From Tabrizicola sp. (lineage in GTDB: Bacteria > Pseudomonadota > Alphaproteobacteria > Rhodobacterales > Rhodobacteraceae), in assembly GCA_016792685.1 (NCBI GenBank), contig JAEULQ010000112.1:1-38028 (forward strand): DNA of 38,028 bases, read 5' to 3'. Below the pieces are notes generated by a model, which was not told where the DNA came from, made no database searches, and worked only from the letters and a program-made list of their open reading frames with translations. Shown one piece after another: positions 1-38,028 of the stretch. Position numbers and translations under genes: made by a program. Within the stretch, counting starts at the first letter, position 1. Each line of letters starts with the position of its first letter.

Positions 1-98
1 CCGGAAGTTCCGGCCCCGCCCGCGCCGGTTTCGCCCTTGCCGCCGCGCGCGTCATCACTAATGTCGGCGCAGACCGGAAACGACCTCAGGACGTCGCA

Positions 99-1844
99 AT
101 GTTCAGACCTGTTGCCCTGCTTGCCTTGTTTCTTGCTGCGCTCTTGCTGATTGCCCCGGCAAATCCGTCGGCCGCACAAGAGGGTCCGGTCTGGATCCAG
201 GTCGAGGCCCAGCCCGACCTGGCCACGGCCGAAGATCGCGCCCGGGCCTACAGCTCGCTCTTTCCCGAAACCGCCGGGTTCCAGCTGCGCTCGGGCTGGT
301 ACGGCATCATGCTGGGCCCCTTCTCCGCCGAAGAGGCGAGGCTCCGCATCGACAGCCTCAAGCGCGACGGCCAGATTCCCGGCGACAGCTTCATCGCCTT
401 CGAACAGGATTTCCGTGACCAGTACTGGCCGCTCGACGGCGTTGCGCCCCTGGTCCCGGCGAGCGACGAACCCGAAGCTGTGACTCCGGTCGAACCCGAA
501 CCCACTGATGCCCCCGATGAAGACAAGACCCAGGCCCGCGACAGCGAGGCGCTTCTGACCCCGGAAGAACGGATGGACCTGCAAACCGCATTGCAGTGGT
601 TCGGTTTCTATCCGGGCGGCATCGACGGCGCTTTCGGACCCGGCACCCGAAACTCGATGGCCGCCTGGCAAGAGGCGCAGGGGCTGGAGCCGACCGGCAT
701 CCTGACCACCCGCCAGCGCCGCACGCTGCTTGAGGCGTGGAAGGGCGAGCTTTCGTCCTTCGGTTTCGCCGAGGTCATCGAAGCAGAATCCGGGATCACG
801 GTTACCTTGCCGCTGGGACTGGTGGAATTCGACCACTACGAACCCCCATTCGTCCACTACCGCGCCAAGACCGAAGGCGCGCCCCGGATCGTGCTGATCT
901 CGCAGCCCGGCGACCAGGCCGCGTTCTTCGGGCTCTACGACATCCTGCAGACGCTCGACTCCGTGCCGCTTGACGGCCCGCGCGACCGGGGTGACCGCAG
1001 CTTCCGCATCCGCGGCACTTCGCCCAAGGCCGACACGACCATCTTTGCCGAGCTGAAGGGCGAGCGGATCAAGGGCTGGATGCTGATTTCCACCCCCGGC
1101 AACGAGGCGCGGGACGCGCGGATCGTGAAAGTGCTGGAAGACAGTTTCTCGCCCGATGGCGAAAGCGTGCTGGACCCCGGCATGGCCGTCATGGGTGCCG
1201 AGGCCAAGGCGGGCCTTCTGTCCGGTCTGGAAGTGCGCAAGCCGCGCTTCAGCCGGACCGGCTTCTTCATCTCGCCGGAAGGGGCAGTCCTGACGACGAC
1301 CGAAGCCGTCCAGTCCTGCGCCCGTGTGACCATCGACAAGGCGACCGAGGCCAAGGTCGCCCTTGCGGACACGGCCAGTGGCCTCGCGCTTCTGACCCCG
1401 ATGGCCCCGCTTTCGCCGCGGCAGGTCGCGGGCTTTGTCACCGCCCCGCCCCGCCCCGGCAGCGAAATCGCCGTTCCGGGCTATGCCTATGAGGACCGGC
1501 TGCCTGCCCCGGTGCTGACTTTCGGCACGCTGGAAGAGCTGTCTGGCCTGAACAGCGAAACCGGTCTGAACCGTCTGGCGCTGGAAGCGCTGCCCGGCGA
1601 TGCGGGTGGTCCGGTCCTTGACGCCTCCGGCGCGGTGATCGGCATGCTCCTGCCCGCAGGACCCCAGGGCGGCAAGACACTTCCCGCAGGCGTGGTCTTT
1701 GCCCTAACTACCGCCGAGATCGGCCGTCTCCTGACGCCGACCGGCATCGCGCCCGTTTCAAGCACGGCTACCGCCCCGCTCTCGCCGGCAGACCTTGCCG
1801 ACGCCGCGACCGGCATGACGGCCCTCGTTTCCTGCTGGGACTGA
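99..1844 (+). CDS. Secreted SPOR-like/peptidoglycan-binding protein with degenerate trypsin-like domain
   Basis: This is a 581-residue exported protein. An N-terminal signal peptide (about residues 1-26, ending PSAAQ) is followed by a SPOR-like region (about 30-105). Next come an acidic Pro/Glu linker (about 118-150) and a peptidoglycan_binding_1 domain (about 153-214, with GGIDGAFGPGTR). The C-terminal part (about 385-555) has the layout of a trypsin-like protease, with GFFISPEGAVL, GLALL and GDAGGPV. At all three catalytic positions the expected residue is missing: Glu402 stands where His is expected, Gly428 where Asp is expected, and Ala502 replaces the nucleophile Ser of GDSGGP. It is therefore probably a non-catalytic cell-wall-associated protein. 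The start has an AGGA ribosome site at 88-91. Similar proteins in this family are often annotated as serine proteases, which would be misleading here. Confidence 0.85.
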   Translation: MFRPVALLALFLAALLLIAPANPSAAQEGPVWIQVEAQPDLATAEDRARAYSSLFPETAGFQLRSGWYGIMLGPFSAEEARLRIDSLKRDGQIPGDSFIAFEQDFRDQYWPLDGVAPLVPASDEPEAVTPVEPEPTDAPDEDKTQARDSEALLTPEERMDLQTALQWFGFYPGGIDGAFGPGTRNSMAAWQEAQGLEPTGILTTRQRRTLLEAWKGELSSFGFAEVIEAESGITVTLPLGLVEFDHYEPPFVHYRAKTEGAPRIVLISQPGDQAAFFGLYDILQTLDSVPLDGPRDRGDRSFRIRGTSPKADTTIFAELKGERIKGWMLISTPGNEARDARIVKVLEDSFSPDGESVLDPGMAVMGAEAKAGLLSGLEVRKPRFSRTGFFISPEGAVLTTTEAVQSCARVTIDKATEAKVALADTASGLALLTPMAPLSPRQVAGFVTAPPRPGSEIAVPGYAYEDRLPAPVLTFGTLEELSGLNSETGLNRLALEALPGDAGGPVLDASGAVIGMLLPAGPQGGKTLPAGVVFALTTAEIGRLLTPTGIAPVSSTATAPLSPADLADAATGMTALVSCWD

Positions 1845-1870
1845 TCCGCTCCGTCAGCAGAGCCTGACCA

Positions 1871-1895
1871 CCCCTTTCTCTCCGGGAGAGAGGGG
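1871..1895. terminator. Bidirectional hairpin between convergent genes
   Basis: A GC-rich arm (CCCCTTTCTCTCC) pairs with GGGAGAGAGGGG across a tight loop, with a two-base bulge. It lies between the stop of the secreted protein at 1844 and the stop of trkH at 1897, where a shared terminator is expected. There is no long T tract on either side, so efficiency is uncertain. Confidence 0.55.
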
Positions 1896-1896
1896 T

Positions 1897-3345
1897 TCAG
1901 CGCCGCCAGAAGCTCGGCAGTACCAGGACAAGGATCGCCAATAGCCCCAGGCGGCCCAGCAGCATGCACAGCGACATGATGGCAATCGCGCCGGGCGGGA
2001 AGTCGATGAAGGTGCCGGTGCGCTCGACCAGCGGGCCAAAGCCGTAGCCAATGTTGCCAAGCGAAGTCCAGACAGCAAACAGCGCTGAAACCGTGTCGAC
2101 GCCCAGCAGCGTCATCGCCACGCTCATTGTCCCAAGGATCAGGATGAAGCTCGACACGAAAAGGATCAGCGCATTCAGCACGTCCTCTTCGACCGCCCTT
2201 CCGTCATAACGGATCGGATCGACCATCGAGGGATTGCCGATCCGCCGCACCTCGCGCCGCAGGACCGCGACCACCAGTTGCACACGGAAGACCGAGAGCC
2301 CCGCCGCCGATGACCCGGAACAGGCCCCGATCACCCCGATGACGAAAGCCACCACCAGCATGAAACCGCCCCAGGTCGGGAATGTGCCAGAGAAGAACCC
2401 GGTCGAGGACATGATCGATGTCAGGTTGAACAGAGACTCGCGGAAGGTGGGCTCCAGCGGCGCCCCTGTGGTCCAGACCCGCCAAAACGTCACCAACAGC
2501 ACCGCCGTGCCAAGCCAGCGCAAATAGGCCCGCGCCTGGCTGTCCTGCCACAGGGGCACGGCCGAGCCGTTCACCAGTTGCACATAGCGGATATAGGGCA
2601 GGCTCCCCAGGATCATGAACAGCGCCCCCGCATATTCGCCTGCGCCGATGTACTTGTTGAAAGAGATGTCCGTGGGCGAGAACCCGCCCGTGGCGATGGT
2701 CGCAAAGCCATGCACCACTGCGTCAAGCGTCGTCATCCCGATCGCCGAATAGGTTGCGATGCAGATCAGCGTCAGCCCGGCATATACCACCAGCAGCTGC
2801 CCCGCGATATCCGTCGCGCGCGGCAGTGCCTTGCCGAAGGTGTCGAAGCCCTCGGTGCGGAAGAACTGCATGCCGCCCACCCGCATCAGCGGCAGGAAGA
2901 TCATGGCGATAAAGGCGATCCCGAGACCGCCCAGCCAGTTCAGCATCCCCCGCCACAGGTTCATCCCGGCGGGAAGGTCGTCCAGCCCGAAGATCACGGT
3001 CGCCCCGGTCGTGGTGATCCCCGAGACGGCCTCGAAATAGGCATTGTTCAGCGTCAGGCCCGGTGCACCGATATAGAAGGGCAGCCCGCCAAAGAACGGT
3101 ACCAGGAACCAGATCCCTGCCGTCAAAAGATAGGCCTGCCGCGTGTCCAGCGCCTGGCCCAGCGAATTACCGGTCGACAGCGTCAGCCCCGCGCCCACGA
3201 CGCCGGTCAGGGCCGCCGAGGCCAGGAAGGCATAGCCATTCTCAAGCCCGGCCCGCCAGTCGATGATGGCCGGCGCCAGCATCAGGATCGCAAGCACGAT
3301 CAGGATGCGGCCGATGACATAGGCGACGGGGCGGAAGTCTACCAT
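1897..3345 (-). CDS. trkH: TrkH-family potassium uptake transporter
   Basis: This is a 482-residue polytopic membrane protein of normal TrkH length. The four pore-loop signatures are visible in order: SGITTTGATV, IATGGFSP, SSTGFFSGTFPTWGG and NIGYGFGPL. Each carries the filter glycine expected in Trk/Ktr/HKT channels. It would form the potassium-conducting subunit in the inner membrane and needs a TrkA NAD-binding partner, which is not encoded in this window. The start chosen is the ATG at 3345, which begins MVDFRPVAYVIG just before the first membrane helix. A 13-residue in-frame upstream extension is Arg/Gly-rich and unlikely to be used. It lies downstream of folE2 on the same strand, 112 bases away, so co-transcription is possible. 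Confidence 0.93.
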   Translation of the reverse strand: MVDFRPVAYVIGRILIVLAILMLAPAIIDWRAGLENGYAFLASAALTGVVGAGLTLSTGNSLGQALDTRQAYLLTAGIWFLVPFFGGLPFYIGAPGLTLNNAYFEAVSGITTTGATVIFGLDDLPAGMNLWRGMLNWLGGLGIAFIAMIFLPLMRVGGMQFFRTEGFDTFGKALPRATDIAGQLLVVYAGLTLICIATYSAIGMTTLDAVVHGFATIATGGFSPTDISFNKYIGAGEYAGALFMILGSLPYIRYVQLVNGSAVPLWQDSQARAYLRWLGTAVLLVTFWRVWTTGAPLEPTFRESLFNLTSIMSSTGFFSGTFPTWGGFMLVVAFVIGVIGACSGSSAAGLSVFRVQLVVAVLRREVRRIGNPSMVDPIRYDGRAVEEDVLNALILFVSSFILILGTMSVAMTLLGVDTVSALFAVWTSLGNIGYGFGPLVERTGTFIDFPPGAIAIMSLCMLLGRLGLLAILVLVLPSFWRR

Positions 3346-3457
3346 GGTCCGGCCATGGCTACGCGGCCCGCCGCCGCGCGTCAATCGTCAGACGCCTACG
3401 CCTGTCCGGCAAAAGCGGACTCCGCCATCGTCGAAAAGACCGGCGATCCCGAAAGCT

Positions 3458-4543
3458 CTAGCCTGCGTGGATCAGGCTCGCGAAAAGCTTCGGGTCCAGA
3501 CTCTCGGCCGCGAAGGTCTCGCCCTCGGTCAGAAGACTGATCGCGTCATGGCTGTGCAGGCTTTCCTGGTGGCTTGCGATCACCCGGAAATCACCGATCC
3601 GCGCGTCCCCGCGAAGCGCCTCGCAGAAAAGCCGCGCCGCGTCTTCCACGAAGATCGGGTTGGCCGCGTTCAGCTCGGCAAAAGCCTGCTCGTCCTCGCG
3701 CTTCACCATGACCTGGGTTTCGGTGACGACAGCGCCACGGGCCAGTTCGATCAGGTCTTCCAGGGCCATCTCGTCCCTCAGTTCCACCGAAAGCCGCGCC
3801 ACCGACCGCTGCGAATGCGGCGTGGCAAGCTGCCCCCGCACACGGCGGGCATGTTCGGAAAGCTCCAGGCTGCACGGACAGGTCGAGGAATACACATAGT
3901 CCAGATGGGCGATCCGCTTGCGCACGCCTGCCTGATCCACCAGCTCAAGGGCGATGTCATAATACTGCCAGCCCGAAAGCCCGGACCGCAGGGACGACAT
4001 CTGCATCGGAAAGGAAAACCGCATCTGGATGCGGGCGTCAAAGCTGCCAAGGTCGCGCTTGTAATCCTCAAGCGCCGCTTCGATGACGCCAAAGGAAAAC
4101 GCCCGTTCGGCATGGGCATAGAATGACCGCATGATGCGGCTCATGTTGATGCCCTTCTTCTCGGCTTCAAGGCTGACCGTGCCGGTGACGGATGTCTCCA
4201 GCACCAGGGGCGCCCCGCCTCGGGTCGCATAGCGGATCGGCAGGCGGAAGTTCGAGATTCCGACATGCTGGATCCGCGACTTTGCGCCCCGGATCAGACT
4301 GGAAGGGCCGTTCTGCAAGTCAGGCAGCGACGCACGATAAACTGCGTCGGGGCGGAAACCGGCCGGATAGTCCCGCGACATGGCCGGATAGGGCTGGTCG
4401 TCCACAAGATAGCCCACCGCCGCATCCAGACGCGCGATCTCGTCGTCCGAGACCTTGCCCGCCCACTGCCGCAGAACCGCCAGTGCTGCCTCGGCCTCTT
4501 CGCACGAAGGCAACCGGTCGATCTCGGGGGTATGGATGTTCAT
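3458..4543 (-). CDS. folE2: GTP cyclohydrolase FolE2 (type IB)
   Basis: This is a 361-residue enzyme that converts GTP to 7,8-dihydroneopterin triphosphate, the first step of folate synthesis. It is the metal-flexible type IB, unrelated in sequence to the zinc enzyme FolE. Visible landmarks are the CPC motif (Cys222, Cys224), the HSQRS motif (His243) that supplies a metal ligand in the family, and the C-terminal HSHDA. The start ATG has a good GAGAGGA ribosome site. The type IB family is often under zinc (Zur) control elsewhere, but no clear Zur palindrome is visible upstream (4544-4695). It is transcribed leftward toward trkH. Confidence 0.93.
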   Translation of the reverse strand: MNIHTPEIDRLPSCEEAEAALAVLRQWAGKVSDDEIARLDAAVGYLVDDQPYPAMSRDYPAGFRPDAVYRASLPDLQNGPSSLIRGAKSRIQHVGISNFRLPIRYATRGGAPLVLETSVTGTVSLEAEKKGINMSRIMRSFYAHAERAFSFGVIEAALEDYKRDLGSFDARIQMRFSFPMQMSSLRSGLSGWQYYDIALELVDQAGVRKRIAHLDYVYSSTCPCSLELSEHARRVRGQLATPHSQRSVARLSVELRDEMALEDLIELARGAVVTETQVMVKREDEQAFAELNAANPIFVEDAARLFCEALRGDARIGDFRVIASHQESLHSHDAISLLTEGETFAAESLDPKLFASLIHAG

Positions 4544-4695
4544 GTGGCGGTCCTCTCGGTTCAGGCAAGCGCAGCGCTCACCATCAATTTCCGGAATCTT
4601 TTACGGAGGAAGCCCGCCACCGGATCACCCTGGTCCGAAGCAGGCCCCCATCAGATAGGCATTTCTGGGCCGAGAGCAAGCACCGCCTGCGACAC

Positions 4696-5877
4696 TCAAG
4701 CCGCAGAAAGCGCCTGGACCAGATCGGCGATCAGGTCGCCCGCGTCCTCAAGCCCGAGGGACAGCCTGATCAGCCCCGGCGTGATCCCCAGCGCCACCTT
4801 CTGCTCAGCCGGCAAGCGCTGGTGCGTCGTGGTCGCGGGATGGGTCGCGATGGTCTTCGCATCGCCCAGATTGTTGGAGATCTTGGCGATTTCCAGCGCA
4901 TTCATGAACCGGAAGGCCGCCTCCTTGCTGCCTGCGATCTCGAAGGTCACCAATGTCCCGCCCGAGCCCATCTGCGCCATGGCCAGATCGTGCTGCGGGT
5001 GGTTCGGCAGCCCGGGATAGATGACTTTCGTCACCTTCGGATGTGCCGACAGGGCCTCGGCCACTTTCAGCGCCGAATCCGCCATCGCCCGGCAGCGCAG
5101 GTCCAGCGTCGCCATCCCGTTCAGATGCATCCATGCGGTGAACGGGCTCATGCTGCCGCCGGTGTGCTTCATGAAGGGTTCAACCGTCTTGCGGATGAAC
5201 TCGCGGCTGGCGCAGATGACGCCGCCAAGCGCGCGGCCCTGACCGTCGACATGCTTGGTCGTGGAATAGACCACGACATCCGCGCCCTGTTCGACCGCGT
5301 TCGAGAAGACCGGGGTCGCAAAGACATTGTCGCAGATGACCAGCGCACCGACCGAATGGGCAATCGCACTCACACCGCGGATATCGACCAGCTCCAGCGT
5401 CGGGTTCGACATCGATTCGAAGAACACCGCCTTCGTGCCCGGCACCACCGCCTTCCGCCATTGTTCCAGGTCGGCACCGTCGACGAAGGTCACCTTGACC
5501 CCGAACCGCTGCAGCACTTCTTCCAGCACATAAAGGCACGACCCGAAAAGCGCCCGGGCGCTGACCACATGGTCCCCCGCCCGCAGCATCGACATCAGCG
5601 CGCCCGAGACCGCCGCCATGCCGCTTGCCGTGGCAAATGCGTCTTCGGTCCCCTCGAGTGCCGCGATCCGCTCCTCGAACATCCGGGTGGTCGGGTTGCC
5701 GTAGCGGGCATAGATGAACTCGTCTTCGCCCGCCTTGATGAACCGCGCCTCGGCGGCCTCGGCGGTGGGATAGACGAACCCTTGCGTCAGGAAGATCGCC
5801 TCGGCCATCTCGCCATACTGGCTGCGGCGGCTGCCTTCATGAACAAGCTGCGTACGGGTTTTCCAGTCCTTCGACAT
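4696..5877 (-). CDS. metZ: O-succinylhomoserine sulfhydrylase MetZ
   Basis: This is a 393-residue PLP enzyme of the Cys/Met metabolism family. It probably makes homocysteine directly from O-succinylhomoserine and sulfide in methionine synthesis. The PLP lysine is Lys208 in STTKHVDGQGR. The substrate-binding ARYGNPTTR sits near residue 57, and the SNNLGDAKTIATHPATTTH block near the C terminus is typical. The start chosen is the ATG at 5877 (MSKDWKTRT), preceded by a GGGAGG ribosome site. The longer in-frame reading runs through the riboswitch and is not real. Control is by a SAM-II riboswitch and terminator just upstream. O-acetylhomoserine as substrate cannot be excluded from sequence, but the SAM-II context and motif set favour MetZ. 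Confidence 0.92.
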   Translation of the reverse strand: MSKDWKTRTQLVHEGSRRSQYGEMAEAIFLTQGFVYPTAEAAEARFIKAGEDEFIYARYGNPTTRMFEERIAALEGTEDAFATASGMAAVSGALMSMLRAGDHVVSARALFGSCLYVLEEVLQRFGVKVTFVDGADLEQWRKAVVPGTKAVFFESMSNPTLELVDIRGVSAIAHSVGALVICDNVFATPVFSNAVEQGADVVVYSTTKHVDGQGRALGGVICASREFIRKTVEPFMKHTGGSMSPFTAWMHLNGMATLDLRCRAMADSALKVAEALSAHPKVTKVIYPGLPNHPQHDLAMAQMGSGGTLVTFEIAGSKEAAFRFMNALEIAKISNNLGDAKTIATHPATTTHQRLPAEQKVALGITPGLIRLSLGLEDAGDLIADLVQALSAA

Positions 5878-5893
5878 CACGGGCCTCCCGGCC

Positions 5894-5928
5894 AAGAAAA
5901 AGCCCCGGCAAATCAGAGGTGCCGGGGC
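5894..5928 (-). terminator. Intrinsic terminator in the metZ leader
   Basis: Read leftward, GCCCCGGCA and TGCCGGGGC form a perfect 9-bp stem (5920-5928 with 5902-5910). The loop is 9 nt and is followed at once by TTTTTCTT. It lies between the SAM-II aptamer and the metZ start, so it can stop transcription before the gene. This is the expected expression platform for a riboswitch that turns off methionine synthesis when SAM is plentiful. Confidence 0.88.
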
Positions 5929-5947
5929 GCGGATGCCCTTCACCTCT
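5915..5947 (-). promoter_or_regulatory. Possible antiterminator hairpin
   Basis: The 3' end of the aptamer reads AGAGGTG (5947 to 5941). It is exactly complementary to CACCTCT (5921 to 5915), which spans the loop of the terminator. Inside this pairing, GGGC (5938-5935) can pair with GCCC (5928-5925), the 5' arm of the terminator. The two hairpins therefore exclude one another. This is direct base complementarity; the switching role is inferred. Confidence 0.6.
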
Positions 5948-5997
5948 TTAGCGGCTTGTTTAACGTGGCCCGCAATCCGGTAACAAATCGCCACGGG
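5941..5997 (-). promoter_or_regulatory. SAM-II riboswitch (metA motif)
   Basis: Read leftward, the P1 stem is CGTGGC/GCCACG. Its loop contains GATTTGTTACCGGATTGCGG, and the 3' strand reads TTAAACAAGCCGCTAAAGAGG. The loop GCGG can pair with the downstream CCGC to give the H-type pseudoknot of SAM-II. The conserved GATTTG, TTGC, TTAAA and GCTAAA segments match the SAM-II pattern known upstream of met genes in alphaproteobacteria. The aptamer starts almost at the predicted transcription start and is followed by a terminator and metZ. Confidence 0.93.
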
Positions 5998-6001
5998 CGC
6001 C

Positions 6002-6030
6002 TGCATACGCCCGCTGCCCGGCAGGGTCAA
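6002..6030 (-). promoter_or_regulatory. Predicted promoter of metZ
   Basis: Read leftward there is TTGACC (-35, 6030-6025), a 17-base spacer, and TATGCA (-10, 6007-6002). The -35 matches five of six consensus bases; the -10 is weak. Transcription would start near 5995, at the first bases of the SAM-II P1 stem, which independently supports the placement. Confidence 0.5.
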
Positions 6031-6131
6031 GCTGCTGCCTGTGGCTTCAACGCCTGTCACCCCTCCGTCATTCCCGCGTCACGACGCCGTTGCCCCCATG
6101 CGGCATCACAGGGGGAAAAGAGCAGTGACCC

Positions 6132-7046
6132 ATGGCCATGCCCCACGATCCGCGCCCAATCCGCGCCGATGTCGGCCCGAACGGCCTGACCCTCAACCGG
6201 GACAGGCTCGCCCGGAAGCTCGCAGCCCTTCCCAGGGGCGCCCCGGTGGTGGCCATGGTCCACGGCTGGCGCTACGCGCCGGGCTTTTCCCGCGACTGTC
6301 CGCATGGCTCGATCCTGTCGCTCGATCCGCCGCCCGAAGACCGCCGCGCGGTCAGCTGGCCCCGGCATCTGGGCCTTGACGGAGCGCGGGGCCTTGGCAT
6401 TGCGCTCGGGTGGAACGCCAGATGCGACCCCTGGCGCGCCCATCTTCGGGCCAAGGCGACCGGCACAGCGCTGGCCGAGGTTGCCCGCACGGTCCACGCC
6501 CTCTCGGGCCGCCCGTTGCAGATCATCGCCCATTCCATGGGGGCCAGGGTGGCCCTGGCCGCCCTGCCCCATGTCGCCCCGGGCCTGATCCGTCGCCTGA
6601 TCCTTCTCGCCGCTGCCGAGACGCGGGGCCGGACGCTTGCGGCGCTCGACAGTCCTGCCGGCCGCTCCGTCGAAGTGATCAACGTCACCACGCGCGAGAA
6701 TGACCTGTTCGACGCCTGTTTCGAATGGGGCATCCACCTAGGCCTTCGCACCTCGATCGGCCAGGGCCTCGGCCGGGCACATCCGGGCTGGCATGACCTC
6801 TGGATCGATCAGCCGCAGGCCCTCGCCGGTCTGGCAGCGCTGGGTCACCCGCTCGAGGATCCGCCGCGCCGCATCTGCCACTGGTCGCCCTATCTGCGAC
6901 CAGGCACCATCGCCCTCTATCGCGCCCTGATCGACGGAAGTCTGGCCGCCTGTGACCTGCCCCGGCATCGCCCCGCCCGGCGCTGGTCACGACTGATCCT
7001 CGGCGCAGGCGGCATGGGGCTTGCCCCCAAAGTCTGGGGCACTTGA
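6132..7046 (+). CDS. Alpha/beta hydrolase
   Basis: This is a 304-residue protein of the alpha/beta hydrolase fold. The oxyanion region reads VVAMVHGWRYAPG, and the nucleophile elbow is AHSMGAR with Ser as likely nucleophile near residue 136. A late His lies in RICHWSPY, and several Asp residues could complete the triad. There is no signal peptide, so it is probably cytoplasmic. The substrate cannot be predicted; its form resembles lipase/esterase-like hydrolases common in Rhodobacteraceae. It is divergent from metZ. The ATG at 6132 is used, but the ATG at 6138 (MPHDPRP) is equally possible because neither has a strong ribosome site. Confidence 0.8.
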   Translation: MAMPHDPRPIRADVGPNGLTLNRDRLARKLAALPRGAPVVAMVHGWRYAPGFSRDCPHGSILSLDPPPEDRRAVSWPRHLGLDGARGLGIALGWNARCDPWRAHLRAKATGTALAEVARTVHALSGRPLQIIAHSMGARVALAALPHVAPGLIRRLILLAAAETRGRTLAALDSPAGRSVEVINVTTRENDLFDACFEWGIHLGLRTSIGQGLGRAHPGWHDLWIDQPQALAGLAALGHPLEDPPRRICHWSPYLRPGTIALYRALIDGSLAACDLPRHRPARRWSRLILGAGGMGLAPKVWGT

Positions 7047-7102
7047 TTTTCCGGCCGTTGCAGGCAACGGTCTGGCCAAGGAACCCTTGTCCGCAGGCCC
7101 CC

Positions 7103-8215
7103 ATGCGCCGCTTTCTCCTTGTCCTCGCTTTCCTGCCCAGCCCCGTTCAGGCCCAGACCTGCGAGGACCGAAGCCCCGATTATGCCGCCCGCATCGCCCT
7201 TTGCGACGCAGCCTTTGCCGAGGCCGAAACCCCCGATGCCGCCGCCTATGCCCTTTCGATGAAAGGCGAGGCGCAGCGGCTGATGGGCGCCTTTGACGAC
7301 GCGGCCGAAACCCTGCAGCTGGCCCTGACCTATACGCCCGAGAATGCCTGGGTCTGGGTCGAGCTTGGCAATGTCCGCTATGATCAGAACGACACGGCCG
7401 GGGCGCTGGCGCATTATTCGGCCGCGCTCGCGGTCGAAGATTACATCGACGCCTGGGCCAATCGTGCCGAAGCCTGGTGGCAACTCCGCTCCGGGCAACG
7501 CTGCTCGGATGATGCCGACAATGCGCTGCGGATCGACCCGCAATATGCCTATGCGAACGAGATCAAGGGCCGCTGCCTGATCGACCTCGGTCAATCGGAA
7601 GCCGCACTCGAATACTTCAACACGGCCATCGCACTCGTGCCCGGCTACCAGAACGCCTACCGCAACAAGCTCGCCGCCCTGGCCGATCTCGGTCGCTACG
7701 AAGAGCTGGTCGCCGTCGCGGACGAGGCGCTGCGTCCCGATGTCGTGCCCGACCCGAACCCGGCCATCGAGGAGGACATCCTCGCACGGCGGCTGCTGGC
7801 GCTTGGCGAATATGCGCCCCCCGCGACCGTCGCGGATGAGGCGGCGGCGCTGCTGCAGCGCTACCCGCAGAACCTGGCGGCGGTGAACGTGCAGGGCCGC
7901 GCGCTTCTGGCCGCAGGCAAGGCCGCGGAAGCCGACAAGGTGACGGCGGTCTTGCGGCAGAACCCCGACGGGCAGCGGATGGAGGCGGTCTATCATGACA
8001 CGCTGGCCCGGATCGACGCCGCCCTTGGCCGGATGGATCAGGCCTATGCCAATTACGAGTCCGCGATGGCGCTGGACGCCAGCCTGTCACGGACCTATGC
8101 GCGCAAGCTTTCCGAACTTGGCTTCCTGCCTTTGTCCAACGCGCCCTCGGGCGTGCTGACGGCGATGCGGCGCTGCATGGACGTGAAGAAGGCTGCCTGC
8201 GTCTTCCCGGAATGA
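7103..8215 (+). CDS. Periplasmic tetratricopeptide-repeat protein
   Basis: This is a 370-residue exported protein. The signal peptide is MRRFLLVLAFLPSPVQA, and the mature part starts at QTCEDRSPDYA. At least five TPR-like helical pairs follow, for example GEAQRLMGAFDDAAETLQLA, GNVRYDQNDTAGALAHYSAA and KGRCLIDLGQSEAALEYFN. Cysteines at both ends (TCEDR and MRRCMDVKKAACVF) may be disulfide-bonded. The start is set at the ATG at 7103, directly before the signal peptide; a longer in-frame reading from 7043 has no signal features. TPR proteins act as scaffolds; the partner is unknown. The ATG lies 56 bases after the hydrolase stop, so they may be co-transcribed. A strong hairpin follows the stop. 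Confidence 0.82.
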   Translation: MRRFLLVLAFLPSPVQAQTCEDRSPDYAARIALCDAAFAEAETPDAAAYALSMKGEAQRLMGAFDDAAETLQLALTYTPENAWVWVELGNVRYDQNDTAGALAHYSAALAVEDYIDAWANRAEAWWQLRSGQRCSDDADNALRIDPQYAYANEIKGRCLIDLGQSEAALEYFNTAIALVPGYQNAYRNKLAALADLGRYEELVAVADEALRPDVVPDPNPAIEEDILARRLLALGEYAPPATVADEAAALLQRYPQNLAAVNVQGRALLAAGKAAEADKVTAVLRQNPDGQRMEAVYHDTLARIDAALGRMDQAYANYESAMALDASLSRTYARKLSELGFLPLSNAPSGVLTAMRRCMDVKKAACVFPE

Positions 8216-8217
8216 CA

Positions 8218-8254
8218 AAGGGCGCCACCGGGTTTGCGACCGGGCGCCCTTCTT
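8218..8254. terminator. Strong hairpin terminator
   Basis: AAGGGCGCC (8218-8226) and GGCGCCCTT (8243-8251) form a perfect 9-bp stem followed by CTT. It lies just after the TPR gene stop and before the stop of the convergent membrane protein, so it may serve both strands. Confidence 0.7.
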
Positions 8255-8275
8255 GAGGTCGACAGTCTTCCGGCG

Positions 8276-8911
8276 TCAGGCCCGGTGACCGTTGTCATCC
8301 AGATTGATGACCGTCAGCACCATGGCACGCAGGACCATGTGACCGATGATCGGCAGCATCGCCCAGAACAGCAGCCAGTGCGAAGCGTCGACGACCTTGA
8401 TCATGGTCTCGTTCAGCAGCAGGAAGCCGAAGTTGTAGACGACCATCATCTTGGTCAGATTCGGCAGGTGCTCGCGCATTTCAGCATCCGGCCAGAAGCT
8501 TGCAGCCGTGGTGGTGCGGCCGTTCAGCACGTCCTGCAGGAAGACCCCGGCAATCACGACATAGAAGACGCTCTGCATGCGCTGGCACCACAGCGGGTCA
8601 TCGGCAAGGGCCAGAACCATCAGCGGCAGCCCGGCGAAGGCCAGCGCGAAGATCGTCGCCTGCAAGGCCGAGTAGCGGGTCAGCATGCGCCGGACCATGC
8701 CTTCGAAGCCCATCCCGATCCGAACCGCCAGCGCGGCAAGGAAAGCCGTGGCGAAGGCCTGGCCACCGTGGTCGGGTCCAAGCACGACGGAAAGGACCGG
8801 GTACCCCAGAAGCAGCACCGCCCCGGGAAGGTAAAGCGCCCGCGACAGCGGCGGCAGATCCTGAAAGAGGCTCAGGAACAGTCGGACGAGGTCGAGAGGC
8901 GAGCGGTACAT
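8276..8911 (-). CDS. Polytopic membrane protein of unknown function
   Basis: This is a 211-residue protein with about five or six hydrophobic segments, for example around residues 25-45, 50-70, 85-105, 112-130, 150-170 and 178-200. It has short polar loops and one longer loop (NGRTTTAASFWPDAEMREHLPN). I do not recognise the family. The ATG at 8911 has a GGGGA ribosome site seven bases upstream. It lies 96 bases downstream of yciB on the same strand. The high hydrophobicity and normal codon use argue that it is real. Confidence 0.7.
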   Translation of the reverse strand: MYRSPLDLVRLFLSLFQDLPPLSRALYLPGAVLLLGYPVLSVVLGPDHGGQAFATAFLAALAVRIGMGFEGMVRRMLTRYSALQATIFALAFAGLPLMVLALADDPLWCQRMQSVFYVVIAGVFLQDVLNGRTTTAASFWPDAEMREHLPNLTKMMVVYNFGFLLLNETMIKVVDASHWLLFWAMLPIIGHMVLRAMVLTVINLDDNGHRA

Positions 8912-9007
8912 GGTGCATTCCCCGTTGTTCTCCCTGAGGTTTAACCATGCTTCAAGGCAGAGCTGGGGCAGAACCCCGACCCAAGCGGGGCATTCCTGTG
9001 CAATGCG

Positions 9008-9616
9008 TCAGGATTCGTCTTTCGGCTCTTCGATGACATAGCGCTGCAGCATCATGAACTGCACCATGAGGAACAGAAACAGGGCCGCGGGCATCGCAAA
9101 GGTCTCAAGTTTGACCCAAAGCTCGGTCGACTGCGTGCGCCAGATCACCTCGTTGGCCACCGCCAAAGTGGCGAACATCAGCATCAGGCGCCGGGTAAGT
9201 ATCATCCAACCCTCTGGTTTCATGGGCAAAGCTTCCGCCATCACCCATTGCAGCAGACTGCGCCCCCGCAAAAGGCCCAATCCCAGGATAACGGCAAAAC
9301 ACCCATAGACGATCGTCGTCTTCATCTTGAAGAACCGCTCGTCATTGAACCAGGCCGTCAGCCCGCCGAAGAAGACCACCATCACCGCGACAAAGATCTG
9401 CATCCGGCTCAAACTGCCGGTCAACAACCAGAGCGCGAAAATTGAGGCGAGAAGCAGCGGCACCAGGATCAGAGCTGCCACAATGAAGCCCGAATACTCG
9501 ATCCCGCCCAGATTGTAGGTCTCATCCTTGATCCGCATGTAGATCAGGAAGAAGACCAGAGTCGGACCGAGCTCCAGAACCTGCTTCAACACCGGGTTGA
9601 TCTTCTTTTCGGCCAT
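9008..9616 (-). CDS. yciB: Inner-membrane protein YciB (septation protein A/IspZ family)
   Basis: This is a 202-residue protein with five to six membrane segments. The N-terminal pattern (VLELGPTLVFFLIYMR) and the TAWFNDERFFKMKTTIVYGCFAVILGLG core are typical of YciB/IspZ. The family is linked to cell envelope integrity and to division or septation. It starts three bases after the EamA transporter stop, so it is the downstream member of the ftsY-led block. In Rhodobacteraceae this protein is commonly found near ftsY with an EamA transporter. Confidence 0.9.
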   Translation of the reverse strand: MAEKKINPVLKQVLELGPTLVFFLIYMRIKDETYNLGGIEYSGFIVAALILVPLLLASIFALWLLTGSLSRMQIFVAVMVVFFGGLTAWFNDERFFKMKTTIVYGCFAVILGLGLLRGRSLLQWVMAEALPMKPEGWMILTRRLMLMFATLAVANEVIWRTQSTELWVKLETFAMPAALFLFLMVQFMMLQRYVIEEPKDES

Positions 9617-9619
9617 CGC

Positions 9620-10519
9620 CTATCCCGCCCATTCCATGATCACCGCGCCAACCGCAATCAGCGCCATCAGCCCCGCCCGCGCGGGCCCCACCTTCTCGCC
9701 CAGAACCAGCCAGCCAATCAAGGCCGCAAAGACGGTCGAGGTCTCGCGCAGAACCGCGGCTTCGCCCACCTTGTCCAGCCGGGTCGCCAGCATGATCGCG
9801 CCGAACGAGAAATAGGCGACAACCGCGCCCAAAACACCCCGTTTCAGAAGTGGCACGATTTCGGTTGCGGGAAGTTGCCGCCAGCGGCGATGGGTGACAA
9901 CCGGGATGAAGATCCCGTCCAGCATGAAGAACCACGCCAGAAAGGTGAACGGGTCCGCCGTCGCTCTGATGCCATAGGCGTCATAGGTCGTGTAGATGGC
10001 AACCATCGCCCCCGTGGCCACCGCAAGCCACAGGGCCGGAACCATTGTCGCCCGGTCGACGGTCACATGCGCAAGGTTCCAGGCCGCCAGTCCCAGGATG
10101 CCGCCGACCAATAACGCCAGCCCCGCCCATTGGCCGGGGGCAAAGGTCTCGCCAAAGACGATGCCTGCGCCGATCACCGTGAAGAATGGCCCGGTCCCCC
10201 GCACCACCGGGTAGACCACGGTAAAGGCTCCCCGCGTATAGGTCATCGCCTGCAGGATCTTGTAGACGATGTGGATCACCACCGCGCCGGCGAAGATCGG
10301 CCACATGTGCGGTTCCGGCCAGGGCACGACGAACAGCGCAAAGGGCGCCGCGATCAGACCGTAGCTTGCGTCAATTGCCGCACGGCTCAGCCAAGGATCA
10401 TGCCGCCCCTTCTGCAAGGCGCCAAAGAGCGCGTGCAGCACCGCCGCCAGCAAGGCCAGGGCCAGCGCGAGGTCATGCCCCGCCGCGGAGCCCTCGATCG
10501 ACCGCAGATAGTCCGTCAA
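9620..10519 (-). CDS. EamA/DMT-family transporter
   Basis: This is a 299-residue membrane protein with ten predicted helices in two similar halves, as usual for EamA (drug/metabolite) transporters. The second half shows the typical EVVPLL-GVLGAVVAYFSFGAIMLAT and end WLVLGEKVGPARAGLMALIAVGAVIM patterns. The substrate is unknown. Its start overlaps the stop of the upstream secreted protein by four bases (ATGA type), which indicates translational coupling. The yciB start follows three bases after its own stop. Confidence 0.9.
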   Translation of the reverse strand: MTDYLRSIEGSAAGHDLALALALLAAVLHALFGALQKGRHDPWLSRAAIDASYGLIAAPFALFVVPWPEPHMWPIFAGAVVIHIVYKILQAMTYTRGAFTVVYPVVRGTGPFFTVIGAGIVFGETFAPGQWAGLALLVGGILGLAAWNLAHVTVDRATMVPALWLAVATGAMVAIYTTYDAYGIRATADPFTFLAWFFMLDGIFIPVVTHRRWRQLPATEIVPLLKRGVLGAVVAYFSFGAIMLATRLDKVGEAAVLRETSTVFAALIGWLVLGEKVGPARAGLMALIAVGAVIMEWAG

Positions 10520-11403
10520 GGGGTGATCCCCGGCGTCCAGCTCACACTGATCTCGGTTCCCGCAAAGAGCCGTGCCATGGTCTCGGGTCCGGTCGGATCC
10601 TGCGACAGCGCCAGAAGCCCCAGCTGCGCCGCTCCGATCCCGTTGTCCGAGCGCAAGAGCGCCTCAAGTCGCCCCCGCCCCTGCGGCATGGCCGCAATGA
10701 AGGCTTCGGCGCCCTCCAGAGTTCCGTCAAGCAAACTGCCTTCGGGCATTGCCTCAACCAGCCGGACCAGCGCCGCCCGCGCGGCAAGCACCGCTCTGGT
10801 GCCCGTCGATCCAGGCTCCAGCCGCTCGCCCCAGGCCTCCATCATCGGGCGCAGAAACCGACCGTCGTTCTTCCATTCGACCGAAAGCTTCGTCACCCGA
10901 CCGGTCAGCAGCGACGCCGCCGACAGGTGCCCATCGGCGATCTCGGCCGTCACCGAAAGTTCGCCGCCACCGGACAACCTCACCTGCCCCAGGTCCAGAT
11001 CAAGCCGATCCGCAGCCTCGTCCCGGCGCAGCGCAAGATGCACCTCAGCCGTCTGCAGTCGCAGAAGGTCGCGCAGCCAGTCGGGCAGGTCGCGGTCGTT
11101 CAACGCCGCAGCGGCGCGCAACCCCTTGCCCTCGATCTCAAGCGACACAAGCCCGTCGTCAGAGGCCTCGCCCCGAACCCGCAATTGTTCGGCGCTGGCG
11201 CGCACTGCGCCCTCACCTGTGGTCCGCGCGCCGTCCAGGACGCACCACCCGTCCCGTGTCGCGGCAGGCGGTGCCGTAAGCTTCTGCCCGACCGAGGCTT
11301 CCAGCACCCGGACCAGCGTTTCGCATGGCGCCGGGGCCTCTGCCGCAGCCGGGCAGGACAATCCGACCGCCAGCGCGATCCCCAGGCTACGACGCATCGA
11401 CAT
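10516..11403 (-). CDS. Secreted protein of unknown function
   Basis: This is a 295-residue exported protein. The signal peptide runs to about residue 22 (LAVGLSCPAAAEA). The mature part is beta-rich in appearance, with alternating charged and hydrophobic residues in segments such as VHLALRRDEAADRLDLDLG. An alpha-helical stretch (about residues 190-260) follows. I do not recognise a family. Two starts are possible, the ATG at 11403 (MSMRRS) or at 11397 (MRRS). Both lie inside the end of the small upstream gene, so translation is probably coupled. It sits within a compact leftward block led by ftsY. Confidence 0.72.
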   Translation of the reverse strand: MSMRRSLGIALAVGLSCPAAAEAPAPCETLVRVLEASVGQKLTAPPAATRDGWCVLDGARTTGEGAVRASAEQLRVRGEASDDGLVSLEIEGKGLRAAAALNDRDLPDWLRDLLRLQTAEVHLALRRDEAADRLDLDLGQVRLSGGGELSVTAEIADGHLSAASLLTGRVTKLSVEWKNDGRFLRPMMEAWGERLEPGSTGTRAVLAARAALVRLVEAMPEGSLLDGTLEGAEAFIAAMPQGRGRLEALLRSDNGIGAAQLGLLALSQDPTGPETMARLFAGTEISVSWTPGITP

Positions 11404-11602
11404 GGGTCAGGCCCACTTCGACGGTCTCTTCCTGGAACAGGGAAGCTGTTTCGGACATGCTGCCCGGAACCCCGCCCGCCGCATTCCCCCCAATCCGCAC
11501 CGCCTTGAGGTCGCCTTCGGTCGGCAAGACCGTCGGGGCCAGAAGATCTCCCAGCCGCGCCGGAGCGGCCAGGGCAAGCGCCAGCAGTGCCGCCCGGATC
11601 AC
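11387..11602 (-). CDS. Small secreted protein coupled to ftsY
   Basis: This is a 71-residue protein from a GTG start that overlaps the ftsY stop (GTGA, 11599-11602). It begins with a hydrophobic signal-like stretch (IRAALLALALAAPARLGDLL) and continues with a short polar region. Its 3' end overlaps the start of the next gene by up to 17 bases. Overlaps at both ends on the same strand argue for a genuine, translationally coupled gene. No function is known to me. An alternative is that it is a chance reading frame in GC-rich DNA. Confidence 0.55.
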   Translation of the reverse strand: MIRAALLALALAAPARLGDLLAPTVLPTEGDLKAVRIGGNAAGGVPGSMSETASLFQEETVEVGLTHVDAS

Positions 11603-12657
11603 GCGCCCGACCCCACCAGCGCTTTGGCAAAGTCCTCGGGGTCAAAGGGTGCCAGGTCGTCGATTTGCTCGCCCACCCCGATGGCGTGGATCGGCAGTCC
11701 GAACTTGTCGGCAAGCGCGACCAGAACGCCGCCCTTTGCCGTGCCGTCAAGCTTGGTCATCACCAGACCCGAGACATCGGCGATCTTGCGGAAGATCTCG
11801 ACCTGCGTCACCGCGTTCTGCCCTGTCGTCGCATCCAGCACCAACAGAGTATTGTGCGGCGCGGTCGGGTCCTTCTTGCGGATCACCCGGACGATCTTCG
11901 CCAGTTCCTCCATCAGGTCCTGACGGTTCTGGAGCCGCCCCGCCGTGTCGATCATCAGAAGGTCCGCCCCCTCCTCCTGCGCCTTCGTCAGCGCGTCAAA
12001 CGCCAACGACGCCGGGTCCGACCCTTCCGGGGCCGTCAGCACCGGAACCCCGGCCCGCTGACCCCAGACCTGCAACTGCTCCACCGCCGCCGCGCGGAAC
12101 GTATCCCCGGCCGCGATCACCACCTTCTTGCCCGCCGCCTTGAACTGGCTGGCAAGCTTGCCGATGGTCGTCGTCTTGCCTGACCCGTTGACGCCCACCA
12201 CCAGAACGACCTGCGGCTTCTGGGGATAAAGCGGCATCGGGCGTGCCACCGGCTCCATGATCCGCGCCACTTCCGCCGCAAGGGCATCGCGCAGTTCCGA
12301 GGTCGAGACCTTCCGCCCGAACCGGCCTTCGGCGATGTTTGCCGTCACCCGGACGGCGGTATCCACGCCCATGTCGGCCTGGATGAGAAGCTCCTCCAGG
12401 CTTTCCAGCATCGCATCGTCCAGCACACGGCGCGGCTCGTCGCTTCGGCCCAGAAGCCGCCCCAGCAAACCGGGCTTTTCGGGTGCGGCCTCTGCCGGCG
12501 CGGCTACGGGCGCTTGAGGGGTCTCGGAAAGGCCTGCCGTCCCCGCCTCAGCCCCCTCAGCCGCCGGGGCACCCTCGGCCACCAGGGCGTCCAGCCCCTC
12601 GCTGATCTTGTCCGAGGAGCGGAACAGCCGGTCCTTGAGCTTGCTGAAGAACGACAT
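11599..12657 (-). CDS. ftsY: Signal recognition particle receptor FtsY
   Basis: This is a 352-residue SRP GTPase that docks ribosome-SRP complexes at the inner membrane. A short acidic/Ala-rich A domain (to about residue 60) is followed by the N domain and the G domain. GTPase motifs are G1 GVNGSGKTT (155-163), DTAGR (237-241) and TKLDGTAKGG (301-310). The start ATG follows an AGAGGG site about nine bases upstream. It is probably the first gene of a compact block with four downstream genes. Confidence 0.97.
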   Translation of the reverse strand: MSFFSKLKDRLFRSSDKISEGLDALVAEGAPAAEGAEAGTAGLSETPQAPVAAPAEAAPEKPGLLGRLLGRSDEPRRVLDDAMLESLEELLIQADMGVDTAVRVTANIAEGRFGRKVSTSELRDALAAEVARIMEPVARPMPLYPQKPQVVLVVGVNGSGKTTTIGKLASQFKAAGKKVVIAAGDTFRAAAVEQLQVWGQRAGVPVLTAPEGSDPASLAFDALTKAQEEGADLLMIDTAGRLQNRQDLMEELAKIVRVIRKKDPTAPHNTLLVLDATTGQNAVTQVEIFRKIADVSGLVMTKLDGTAKGGVLVALADKFGLPIHAIGVGEQIDDLAPFDPEDFAKALVGSGA

Positions 12658-12720
12658 GCGACGAGCCCTCTTGGCGGATTTCCTCTCACCTAGTCCCTTT
12701 GCGGCCCCATTGGAAGGCCG

Positions 12721-13425
12721 TCAGACCTGCCCCTGCAGCCAGAATAGCACCGCGCCCCAGGCGATCAGCGCCTGTCCGCCCCAATAGGCGGGCCAGAGAA
12801 TAAGCGCCAGGCGCCGACGCAGATTGGCCTCGCGGACGACGAACATCTGGAACGACAGCATCAGGTCCGAGGCGATGAAAAGCCCAGCGCCAAGCCGCAG
12901 CCAGCCCTGGCCGGGTTGCGCCGGAAGCAGGATCGCCGCAACGCCCATGGCCGCGATCAGGACCCCGTAAACCCGCACCGGCCAGCGCAGGGTGCCAGTA
13001 TGTGGCGACAGCCATACCTCGGTCGACAGGACCAGCGCTGCCAGCACCGCAAGGGCCATCCATTCGACCGCCGCCATCCCGTCAAACCCAAGCGCGGCCG
13101 ATTGCAGAAGGAAGCCCCCGGCATAGGCCAGATGCCCAAGCCCGAAGGCCCCCACCCCGGCCAGGAAGAACCGCTCTCCCCTAAGGGCCAGGCAAAGATC
13201 GCCCAAGGCGCCCAGACCAAGGCCAAGCGGGATCAGCCAGAACCAGGCCCCGCCGGGCTGCAGCGCCACCAATCCGGCCAGAAGCCCGGTTGACAGGGTC
13301 TTGACCAGCGCCCCGGCTGGCCCCTTTTCTTCCCGCGCCGCATAGCGCAAGCCATAGGCAACCGCCGCCGCCAGCGACACTATGACTGTTGCAACCGCCG
13401 ACAATTCGCCCAAGCTTCCCCCCAA
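12721..13425 (-). CDS. YhhN-family membrane protein (possible lysoplasmalogenase)
   Basis: This is a protein of up to 234 residues with eight hydrophobic helices. The YhhN/TMEM86 signatures are visible: GLGALGDLCLAL with the family Asp, GLGHLAYAGGF, and FIASDLMLSFQMF near the end. Family members in animals and some bacteria hydrolyse the vinyl ether bond of lysoplasmalogens; bacterial functions are mostly untested. No ATG is available near the start. The TTG at 13425 is used here, but TTG at 13413 or 13404 is possible. It is divergent from the AlkB-like hydroxylase across a short gap. Confidence 0.8.
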   Translation of the reverse strand: MGGSLGELSAVATVIVSLAAAVAYGLRYAAREEKGPAGALVKTLSTGLLAGLVALQPGGAWFWLIPLGLGLGALGDLCLALRGERFFLAGVGAFGLGHLAYAGGFLLQSAALGFDGMAAVEWMALAVLAALVLSTEVWLSPHTGTLRWPVRVYGVLIAAMGVAAILLPAQPGQGWLRLGAGLFIASDLMLSFQMFVVREANLRRRLALILWPAYWGGQALIAWGAVLFWLQGQV

Positions 13426-13469
13426 CCGTCACGCCTCATTGCGTGAGCGATGACCCGGACCAAAAGGCA

Positions 13470-14540
13470 ATGCAAGCCGAACCAGCCCGCCCGCTTCCCC
13501 TGACCGCCTTTGCCGTGGCGTCACTCCTGCCGCTGCCGCTTCTCGCTGTCGGGGCGCTGCAGGGCGGCCCTTGGCTCTGGGCGGCCTTCCTTTACATGGG
13601 CGTGCTGACGATCCTTCTCGACCAGCTGATCCCGATGACCTCTGGCCCCTCCGACGGTGCCGAGTTTCCGGCTGCCGACCTCCTTCTGGTTTCGGTCGGC
13701 CTCGGCGCCCTTCTGGCCCTGCCATTGGCCGTCTGGGCCATCGCCGGGCCCAGCGGCCTGTCCGGGCCCGAGCGTGCGCTTCTCTTCTTTGCCACAGGCT
13801 TCTGGCTGGGCCAGGTCGCCCATCCCGCCGCGCATGAACTGATTCACCGCCCAAGGCGCGAACATTTCCGCCTGGGCGCGGCCGTCTACACCGTCCTCCT
13901 CTTCGGCCAGCACGCCAGCGCCCACCGCCTCGTCCACCACCGCCTCGTCGCAAGCCAGGACGACCCGAACACCGCCCGGATCGGCGAAAGCTTCTACCGC
14001 TTTGCCCGCCGCGCCTGGAAAGGCAGCTTCCTGCAGGGCCTGCGCGCCGAATCCGAGCTTCGCACCCGCAAAAGCCGGTTCGGACTTCATCCTTATGTTT
14101 TCTACATCGCCGGCAGCCTCGCGGCACTTGCCCTCGGGTTCCTGATCGCGGGCGTCCCCGGCCTTCTGATCTGGGCCGCGCTTGGCCTTCATGCCCAAAG
14201 CCAGATCCTGCTCTCCGACTATGTCCAGCACTACGGCCTTGAACGCAGCCGCGGGCCGGATGGCCGCCTGGAACCGGTCGGCCCCGCCCACAGCTGGAAC
14301 ACCGCGCACTGGTTCACCTCGGCCATGATGCTGAACGCGCCGAGACATTCCGACCATCACGTCCATCCCGCCCGCGCCTTTCCCGCGCTGCAGCTTCCGG
14401 CCCCTGATGCCGCCCCCCGGCTGCCCTGGCCCCTGCCCCTTGCCTGCGCCAAGGCACTTTTCCCCCGCCACTGGCGCCGCGCGATCAAGCCCCACCTGGC
14501 CCGGTGGCGGGAATCCCGACCGCAGGACACGGCGGCTTGA
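13470..14540 (+). CDS. AlkB-like membrane di-iron hydroxylase (alkane 1-monooxygenase family)
   Basis: This is a 357-residue membrane enzyme of the AlkB/fatty acid desaturase superfamily. Histidine boxes are in the expected order: HELIH (118/122/126 region), HxxxHxxxHH (148-157), the AlkB-type signature DYVQHYGLER (His254), and HSDHH (293-297). These would bind two irons and oxidise an alkyl chain with oxygen and reduced rubredoxin or ferredoxin. Four to six hydrophobic segments lie between the boxes. The start is uncertain: the ATG at 13470 has only AAGG two bases upstream, while an in-frame GTG at 13443 adds nine residues. No rubredoxin gene is nearby, and the true substrate is unknown. Confidence 0.83.
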   Translation: MQAEPARPLPLTAFAVASLLPLPLLAVGALQGGPWLWAAFLYMGVLTILLDQLIPMTSGPSDGAEFPAADLLLVSVGLGALLALPLAVWAIAGPSGLSGPERALLFFATGFWLGQVAHPAAHELIHRPRREHFRLGAAVYTVLLFGQHASAHRLVHHRLVASQDDPNTARIGESFYRFARRAWKGSFLQGLRAESELRTRKSRFGLHPYVFYIAGSLAALALGFLIAGVPGLLIWAALGLHAQSQILLSDYVQHYGLERSRGPDGRLEPVGPAHSWNTAHWFTSAMMLNAPRHSDHHVHPARAFPALQLPAPDAAPRLPWPLPLACAKALFPRHWRRAIKPHLARWRESRPQDTAA

Positions 14541-14595
14541 CTGGCCAAGTTGGCGCGGCTCTGGCACTCTCCCGGCAATCGGAACGGAGCCCCTG

Positions 14596-14988
14596 ATGCG
14601 CGCCCTCTTTCTTCTGCTGACCCTCGCCACGACGCCCGCATTCGCGGAAACCCCGCTGAACGCACAGGAATTCGACACTGCAACCGTCGGCGATACCATC
14701 ACTTACGACTACGGCGGCGGGGTCTTAGGAACCGAGGAATATCTCGAAGGCCGCCGGGTCCGCTGGGCCTTCGAGGGCGAGCTCTGCATCTACGGCGTCT
14801 GGTACCAGAAGGCCGACCAGATCTGCTTCGAATATGAAAATGACCCCACCCCGGCCTGCTGGCTCTACTTCCTCGAAGACGGCAAGATCCGCGGCCGCTA
14901 CATGGGTGAAGGCGGCGGCTGGGAGATTCTGGAAACCTCCCGTGACGGTGGTCCCCTGCCCTGCGCCGGGCCGGATGTGGGGGTCTGA
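14596..14988 (+). CDS. Secreted four-cysteine protein, copy 1 of 4
   Basis: This is a 130-residue exported protein with signal peptide MRALFLLLTLATTPAFA. Mature features shared with the next three genes are a short EF-D motif near residue 25, a YL-x-RRVRW strand near 49-57, and GxWY and QICFEYE segments. Cysteines are at 64, 77, 88 and 123, and the tail is CAGPDVGV. The even number and fixed positions suggest two disulfides in the periplasm. The ATG has a GGAG ribosome site six bases upstream. It opens a run of four tandem copies. No family is recognised; the compact strand-rich pattern recalls small DUF-type secreted proteins, but that is only a resemblance. Confidence 0.85.
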   Translation: MRALFLLLTLATTPAFAETPLNAQEFDTATVGDTITYDYGGGVLGTEEYLEGRRVRWAFEGELCIYGVWYQKADQICFEYENDPTPACWLYFLEDGKIRGRYMGEGGGWEILETSRDGGPLPCAGPDVGV

Positions 14989-14991
14989 TCC

Positions 14992-15384
14992 TTGCGTCCC
15001 CTCCTCCTTGCCCTTTGCTGCTTGGGCCTGCCCGCCGCCGCACAGACCCCGCTGACCGCCACGGAATTCGAGGCCCTTGTCACCGGCAAGACGCTGACCT
15101 ACCAGCAATACGACTTCATCTTCGGGGTCGAGGAATACCTCCCCGACCGCAAGGTCCGCTGGAGCGTGGCGCCCAACGAATGCCAGTACGGCACCTGGTA
15201 TCAGGAAGGCGAGAACATCTGCTTCCTCTACGAATATTCACCGGTCCCGGCCTGCTGGACCTTCTGGCTGCAAGGCGGGGTCCTGCATGCCCTGTCCGTG
15301 CATGAGGCACCTGGGGCAGAACTGCACGTCGTCGACACAAGCACCCAGCCGCTCCCCTGCCCCGGCCCGGATGTGGGGGTCTGA
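14992..15384 (+). CDS. Secreted four-cysteine protein, copy 2 of 4
   Basis: This 130-residue paralogue aligns with copies 1 and 3 without any gap; its cysteines are also at 64, 77, 88 and 123. The signal peptide ends about LPAAA, with two extra cysteines inside it (residues 9 and 10). The start is TTG, three bases after the stop of copy 1. A GGGGG stretch in the end of copy 1 can act as ribosome site, so translation probably depends on copy 1. The motifs YLPDRKVRW, GTWYQEGENICFLYE and the tail CPGPDVGV are kept. The function is unknown. Confidence 0.83.
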   Translation: MRPLLLALCCLGLPAAAQTPLTATEFEALVTGKTLTYQQYDFIFGVEEYLPDRKVRWSVAPNECQYGTWYQEGENICFLYEYSPVPACWTFWLQGGVLHALSVHEAPGAELHVVDTSTQPLPCPGPDVGV

Positions 15385-15385
15385 C

Positions 15386-15778
15386 ATGCGCCTTGCGCTG
15401 TTTGCCTTGCTGCTGACCGCCGGTCCTGCACTGGCCGAAACGCCACTTACTGCCGAGGAATTCGATGCCCTCACTCTCGGCCGCACGATGACCTGGGCCG
15501 AATTCGGCACTGTCTACGGCGTCGAACAATACCTCCCCGACCGCCGCGTGCGCTGGACCGTGCTCGGCGACGAATGCAGATCGGGTCACTGGTATCCCGA
15601 GGGCGACAACATCTGCTTTCTCTACGAAGATAACCCCGTTCCCTACTGCTGGGTGATCACTGCGCAAGGCGCGGGGTTTCAGGCCCGGGGCAGCTTTGAC
15701 CCCGCCAATGCCCTGCCGGTCGAGATCGAGGAGACATCCGAACCCGTGGCCTGTTTCGGGCCCGAGGTCGGTGTCTGA
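15386..15778 (+). CDS. Secreted four-cysteine protein, copy 3 of 4
   Basis: This 130-residue paralogue has signal peptide MRLALFALLLTAGPALA and cysteines at 64, 77, 88 and 123. Against copy 2, a hand count over residues 11-130 gives 57 of 120 identical positions, so these are clear duplicates that have diverged for a long time. The ATG lies one base after the copy 2 stop, with GGGGGT as ribosome site. The motifs YLPDRRVRW, GHWYPEGDNICFLYE and the tail CFGPEVGV are kept. The function is unknown. Confidence 0.85.
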   Translation: MRLALFALLLTAGPALAETPLTAEEFDALTLGRTMTWAEFGTVYGVEQYLPDRRVRWTVLGDECRSGHWYPEGDNICFLYEDNPVPYCWVITAQGAGFQARGSFDPANALPVEIEETSEPVACFGPEVGV

Positions 15779-16167
15779 TGCGCGCCTTCCTTGTCCTTGC
15801 ACTCGCGGCCCTGCCCCACGCGGCTCAGGCCGAAGACCCGCCCCTCTCGGTTGATGCCTTCGAGGCCTTCGTCGAGGGCCGGACCATGGACACCCACGAC
15901 CAGACCGGCCGCTACGGGGTGGAAACCTTCCTCCCCGGCCGCCGCGCAATCTGGCGCGACGCCGAACGCTGCCTGGAAGGCTCCTGGCGGCCGCAAGGCG
16001 ACCAGATCTGCTTCGACTATCAGGGCGAGCCCTTCCCCTATTGCTGGACCTACCACGACCGTGGGGGCTACTTGATGGCCTGGCTCGACGGCGACCGATC
16101 GACCCAGCCGATCATGCTCTACCCCGCCGATGAAGTCGTCACCTGCGAGGGGTATTTCGGCGTATGA
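15778..16167 (+). CDS. Secreted four-cysteine protein, copy 4 of 4
   Basis: This is a 129-residue paralogue and the most divergent of the set. The signal peptide is MRAFLVLALAALPHAAQA. Cysteines are at 65, 78, 89 and 123. The core motifs are FLPGRRAIW, GSWRPQGDQICFDY and PYCW, and the tail is CEGYFGV instead of CxGPxVGV. The ATG overlaps the copy 3 stop (TGATG), so translation is coupled. It is the last gene of the rightward block; xseA converges from the other side. Its divergence may reflect a distinct role or relaxed constraint. Confidence 0.83.
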   Translation: MRAFLVLALAALPHAAQAEDPPLSVDAFEAFVEGRTMDTHDQTGRYGVETFLPGRRAIWRDAERCLEGSWRPQGDQICFDYQGEPFPYCWTYHDRGGYLMAWLDGDRSTQPIMLYPADEVVTCEGYFGV

Positions 16168-16581
16168 CCGGGCTGAATCCCTGCATCGAAGATGGGACAG
16201 GCTGACCGACATCGTGCTCTTCGTGGCTTGGGTGTTGGAGCAATCGACGTGAAGACTGGCGAGCGGTGAGCCTTAGGGAGCGCACTTCCCACCCTCCGCC
16301 TCCGACCGCGTCCACACCTCTTCCCGTTTGACCGTCACGGGGACTCCCGACCCACGATCCGTTGTCGCGCCGCCCGTCAAAACCTGAGCTCCGCGATTTC
16401 ACGCGCCCTTCGGCCGTACCGCCCCATCCCGATATCGCGTTCCGAAGCGCCCAGGATGTGGCTGCGAAAGTAGAGACACATGGGCCAAAGCTTGCAGGCA
16501 AGGGTTAAGGAAACCTGAACAGAAAACCTCAAGGCATTGCTAGCATTGCAAAATCCAGAAATGTCCACCGTGGACAACCCG
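16168..16581. other. Gene-free stretch between convergent genes
   Basis: These 414 bases hold no convincing gene. Short reading frames on both strands lack ribosome sites and family features. Small structures seen are a perfect inverted repeat TGTCCAC-C-GTGGACA (16562-16576) and a direct repeat GCATTGC-TA-GCATTGC near 16534. No clear terminator with a T tract was found for either converging transcript. Confidence 0.5.
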
Positions 16582-18144
16582 TCAGAACAAGCTCCCTTGC
16601 CCGCTCTCTCCCTCCCCCTTGGCCTTCTTCCCCGGCCTTGCCCCCAGGGCCAGCTTTCCATCCCGGAACTCGATCTCCAGGGCCACCGCCTTCTCTGCCC
16701 CCGCCTTCGAGGTCACCACCGCCCCATCCCCCCGCACGACCGCATAGCCCCGCTTCAGGGTCTCGGCATAGCCCAGCGTGACCCGGGTGCGGTCGAGCGC
16801 CTCCAGCCGGTCGGCCAGCCGGGCAAGCCGTTGCACCGGGGCGCCGTCCAGCCGCTCGGCCAACCGCGCCAGATCCCGCCGCCCGTCCGACACTTTCCGC
16901 CCCGCCTCACCCAGCATCCGCGCCAGTGCGGGGCCCAGCCGCGCGGCAAGGTCCGACAGCCGCTCTGACCGCCGCTCAAGCCGCTGCAGGATCGCCCGCC
17001 CCAGCCGCTCCTCCCGGCCGGCCAGCAAGTCCGACCACCGCACCAGCCCGTTGCGCAAGAGCCCCGGCTGCATCCGCCCGGCGACCCGATCGAACGCCCC
17101 CCGCTTGCGCGCGACCGCCAGGCCAAGCCCGCCCGCAAGCCGGGTTACCGCCGCGTCCAGCCGCTGCCGCGGTGAAGCCACCAGCGTCTCGACCCGCGGC
17201 ATGGCCCGGCCGAGATCACGCAGCCGCTGCCGCCGCAAAGTGACCCCCTGCCCTACCCCCCGCATCAGCCGCGCCGCCAGCGCATCGAGCGTCGCCAGAA
17301 GCTCCAGCCTGACCGGCACCGCCAGCTCCGCCGCCGCTGTCGGGGTCGGAGCCCGCAGGTCGGCGGCAAAATCGATCAGCGTCGTGTCCGTCTCGTGCCC
17401 CACGGCCGAGATCAGCGGGATCGCCGACCCGGCCGCCGCCCGCACCACGATCTCTTCGTTGAAGCCCCAGACGTCCTCGAGGCTCCCGCCCCCCCGCGCG
17501 ACGATCAGCACGTCGGGGCGTGGGATTGGCCCGCCTTCGGGCAGCGCATTGAACCCCCGGATCGCCGCCGCCACCTGCGCCGCGCAGTCCTGGCCCTGCA
17601 CCGCCACCGGCCAGATCAGCACATGCCTGGGGAAGCGGTCGCGGAGCCGGTGCAGGATATCCCGGATCACCGCGCCACTTGGGGACGTCACCACCCCGAT
17701 CACCTTCGGCAGATAAGGGATCGGCTTCTTCCGGCCCGGTTCGAACAGCCCCTCGGCGGCAAGCGCGGCCCGCCGCTTCTCGAGCATCGCCATCAGCGCA
17801 CCCGCCCCGGCAGGAGCGACGTCATCGACGATCAACTGATATTTCGACTGGCCGGGGAAGGTGGTCATCCTGCCCGTGGCCACGACCTCCATCCCCTCCT
17901 CCGGCCGCACCTGCATCTTCGCGACCTGCCCCTTCCAGCTGATCGCGGCAATCACCGCACGGTCGTCCTTCAGATCGAAGTAAAGATGCCCCGAGGCCGG
18001 ACGCGACACCCGCCCCACCTCGCCCCGCACCCGGACCAGCCCGAACTCCCCCTCGATCACCCGCTTCACCGCGCCGGAAAGCTCGGACACGGTGTATTCG
18101 GGCTGGTTGCCTTGCGGCGTGGGGCTGTCGTCGATCAGGTCCAT
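16582..18144 (-). CDS. xseA: Exodeoxyribonuclease VII large subunit
   Basis: This is a 520-residue protein, the large subunit of the single-strand-specific exonuclease that acts with several copies of XseB. The N-terminal OB-fold domain (about residues 17-115) shows YTVSELSGAVKRVIE and VRGEVGRVSRPASGHLYFDLKD. The catalytic domain has GVVTSPSGAVIRDILHRL, VARGGGSLEDVWGFNEE and SAVGHETDTTLIDFAAD. A long Arg-rich coiled-coil segment (about 290-450) is also typical, and the C terminus has LKRGYAVVRG. xseB is not in the window. The ATG at 18144 begins MDLIDDSP. It is divergent from purD, with one accessory gene between them. Confidence 0.96.
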   Translation of the reverse strand: MDLIDDSPTPQGNQPEYTVSELSGAVKRVIEGEFGLVRVRGEVGRVSRPASGHLYFDLKDDRAVIAAISWKGQVAKMQVRPEEGMEVVATGRMTTFPGQSKYQLIVDDVAPAGAGALMAMLEKRRAALAAEGLFEPGRKKPIPYLPKVIGVVTSPSGAVIRDILHRLRDRFPRHVLIWPVAVQGQDCAAQVAAAIRGFNALPEGGPIPRPDVLIVARGGGSLEDVWGFNEEIVVRAAAGSAIPLISAVGHETDTTLIDFAADLRAPTPTAAAELAVPVRLELLATLDALAARLMRGVGQGVTLRRQRLRDLGRAMPRVETLVASPRQRLDAAVTRLAGGLGLAVARKRGAFDRVAGRMQPGLLRNGLVRWSDLLAGREERLGRAILQRLERRSERLSDLAARLGPALARMLGEAGRKVSDGRRDLARLAERLDGAPVQRLARLADRLEALDRTRVTLGYAETLKRGYAVVRGDGAVVTSKAGAEKAVALEIEFRDGKLALGARPGKKAKGEGESGQGSLF

Positions 18145-18193
18145 GGGCCGAGCCTACACGATGGATGCTGAGGTGAAAGCCCTTGCGCTTAGC

Positions 18194-18766
18194 TCAGACA
18201 TCTCTTCGGTCCGCCCAAGGATCGAACACGAAGGCAATCGGCAATAGACAGAACAGCACAATCAATCCGATCGGGAACAATAGCCCCCAGTAGCCGCCAG
18301 CTTCTAGCCCTGCAACCATGGCCGGCACTGAAGCAAAACTTAGGATCATGACTGCTGCAAGTCCGCGAAGCCGTCTGACACTTGGCCAGATCAATTGCGA
18401 CGGGACTGGACCGAAAACCTCTCCATAGTACCGCAAGGTCATCTCATAGTTCTTGTCCCAACCTAGGAACTTGGACCTTTCAACATGTTTCGGCGGCCAG
18501 ACCGGCAGCAAAGTCTGATCGTTGGGCAGCGAGACCGGATCACCGGCGTGGGTCTGCCAGATAAAGTCGACAATACTTGACGGACGCAGGTTTTCTCCAG
18601 TGACGCAGAGCAGATAAAGGAATTTTTGATACTCTCGCAGAACATGCTGGAACTCTCGACTGTTCAATCGGCATGCTGATCGAACGGACTTTTCCAACAA
18701 GCCGACTCCAGCTTTGATCTCGACTGGAGCCGCTAGGATCGTTTCCCAAAGCTGCTGGTCGCGCAT
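18194..18766 (-). CDS. GRDP-like protein with C-terminal membrane segments; low GC
   Basis: This is a 190-residue protein. The middle reads FLYLLCVTGENLRPSSIVDFIWQTH and then YEMTLRYYGEVFGPVPSQLIWPS. These recall the Ps-x-x-VDxxWHxH and Y-x-x-TLxxYxxxFG-xxP-xxxWP pattern of glycine-rich-domain (GRDP/DUF1399-type) proteins, but the key His is replaced by Gln (WQTH). Two hydrophobic helices follow (about residues 133-180). The start is the ATG at 18766 because AAGGAG lies six bases upstream; an upstream in-frame GTG covers that ribosome site. The base composition is about 43-53% GC in the lines counted, against about 75% in a nearby xseA line, so acquisition by transfer is likely. The family call is tentative. 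Confidence 0.72.
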   Translation of the reverse strand: MRDQQLWETILAAPVEIKAGVGLLEKSVRSACRLNSREFQHVLREYQKFLYLLCVTGENLRPSSIVDFIWQTHAGDPVSLPNDQTLLPVWPPKHVERSKFLGWDKNYEMTLRYYGEVFGPVPSQLIWPSVRRLRGLAAVMILSFASVPAMVAGLEAGGYWGLLFPIGLIVLFCLLPIAFVFDPWADRRDV

Positions 18767-18828
18767 GCTTGTCTCCTTCACAAGCAGAGCTTAAGACGCC
18801 CACAACCAAAGGCCAAGCAGGGGCGCGC

Positions 18829-20091
18829 ATGAACATCCTCATCCTCGGTTCCGGTGGCCGTGAGCATGCGCTCACCTGGGCGGTGAAGCAGAACCCCAAG
18901 ACCGACCGGCTGATCGTTGCACCCGGCAACGCGGGCATCGCGATGCTGGCCGAGGTTGCGGATATCGACATCCTCGACGGCGCAACCGTGGTGACCTTCT
19001 GCGAAGAAAACGCCGTTGACTTCGTCATCATCGGGCCGGAGGCCCCCTTGGCCGCCGGTGTCGCCGATGCCTGCCGCGCGGCTGGCCTTCTGACCTTCGG
19101 CCCCTCGGCTGCGGCAGCGCGGCTGGAGGCGTCAAAAGCCTTCACCAAGGAAATCTGCGACGCCTGCGGCGCCCCCACCGCCGCCTATGCCCGCTTCACC
19201 GAGGCAGCCCCCGCCCGGGCCTATGTGGCCGCCCGTGGCGCGCCCATCGTCGTCAAGGCCGATGGGCTTGCGGCCGGGAAAGGCGTGATCGTGGCAATGA
19301 CGGAGGCCGAGGCGCTTGCGGCCATCGACGACATGTTCGGCGGCGAATTTGGTGCTGCGGGTGCGGAAGTGGTGATCGAGGAGTTCATGGCGGGCGAAGA
19401 GGCCAGCTTCTTCGTCCTGTCGGACGGGGAATCGGCCCTGCCCATCGGCACGGCACAGGATCACAAGCGCGTGGGCGAAGGCGACACCGGCCCCAATACC
19501 GGTGGCATGGGGGCCTATTCCCCCGCCCCGGTCCTGACCGAAGCAATCCAGAAACAGGCGATGGACCAGATCGTCCTGCCCACGATCCGCGAAATGGCCC
19601 GGCGCGGGACGCCCTATCAAGGGGTGCTTTATGCCGGTCTGATGATCGACGGCGGCCAGGCGCGACTGGTCGAGTACAACGCCCGCTTCGGCGATCCGGA
19701 AACCCAGGTCCTGATGATGCGGCTTGGCGCACAGGCGCTGGACCTGATGCTTGCCTGCGCCGAGGGTCGCCTGGCCGGGGCCAGAGTCAACTGGGCCAAC
19801 GACCACGCTCTTACGGTCGTCATGGCGGCAAAGGGTTACCCTGGAGCCTATGCCAAGGGCTCGCCGATCCGTGGCCTCGATGCGCTGCCCGAGGACAGCC
19901 ACCATATGGTCTTCCACGCCGGAACCACGAACCGGGACGGGGCCCTGACCGCGAACGGCGGGCGGGTCCTCAATGTCACGGCGCGCGGGGCTACCCTGCA
20001 GGACGCCCACGACCGCGCCTATGCCATGGTCGACGGCATCGACTGGCCCGAAGGATTCTGCCGCCGCGACATCGGCTGGCGCGCCCTCTGA
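18829..20091 (+). CDS. purD: Phosphoribosylamine-glycine ligase
   Basis: This is a 420-residue ATP-grasp enzyme for the second step of purine synthesis: phosphoribosylamine + glycine + ATP to glycinamide ribonucleotide. It starts with MNILILGSGGREHAL, the classical PurD N terminus. It has IGPEAPL, KADGLAAGKGV (ATP-binding), EEFMAGEEASFF, DHKRVGEGDTGPNTGGMGAYSPAP, and EYNARFGDPETQ with the metal-binding Glu/Asn. The ATG at 18829 follows AGGGG with a five-base gap; an in-frame upstream extension lacks these features. Length and motifs are complete. Confidence 0.97.
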   Translation: MNILILGSGGREHALTWAVKQNPKTDRLIVAPGNAGIAMLAEVADIDILDGATVVTFCEENAVDFVIIGPEAPLAAGVADACRAAGLLTFGPSAAAARLEASKAFTKEICDACGAPTAAYARFTEAAPARAYVAARGAPIVVKADGLAAGKGVIVAMTEAEALAAIDDMFGGEFGAAGAEVVIEEFMAGEEASFFVLSDGESALPIGTAQDHKRVGEGDTGPNTGGMGAYSPAPVLTEAIQKQAMDQIVLPTIREMARRGTPYQGVLYAGLMIDGGQARLVEYNARFGDPETQVLMMRLGAQALDLMLACAEGRLAGARVNWANDHALTVVMAAKGYPGAYAKGSPIRGLDALPEDSHHMVFHAGTTNRDGALTANGGRVLNVTARGATLQDAHDRAYAMVDGIDWPEGFCRRDIGWRAL

Positions 20092-20103
20092 CCAAACCGA
20101 CCG

Positions 20104-20128
20104 AGGTCCGCGCGAGGACCCTTTCTTT
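20104..20128 (+). terminator. Probable terminator of purD
   Basis: GGTCC (20105-20109) and GGACC (20116-20120) form a short stem with a GCGCGA loop, followed by CTTTCTTT. A second hairpin, CGCGCC/GGCGCG (20135-20156), follows. The stem is only five pairs, so this is moderate support. Confidence 0.45.
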
Positions 20129-20207
20129 CGTCGTCGCGCCTTCGGGCAGAGGCGCGGGAAGCGGAAAGCGCCGGAAAGGCGCACCATCTGACAGGCGCTG
20201 CACCCGC

Positions 20208-20819
20208 TCAGTTCGGCGCCGGGCAATATCCGAGCTCGTAGATCCGCTCCGGGGTCCAGCCTGATGCGTTTAGCGCCTCGAAGTCGTGTTCGGGGACCTG
20301 GATCTTTTCACCACCCGCCACCGCGCTCTGGTTCCAGAGATCAGCCTCGCAGGAATAGCATTGACCCGTCCAGCAGCCGACCGGGTTTTCCGGCATCGAG
20401 GCGACCGAGTCCGGGCCGTTGTTGTACATGCCAAAGGCCATCGCGGTGAACTGGTTGTCCATGAACTGGATCGTCAGCTTCTCGGAATAGGCATAGCCCT
20501 CGACGGTCGTCACCCCGATCAGATGCAGCGCCCCGTTCGCATCCACTTCCAGCCAGTCATTGCCTCCCCCCGCGCCCGAGCCCGAAGCATAGGCGATCTT
20601 GTCATTGTCGAACTGCGGCTCGGCCTCGATCGTGTCGGCCGACATGCCTTGATAGATGCGCAGCCGCAGGTTTTCGCCTGACCGCGTCAGGACGGCGCGA
20701 TAGAAAAAGCCGTTGTTCTCGGGCGCGGCCCAGTTGCCGGTTACCTCACTCAGGACGGTCTCTGCCTGCACGGCGCCGGAAACCAGCAACAGGGGAAGTG
20801 AAAGTAGCGTCAGACGCAT
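20208..20819 (-). CDS. Secreted protein of unknown function
   Basis: This is a 203-residue exported protein with signal peptide MRLTLLSLPLLLVSGAVQA. The mature part begins ETVLSEVTGNWAAPENNGFFYRAVL and is strand-rich. A cysteine cluster (GCWTGQCYSCEADLW) and a C-terminal ELGYCPAPN give four cysteines in all. The start at 20819 is chosen because GGAG lies six bases upstream; an ATG at 20831 only covers that ribosome site. It converges on purD. I do not recognise the family. Confidence 0.75.
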   Translation of the reverse strand: MRLTLLSLPLLLVSGAVQAETVLSEVTGNWAAPENNGFFYRAVLTRSGENLRLRIYQGMSADTIEAEPQFDNDKIAYASGSGAGGGNDWLEVDANGALHLIGVTTVEGYAYSEKLTIQFMDNQFTAMAFGMYNNGPDSVASMPENPVGCWTGQCYSCEADLWNQSAVAGGEKIQVPEHDFEALNASGWTPERIYELGYCPAPN

Positions 20820-21041
20820 GCATGGCTCCATTGTTCAGCACGCCAAAGACATCCTGCGATCTGGCGGCCGGATCAATTGCGGAATCCGTTACCTGACACC
20901 GCCGCCCCTTTTCGCCCGACAGTGCAAAGCTACCTTTCGGAACAAGCCCGCCACAGCCGTTCGGGGCCGGGCCCAAGGCACAAGCCTTGACGCAAGTTCC
21001 GGGCTGACTCTAGCTTTCCTTGTCAGAGACAGGGGATGGTC

Positions 21042-21470
21042 ATGGAAACCAATGATGCCAGCGCAGCTGCTGAAATCCTCGCCGTTCTCGAAGCGGAGGC
21101 AAAGGCCTTCTGGGAGAAGGACATGGCAGCCTTCAGCCGATGCTGGGGCTCTGACACCTTTGTCAGTCGCGGCGGTTGGTGGCCGCGTGGCGGAGTTGCC
21201 TGGCAGCGCGGGTGGTCCGAGATTTCCGCCCTGATCCGGTCCCATTTTGCAGCCAATCCCGAAGTGAATCCGTCCGCGCAAGAGGTCCGGCGCGAGAACC
21301 TCGTGCTGCGCATCGGGAAAGACATGGCTTGGGCAACATTCGACCAGTACGCCCCGGCAACCGGCGAAGATGACATGGACATGCCGGGGTTAAGCCACGA
21401 GACGCGCATCTTCGAGAAACGCGACGGTCGCTGGGTGATCGTACATGTCGGCTATCTGCTGGTTGGATAG
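21042..21470 (+). CDS. NTF2-like/SnoaL-type protein
   Basis: This is a 142-residue protein with the layout of a small NTF2-fold domain. A helical start (AAEILAVLEAEAKAFWEKDMAAFSRCW) is followed by strand segments GWSEISALIRSHF, LVLRIGKDMAWATFDQYAP and the typical SHETRIFEKRDGRWVIVHVGY end. Such domains serve as small-molecule binding or isomerase/hydrolase folds, or as dimerisation units. No active-site assignment is possible. The ATG at 21042 is preferred over 21036 because AGGGG lies six bases before it. Confidence 0.8.
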   Translation: METNDASAAAEILAVLEAEAKAFWEKDMAAFSRCWGSDTFVSRGGWWPRGGVAWQRGWSEISALIRSHFAANPEVNPSAQEVRRENLVLRIGKDMAWATFDQYAPATGEDDMDMPGLSHETRIFEKRDGRWVIVHVGYLLVG

Positions 21471-21811
21471 CCCCGGATCCTCATGCCGCATCGGCAGTGG
21501 GCTGCGGGCGCAGTAGTATCCGTATGACGGACGGGCCCTTTCCGCCCACTCTCCGGCTTGCTCTTCCCCGGCGGGCCGCAGATCAGCGCATTCGGGAAAG
21601 GCGCTGTCGCCCCTTCCGCGTTGACGAAAATTCCAATGTGTTTGGGGGTGAAGCCCGCAAGTCTCATGGACCAAGACAAAGGCCCGGCGTCGAGACAAAA
21701 GACTTGCGCGCAACCCTCATTTTCACGGACGCGGCCACTTGCACCCGGGTCGGTGCTTGCATAAGACGCGCAGGGATTTGAACGGCCCGAGACACATCTT
21801 GGGGAGGGTGC
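21471..21811. other. Gene-free stretch upstream of lysC
   Basis: These 341 bases hold no supported gene on the plus strand. On the minus strand a 71-codon frame runs from about 21664 to 21452, with a protein-like start (MRLAGFTPKHIGIF). It overlaps the NTF2-like gene end, lacks a clear ribosome site, and may be a remnant. The lysC promoter must lie here, but no convincing -35/-10 pair stands out. Confidence 0.4.
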
Positions 21812-23068
21812 ATGCCACTTCTGGTGATGAAATTCGGCGGGACGTCCGTCGCCGACCTTGCGCGGATCGAGAATGCCGCCAAGAAGGTTCAGGCCGAGGT
21901 CGAGCGCGGCTATGACGTCATCGTCATCGTCAGCGCCATGTCGGGCAAGACGAATGAGCTTGTCGGCTGGGTCGAGGCCACCTCCAAACTCTATGACGCC
22001 CGCGAATACGATGCTGTCGTCGCCAGCGGCGAGAACGTGACCGCGGGTCTCATGGCGCTGCGTCTGCAGGAAATGGGCGTCCCGGCGCGGTCGTGGCAGG
22101 GTTGGCAGGTGCCGATCAACACCACTTCGGTGCATGGCTCGGCCCGGTTCATCGACATCCCCCGCGCCAATATCGACGCGAAGTTTGCCGAAGGCTTCAA
22201 GGTCGCGGTTGTCGCGGGCTTCCAGGGCCTGTCGGCCGAGGGGCGGATCACCACCCTTGGCCGGGGCGGCAGCGACACCACCGCCGTGGCCTTTGCCGCC
22301 GCCTTCGGGGCCGAGCGTTGCGATATCTACACTGACGTCGATGGCGTCTACACCACCGATCCCCGCATCTGCCGCAAGGCGCGCAAGATGGACAAGATCG
22401 CGTTTGAGGAGATGCTGGAACTGGCCTCCCTCGGCGCCAAGGTCCTGCAGACCCGCTCGGTCGAGCTTGCCATGCGCTACAAGGTGCGCCTGCGGGTGCT
22501 GTCCTCCTTCGAGGACACTGACGAAAACTCTGGAACCCTGGTCTGCGACGAGGATGAAATCATGGAATCGAAAGTCGTTTCGGGCGTCGCCTACAGCCGC
22601 GATGAAGCCAAGATGACCCTCCTCAAGGTCGAGGACCGGCCGGGCATTGCCGCCGCGATCTTCGGCTCCTTGGCAGATGCCGGGGTGAACGTGGACATGA
22701 TCGTCCAGAACATCTCCGAACTGGACGACCCTGCCGACAAGCGCGCGCATACCGACATGACCTTTTCGCTGCCCACCAACCAGGTGGAGCGTGCCAAGAA
22801 GGCGATCGAGGACGCCTCGGCCGCAGGCAAGTTCGTCTACACTTCGCTGGTGACCGATACCGACGTGGCCAAGGTCTCGGTCGTGGGGATCGGGATGCGG
22901 TCCCAGGTCGGTGTCGCAGCCAAGATGTTCGCGGCCCTTGCCGCCGAGAACGTGAACATCAAGGTGATCACGACGTCGGAGATCAAGATTTCCGTCCTGA
23001 TCGACCGGAAGTACATGGAACTTGCCGTTCAGGCCCTGCACGACACGTTCGAGCTGGAAAAGGCCTGA
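21812..23068 (+). CDS. lysC: Aspartate kinase
   Basis: This is a 418-residue enzyme that phosphorylates aspartate, the first step to lysine, threonine and methionine. The N-terminal kinase domain has MKFGGTSVAD, SAMSGKTNEL, GRGGSDTTAVAFAA and YTDVDGVYTTDPRI. The C-terminal half has two ACT domains (from about residue 265: MTLLKVEDRPGIAAAIFGSLADAGVNVDMI, and a second beginning VSVVGIGMRSQVGVAAKMF). These give feedback control, usually by lysine and threonine. The ATG has a GGGGAGGG ribosome site. Length is normal for the single-function class. Confidence 0.96.
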   Translation: MPLLVMKFGGTSVADLARIENAAKKVQAEVERGYDVIVIVSAMSGKTNELVGWVEATSKLYDAREYDAVVASGENVTAGLMALRLQEMGVPARSWQGWQVPINTTSVHGSARFIDIPRANIDAKFAEGFKVAVVAGFQGLSAEGRITTLGRGGSDTTAVAFAAAFGAERCDIYTDVDGVYTTDPRICRKARKMDKIAFEEMLELASLGAKVLQTRSVELAMRYKVRLRVLSSFEDTDENSGTLVCDEDEIMESKVVSGVAYSRDEAKMTLLKVEDRPGIAAAIFGSLADAGVNVDMIVQNISELDDPADKRAHTDMTFSLPTNQVERAKKAIEDASAAGKFVYTSLVTDTDVAKVSVVGIGMRSQVGVAAKMFAALAAENVNIKVITTSEIKISVLIDRKYMELAVQALHDTFELEKA

Positions 23069-23102
23069 GGACCGGACCTGCTTTCGTCAAGGTCGGCTGT
23101 CG

Positions 23103-23696
23103 TCAACTGGCCGAGGCGCGGAGCTGCATGATTTCCACTGCGACAGCTCGCGTCAGCGGGTTTGGCATATAGGTCCGCGCAACCCGGCGCTCGGCCTGGG
23201 TCAGCCAGCCTTCCGGCCGCCAGCCTTGGGTGAGGGCGTCCGCCAGCCGCTGGACAGGACGTCCGCTCAGGGCATCCTCGGCCAGGTCGTCGACGACATG
23301 TCGTGGCATTGCATCCAACGCTTTCCACGCCAGCTGCCGAATGCTTCGGGAAACATGTCCGGATCGGGCGGCCATGTGGTCTGCAGCGATATGCCGAAGA
23401 GGAAGTCATGGGGCTTGATGGCGGCTTCGATTGCGTCTTCGATCGACGGCAGATCCTCGGCTGGAACGGCCGAGACCCTGCCTGCGCTGTCGGCCCCGGG
23501 GCACAAGGGCCTCGAACCCTATGTTGGTTCGACGGGCAAGCTGGAGCGTGCAGACCAGCCAGGACGCGGCTTCGAAGGCACTCATGAACTTGTGGTCAAA
23601 CCTGCCGTTCTCAGGCCTGATCGCGTAAAGAACAATCTCTGCAAGGCGCACGAGCAGAGACCGGCGCATCGCCTCATCAATCGGATCTTTCAGCAT
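23103..23696 (-). pseudogene. Unknown gene interrupted by two opposing frameshifts
   Basis: An ATG at 23696 with a good AAGGGG ribosome site starts a frame reading MLKDPIDEAMRRSLLV and on to about residue 66 (FEALVP). At the tract CCCCGGGG (23494-23501) the sensible frame moves by one base and continues as GADSAGRVSAVPAEDLPSIED to about PDMFPEA. Near 23340-23350 it moves back and ends as LSGRPVQRLADALTQGW and RAVAVEIMQLRASAS, stop at 23103. The total length is 198 codons in the original frame. Without the shifts an uninterrupted protein of about 197 residues would result. The family is not recognised. The cause may be true decay or two sequencing errors; the first site is a homopolymer pair. 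Confidence 0.6.
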
Positions 23697-23999
23697 CCTG
23701 AATCCCCTTCGGCAAATGCGCGCGTTGTATTGACCGGACCGCAGCAAGACGGCGCCTACTGCCAAGGTCAATTTTCGGGCCCGCACGGGTAACATCCTGT
23801 GCTGGCAAGACGGAGGGCGCAGCGATGCCTTGCGCCGGTCGCCCTTCGCCAATCCGACGACGGTTTCCATTTCCGAAAACGAGGATAGCCGCGCCACGCC
23901 TTAATGGACCGGTTTGATCGATATCATGGACACCCAAATGAACTCCGGACAGAAACGTCGAACGGGCCTGCTTTTCAAGCCCGCCACCGGGGCCAAGCC
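23697..23999. other. Intergenic region between divergent genes
   Basis: These 303 bases separate the broken leftward gene from the rightward NAD(P)-binding gene. No supported gene is present. An FNR-like palindrome TTGATCGATATCAT lies at 23914-23927 but has no good -10 at the matching distance. Reading frames that cross this region in both directions look like extensions without ribosome sites. Confidence 0.45.
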
Positions 24000-24686
24000 A
24001 TGAACCGCGTCTGCATCCTTGGAATATCCGGCAAGCTTGGCCAGTACATGATCGGCCATGCGCTGGAACGCGGCTATCAGGTCCAGGGCGTCTGCCGCCC
24101 CGAAAGCATGGGCAAGCTTGCCCGCTGGGGTGACCGTATCCGGGTCTTTCCCGGCCGTACCGATGACCGCAAGGTTGTGGCCGAGGCGCTGAAGGGCTGC
24201 GACGGTGTTCTCACCGTCCTCGTCCCCTGGGGCGTGAAGGGCTATGCCACCGGCACGGCGAAAGCTGTCCTTGACCTTGCCGATCCGGGCGCGCGGCTGG
24301 TCTTCTCCTGCGGCTGGCACATCAGTCGCGACGGGCTTGACCGTTATCCGCTCTCACTCCGCCTGCAGATGCTTGTCATCCCACCCATCGTGAAGCTTCT
24401 CCGCGTCGCCGACATCGGCGATCAGGAGCGCGCCGCCGCCACGATCTTCGCCTCCAACCGCGACTGGACCGTCGTGCGGGGCAGCGATCTGGAGGAAGGT
24501 CCCTCCGAAGGCCTGCCCCTGTGGTCGGCCCATGTCGGCGACCCGGTCCTTGCCTCGAACCGCACCCGCCGCACCGATTTCGCCCTCTTCATGGTCGCAG
24601 CCCTGACCGACCCCAGCCTGATCCGTCAGGCCCCGGCCATCGTCAGCCGCGCCGCGCCCTCGACCCGCAACCGACCCGGGTCCTAA
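24000..24686 (+). CDS. NAD(P)-binding protein, NmrA/atypical SDR type
   Basis: This is a 228-residue Rossmann-fold protein. The dinucleotide-binding turn is CILGISGKLGQYM at the N terminus, followed by RGYQVQGVCRPES and a DGVLTVLVPWG segment. There is no complete YxxxK active site of classical SDRs, which fits the atypical NmrA-like group that may sense or bind NAD(P)H rather than catalyse. The ATG at 24000 is chosen because it starts the beta-strand before the GxxGxxG-like turn and follows a GGGG site. The C terminus (SRAAPSTRNRPGS) is disordered-looking. It converges on the small gene whose stop is six bases away. Confidence 0.8.
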   Translation: MNRVCILGISGKLGQYMIGHALERGYQVQGVCRPESMGKLARWGDRIRVFPGRTDDRKVVAEALKGCDGVLTVLVPWGVKGYATGTAKAVLDLADPGARLVFSCGWHISRDGLDRYPLSLRLQMLVIPPIVKLLRVADIGDQERAAATIFASNRDWTVVRGSDLEEGPSEGLPLWSAHVGDPVLASNRTRRTDFALFMVAALTDPSLIRQAPAIVSRAAPSTRNRPGS

Positions 24687-24692
24687 GTCTGT

Positions 24693-24938
24693 TCACCAGT
24701 TCGGATCGCGGGCTTCCTTAGCATCATCACAAACCAGGGAACGCGTTTGCTGTGGGCAGCGGAAGGGGGCGGCATAGGCCGTCTCAAGAGCCCGCGTGTA
24801 GGTGACAAGCAGGCTGACGATGGCCTTGCCGATGACGCCAAGCGCGCGGCGCAGACCGCGCGGGCAGCGGAGGGCGACGGAGCCGCGCAGGTGTATCGGG
24901 GAGTGGGGGATCGGGGTCGTTGTGGTGATGTCGGTCAT
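24693..24938 (-). CDS. Small protein of unknown function
   Basis: This is an 81-residue protein from the ATG at 24938. A strong GGGAGG ribosome site five bases upstream supports the call. The start is Thr/Pro-rich (MTDITTTTPIPHSP). A basic stretch (RCPRGLRRALG) and a hydrophobic helix (VIGKAIVSLLVTYTRAL) follow, and the end carries two cysteines (FRCP, LVCDD). The helix could be amphipathic or membrane-attached. It is divergent from the winged-helix regulator, and such pairs are often regulated together. No family is recognised. Confidence 0.6.
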   Translation of the reverse strand: MTDITTTTPIPHSPIHLRGSVALRCPRGLRRALGVIGKAIVSLLVTYTRALETAYAAPFRCPQQTRSLVCDDAKEARDPNW

Positions 24939-25085
24939 CTGGGCCTCCCTTGGCTTTGGGAAAGCCTGCACCCGGCCTGCCTGAATGTCCTTGGGGCAAA
25001 GCTGAAGGAATCTGAATGTTTCTGATTTGACCTTGGGGCTCCGGTCTGATCACCTGATTACACCTTTTCCATCCCGCGAGGACCA

Positions 25086-26576
25086 TTGTCCCTGACGTTT
25101 GGCCCCTTCGTGCTTGACCGAAAGGACCGCCGCCTCAACGGGCCGGAGGGTCCGGTCGAACTTTCTGCCCGCGCCTTCGACATTCTTGCAGTCCTTCTGG
25201 ACCGCAAGGGCGAGGTGGTCAGCAAGGACGCGCTTTTTGCTGCGGTCTGGCCCGGTGTGGTGGTCGAAGAGAACACCCTGCAGGTCCATATCTCGGCCCT
25301 GAGAAAGGCGCTGGGGCCCAACCTGATCGCCACGGTCCACGGGCGCGGCTATCGCTATGCCGGTCCCGAGCCCCGGGACGCCGATGAAGCTGCGCCCTTG
25401 CCAAGCCCCAATGCGGTGCCGGGACCAGTGCTTGCCATCCTGCCCTTCGCCAATCCTGGCGATGACCCCGACCAGCAATATTTCAGCGAAGGCATCGCCC
25501 AGGATATCGCCGACCGGCTGACCCGGTTTCGCGGCCTGACGGTCATCGGGCTGGACCGGCTTACCCTTGGAGCCCAGCTACGGCCCGAGCTTGACCAGCT
25601 GCACGGCTCGATCGGCGCGGATTTTGCCGTCACGGGAAGCGTCCGCCGCGCGCAGAACCGCATCCGCATTTCCGTGCGCCTGACCGAAACGGCAACCCGG
25701 GCCTCGATCTGGGCCGAACAATACGACCGCCCGCTTGCTGACCTGTTCGAGCTGCAGGACGAGGTCAGCGAGCAGGTCGCCGCGACCATTGCCCGGCGAC
25801 TGGAGGTGGAGCTGACCAGCCGTTCGCTCCGCCGCCCGCCCTCCAGCCTGAAAGCCCATGATCTGACGCTGCGGGCGATCTGGCACTACTTTTGCTACAC
25901 GCGCGACCACATGGCCCAGTCGATCGCCTGCAGCGAACAGGCCCTGACCGAGGACCCGGACTATCGCGAGGCGATGCTCTGGCTTGGGAATGCCCGTGCC
26001 GCTGGCTATGAATTCGACTTCGATCTTGCGGCCATGCAACAGGGCCTGGCCCTGATCGAAAAGGCGATCCGTCTGGACCCCTCGGATTCCCGGGCCTTCG
26101 TCTCGCTAAGCATCTATGGGGGTGTCGCCAAGGGTCCCGACGCCTCGCGTGCGGCGGCGGATCACGCGCTGCGGCTGAACCCGGGCGACTACTACGCCCA
26201 TGCTCAGCGCGCCCTGGTATCGATTTTCGACGGCGACCATGCTCGGGCAAGGCAATGGCTGGAAAGCGGCAGTCGGCTGACGCCGAACCCGCTGCCCTGG
26301 GTCGCGATTTATCAGTACCTGATCGGCTTTCACGAAGGCCGCTTCCACGAAGTCTGCACCGGCCTTTCACCCTTTGCCGATCAGGCCTGGCAGATGATGT
26401 ATGTGATCGCGGCCCACGGCCATCTTGGCGAAGGCGACAAGGCAAAAGCCATCGTCGCCCGCTTCAAGGCCGAAGGCCGGCTGCATGACTTTTTTGCCGC
26501 CGCCGAACGCGAGCCCTATCTTCATCCCGAACCACGCGACCGCCTGGTTGCCGGACTGAAACTGGCCTTGGGCTAA
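25086..26576 (+). CDS. Winged-helix regulator with TolB-like and TPR domains
   Basis: This is a 496-residue protein. Residues 1-93 are an OmpR/CadC-type winged-helix DNA-binding domain (SARAFDILAVLLDRKGEVVS, ENTLQVHISALRKALG, TVHGRGYRY). Residues about 110-245 are the TolB-like domain seen next to such domains and class III cyclases (LAILPFANPGDDPDQQYFSEG, GSVRRAQNRIRISVRL, IWAEQYDRPLADLFELQDE). The rest is TPR-like helices. No membrane helix separates the parts, so unlike CadC it is probably cytosolic. The start is TTG at 25086 behind a GAGGA site; there is no closer ATG. The target is probably the divergent small gene or neighbours. No input signal is known. Confidence 0.85.
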   Translation: MSLTFGPFVLDRKDRRLNGPEGPVELSARAFDILAVLLDRKGEVVSKDALFAAVWPGVVVEENTLQVHISALRKALGPNLIATVHGRGYRYAGPEPRDADEAAPLPSPNAVPGPVLAILPFANPGDDPDQQYFSEGIAQDIADRLTRFRGLTVIGLDRLTLGAQLRPELDQLHGSIGADFAVTGSVRRAQNRIRISVRLTETATRASIWAEQYDRPLADLFELQDEVSEQVAATIARRLEVELTSRSLRRPPSSLKAHDLTLRAIWHYFCYTRDHMAQSIACSEQALTEDPDYREAMLWLGNARAAGYEFDFDLAAMQQGLALIEKAIRLDPSDSRAFVSLSIYGGVAKGPDASRAAADHALRLNPGDYYAHAQRALVSIFDGDHARARQWLESGSRLTPNPLPWVAIYQYLIGFHEGRFHEVCTGLSPFADQAWQMMYVIAAHGHLGEGDKAKAIVARFKAEGRLHDFFAAAEREPYLHPEPRDRLVAGLKLALG

Positions 26577-26588
26577 GCGGCCCCTCCG

Positions 26589-26921
26589 TCAGCCCTGCGG
26601 TGGCTTGTAGGCTCCGGTGGCCTTGCCCGCCGACGCCATCGCGGCCATGGCGTCCGCAGCGGTCATCAGCTTCACGGTCGAGGATCTCGAGACCGTCCCT
26701 GACGCACCCACGGCCGCGGCCCCGGCCATCATCATCTTGTCGTCGGGGCCTTCAATCAGGCAGATGACATCCCACTCCCCAAAGGCAAAGAACAGATGGT
26801 GCAGCTTGCCCCCGAGCGCCTCGATCAGTTTGCGCGCGGCGGCCTCACGGTCGCTTGGACTTGCGACCATCGCCTTGATTGCGTCTTTCGAATAGCTGAG
26901 TTGATAGAGGTAGAAAGCCAT
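26589..26921 (-). CDS. GYD domain-containing protein
   Basis: This is a 110-residue protein of the GYD (ferredoxin-like alpha-beta) family. It starts MAFYLYQLSYSKDAIKAMV. The core is KLIEALGGKLHHLFFAFGEWDVICLIE, with WDV in place of the usual YDV, and a helix DDKMMMAGAAAVGASG follows. The ATG at 26921 has a GGGAGGA ribosome site. The family has no firm biochemical role; members are small oligomeric proteins found widely in bacteria. It converges with the regulator, whose stop is 12 bases away. Confidence 0.85.
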   Translation of the reverse strand: MAFYLYQLSYSKDAIKAMVASPSDREAAARKLIEALGGKLHHLFFAFGEWDVICLIEGPDDKMMMAGAAAVGASGTVSRSSTVKLMTAADAMAAMASAGKATGAYKPPQG

Positions 26922-27430
26922 CTTCAGTCCTCCCGTTCTGTGTTGGATCCGGCGAAGTGCCTTTGACGCCCGCAGTGCGATCCGGACCGGACCGACCGCC
27001 CTCAATAGGCTGCGTCGTGGGTGTTGGTCAGCCTTGGCTGACGGCCCGAGCATGCGCCCCATTAGGCCGTCCGTCGAGCGAATCCTGCCCGAACCGCTGC
27101 TGCCCGGACCCGAAATCAGCGCCCGCGACCTTGACTGCGGTTGCGAAACAATCCTGGGGTGCGCTGCGGGAAATGGCATCCCTCTAAAGATGATAGACCC
27201 GCAGCTTTGGTTCCACTGCAGGGCGTCCGGGTGATGCCCTGCTGGCACCGGCCAATGACGCAAACCGGGCGCAACGGCAGATTGATTTGCCGACCTTGCA
27301 CATGCGCTGCCCGCCGGATTTGCCCAATCCACGGGCACCCGTTGCCTGTACGGCCCCGCGCGAAGGCAATCCCCTTCCCCACCCAAGGTTGCTTCGCCTA
27401 TAGATGGGCCATGACCAGAAGGAAGCCGTG
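26922..27430. other. Gene-free stretch upstream of ptsP
   Basis: These 509 bases lie between the GYD gene start and ptsP. No supported gene is seen on either strand. A perfect inverted repeat GCAGGGC (27218-27224)/GCCCTGC (27236-27242) can form a hairpin with an 11-base loop. The ptsP promoter is expected here but no strong match is visible. Confidence 0.45.
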
Positions 27431-29674
27431 ATGCCCGAACGCAGCGAAAGCGACAGCCGCAAGCTTCTCCGCCGCCTGCGCGACATGCTTGCCGTCCCGG
27501 GCGAGGGCCAGGACCGGCTGGACCGCATCACCCATCTCATCGCCGACAGCATGGGGACCGAGGTCTGCTCGATCTACCTCTTCCGCGACCCCGAGACGCT
27601 GGAGCTTTGCGCGACCGAAGGGCTGAAGGCCGAGGCGGTCCACCAGACCCGGATGAAACTGGGCGAAGGCCTCGTCGGCCGAGTGGCGCGCACCGGCCAG
27701 CCGGTCAACACGGCAGATGCGCCCTCTGAAAAAGGTTTTCGCTACATGCCCGAGACGGGGGAAGAGCTCTTCTCCTCCTTCCTCGGTCTGCCGATCCAGC
27801 GGGTAGGCGAAAAGCTTGGCGTGCTTGTCGTGCAGTCAAAGACCGCCCGGCAATTCTCGGATGACGAGGTCTATGCGCTGGACGTCGTCGCCATGGTCCT
27901 TGCCGAAATGACCGAGCTTGGCGCCTTTACCAGCGGCGATGGCGCGATGCGGGCGCTGCACAAGCAGCCGGTGATGATCCGGGCGACCTCGGGCCAGGAA
28001 GGTGCCGCCGAGGGTCGGGTCTGGCTGCACGAACCCCGGGTCGTGGTCACCAATCCGGTGGCCGACGATCCGCTGACCGAGATCGACCGGATCAAGGCGG
28101 CTGTCGGTGAACTGCGGGTCTCGATCGACGACCTGCTTGCGGCCGAACAGCTGGACAAGGAACAGAAGCAGGTCCTTGAGGCCTACCGGATGTTCGCCCA
28201 TTCACGCGGCTGGCTGCGCCGGATGGAAGAAGACATCATGCGCGGCCTTTCTGCCGAAGCAGCGGTGGAAAAGGAACAGTCGGCAGCCCGTGCAAGGATG
28301 GAACAGGTCCCGGACCAGTACCTGCGCGAGCGGCTCCAGGACCTTGACGACCTTTCGAACCGGCTTTTGCGCATCCTGACCGGTCAAGGCAAGGATACCG
28401 GGGCGGAAATGCCGGACAACCCGGTCCTCGTCGCGCGCAACATCGGCCCGGCCGAGCTTCTCGACTATGGCCGCAAGCTGAAAGGCGTGGTGCTTGAGGA
28501 AGGCTCGGTCGGCAGCCATGCCGCCATCGTCGCCCGCGCACTGGCCATCCCGCTTGTGATCAACGCCAGCCGTGTGGTGGCCGAGGCGCTGAACGGCGAC
28601 CCGATCCTTGTCGACGGCGATCAGGGCATCGTCCACCTGCGCCCCGAGGAAACCGTCGCCCGCGCCTTCCGCGACAAGATCGCCATGCAGGCCGAGGCGC
28701 AGAAACGCTATGCCTCGCTGCGGAACCTGCCCGCGACCACGCTGTGCGGCACGACGATCGCGCTTCACATGAACGCGGGCCTCATGGCCGACCTGCCCAG
28801 CCTTGAAGGCTCGGGCGCCGAAGGCGTCGGGCTCTTCCGGACCGAGCTGCAGTTTCTCGTCCGCTCGAAAATGCCGCAGCGGGCCGAGCTTGCCCGGCTT
28901 TACGCCCGCGTCATGGATGCGGCCAAGGGCAAGCGCGTGGCCTTCCGGACCCTCGACATCGGCTCGGACAAGGTGCTGCCCTACATGAAGCCGCCCGAAG
29001 AGCCGAACCCCGCCATGGGCTGGCGCGCGGTCCGCGTGGGCCTCGACAAGCCCGGCGTGATGCGGATGCAGCTACAGGCGCTGATCCGGGCCGCGAACGG
29101 GCGGCCACTGACGGTCATGTTCCCCCTCATCACCGAGATGAGCGAGTTCCAGGCCGCCCGCTCGCATGTCCTGCGCGAATTGCACCGCGAAAAGTCACTG
29201 GGCCACCCGGTGCCGCAGAAGATCGAGATCGGCGCGATGATGGAGACGCCGTCGCTCGCCTTCGCGCCCCGTGCCTTCTTCGAGCTGACCGACTTCATCT
29301 CGGTCGGCGGCAATGACCTGAAGCAGTTCTTCTTCGCCGCCGACCGCGAGAACGAGCTGGTCCGCCGCCGCTATGACACGCTGAACCTGACCTTCCTCAA
29401 CTTTCTGGAACAGATCATCGCGCGCTGTGCCGAGACCGGGACAATGCTTTCCTTCTGCGGCGAGGATGCGGGGCGGCCCATCGAGGCTCTGGCCCTGGCC
29501 GCCATCGGCTTCCGCACGCTCTCGATGCGTCCGGCCTCGGTCGGCCCGGTCAAGGCTCTGCTACGCCGGGTGAACCTGACCGAGGCGCGCGCCGTAATCG
29601 AACGCGCCCGCGCCGAGGGGGCCGAAAGCGCACGCCCGCTGCTGATGGAATGGCTCGCCACAGTTGGCGAATAG
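27431..29674 (+). CDS. ptsP: Phosphoenolpyruvate-protein phosphotransferase PtsP (EI-Ntr)
   Basis: This is a 747-residue enzyme I of the nitrogen-related phosphotransferase system. It passes phosphate from PEP to NPr and so informs the cell about nitrogen and carbon state. An N-terminal GAF domain (about 1-160, VCSIYLFRDPETLEL, LGEGLVGRVARTGQP) marks the Ntr type. The phospho-His is His363 in SVGSHAAIVAR. The PEP barrel has GVGLFRTELQFL, RTLDIGSDK and GGNDLKQFFFAADREN, with the catalytic Cys676 in SFCGEDAGRP. The start ATG at 27431 has an AGAAGGA site; an upstream in-frame ATG is less likely. PtsP and LysC genes are often neighbours in alphaproteobacteria; here 4.3 kb separates them. Confidence 0.95.
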   Translation: MPERSESDSRKLLRRLRDMLAVPGEGQDRLDRITHLIADSMGTEVCSIYLFRDPETLELCATEGLKAEAVHQTRMKLGEGLVGRVARTGQPVNTADAPSEKGFRYMPETGEELFSSFLGLPIQRVGEKLGVLVVQSKTARQFSDDEVYALDVVAMVLAEMTELGAFTSGDGAMRALHKQPVMIRATSGQEGAAEGRVWLHEPRVVVTNPVADDPLTEIDRIKAAVGELRVSIDDLLAAEQLDKEQKQVLEAYRMFAHSRGWLRRMEEDIMRGLSAEAAVEKEQSAARARMEQVPDQYLRERLQDLDDLSNRLLRILTGQGKDTGAEMPDNPVLVARNIGPAELLDYGRKLKGVVLEEGSVGSHAAIVARALAIPLVINASRVVAEALNGDPILVDGDQGIVHLRPEETVARAFRDKIAMQAEAQKRYASLRNLPATTLCGTTIALHMNAGLMADLPSLEGSGAEGVGLFRTELQFLVRSKMPQRAELARLYARVMDAAKGKRVAFRTLDIGSDKVLPYMKPPEEPNPAMGWRAVRVGLDKPGVMRMQLQALIRAANGRPLTVMFPLITEMSEFQAARSHVLRELHREKSLGHPVPQKIEIGAMMETPSLAFAPRAFFELTDFISVGGNDLKQFFFAADRENELVRRRYDTLNLTFLNFLEQIIARCAETGTMLSFCGEDAGRPIEALALAAIGFRTLSMRPASVGPVKALLRRVNLTEARAVIERARAEGAESARPLLMEWLATVGE

Positions 29675-29701
29675 CTCTTGGCCTCTGACCCCGGGACGGG
29701 C

Positions 29702-29715
29702 TTGACGCAAATCAA
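29702..29715. promoter_or_regulatory. FNR/FnrL-type box before the LLM monooxygenase
   Basis: TTGACGCAAATCAA matches the FNR half-sites TTGAT-N4-ATCAA in nine of ten positions. A -10-like TAGACT at 29738-29743 puts transcription start near 29750, so the box centre falls at -41.5. That is the classical spacing for FNR-activated class II promoters. The motif is read directly; regulation by FnrL is inferred. Confidence 0.55.
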
Positions 29716-29782
29716 TCCGGTCGTGGCCCGACTGATCTAGACTTCTGAATATCGTTCGCTTGTCACGATTTCAGGAGCCAAG

Positions 29783-30868
29783 ATGGAATTCGGTCTCTTC
29801 TTTTTTGCCAACGACACGTCTGGTGCCGGACAAGTCGGGAAATACGATCTGATCTTTGAAGCCGCCCGTTGGGCAGACCAGAACGGCATGGCCCGGCTCT
29901 GGGTGCCCGAGCGACATTTTCACAGCTTCGGGGGCCTGTCCCCGAACCCGTCCGTACTTGCGGCGGCCTTGGCCGGGGTGACCAAACGTATCCAGATCTG
30001 TGCCGGCAGCGTTGTGCTGCCGCTGCATGACCCGATCCGTGTCGCCGAAGAGTGGTCGATCGTCGACAACGTCTCGGGCGGGCGGGTTGGCCTTGGCATC
30101 GCCAGCGGCTGGGTGCCGAACGATTTCGTCATTTCGGCCCGTCAGAATGACTTTCAGAACCGCAAGGAAGTGTTCCGCGAACGGACCGAAACCTTGCGCC
30201 GCCTGTGGCGTGGCGAACCGCACCGCGTGCAGAACCCCTTTGGCGAAGAGATAGACATCCGCGTCATGCCGCGCCCCGTGCAGGCGGAACTGCCGATCTG
30301 GATCACTGCCGCCGCCAACCCCGAAACCTTCCGCGAAGCGGGCATGATCGGCGCGAATGTGCTGACCCACCTTCTGGGCCAGACCGTCGAAGACCTGGCC
30401 CAGAAGATCGTGACCTACCGTGAAAGCCGGGCCGCCGCAGGGCATCCGGGGCGTGGCACGGTCACGCTCATGCTGCACACGCTGGTCGGCGACGACGATG
30501 ACGAAGTCCACGACATAGCGCGCGAACCGATGATGGCCTATCTTGGCGCCTCGTTCGATCTGGCCTCGCGGCATCTCGCCTCGGTTCCCTTCCTCAAGGA
30601 CCCAAGCCGGATCGACATCTCCCAACTGACGCCAGAGCTGGCCGAAGCGGCGCTGGAGGCGTCCTTCGAAAAATACTTCTACATGGGCAGCCTCCTGGGC
30701 TCCTATGACAAGTGTCTGGCCACGGTCGACAAGCTATCGCAGCTTGATGTGGACGAAGTCGCCTGCCTGGTGGATTTCGGGCTTGATCCACAGATCGTTC
30801 TCAAGGGGCTCGAAAACCTGAACGTCCTGCGCAAGCTGGCCAATCCGGAACCGCTGCGCGCGGCCTAA
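29783..30868 (+). CDS. LLM-class flavin-dependent monooxygenase (MupA/Atu3671 type)
   Basis: This is a 361-residue luciferase-like (LLM) FMN-dependent oxidoreductase. The start MEFGLFFFANDTSG fits the family pattern; it continues with RLWVPERHFHSFGGLSPNPSVLAAALAGVT, GSVVLPLHDPIRVAEEWSIVDNVSGGRVGLGIASGW and ITAAANPETFREAG. The N-terminal form and the C-terminal EKYFYMGSLLGSYDKCLATVDKL resemble the MupA/Atu3671 group found in natural-product tailoring. It needs a flavin reductase partner; one candidate lies about 5 kb away. The ATG has an AGGAG site six bases upstream. It ends overlapping, tail to tail, with the HprK/PqqD gene by four bases. Confidence 0.87.
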   Translation: MEFGLFFFANDTSGAGQVGKYDLIFEAARWADQNGMARLWVPERHFHSFGGLSPNPSVLAAALAGVTKRIQICAGSVVLPLHDPIRVAEEWSIVDNVSGGRVGLGIASGWVPNDFVISARQNDFQNRKEVFRERTETLRRLWRGEPHRVQNPFGEEIDIRVMPRPVQAELPIWITAAANPETFREAGMIGANVLTHLLGQTVEDLAQKIVTYRESRAAAGHPGRGTVTLMLHTLVGDDDDEVHDIAREPMMAYLGASFDLASRHLASVPFLKDPSRIDISQLTPELAEAALEASFEKYFYMGSLLGSYDKCLATVDKLSQLDVDEVACLVDFGLDPQIVLKGLENLNVLRKLANPEPLRAA

Positions 30869-32100
30869 GGGGTGGCCGACCCGGGAACCGCGCGGCTTTC
30901 GACAAGGCCCGCGCCGACAAGCCTCCGGACCAACGCATTCAGATCGGCGGCCAGGCGGTCTGGCTCCACGTCGGGAAAAGCCTCGGTCAAGATTTCAAGG
31001 ATCGCGTCGGTCCGGATCGGCTCTTCGACCAGCGACCAGATGGCTGCGGCCAGCGGGTCCATCCGGTGGATCGCGCGCCCCTCGGCGTCCGCCAGGTAAA
31101 GCCTGTCGCCGATCGGCACGGACAGGCACCCGGCCCGCTGCACCAATAGCCCCCCGGTCGCCTTCTTGGCAGCCGGTCTTGCCGCGAAATCCGCTTGCCG
31201 AAAGGCGCGGGCCGGCCCCGGATCGGCTGAAGGCTTCGACCCTGGCCAATCCGCAAAGGCGGCCTCCAGACAGGCCACCGCGTCGTCCAGTCCCGCATAG
31301 GACAAGGTGAAGGCAGGACGTTCCGCCAGGACCTTGGCGATGGCCGAAAGAATATCGGCCGAATGGCGGTCGCGGGTGAAGTTCTGGTGCAAAAGCACAT
31401 CCATCGCCACATCCGGCGAGACAGCCTGCAGGCTGGCAGGCCCCGGCGTGTCCCGCCGGTCAAGAATGACGAAAGCGCCAATCGGCAGGACCGCACCGTG
31501 CGCAGGCTGATCCGGCGGGGTCAGATACCGGTATTGCCGATTTCCCGGTCCCGAAACCGAACCGACCCAATCGGCAAAGCCAGCGCCCAGGGCTTCTGGC
31601 AGCGGCAACCGCAGCCGCGGGGAAAGTCCCATGGCCAGCCCGTAGCCATGACCGCCCTCGCTCAGGAACACCGGGACAACGTCATCGCTGAACACGGGAT
31701 GCCCTGCCCGCGCCAGGGCCGCTGACAAGGTGCTTTTCCCTGCCCGCCGGACATTGGGAAAGATTACCAGCCGGCCACCCAGGGCCACGCCCGCGGCATG
31801 CAGGCAGATCAGGCCAGGATGTTCGGCAGGCAAGGCAAGGGCCAGCGCCGAAACCGCATCGCAGACGGCATTGACCGGGTCGAACCGCTGCGATGGTCGG
31901 TCCTCGACATGGCAGTCGCAGCGCAGCAGCGCTGTCCCCGGCTCGGAACTGATCGTAAAGAAGGGGGCGACGGAAGGGTCAGCCTTGACGCAGTCATAGG
32001 GCCAGCCAACAGCAACCCCGGGCAGCACCTCCAGCACCGCCTCGGCCCCATTAAGGCGCAACGGCGCGGTGACTCCGCGAAAGACGATATCCAGCATCAT
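30865..32100 (-). CDS. Fused HprK-like kinase and PqqD-type domain protein
   Basis: This is a 411-residue protein in two parts. The first (about 1-300) resembles HPr kinase/phosphorylase-related proteins. It has CLHAAGVALGGRLVIF, a Walker A-like NVRRAGKSTL with Lys122, and FSDDVVPV (Asp139/Asp140). Asn116 stands where the P-loop usually has Gly or Ala. The last about 85 residues form a PqqD-like winged helix (DRLYLADAEGRAIHRMDPLAAAIWSLVEEP ... LVRRLVGAGLVESR). PqqD domains bind leader peptides of modified peptides. There is no HPr in the window. The gene follows the SEP-repeat peptide across 59 bases that form a strong hairpin. Related HprK and PqqD families are known bioinformatically, but the function is open. 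Confidence 0.8.
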   Translation of the reverse strand: MMLDIVFRGVTAPLRLNGAEAVLEVLPGVAVGWPYDCVKADPSVAPFFTISSEPGTALLRCDCHVEDRPSQRFDPVNAVCDAVSALALALPAEHPGLICLHAAGVALGGRLVIFPNVRRAGKSTLSAALARAGHPVFSDDVVPVFLSEGGHGYGLAMGLSPRLRLPLPEALGAGFADWVGSVSGPGNRQYRYLTPPDQPAHGAVLPIGAFVILDRRDTPGPASLQAVSPDVAMDVLLHQNFTRDRHSADILSAIAKVLAERPAFTLSYAGLDDAVACLEAAFADWPGSKPSADPGPARAFRQADFAARPAAKKATGGLLVQRAGCLSVPIGDRLYLADAEGRAIHRMDPLAAAIWSLVEEPIRTDAILEILTEAFPDVEPDRLAADLNALVRRLVGAGLVESRAVPGSATP

Positions 32101-32117
32101 CGCGCCTGTCTGATCCT

Positions 32118-32147
32118 CCCCCCGGCACAGTCGGTCGCGCCGGGGGG
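32118..32147 (-). promoter_or_regulatory. Hairpin between the SEP-repeat peptide and HprK/PqqD genes
   Basis: CCCCCCGGC (32118-32126) and GCCGGGGGG (32139-32147) form a perfect 9-bp stem with a 12-base loop. Read leftward, it follows the peptide stop and is not followed by a T tract; AGGATCAG comes next. It is therefore more likely a stabiliser or partial attenuator than a full terminator. It overlaps the region where a ribosome site for the kinase would lie. Confidence 0.6.
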
Positions 32148-32159
32148 CCGGTCAAGACC

Positions 32160-32444
32160 TCAGGGCGTGGTCGCAGGTTGTTCGGCGCAGCCCGGATCGT
32201 CGTCAGTCGGACCCGAGCAGACGCTGGGCGACGTGTTCGAGCTCGAGGCGGTGCTCGGTTCACTCGGCTCGCTCGGTTCGCTCGGTTCGCTCGGCTCACT
32301 CGAGCCACTGGAGCTGCTCGACCCGCTGGCCTTTGCAACACTCAGCGTGGTCATTGCGGGGGCAAGATAGGCGCCCACTGCGATGGCCGCCAGACGAGCA
32401 AGAGCCTTGCGGCGCGAGAAATCGTCTTCTTTGGAATCGCTCAT
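32160..32444 (-). CDS. Small secreted peptide with SEP repeats (possible precursor)
   Basis: This is a 94-residue protein. The N terminus (MSDSKEDDFSRRKALARLA) resembles a twin-arginine signal. It leads into a hydrophobic stretch (AAIAVGAYLAPAM) and an Ala-Lys-Ala site at 37-39. The rest is Ser-rich: 19 Ser among residues 40-94, with SEP repeats at 49-64 (SEPSEPSEP and so on) and a tail with Cys76 and Cys86. The ATG at 32444 has an AAGGAAG ribosome site. The repeats are encoded by 9-bp units at 32254-32298. Its position before an HprK/PqqD fusion suggests it is the partner substrate; this is inference. A similar leader with other Ser-rich repeats is seen in some alphaproteobacterial proteins, recalled from memory. 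Confidence 0.72.
   Translation of the reverse strand: MSDSKEDDFSRRKALARLAAIAVGAYLAPAMTTLSVAKASGSSSSSGSSEPSEPSEPSEPSEPSTASSSNTSPSVCSGPTDDDPGCAEQPATTP
32254..32298 (+). repeat. Five 9-bp tandem repeat units in the SEP-repeat gene
   Basis: Units of the type CTCGGYTCR follow each other at 32254, 32263, 32272, 32281 and 32290. They encode the Ser-Glu-Pro triplets on the minus strand. Two adjacent units are identical and the others differ by one or two bases, so the array may change length by slippage. Confidence 0.85.
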
Positions 32445-32546
32445 TTGTCTTCCTTTCTGTCCACTGATCGCCGGCGGCCCGTGACCGCCTCGGATTTTTC
32501 GAGCCTTCACTTCCCCGGAGAATCTGCCGCTGCACAATCCAGAATT

Positions 32547-32569
32547 GGTTTATTCAACTGTCATAAACC
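32547..32569. promoter_or_regulatory. Inverted repeat upstream of the SEP-repeat peptide
   Basis: GGTTTAT (32547-32553) and ATAAACC (32563-32569) form a perfect inverted repeat with nine bases between, about 103 bases before the ATG. It is AT-rich and in the promoter region, so it may be an operator. It is also near a TATACC (minus strand, 32578-32573), a possible -10 without a clear -35. Confidence 0.4.
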
Positions 32570-32654
32570 TGAGGTATAGACGCGCGTAGGTTGAATCCGG
32601 GTAGGTCTGGGTGGAAATCCGCCCAAGCCCGGAAGGTTTCAGGGCTTTGTGGCG

Positions 32655-34133
32655 TTAGTTGGACTGAAACAGGCCGGAATGGGCCTGGCGCAAAGCGGCT
32701 TTCTGTACTTTCCCCATGGCGTTGCGCGGCAGTTCTGCCAGCACAAGCACCCGTTTCGGGATCTTGAACGCGGCAAGCCTCTCGCGAAGTGCAGCGCGGA
32801 CGGCAGATTCTGTCGGTTCCGTCCCGGGCGCGGCGACGATGCAGGCGACAACCGCCTCGCCAAAATCGGGATGCGGCACGCCGATGACGGCCGAGGCAGC
32901 GATTCCCGGCAAATCGTCCAGCGCGGCCTCGACCTCGGCTGGGTAGACGTTCAGCCCCCCGGTGATCACCAGGTCTTTTGCCCGGCCAAGAATTGACAGA
33001 TAGCCGTCCCTGTCGAAGGCCCCCATGTCGCCGGTGATGAACCAGTCGCCCCGGAACTCCTCGGCCGTCTTTTCCGGCAGACGCCAGTAGCCCTTGAAGA
33101 CATTCGGCCCGCGCACTTCGATCGCCCCGGCCTCGCCCGTGGCAAGGGCCTGCCCATCCGCCCCGGTGACACGAACCTCGACCCCGGGCAACGGCATGCC
33201 CACGGTTCCCGCCCGGCGGGCCCCGTCATAGGGGTTCGAGGTGATCATGTTGGTTTCGGTCATCCCATAGCGTTCCAGGATCGCGTGTCCCGTGCGCTCT
33301 TGCCATTCGGCATGCGTCGCCGGCGACAGCGGGGCCGAGCCCGAGATGAAAAGCCGGATATGGGCCGCTGCCTCCCGGGTCAGCCCGGCCTCGCCCAGCA
33401 GCCTGGTGTAGAAGGTCGGCACCCCCATCATCACGCTGGCCTTCGGCAATTCCGCCAGCACGTCCGAAGGGCTGAAGGCCCGCCGGAAGATCATCGAAGC
33501 CCCCGAGTAGAGGATGCAGTTCGTCGCCACGAAAAGCCCGTGGGTGTGAAAGACCGGCAAGACGTGCAACAGAACGTCCGTCTCGACAAAGCGCCAGAGC
33601 CCGACAAGCGCCTCTGCATTCGATGCGAGGTTCTCCCGGCTCAGCATCACGCCCTTCGACCGGCCGGTCGTGCCCGAAGTATAAAGGATCGCCGCCAACT
33701 GGTCAGGCGCATGCTCCGGATCCGCATAATCCGCCGAGAGGGTCGCCGCCCGCTCCAAAAGCTCTGGCAGCGCCATCGACCGCGCCCCGAGTGCTGCCAG
33801 GCCCGCCACGCGCCCGGGTTCAACGACCGCAAGTGCCGGGGCGGCGTCGGTAAGGAAGTGGTCGGTTTCCGGGATCGTATAGGCCGGGTTCACGGGCAGG
33901 AACACGACCCCCGCCCGCAGGCATGCCAGATAGAGTGTGAGCACGGCTTCGCATTTCTCGACCTGCAGCAGCAGACGATCCCCGGTGCCCAAACCCAGTG
34001 ACCCCAGGGCATTGGCCAGCCGCCCGGTCTCGGCCAGAAGCGCGCCATAGGTGGCAGGGGTGCCGCCCTGCAGCCAGATCCGGCCCGGGGTTGCGGCCAT
34101 TTCCTTCAGTTTCGCGATGATGTCGGTATGCAT
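32655..34133 (-). CDS. matB: Malonyl-CoA ligase MatB-type acyl-CoA synthetase
   Basis: This is a 492-residue ANL-superfamily enzyme that probably makes malonyl-CoA from malonate. Signature motifs are LYTSGTTGRSKGVMLS (P-loop-like), MTETNMITSNPY, WFITGDMGAFDRDGYLSILGRAKD, and a C-terminal lysine in PRNAMGKVQKAAL. Arginine residues near the active site (RRAFSPSD and ERYGMTE segment) fit dicarboxylate binding, but malonate specificity is not proved by eye. The start ATG at 34133 is MHTDIIAKLKE; the long in-frame extension before it is shadow. A malonyl-CoA decarboxylase gene, often linked in other genomes, is not in the window. Confidence 0.82.
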   Translation of the reverse strand: MHTDIIAKLKEMAATPGRIWLQGGTPATYGALLAETGRLANALGSLGLGTGDRLLLQVEKCEAVLTLYLACLRAGVVFLPVNPAYTIPETDHFLTDAAPALAVVEPGRVAGLAALGARSMALPELLERAATLSADYADPEHAPDQLAAILYTSGTTGRSKGVMLSRENLASNAEALVGLWRFVETDVLLHVLPVFHTHGLFVATNCILYSGASMIFRRAFSPSDVLAELPKASVMMGVPTFYTRLLGEAGLTREAAAHIRLFISGSAPLSPATHAEWQERTGHAILERYGMTETNMITSNPYDGARRAGTVGMPLPGVEVRVTGADGQALATGEAGAIEVRGPNVFKGYWRLPEKTAEEFRGDWFITGDMGAFDRDGYLSILGRAKDLVITGGLNVYPAEVEAALDDLPGIAASAVIGVPHPDFGEAVVACIVAAPGTEPTESAVRAALRERLAAFKIPKRVLVLAELPRNAMGKVQKAALRQAHSGLFQSN

Positions 34134-34209
34134 GATCTGCCCGTGTTTTCGGGCATTATGCGCAACGGGTGCGGGCCCGCAACTGCGATCCGCCCACCGC
34201 GCCCGGGGC

Positions 34210-34962
34210 TCAGGCCTGCCGGATCTTCGGCGGCTCGACCGCCAGCCGGAAGGCGTCAAGCACAGCTTCGACCCCGTGGTGCTCGCCCAGCCTAAGAAGC
34301 GCAAAGCGGATGCGGGCGATTTCGCGGTAATAGCCAAGGAAGGCCGCGTTCAGCGCCGCGCCCGACACCGCGCCGATGACCGGCACGGCCTGGGCCGCAA
34401 GCTTCTGGCCCAGAACGGCCGCCAGCTTGGGCGCAACGGTCGCGATCAGGTTCTGCACCGCCGAACCGGTGATTGTCAGCCGTGCCGTCAGGAACGAGGT
34501 GTTGATCCCGTCATCCGACGACAGCGGGCTTCCCGCGCCGAAGACCTGCAGGCATTCGCCCCGCACCCAGTCTGCGTCGGGGTCAAGACCGGCCTCGGCA
34601 GCAACGGCTCGAATGGCGTTCAGGATCAGCGTAACCGTCACGGGTAGCTCGGCCAACGAGGTCGCAAGCCCGCCAGCCCCGCCGGCCGCGCCCGCAGCCA
34701 TCACGGCGACCAGAGGGCCCCGTTCCCCCAGATCGGGGGTGCGACCGGCAAATCCATAGGCGGCTTCCAGGGCCTGGGCCGTCGCACGCTCCAGATGGGC
34801 GCGATACGGCCCGGGGACCAATGCGAGCTGGGCTTCAAGCTTTCCCCCCAGCCGGTTCGCTAGCCGCATCACCGGCCCGTTGGCACGCCTGTAGCGTCGG
34901 GCCAACTGGTCAATCTCGGCAGGTAGATCCGAAACGAGGGGAACGGGAAGCCTTGTGTCCAT
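34210..34962 (-). CDS. EcsC family protein
   Basis: This is a 250-residue protein of the EcsC family. Landmarks are RYRRANGPVMRLANRLGGKLE, GAAGGAGGLATSLAELPVTVTLILNAIRAVA, ECLQVFGAGSPLSSD, and AVPVIGAVSGAALNAAFLGYYREIARIRFALLRL. Hydrophobic Ala/Gly-rich helices suggest membrane association. The family name comes from the Bacillus ecs locus; its role is not well defined. The ATG at 34962 (MDTRLPVP) is preferred to 34992 because the first ten residues of the longer form do not fit the family. It lies upstream of matB on the same strand (77 bases apart). Confidence 0.85.
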   Translation of the reverse strand: MDTRLPVPLVSDLPAEIDQLARRYRRANGPVMRLANRLGGKLEAQLALVPGPYRAHLERATAQALEAAYGFAGRTPDLGERGPLVAVMAAGAAGGAGGLATSLAELPVTVTLILNAIRAVAAEAGLDPDADWVRGECLQVFGAGSPLSSDDGINTSFLTARLTITGSAVQNLIATVAPKLAAVLGQKLAAQAVPVIGAVSGAALNAAFLGYYREIARIRFALLRLGEHHGVEAVLDAFRLAVEPPKIRQA

Positions 34963-35002
34963 GCGCCAGATATGGGGCGCTATGCCTTTCACGCAATGGC
35001 GC

Positions 35003-35548
35003 TCAGGTCGCTTTCGTGACCAGCCCCTTCACGCCCTTCCAGGCCCCGGCCTTGAGCTCCAGCCCCAGAATCCGGTCCGGGTTCGTCGGCGGCGGCATTT
35101 CCACCCCCTCCAGCTTCTTGAACCCGAAACGCCCGTAATAGGGCGCATCGCCGACCAGCATGACCCGCTCCCAGCCCAGACGCCGTGCCTCGGCCAGGCT
35201 TTCGTTGATCAAAAGCGCGCCCAGACCCTCGCCCTGATGCGTCGGGTGAACCGCCACCGGGCCAAGAAGCAACACATCATGCTCGCCGATCAGCGCGGGC
35301 CAGTAGCGGATCACCGCCGCCAGCGTGCCGTCATCGTCCCGAAGCGTCAGGCAAAGCGGCGCGACGGTCGGCACCCCCTCGCGCAGGCGGTACGAGGACA
35401 AGGCCGTGCGCCCCGGGGCAAAACAGAGATCATAGAGAGCTTCAACCTCCCACCAATCCGCCTCTGTCTCTTCCTCTAGCCGGTACACGCCTGTGCTATC
35501 CCACCTGTCCCAAGCCACGCCGAATCCGCTGGAAAAGGCGCGTAACAT
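35003..35548 (-). CDS. GNAT family N-acetyltransferase
   Basis: This is a protein of up to 181 residues with the GNAT acetyl-CoA site LLGPVAVHPTHQGEGLGALLINESLAEA (Q/R-x-x-G-x-G/A-like) and the C-terminal YYGRFGF element seen in YhbS-type acetyltransferases. The acceptor substrate is unknown. The start is uncertain: the ATG at 35548 gives a 181-residue form, while an in-frame GTG at 35488 would remove 20 residues not typical of the fold and end closer to the flavin-reductase start region. It is divergent from the flavin reductase. Confidence 0.83.
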   Translation of the reverse strand: MLRAFSSGFGVAWDRWDSTGVYRLEEETEADWWEVEALYDLCFAPGRTALSSYRLREGVPTVAPLCLTLRDDDGTLAAVIRYWPALIGEHDVLLLGPVAVHPTHQGEGLGALLINESLAEARRLGWERVMLVGDAPYYGRFGFKKLEGVEMPPPTNPDRILGLELKAGAWKGVKGLVTKAT

Positions 35549-35585
35549 GCCACAGTGTCGGGATCAATTTGGGAAAGTCATCTCC

Positions 35586-36167
35586 ATGTTCTACCGCCCG
35601 TCCGAGGGGCACGGCCTGCCGCACAGCCCCTTCTCTGCAATCGTCTCCCCCCGCCCGATCGGCTGGATCTCGACCCGCGCAAGTTCGGGTGACAACCTTG
35701 CCCCCTATTCCTTCTTCAACGCCGTCGGCTACACCCCGCCGCAGGTAATGTTCGCTGGCGACTACAGCGACAGCATGGCCAATGCGATGGAAAGCGGCGT
35801 CTTCGCGGTGAACGTTGTCTCCGAGGCTGCACTGCAGGCGATGAACGCCACTTCGGCCCGGTTTCCGCGCGGGACCGATGAGTTCCTGGCGGCGGGCGTG
35901 GCCAAGGCCGAATGCCTCGCCATCGATTGCCCGCGTGTGGCCGATGCTCCGGCAACCCTGGAATGCCGCGTGGTCAAGCTGGTCGACCTGATCGGACCCG
36001 AACGCATCCTCATCGGCGAGGTGGTGGGCGTCCACTTGCGCGACGATTGCCTGGTCGACGGCCGCTTCGACGTCACCCGTTACACACCGGCGGCGCGGCT
36101 TGGCTATCACGACTACACCTTCGTCCGCGAAAGGCTGGAATTGAAACGCCCCAAGGATCCGGCCTGA
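35586..36167 (+). CDS. Flavin reductase-like FMN-binding protein
   Basis: This is a 193-residue protein of the split-barrel flavin reductase-like family. The N-terminal part has SPFSAIVSPRPIGWISTRASSGDNLAPYSFFNAVGYTPPQVMF, and the FMN-binding NVVSEAALQAMNATSARFPRGTDEF follows. It probably binds FMN and may reduce it with NAD(P)H. The start at 35586 (MFYRPSEGHG) is chosen because it begins the conserved part; longer in-frame starts (35547, 35493) overlap the divergent acetyltransferase and lack a ribosome site. It could supply reduced flavin to the LLM enzyme but is unlinked to it, so this is only a possibility. Confidence 0.85.
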   Translation: MFYRPSEGHGLPHSPFSAIVSPRPIGWISTRASSGDNLAPYSFFNAVGYTPPQVMFAGDYSDSMANAMESGVFAVNVVSEAALQAMNATSARFPRGTDEFLAAGVAKAECLAIDCPRVADAPATLECRVVKLVDLIGPERILIGEVVGVHLRDDCLVDGRFDVTRYTPAARLGYHDYTFVRERLELKRPKDPA

Positions 36168-36188
36168 CCCCGCGCCCTGCGACAAGGA

Positions 36189-36212
36189 CCGGGGTCGCCC
36201 TTGCAACCCCGG
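36189..36212. terminator. Possible hairpin terminator between convergent genes
   Basis: CCGGGGT (36189-36195) and ACCCCGG (36206-36212) form a 7-bp stem between the flavin reductase stop and the YiaA/B gene stop. There is no T tract, so support is modest. Confidence 0.4.
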
Positions 36213-36237
36213 CCCCGGTTCTGCCTTGGGCCTTCGC

Positions 36238-36522
36238 TTAACGCTCCCGCGCCACTTCGGCCAGAAGCCGTTCGGTGCGGGCCTCTTCCAGCTTGTTGTG
36301 CAGCCGGTCGGCCTCTTCCCTGTCGCGCACGGCCTTGGTGATGCCAACGGTCGAGCTGACCAGCATCAGCGCGGCCATGGCATAAAAGCCCTTGGCCGAG
36401 AAGCTTGCTTCAAGAAAGTAGATCCCGCCCGCCATCATCGCAGCGGCGACGGCGAAGTTGACATAGGAAAACATCGTGTAAGCTTGCGAAATGCGGATCG
36501 GGGCTTGGGTAACTTCGGTCAT
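36238..36522 (-). CDS. YiaA/YiaB-type small membrane protein
   Basis: This is a 94-residue protein with two membrane helices (about residues 18-37 and 43-63) and a charged C-terminal helix (VRDREEADRLHNKLEEARTERLLAEVARER). The paired-helix pattern FSYVNFAVAAAMMAGGIYFLEASFSAKGFYAMAALMLV fits the YiaAB two-helix family. The ATG has a GGAG site eight bases upstream. It follows the PspA gene by 47 bases on the same strand and is probably co-transcribed. A membrane partner for PspA is plausible. Confidence 0.82.
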   Translation of the reverse strand: MTEVTQAPIRISQAYTMFSYVNFAVAAAMMAGGIYFLEASFSAKGFYAMAALMLVSSTVGITKAVRDREEADRLHNKLEEARTERLLAEVARER

Positions 36523-36569
36523 GTCTGGTCTCCAGTTTTGAGCAGTTTTTCAGCGCGTTCCAAGGGGGA

Positions 36570-37247
36570 TCAGGCGGCTTTGCCCTTCAGACGGGCCAGA
36601 ACGGCCGCAGCGTCGGGCTTGAGTGCCGGGCCACAACCGGCGGCGGCAAGGCGGGCCGAGACCGCCTCGGCGGACTGTCCGGCAGAAAGCTCGACCACCG
36701 CCGCCGCCGTCGCTTCTGCATGGAACTGGCGCGATTGCAGTCGCACAAGCGTGGCCTCGGCTTCGGCCAGCGATGCAGTCAGCGGCCGGCTTGCCACCCC
36801 GCGCACCGATTGCGACTTCTGCGCCGCATCGGCCAGCTGCAGGCCCCGCTGCAAATCCCGAAGCCGGGTCTCGGCGCCCGAAACCTCGTCGCGCAGCCGG
36901 GAAATCTCGGTCTCATAGGTCACAAGCGCGGTTTCGGTCGTGGCCCGCTCCGCCTCGAGCTGGGCGATGGCTGCCGAGGCCTCGACCGCCAGATCCTCGC
37001 GCCCCAGGCTCAGCGCTGCCAGCGCCCTGCCCTCCAGTTCCGTCAGTTGCGCCGCGATCCGGGGCAAGGATTTCCGCTCGCGCTCGGCATAGGCCATGAC
37101 CACCGCAACGGCACGGCGGGCCGCCTCGACGCCCGTCGCCGCATCGCGCAGCTGCTGGCGCAGGATCGAAAGTGCATTGGCGTCCGCCAGCGCCTGAGCG
37201 GCATCGTGACTGCGGCCGCGCATCAAGGTGACGATCGAGTTGAACAT
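36570..37247 (-). CDS. pspA: PspA/IM30 family protein
   Basis: This is a 225-residue, almost fully helical coiled-coil protein. It starts MFNSIVTLMRGRSHDAAQALADANALSILRQQLRDA, like the amphipathic N-terminal membrane-binding helix of PspA/IM30. Long heptad regions (for example about residues 75-180) follow. Such proteins polymerise on damaged inner membrane and keep the proton gradient (ESCRT-III superfamily). The ATG has a GGAGG site five bases upstream. The classical pspF/sigma-54 control is absent; instead a TetR gene is divergent, with three palindromes between them. Confidence 0.85.
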   Translation of the reverse strand: MFNSIVTLMRGRSHDAAQALADANALSILRQQLRDAATGVEAARRAVAVVMAYAERERKSLPRIAAQLTELEGRALAALSLGREDLAVEASAAIAQLEAERATTETALVTYETEISRLRDEVSGAETRLRDLQRGLQLADAAQKSQSVRGVASRPLTASLAEAEATLVRLQSRQFHAEATAAAVVELSAGQSAEAVSARLAAAGCGPALKPDAAAVLARLKGKAA

Positions 37248-37264
37248 CGGTACCTCCGGGTGTA

Positions 37265-37277
37265 TGAACAGTGTTCA
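37265..37277. promoter_or_regulatory. TetR operator candidate 1
   Basis: TGAACAGTGTTCA is a perfect TGAAC-N3-GTTCA inverted repeat, 18 bases upstream of the pspA ATG (37247). It is the nearest of three to that gene. Confidence 0.65.
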
Positions 37278-37291
37278 AAAGCTGCCACAGG

Positions 37292-37308
37292 CTTGAACGT
37301 CGTTCAAG
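37292..37308. promoter_or_regulatory. TetR operator candidate 2
   Basis: CTTGAACGTCGTTCAAG contains the same TGAAC-N3-GTTCA core, with seven matching bases on each side of the three-base centre. It is 29 bases from the centre of candidate 1. Confidence 0.7.
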
Positions 37309-37313
37309 TTATT

Positions 37314-37330
37314 TTTGAACATCGTTCAAA
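37314..37330. promoter_or_regulatory. TetR operator candidate 3
   Basis: TTTGAACATCGTTCAAA contains the same core again and is the nearest of the three to the tetR ATG (37347). The centres of candidates 2 and 3 are 22 bases apart, close to two helical turns. Confidence 0.7.
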
Positions 37331-37346
37331 TGACGTGAGGTCACAC

Positions 37347-37964
37347 ATGGACGAAGCCAGGACCGCTGACCGCAAGGCCGATCTTCGCAACCGGCTGATC
37401 GACGCAGCCGAAGCCGAAATGGCCGAAAAGGGCCTTGCCGGCCTCAAGGCCCGCGACGTAACGCAGCGGGCGGGCTGTGCGCTTGGCGCGCTCTACAACG
37501 CCGTGGCCGATCTGGACGAATTGGTGATGCGGGTGAACTCGCGGACCCTTGCCCGTCTTGGTATCGCTCTGGCCCCGGCGGGCGACGCCACGACCCCCGA
37601 GGCGGTGACGCTGGCCCTCGCCGATGCCTATGTCGTCTTCGCACTGCAGAACCGCCGCCTCTGGTCGGCACTCTTTGAACATCGCCTGCCCGAGGGCGTC
37701 CCCATCCCCGATTGGCACCAGCAGGAACACGAGGTTCTGATCGCCCGCATCGGCGCCCCCCTGATCGCACTTCGCCCGGATCTGCCGGTCGATGTGCTGC
37801 GCCTCCGGGTCCGGACGCTTTTCGGCGCGGTCCATGGTGTTGTCCATCTCGCGCTGCAGGGACGGCTCGTCGGCCTGCCGGAAGCCGCCCTGCGCCAGGA
37901 AGTGGCGGCGCTCGTCACGGCGCTCGTAGTCGGGGCAAGGCAGGCGGGGACTGGTGGGCGGTGA
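37347..37964 (+). CDS. TetR/AcrR-family regulator of the PspA unit
   Basis: This is a 205-residue regulator. The N-terminal helix-turn-helix (about residues 10-55) reads RLIDAAEAEMAEKGLAGLKARDV and AGCALGALYNAVADLDELVMRVN. The C-terminal domain is helical and variable, with a TetR_C-like FGAVHGVVHLALQGRL segment. The ATG has a GAGG site six bases upstream. It is divergent from pspA/yiaA-type genes with three palindromes between, so it probably represses both directions. The inducer is unknown. The last four codons overlap the 3' end of tRNA-Val on the other strand. Confidence 0.88.
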   Translation: MDEARTADRKADLRNRLIDAAEAEMAEKGLAGLKARDVTQRAGCALGALYNAVADLDELVMRVNSRTLARLGIALAPAGDATTPEAVTLALADAYVVFALQNRRLWSALFEHRLPEGVPIPDWHQQEHEVLIARIGAPLIALRPDLPVDVLRLRVRTLFGAVHGVVHLALQGRLVGLPEAALRQEVAALVTALVVGARQAGTGGR

Positions 37965-38027
37965 GGGACTCGAACCCCCGACATTCTCGGTGTAAACGAG
38001 ACGCTCTACCAACTGAGCTAACCGCCC
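37952..38027 (-). tRNA. tRNA-Val (anticodon UAC)
   Basis: Read leftward, the acceptor stem GGGCGGT pairs with ACCGCCC and an encoded CCA end follows (37954-37952). The D arm is TAGCTCAGTTGGTAGAGC, the anticodon loop TTTACAC (anticodon TAC) is closed by a CTCG/CGAG stem, and the T arm has GGTTCGAGTCC. All four arms are complete in 76 bases. It decodes GUA and probably other GUN valine codons. Confidence 0.97.
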
Positions 38028-38028
38028 C

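Follow-up and report, generated by a model that had tools for sequence, protein, structure and literature searches.

A Ser-repeat peptide and a fused HprK-like/PqqD protein as a candidate phospho-peptide cassette in Tabrizicola

The cassette and its features

The DNA analysed here, referred to as the window, is a stretch of 38,028 nucleotides from a Tabrizicola sp. contig. Two genes on its minus strand, both of them real, form the cassette under study: the first encodes a Ser-repeat peptide of 94 residues (P0002) and the second, whose ATG lies 59 bp downstream of the peptide stop codon, a fusion protein of 411 residues (P0001). Both ORFs are as described in an earlier, sequence-only reading, which gave the peptide a twin-arginine-like leader and SEP repeats and correctly noted the AGKST (120-124), SDD (138-140) and Asn116 of the fusion. 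By eye, a purine-rich stretch resembling a ribosome site precedes the peptide ATG. Next to the cassette lie ptsP and luciferase-like monooxygenase genes, neither of which belongs to a conserved set. The features, with the evidence for each, are as follows (A1, A2, A4 and A5 denote alignments or profiles).

32160..32444, minus strand: gene of the Ser-repeat precursor P0002, 94 aa; ORF, homologue 5' of the kinase in 37/38 named loci, codon constraint
32328..32444, minus strand: leader, residues 1-39, a twin-arginine-type signal ending A-K-A (predicted signal-peptidase site); A2
32409..32414, minus strand: twin arginine R11-R12; invariant in A2 and A5
32358..32369, minus strand: Y26-L-A-P29, that is YxxP, the putative RRE recognition motif; 37/37 named loci
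32256..32300, minus strand: five SEP repeats, residues 49-63; sequence and lag-3 Ser test
30865..32100, minus strand: HprK-like kinase fused to a PqqD/RRE domain, 411 aa (P0001); profiles and model
31231..32100, minus strand: HprK/PEPCK-fold kinase part, approximately residues 1-290; model, HprK and PEPCK matches
31729..31758, minus strand: P-loop region P115-N-V-R-R-A-G-K-S-T124, including K122 of H-K-D-D; sequence and alignments
31798..31800, minus strand: His101, the H of H-K-D-D; unchanged throughout the 18 rows of A1 and the 37 of A4
31681..31686, minus strand: Asp139-Asp140, the D-D of H-K-D-D; invariant in A1 and A4
30889..31149, minus strand: PqqD/RRE domain, residues 318-404; PF05402, and matches to TbiB1, LppB 9x8z and TfuB1
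30943..30945, minus strand: Asp386, aligned with LppB D70; invariant in A1 and A4, mapped by hand

A kinase fused to a RiPP recognition element

Judged by sequence and by a confident AlphaFold2 model (pLDDT 93.7), P0001 is an HprK/PEPCK-fold kinase joined to a PqqD-type RiPP recognition element (RRE), which agrees with the fusion proposed from the sequence alone. The predicted structure of the kinase part matches both HprK and PEPCK folds, its sequence matches HprK 3tqf and 1jb1, and its best NCBIfam match is TIGR04352, HprK_rel_A (E=1.3e-14). Its 54 bits are far short of the 200-bit cut-off, however, and P0001 falls outside the TIGR04352 equivalog, membership of which is ruled out on score for it and for seven related kinases (22-53 bits against the same 200); HprK-related kinase A is a neighbouring group, but a separate one.

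H101, K122, D139 and D140 are invariant in A1 and A4, and this H-K-D-D motif is reported to be essential in the Ser kinases of lasso peptides (PMC9266682). Asn116, at the first Gly position of the P-loop, had been read as a possible sign of changed nucleotide use. In the 18 rows of A1 that position holds N 9, A 2, S 1 and G 6 times, the named set being left out of the count because its Asn was imposed by the kinase search pattern. Since the position varies while H-K-D-D does not, Asn116 offers little ground for supposing that nucleotides are used differently, and that suggestion is unsupported.

The C-terminal domain is recognised by the PqqD family PF05402 of Pfam at residues 338-400 (E=1.3e-10, 41.9 bits, gathering cut-off 23.4). 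Its model compares with leader-bound TbiB1 (5v1v) at a TMt of 0.85, bearing out the PqqD-like fold, its best sequence match is TbiB1 5v1u (E=2.7e-7), and its closest PDB relatives are leader-binding RREs of lasso peptides and of Linear Polyphosphorylated Peptides, or LPPs (TbiB1, LppB 9x8z, TfuB1). When mapped by hand, L371, F375 and L399 align with the LppB pocket residues I56, Y60 and L83, and D386 with LppB D70, which hydrogen-bonds the Tyr of the leader (PMC13381572). Sequence and model together suggest an RRE of the YxxP-binding kind, fused rather than discrete.

The precursor peptide carries a matching motif in a predicted export signal

The leader has an invariant RR, a hydrophobic stretch and an AxA: R11, R12, A22, Y26, P29, A37 and A39 do not vary among the 19 rows of A2, three of which begin one residue away from Met. 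Fifteen residues past the twin Arg, all 37 of the 37 named loci carry Y-x-x-P-x-(L/M/F/V), and by reading, YxxP is also present in 18/18 leader-bearing loci at class level and in 5/5 further loci from a phylum search. None of the 29 control Tat leaders scored (30 loci fetched) has YxxP, and 7/29 have the looser [YWL]xxP; about 16 of these controls seem to be one orthologous protein, which we take to be Rieske. RREs of lasso and LPP systems bind YxxP, and this motif, absent from the first reading, is the detail that decides the case: together with D386 it gives good sequence support to the proposal that the PqqD part holds the leader.

Between the window and 11 relatives (66 pairs), differences in the leader fall on codon positions 1/2/3 in the proportion 270/202/924, so the leader is under coding constraint. 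Against the generic Tat model TIGR01409 the P0002 leader reaches 11.1 bits (cut-off 16.7), and its RRx is not followed by the Phe that is usual in Tat motifs. TatC is present in all 20 genomes that carry the fusion. A bacterial-type signal peptidase (PF10502) occurs in 19/20 of them, the copy closest to a cassette lying about 14 kb away (G064) and the one in the window genome on another contig; no linked signal peptidase was found at the cassette in these 20 genomes. The archaeal-type SpI TIGR02228 is above cut-off in 0/20, with two weak matches on other contigs.

The mature core is a low-complexity, highly variable sequence in which Ser recurs mostly every third residue, including the five SEP repeats at residues 49-63. 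In a test on the window and 36 named peptides (L130 dropped, repeat masked), this spacing of 3 was matched by 0/500 shuffles. Each of the 37 has a mature part with a Ser content of 23-48%, the sequence being otherwise variable. The expectation that the peptide is always Ser-rich holds for these 37 and fails further out, where some class-level leader peptides (L042, L054) have no Ser-rich repeats. The cores are long and repetitive, without a fixed residue in their first 12 positions, and the alignment of the window with its relatives contains no invariant Ser.

Leader and fusion occur together

In 37 of the 38 named loci, which were found by a scan with the kinase pattern alone, a leader peptide lies directly upstream of the kinase, and the 38th locus starts within the kinase; homologues of the fusion do keep the peptide, as had been asked of them. 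Five of the 38 (L104, L124, L128, L130 and L134) are, judged by length, contigs already used as other loci, and L114 and L003 have identical peptides. Because contigs are shared between the locus sets, A1 and A4 overlap, with the window in both.

The cassette is carried by some Rhodobacterales. Among 198 family genomes, strong leader matches (E<=1e-10) and kinase-RRE fusions fall in the same 20, and in the remaining 178 neither was found; 17 of the 20 had themselves contributed peptides to A5, the leader profile used. Even strong matches not linked to a kinase are confined to fusion-bearing genomes. Six weak leader matches lie outside the 20; the three that were read (G019, G004, G007) have no YxxP, the other three being G115, G183 and G186. 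At class level the leader is absent from 11/29 loci with 1500-base flanks and from 6/20 with wider flanks (L093-L097, L099; L093 begins at a contig end). The wider kinase family may therefore include members with another function. Among the 40 other class genomes that gave a match, wider neighbourhoods cover 20.

When the genes of 40 neighbourhoods were clustered (19 at family level and 20 at class level, plus the window), not much recurred apart from the cassette itself, and a conserved multi-gene cluster was rejected. What recurs is the kinase and PqqD, together with a response regulator paired with a histidine kinase in a few neighbourhoods and an NTP_transf_5-type neighbour in five class loci. 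Neither an MsbA-like transporter, expected of an LPP cluster, nor an asparagine-synthetase-like macrolactam cyclase, expected of a lasso cluster, is among the 10 annotated neighbour ORFs of the window, and no conserved neighbour typed as a transporter was found at fusion cassettes, the annotation covering a minority of the neighbours outside the window.

A proposed mechanism and its relation to known systems

From the features computed here (the genes, their linkage, the predicted folds, YxxP, and the invariant Asp386 and H-K-D-D) we infer a course of binding, phosphorylation, Tat export and cleavage that we consider probable, namely that of a minimal, RiPP-type phospho-peptide cassette. The C-terminal RRE would grip YxxP in the h/c-region of the twin-arginine leader, so that the Ser-rich core is held at the active site of the HprK-like part, where at least one core Ser would be phosphorylated from a nucleoside triphosphate before export. 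Release of the leader would free the signal for the Tat translocon, and a housekeeping signal peptidase would cut after A-x-A. The product outside the inner membrane would be a linear, strongly anionic phosphoserine peptide, and the same enzyme may mark other exported proteins that bear the same leader.

The best reading of the cassette is that of a proteobacterial, Tat-type relative of the LPPs. LPPs were described in Nat Commun in 2026 and called restricted to Bacillota; there LppK, the HprK-like kinase of an RRE system, phosphorylates a Ser of a linear precursor, one Ser taking several phosphates (PMC13381572). The two systems share an HprK-like kinase with H-K-D-D (LppK there), an RRE of the YxxP-binding kind (LppB there) whose Asp aligns with the Tyr-holding one, and a linear precursor with a conserved N-terminus and a variable C-terminus, the LPP leader motif being YxxPx[V/L]. 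The LPP leader is cut by a signal-peptidase-like enzyme, for which we suppose a housekeeping one in the window cassette. They differ in that the window system is in Pseudomonadota, with its RRE fused to the kinase and a leader that is a twin-arginine-type export signal; that LPPs have a single acceptor, S3, whereas the window core has many Ser; that the window-type leader is also found on PepSY-like and subtilase proteins; and that the 20 fusion genomes have neither an archaeal-type SpI above cut-off nor an NTP transferase linked to the cassette. With the LPP precursor consensus YxxPxVLxHQxIxFETxxS, only YxxPx(hydrophobic) is common, the rest of the leader being the twin-arginine signal. Since one LPP Ser takes several phosphates, the earlier designation of the Ser of the repeats as the target remains, by this analogy, a guess.

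Counted against the best reading are that the most closely related kinase of known activity acts on one Ser, that the first P-loop Gly is Asn, that no core Ser is invariant, that some class leader peptides are not Ser-rich, that the leader is absent from part of the class-level loci, and that TIGR01409 is below cut-off with no Phe after RRx.

A second comparison is with the paeninodin-type kinases PadeK, ThcoK, SyanK and PsmK, H-K-D-D enzymes that phosphorylate a precursor Ser (PMC9266682). By analogy, P0001 would resemble them in the role of an H-K-D-D kinase fold on precursor Ser; their target is the Ser at the C-terminus of a lasso precursor, and their genes belong to lasso clusters. Similarly, the lasso RREs TbiB1 and TfuB1 (5v1u/5v1v, 6jx3), crystallised with lasso leaders, are discrete proteins of lasso pathways, whereas the window RRE is fused.

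Among the open-access papers searched we found none on HPr-rel-A, HprK-related kinase or TIGR04352, none joining twin-arginine, RiPP, leader peptide and RRE, and nothing on point for PqqD, kinase, Rhodobacteraceae and phosphoserine. Two RRE-mining papers yielded no passage on kinase or twin-arginine, and PMC13381572 none on Proteobacteria or twin-arginine.

Alternative explanations

The location of the RRE target inside an export signal would also suit a signal-peptide chaperone, in which the RRE serves Tat proofreading and the HprK-like part, instead of phosphorylating Ser, times release by nucleotide binding. We give this a small chance: replacement of the first P-loop Gly by Asn, Ala or Ser in 12/18 rows of A1 and the lack of a fixed acceptor Ser are in its favour, but it sits poorly with the invariance of H-K-D-D and with a Ser content kept high in all 37 peptides while the rest of the sequence varies. 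It is quite unlikely that phosphoserine is only an intermediate to which a further enzyme adds a nucleotidyl or hexose group, as in pseudomycoidin, where PsmN adds hexose to phospho-Ser (PMC9266682). Besides this precedent, the separate-gene version has a recurrent neighbour in five class loci, identified by Pfam as NTP_transf_5 in the one member checked. However, NTP_transf_5 (PF14907) has no match in the window genome and none at the cassette in the 20 fusion genomes; five of the 20 have matches at E<=0.001, four of these above cut-off, all on other contigs or about 640 kb away (G184), and those in G132 and G184 lie partly beside PF13471 and therefore look like lasso clusters.

That the two genes are neighbours without a functional link, the kinase having some target other than the Ser-rich exported peptide, is very unlikely. 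The low complexity and variability of the core would allow it, but the linkage at 37/38 loci, the matching RRE motif and the confinement of strong leader matches to fusion-bearing genomes among the 198 searched speak against it. A lasso-peptide cluster with a lost or hidden cyclase and protease is scarcely credible despite an RRE and kinase of lasso type. The B2-type leader peptidase PF13471 is missing from 18/20 fusion genomes, including that of the window (89% complete), its two occurrences lying on other contigs (G132) or about 640 kb away (G184) and never at the cassette, and the long repetitive cores with no fixed residue at their start also disfavour a lasso peptide.

The relationship to LPPs, which we prefer, would give the HprK-like and PqqD-like orphans among proteobacterial proteins a definite candidate substrate and recognition motif, and would carry the LPP plan beyond Bacillota, to which that family has been described as restricted. 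It also suggests that an export signal may double as a modification leader.

Other proteins sharing the leader

The peptide and kinase are linked as the two-gene system of the sequence-only reading had it, but many loci exceed two genes because PepSY-like proteins and, in two genomes, subtilase proteins bear the same leader. More tentatively, and with less than even confidence, we propose a leader-programmed class whose N-terminal sequence has two successive readers: the fused kinase, through its RRE, takes it as a leader, and the Tat system afterwards takes it as an export signal. In such a class the RRE-kinase would be both enzyme and export gatekeeper, marking repeat peptides and whole exported proteins, PepSY-like proteins and subtilases among them, with phosphoserine. 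If true, Proteobacteria would have in this a general way, programmed by the leader, of making secreted phosphoproteins, and should the marking extend to the subtilase and PepSY-like proteins, the cassette would represent a leader-guided phosphorylation system for exported proteins. The PepSY family was tested on three of the downstream proteins, two of which score below the Pfam cut-off.

Linkage of the precursor peptide and the kinase fusion

The cassette consists of a Ser-repeat precursor peptide (P0002) and an HprK-like kinase fused to a RiPP recognition element (RRE) of the PqqD type (P0001), the fusion gene starting 59 bp past the peptide gene. The C-terminus of P0001 is a PqqD domain (PF05402, 41.9 bits), and the N-terminal part is HprK-like, with TIGR04352 at 54 bits, far under the cut-off of 200. 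Upstream, in the same orientation, lies an AMP-binding enzyme gene; on the other side a luciferase-like monooxygenase gene converges on the cassette, with a ptsP-like gene farther on.

32160-32444, minus strand: Ser-repeat peptide gene, 94 aa (P0002)
30865-32100, minus strand: HprK-like/PqqD fusion gene, 411 aa (P0001)
27404-29674: ptsP-like gene (GAF and PEP-utilising enzyme domains), beyond the luciferase-like monooxygenase gene

A similar antisense ORF at the homologous locus L002 suggests that a ptsP-like gene lies near that cassette too.

The sequence-only reading had treated the two genes as a pair, and this pairing held in both of the surveys performed. A protein search of 198 family genomes gave matches in 29, of which 20 were counted as fusions (18 with both domains, L001-L018, plus G123, where the fusion is in two pieces, and G196, where a contig end cuts the gene), while in the other nine the match was partial, to an HprK- or PqqD-like protein. 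The leader profile, built with peptides of 17 of these 20 fusion genomes, gave strong matches (E<=1e-10) over the same 198 genomes in exactly the 20, and weak ones (E 6.8e-7 to 8.8e-5) in six others. Scanning named genome contigs with the kinase pattern only yielded 38 loci, five of them contigs already in earlier sets, from Tabrizicola, Rhodobacter, Ruegeria, Aliiroseovarius, Actibacterium, Loktanella, Yoonia and other records and from one Salaquimonas MAG (Tabrizicola and Aliiroseovarius are Rhodobacterales, Salaquimonas is Hyphomicrobiales). By the leader profile, 37 of the 38 carry a leader peptide upstream of the kinase, the sole miss being L111, whose sequence starts inside the kinase. 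Of 32 genomes in the genus, 18 had a match at E<=1e-20, and presence is therefore patchy; G949 carries two copies that differ.

Probable leader recognition

Among 19 aligned peptides the only invariant columns were R11, R12, A22, Y26, P29, A37 and A39. Y-x-x-P stood exactly 15 residues past the twin Arg in 37/37 named loci, the second residue after the motif Pro being L (16), M (9), F (9) or V (3), and M in the window peptide. In the account of Linear Polyphosphorylated Peptides (LPPs), discrete lasso RREs are said to recognise [Y/W]xxPx[L/V/I/F/A], and the motif Tyr and Pro are shown to matter for binding of the precursor LppA by the RRE LppB (PMC13381572); YxxP is also listed elsewhere as a known recognition sequence (PMC12710340). 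Of the 29 control Tat leaders that were scored, about 16 of which look like one orthologue, none has YxxP and 7 have the looser [YWL]xxP. Leader differences at codon positions 1, 2 and 3 numbered 270, 202 and 924 (66 pairs, 12 sequences), hence the leader evolves under coding constraint.

The AlphaFold2 model of P0001 (37 sequences) had pLDDT 93.7 and pTM 0.91. Foldseek ranked PEPCK and HprK entries first and, for the C-terminus, listed the leader-bound lasso RRE TbiB1 (5v1v, TMt 0.85, E=3.5e-4), bearing out the PqqD-like fold proposed earlier. The best solved sequence relatives of this C-terminus were TbiB1 (E=2.7e-7), LppB entry 9x8z and the lasso RRE TfuB1. In a residue mapping made by hand, with LppB numbered so that the Met of its printed chain is residue 1, which reproduces the published residue letters, D386 aligns with LppB D70, reported to hydrogen-bond the leader Tyr (PMC13381572), and is invariant in both kinase-fusion alignments (A1, 18 rows; A4, 37 rows). 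L371 (invariant in A1), F375 (at least 90% in both) and L399 (invariant in A4) align with the LppB pocket residues I56, Y60 and L83. The RRE very probably binds the leader.

Kinase, putative substrate and probable export

Every row of A1 and A4 keeps H101, K122, D139 and D140; a review reports the His-Lys-Asp-Asp motif as essential in lasso-peptide kinases, with Ser polyphosphorylation by ThcoK and SyanK (PMC9266682), and the HprK-like LppK is described as placing several phosphates onto S3 of the linear LPP core (PMC13381572). At the first P-loop Gly position, A1 (18 rows) shows N, A, S or G. We consider phosphorylation of the core by this kinase likely.

That the peptide always carries Ser-rich repeats was upheld in part. 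The Ser share of the mature part was 23-48% (median 32%) in 36 named peptides and the window peptide, one masked row being left out, and in 36 of these 37 the lag-3 Ser spacing exceeded shuffles at p<0.05. No position among the core's first 12 was Ser in all 38 rows. A second fusion group (L013-L018) has Arg-rich or Gly-Arg-Ser repeats in place of Ser-Glu/Ala/Pro repeats, and in more distant loci repeats are short or absent (L042, L054). The L013-L018 kinases have the normal Gly at the first P-loop position, and kinase type is possibly linked to substrate type. Cys occurs in 36/38 mature peptides, the window's clade often having a CSGPTDDDxGC-like tail.

The peptide is probably exported by Tat, and a housekeeping signal peptidase probably takes off the leader. 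We would guess that the phosphopeptide binds metal or cations outside the inner membrane.

Relation to LPP and lasso systems

As in LPPs, an RRE, an HprK-like kinase and a linear precursor make up the system, and the cassette would appear to work like one. The cassette is not an LPP of the published type: the peptide does not match the published precursor consensus, and in the 20 fusion genomes there was no archaeal-type signal peptidase (SpI) above cut-off and no NTP transferase linked to the cassette. No MsbA-like transporter was among the 10 annotated neighbour ORFs of the window. LPPs are restricted to Bacillota according to their authors (PMC13381572). A lasso cluster is disfavoured as far as the leader peptidase (PF13471) goes. 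Since the cassette seems to work like an LPP but is neither of the published type nor, by its peptidase, a lasso cluster, we filed it as a variant of its own. One fusion-bearing genome (G132) has what looks like a separate phosphorylated-lasso cluster, with HprK-like, PF13471 and NTP_transf_5 matches grouped in ~6.5 kb of a contig (C114) other than the cassette's.

Wider family and other leader-bearing proteins

At class level 41/385 genomes, own included, matched at E<=1e-15, and in many of these the match table reads as kinase and PqqD in separate adjoining genes. A leader peptide was found within 1500-base flanks at 18/29 class loci (YxxP in all 18, by reading) and within wider flanks at 14 of the 20 loci fetched. 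Among the six without one, L093 begins at a contig end; L094-L097 and L099 have kinase and PqqD-like genes with no recognisable leader peptide, those of L094 coming after a RegB/RegA-type two-component pair. Five class loci share a neighbour gene, with NTP_transf_5 in the one member tested. The phylum-level search (398 genomes, E<=1e-20) gave 8 matching genomes, the window's own among them. Four of the 8 (L202-L204, L206) belong to one family of another class and have fusions, with leader peptides that carry S-R-P-type repeats.

Just 3' of the kinase, 18 of the 38 named loci encode a second leader-bearing protein, with YxxP in 18/18; L004, L005 and L008 do so too. These proteins have the same leader as the peptide, then a Ser-rich linker, and the three tested (L004, L008, L112) have a PepSY-like C-terminus, above the Pfam cut-off in one. 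A response regulator and a histidine kinase come next in three loci: L064, where they were typed, and L066 and L067, where the assignment comes from clustering. A subtilase (Peptidase_S8) with the same leader, reading YVAP/YLAP, occurs in two genomes.

L112, L113, L115-L124, L128, L129, L131, L132, L135, L136: second leader protein downstream of the kinase (named loci)
L074, 6169-7482: leader-bearing subtilase
L198, 2654-4033: leader-bearing subtilase

One of the two subtilases lies on a contig other than that of its genome's kinase (G026; L198).
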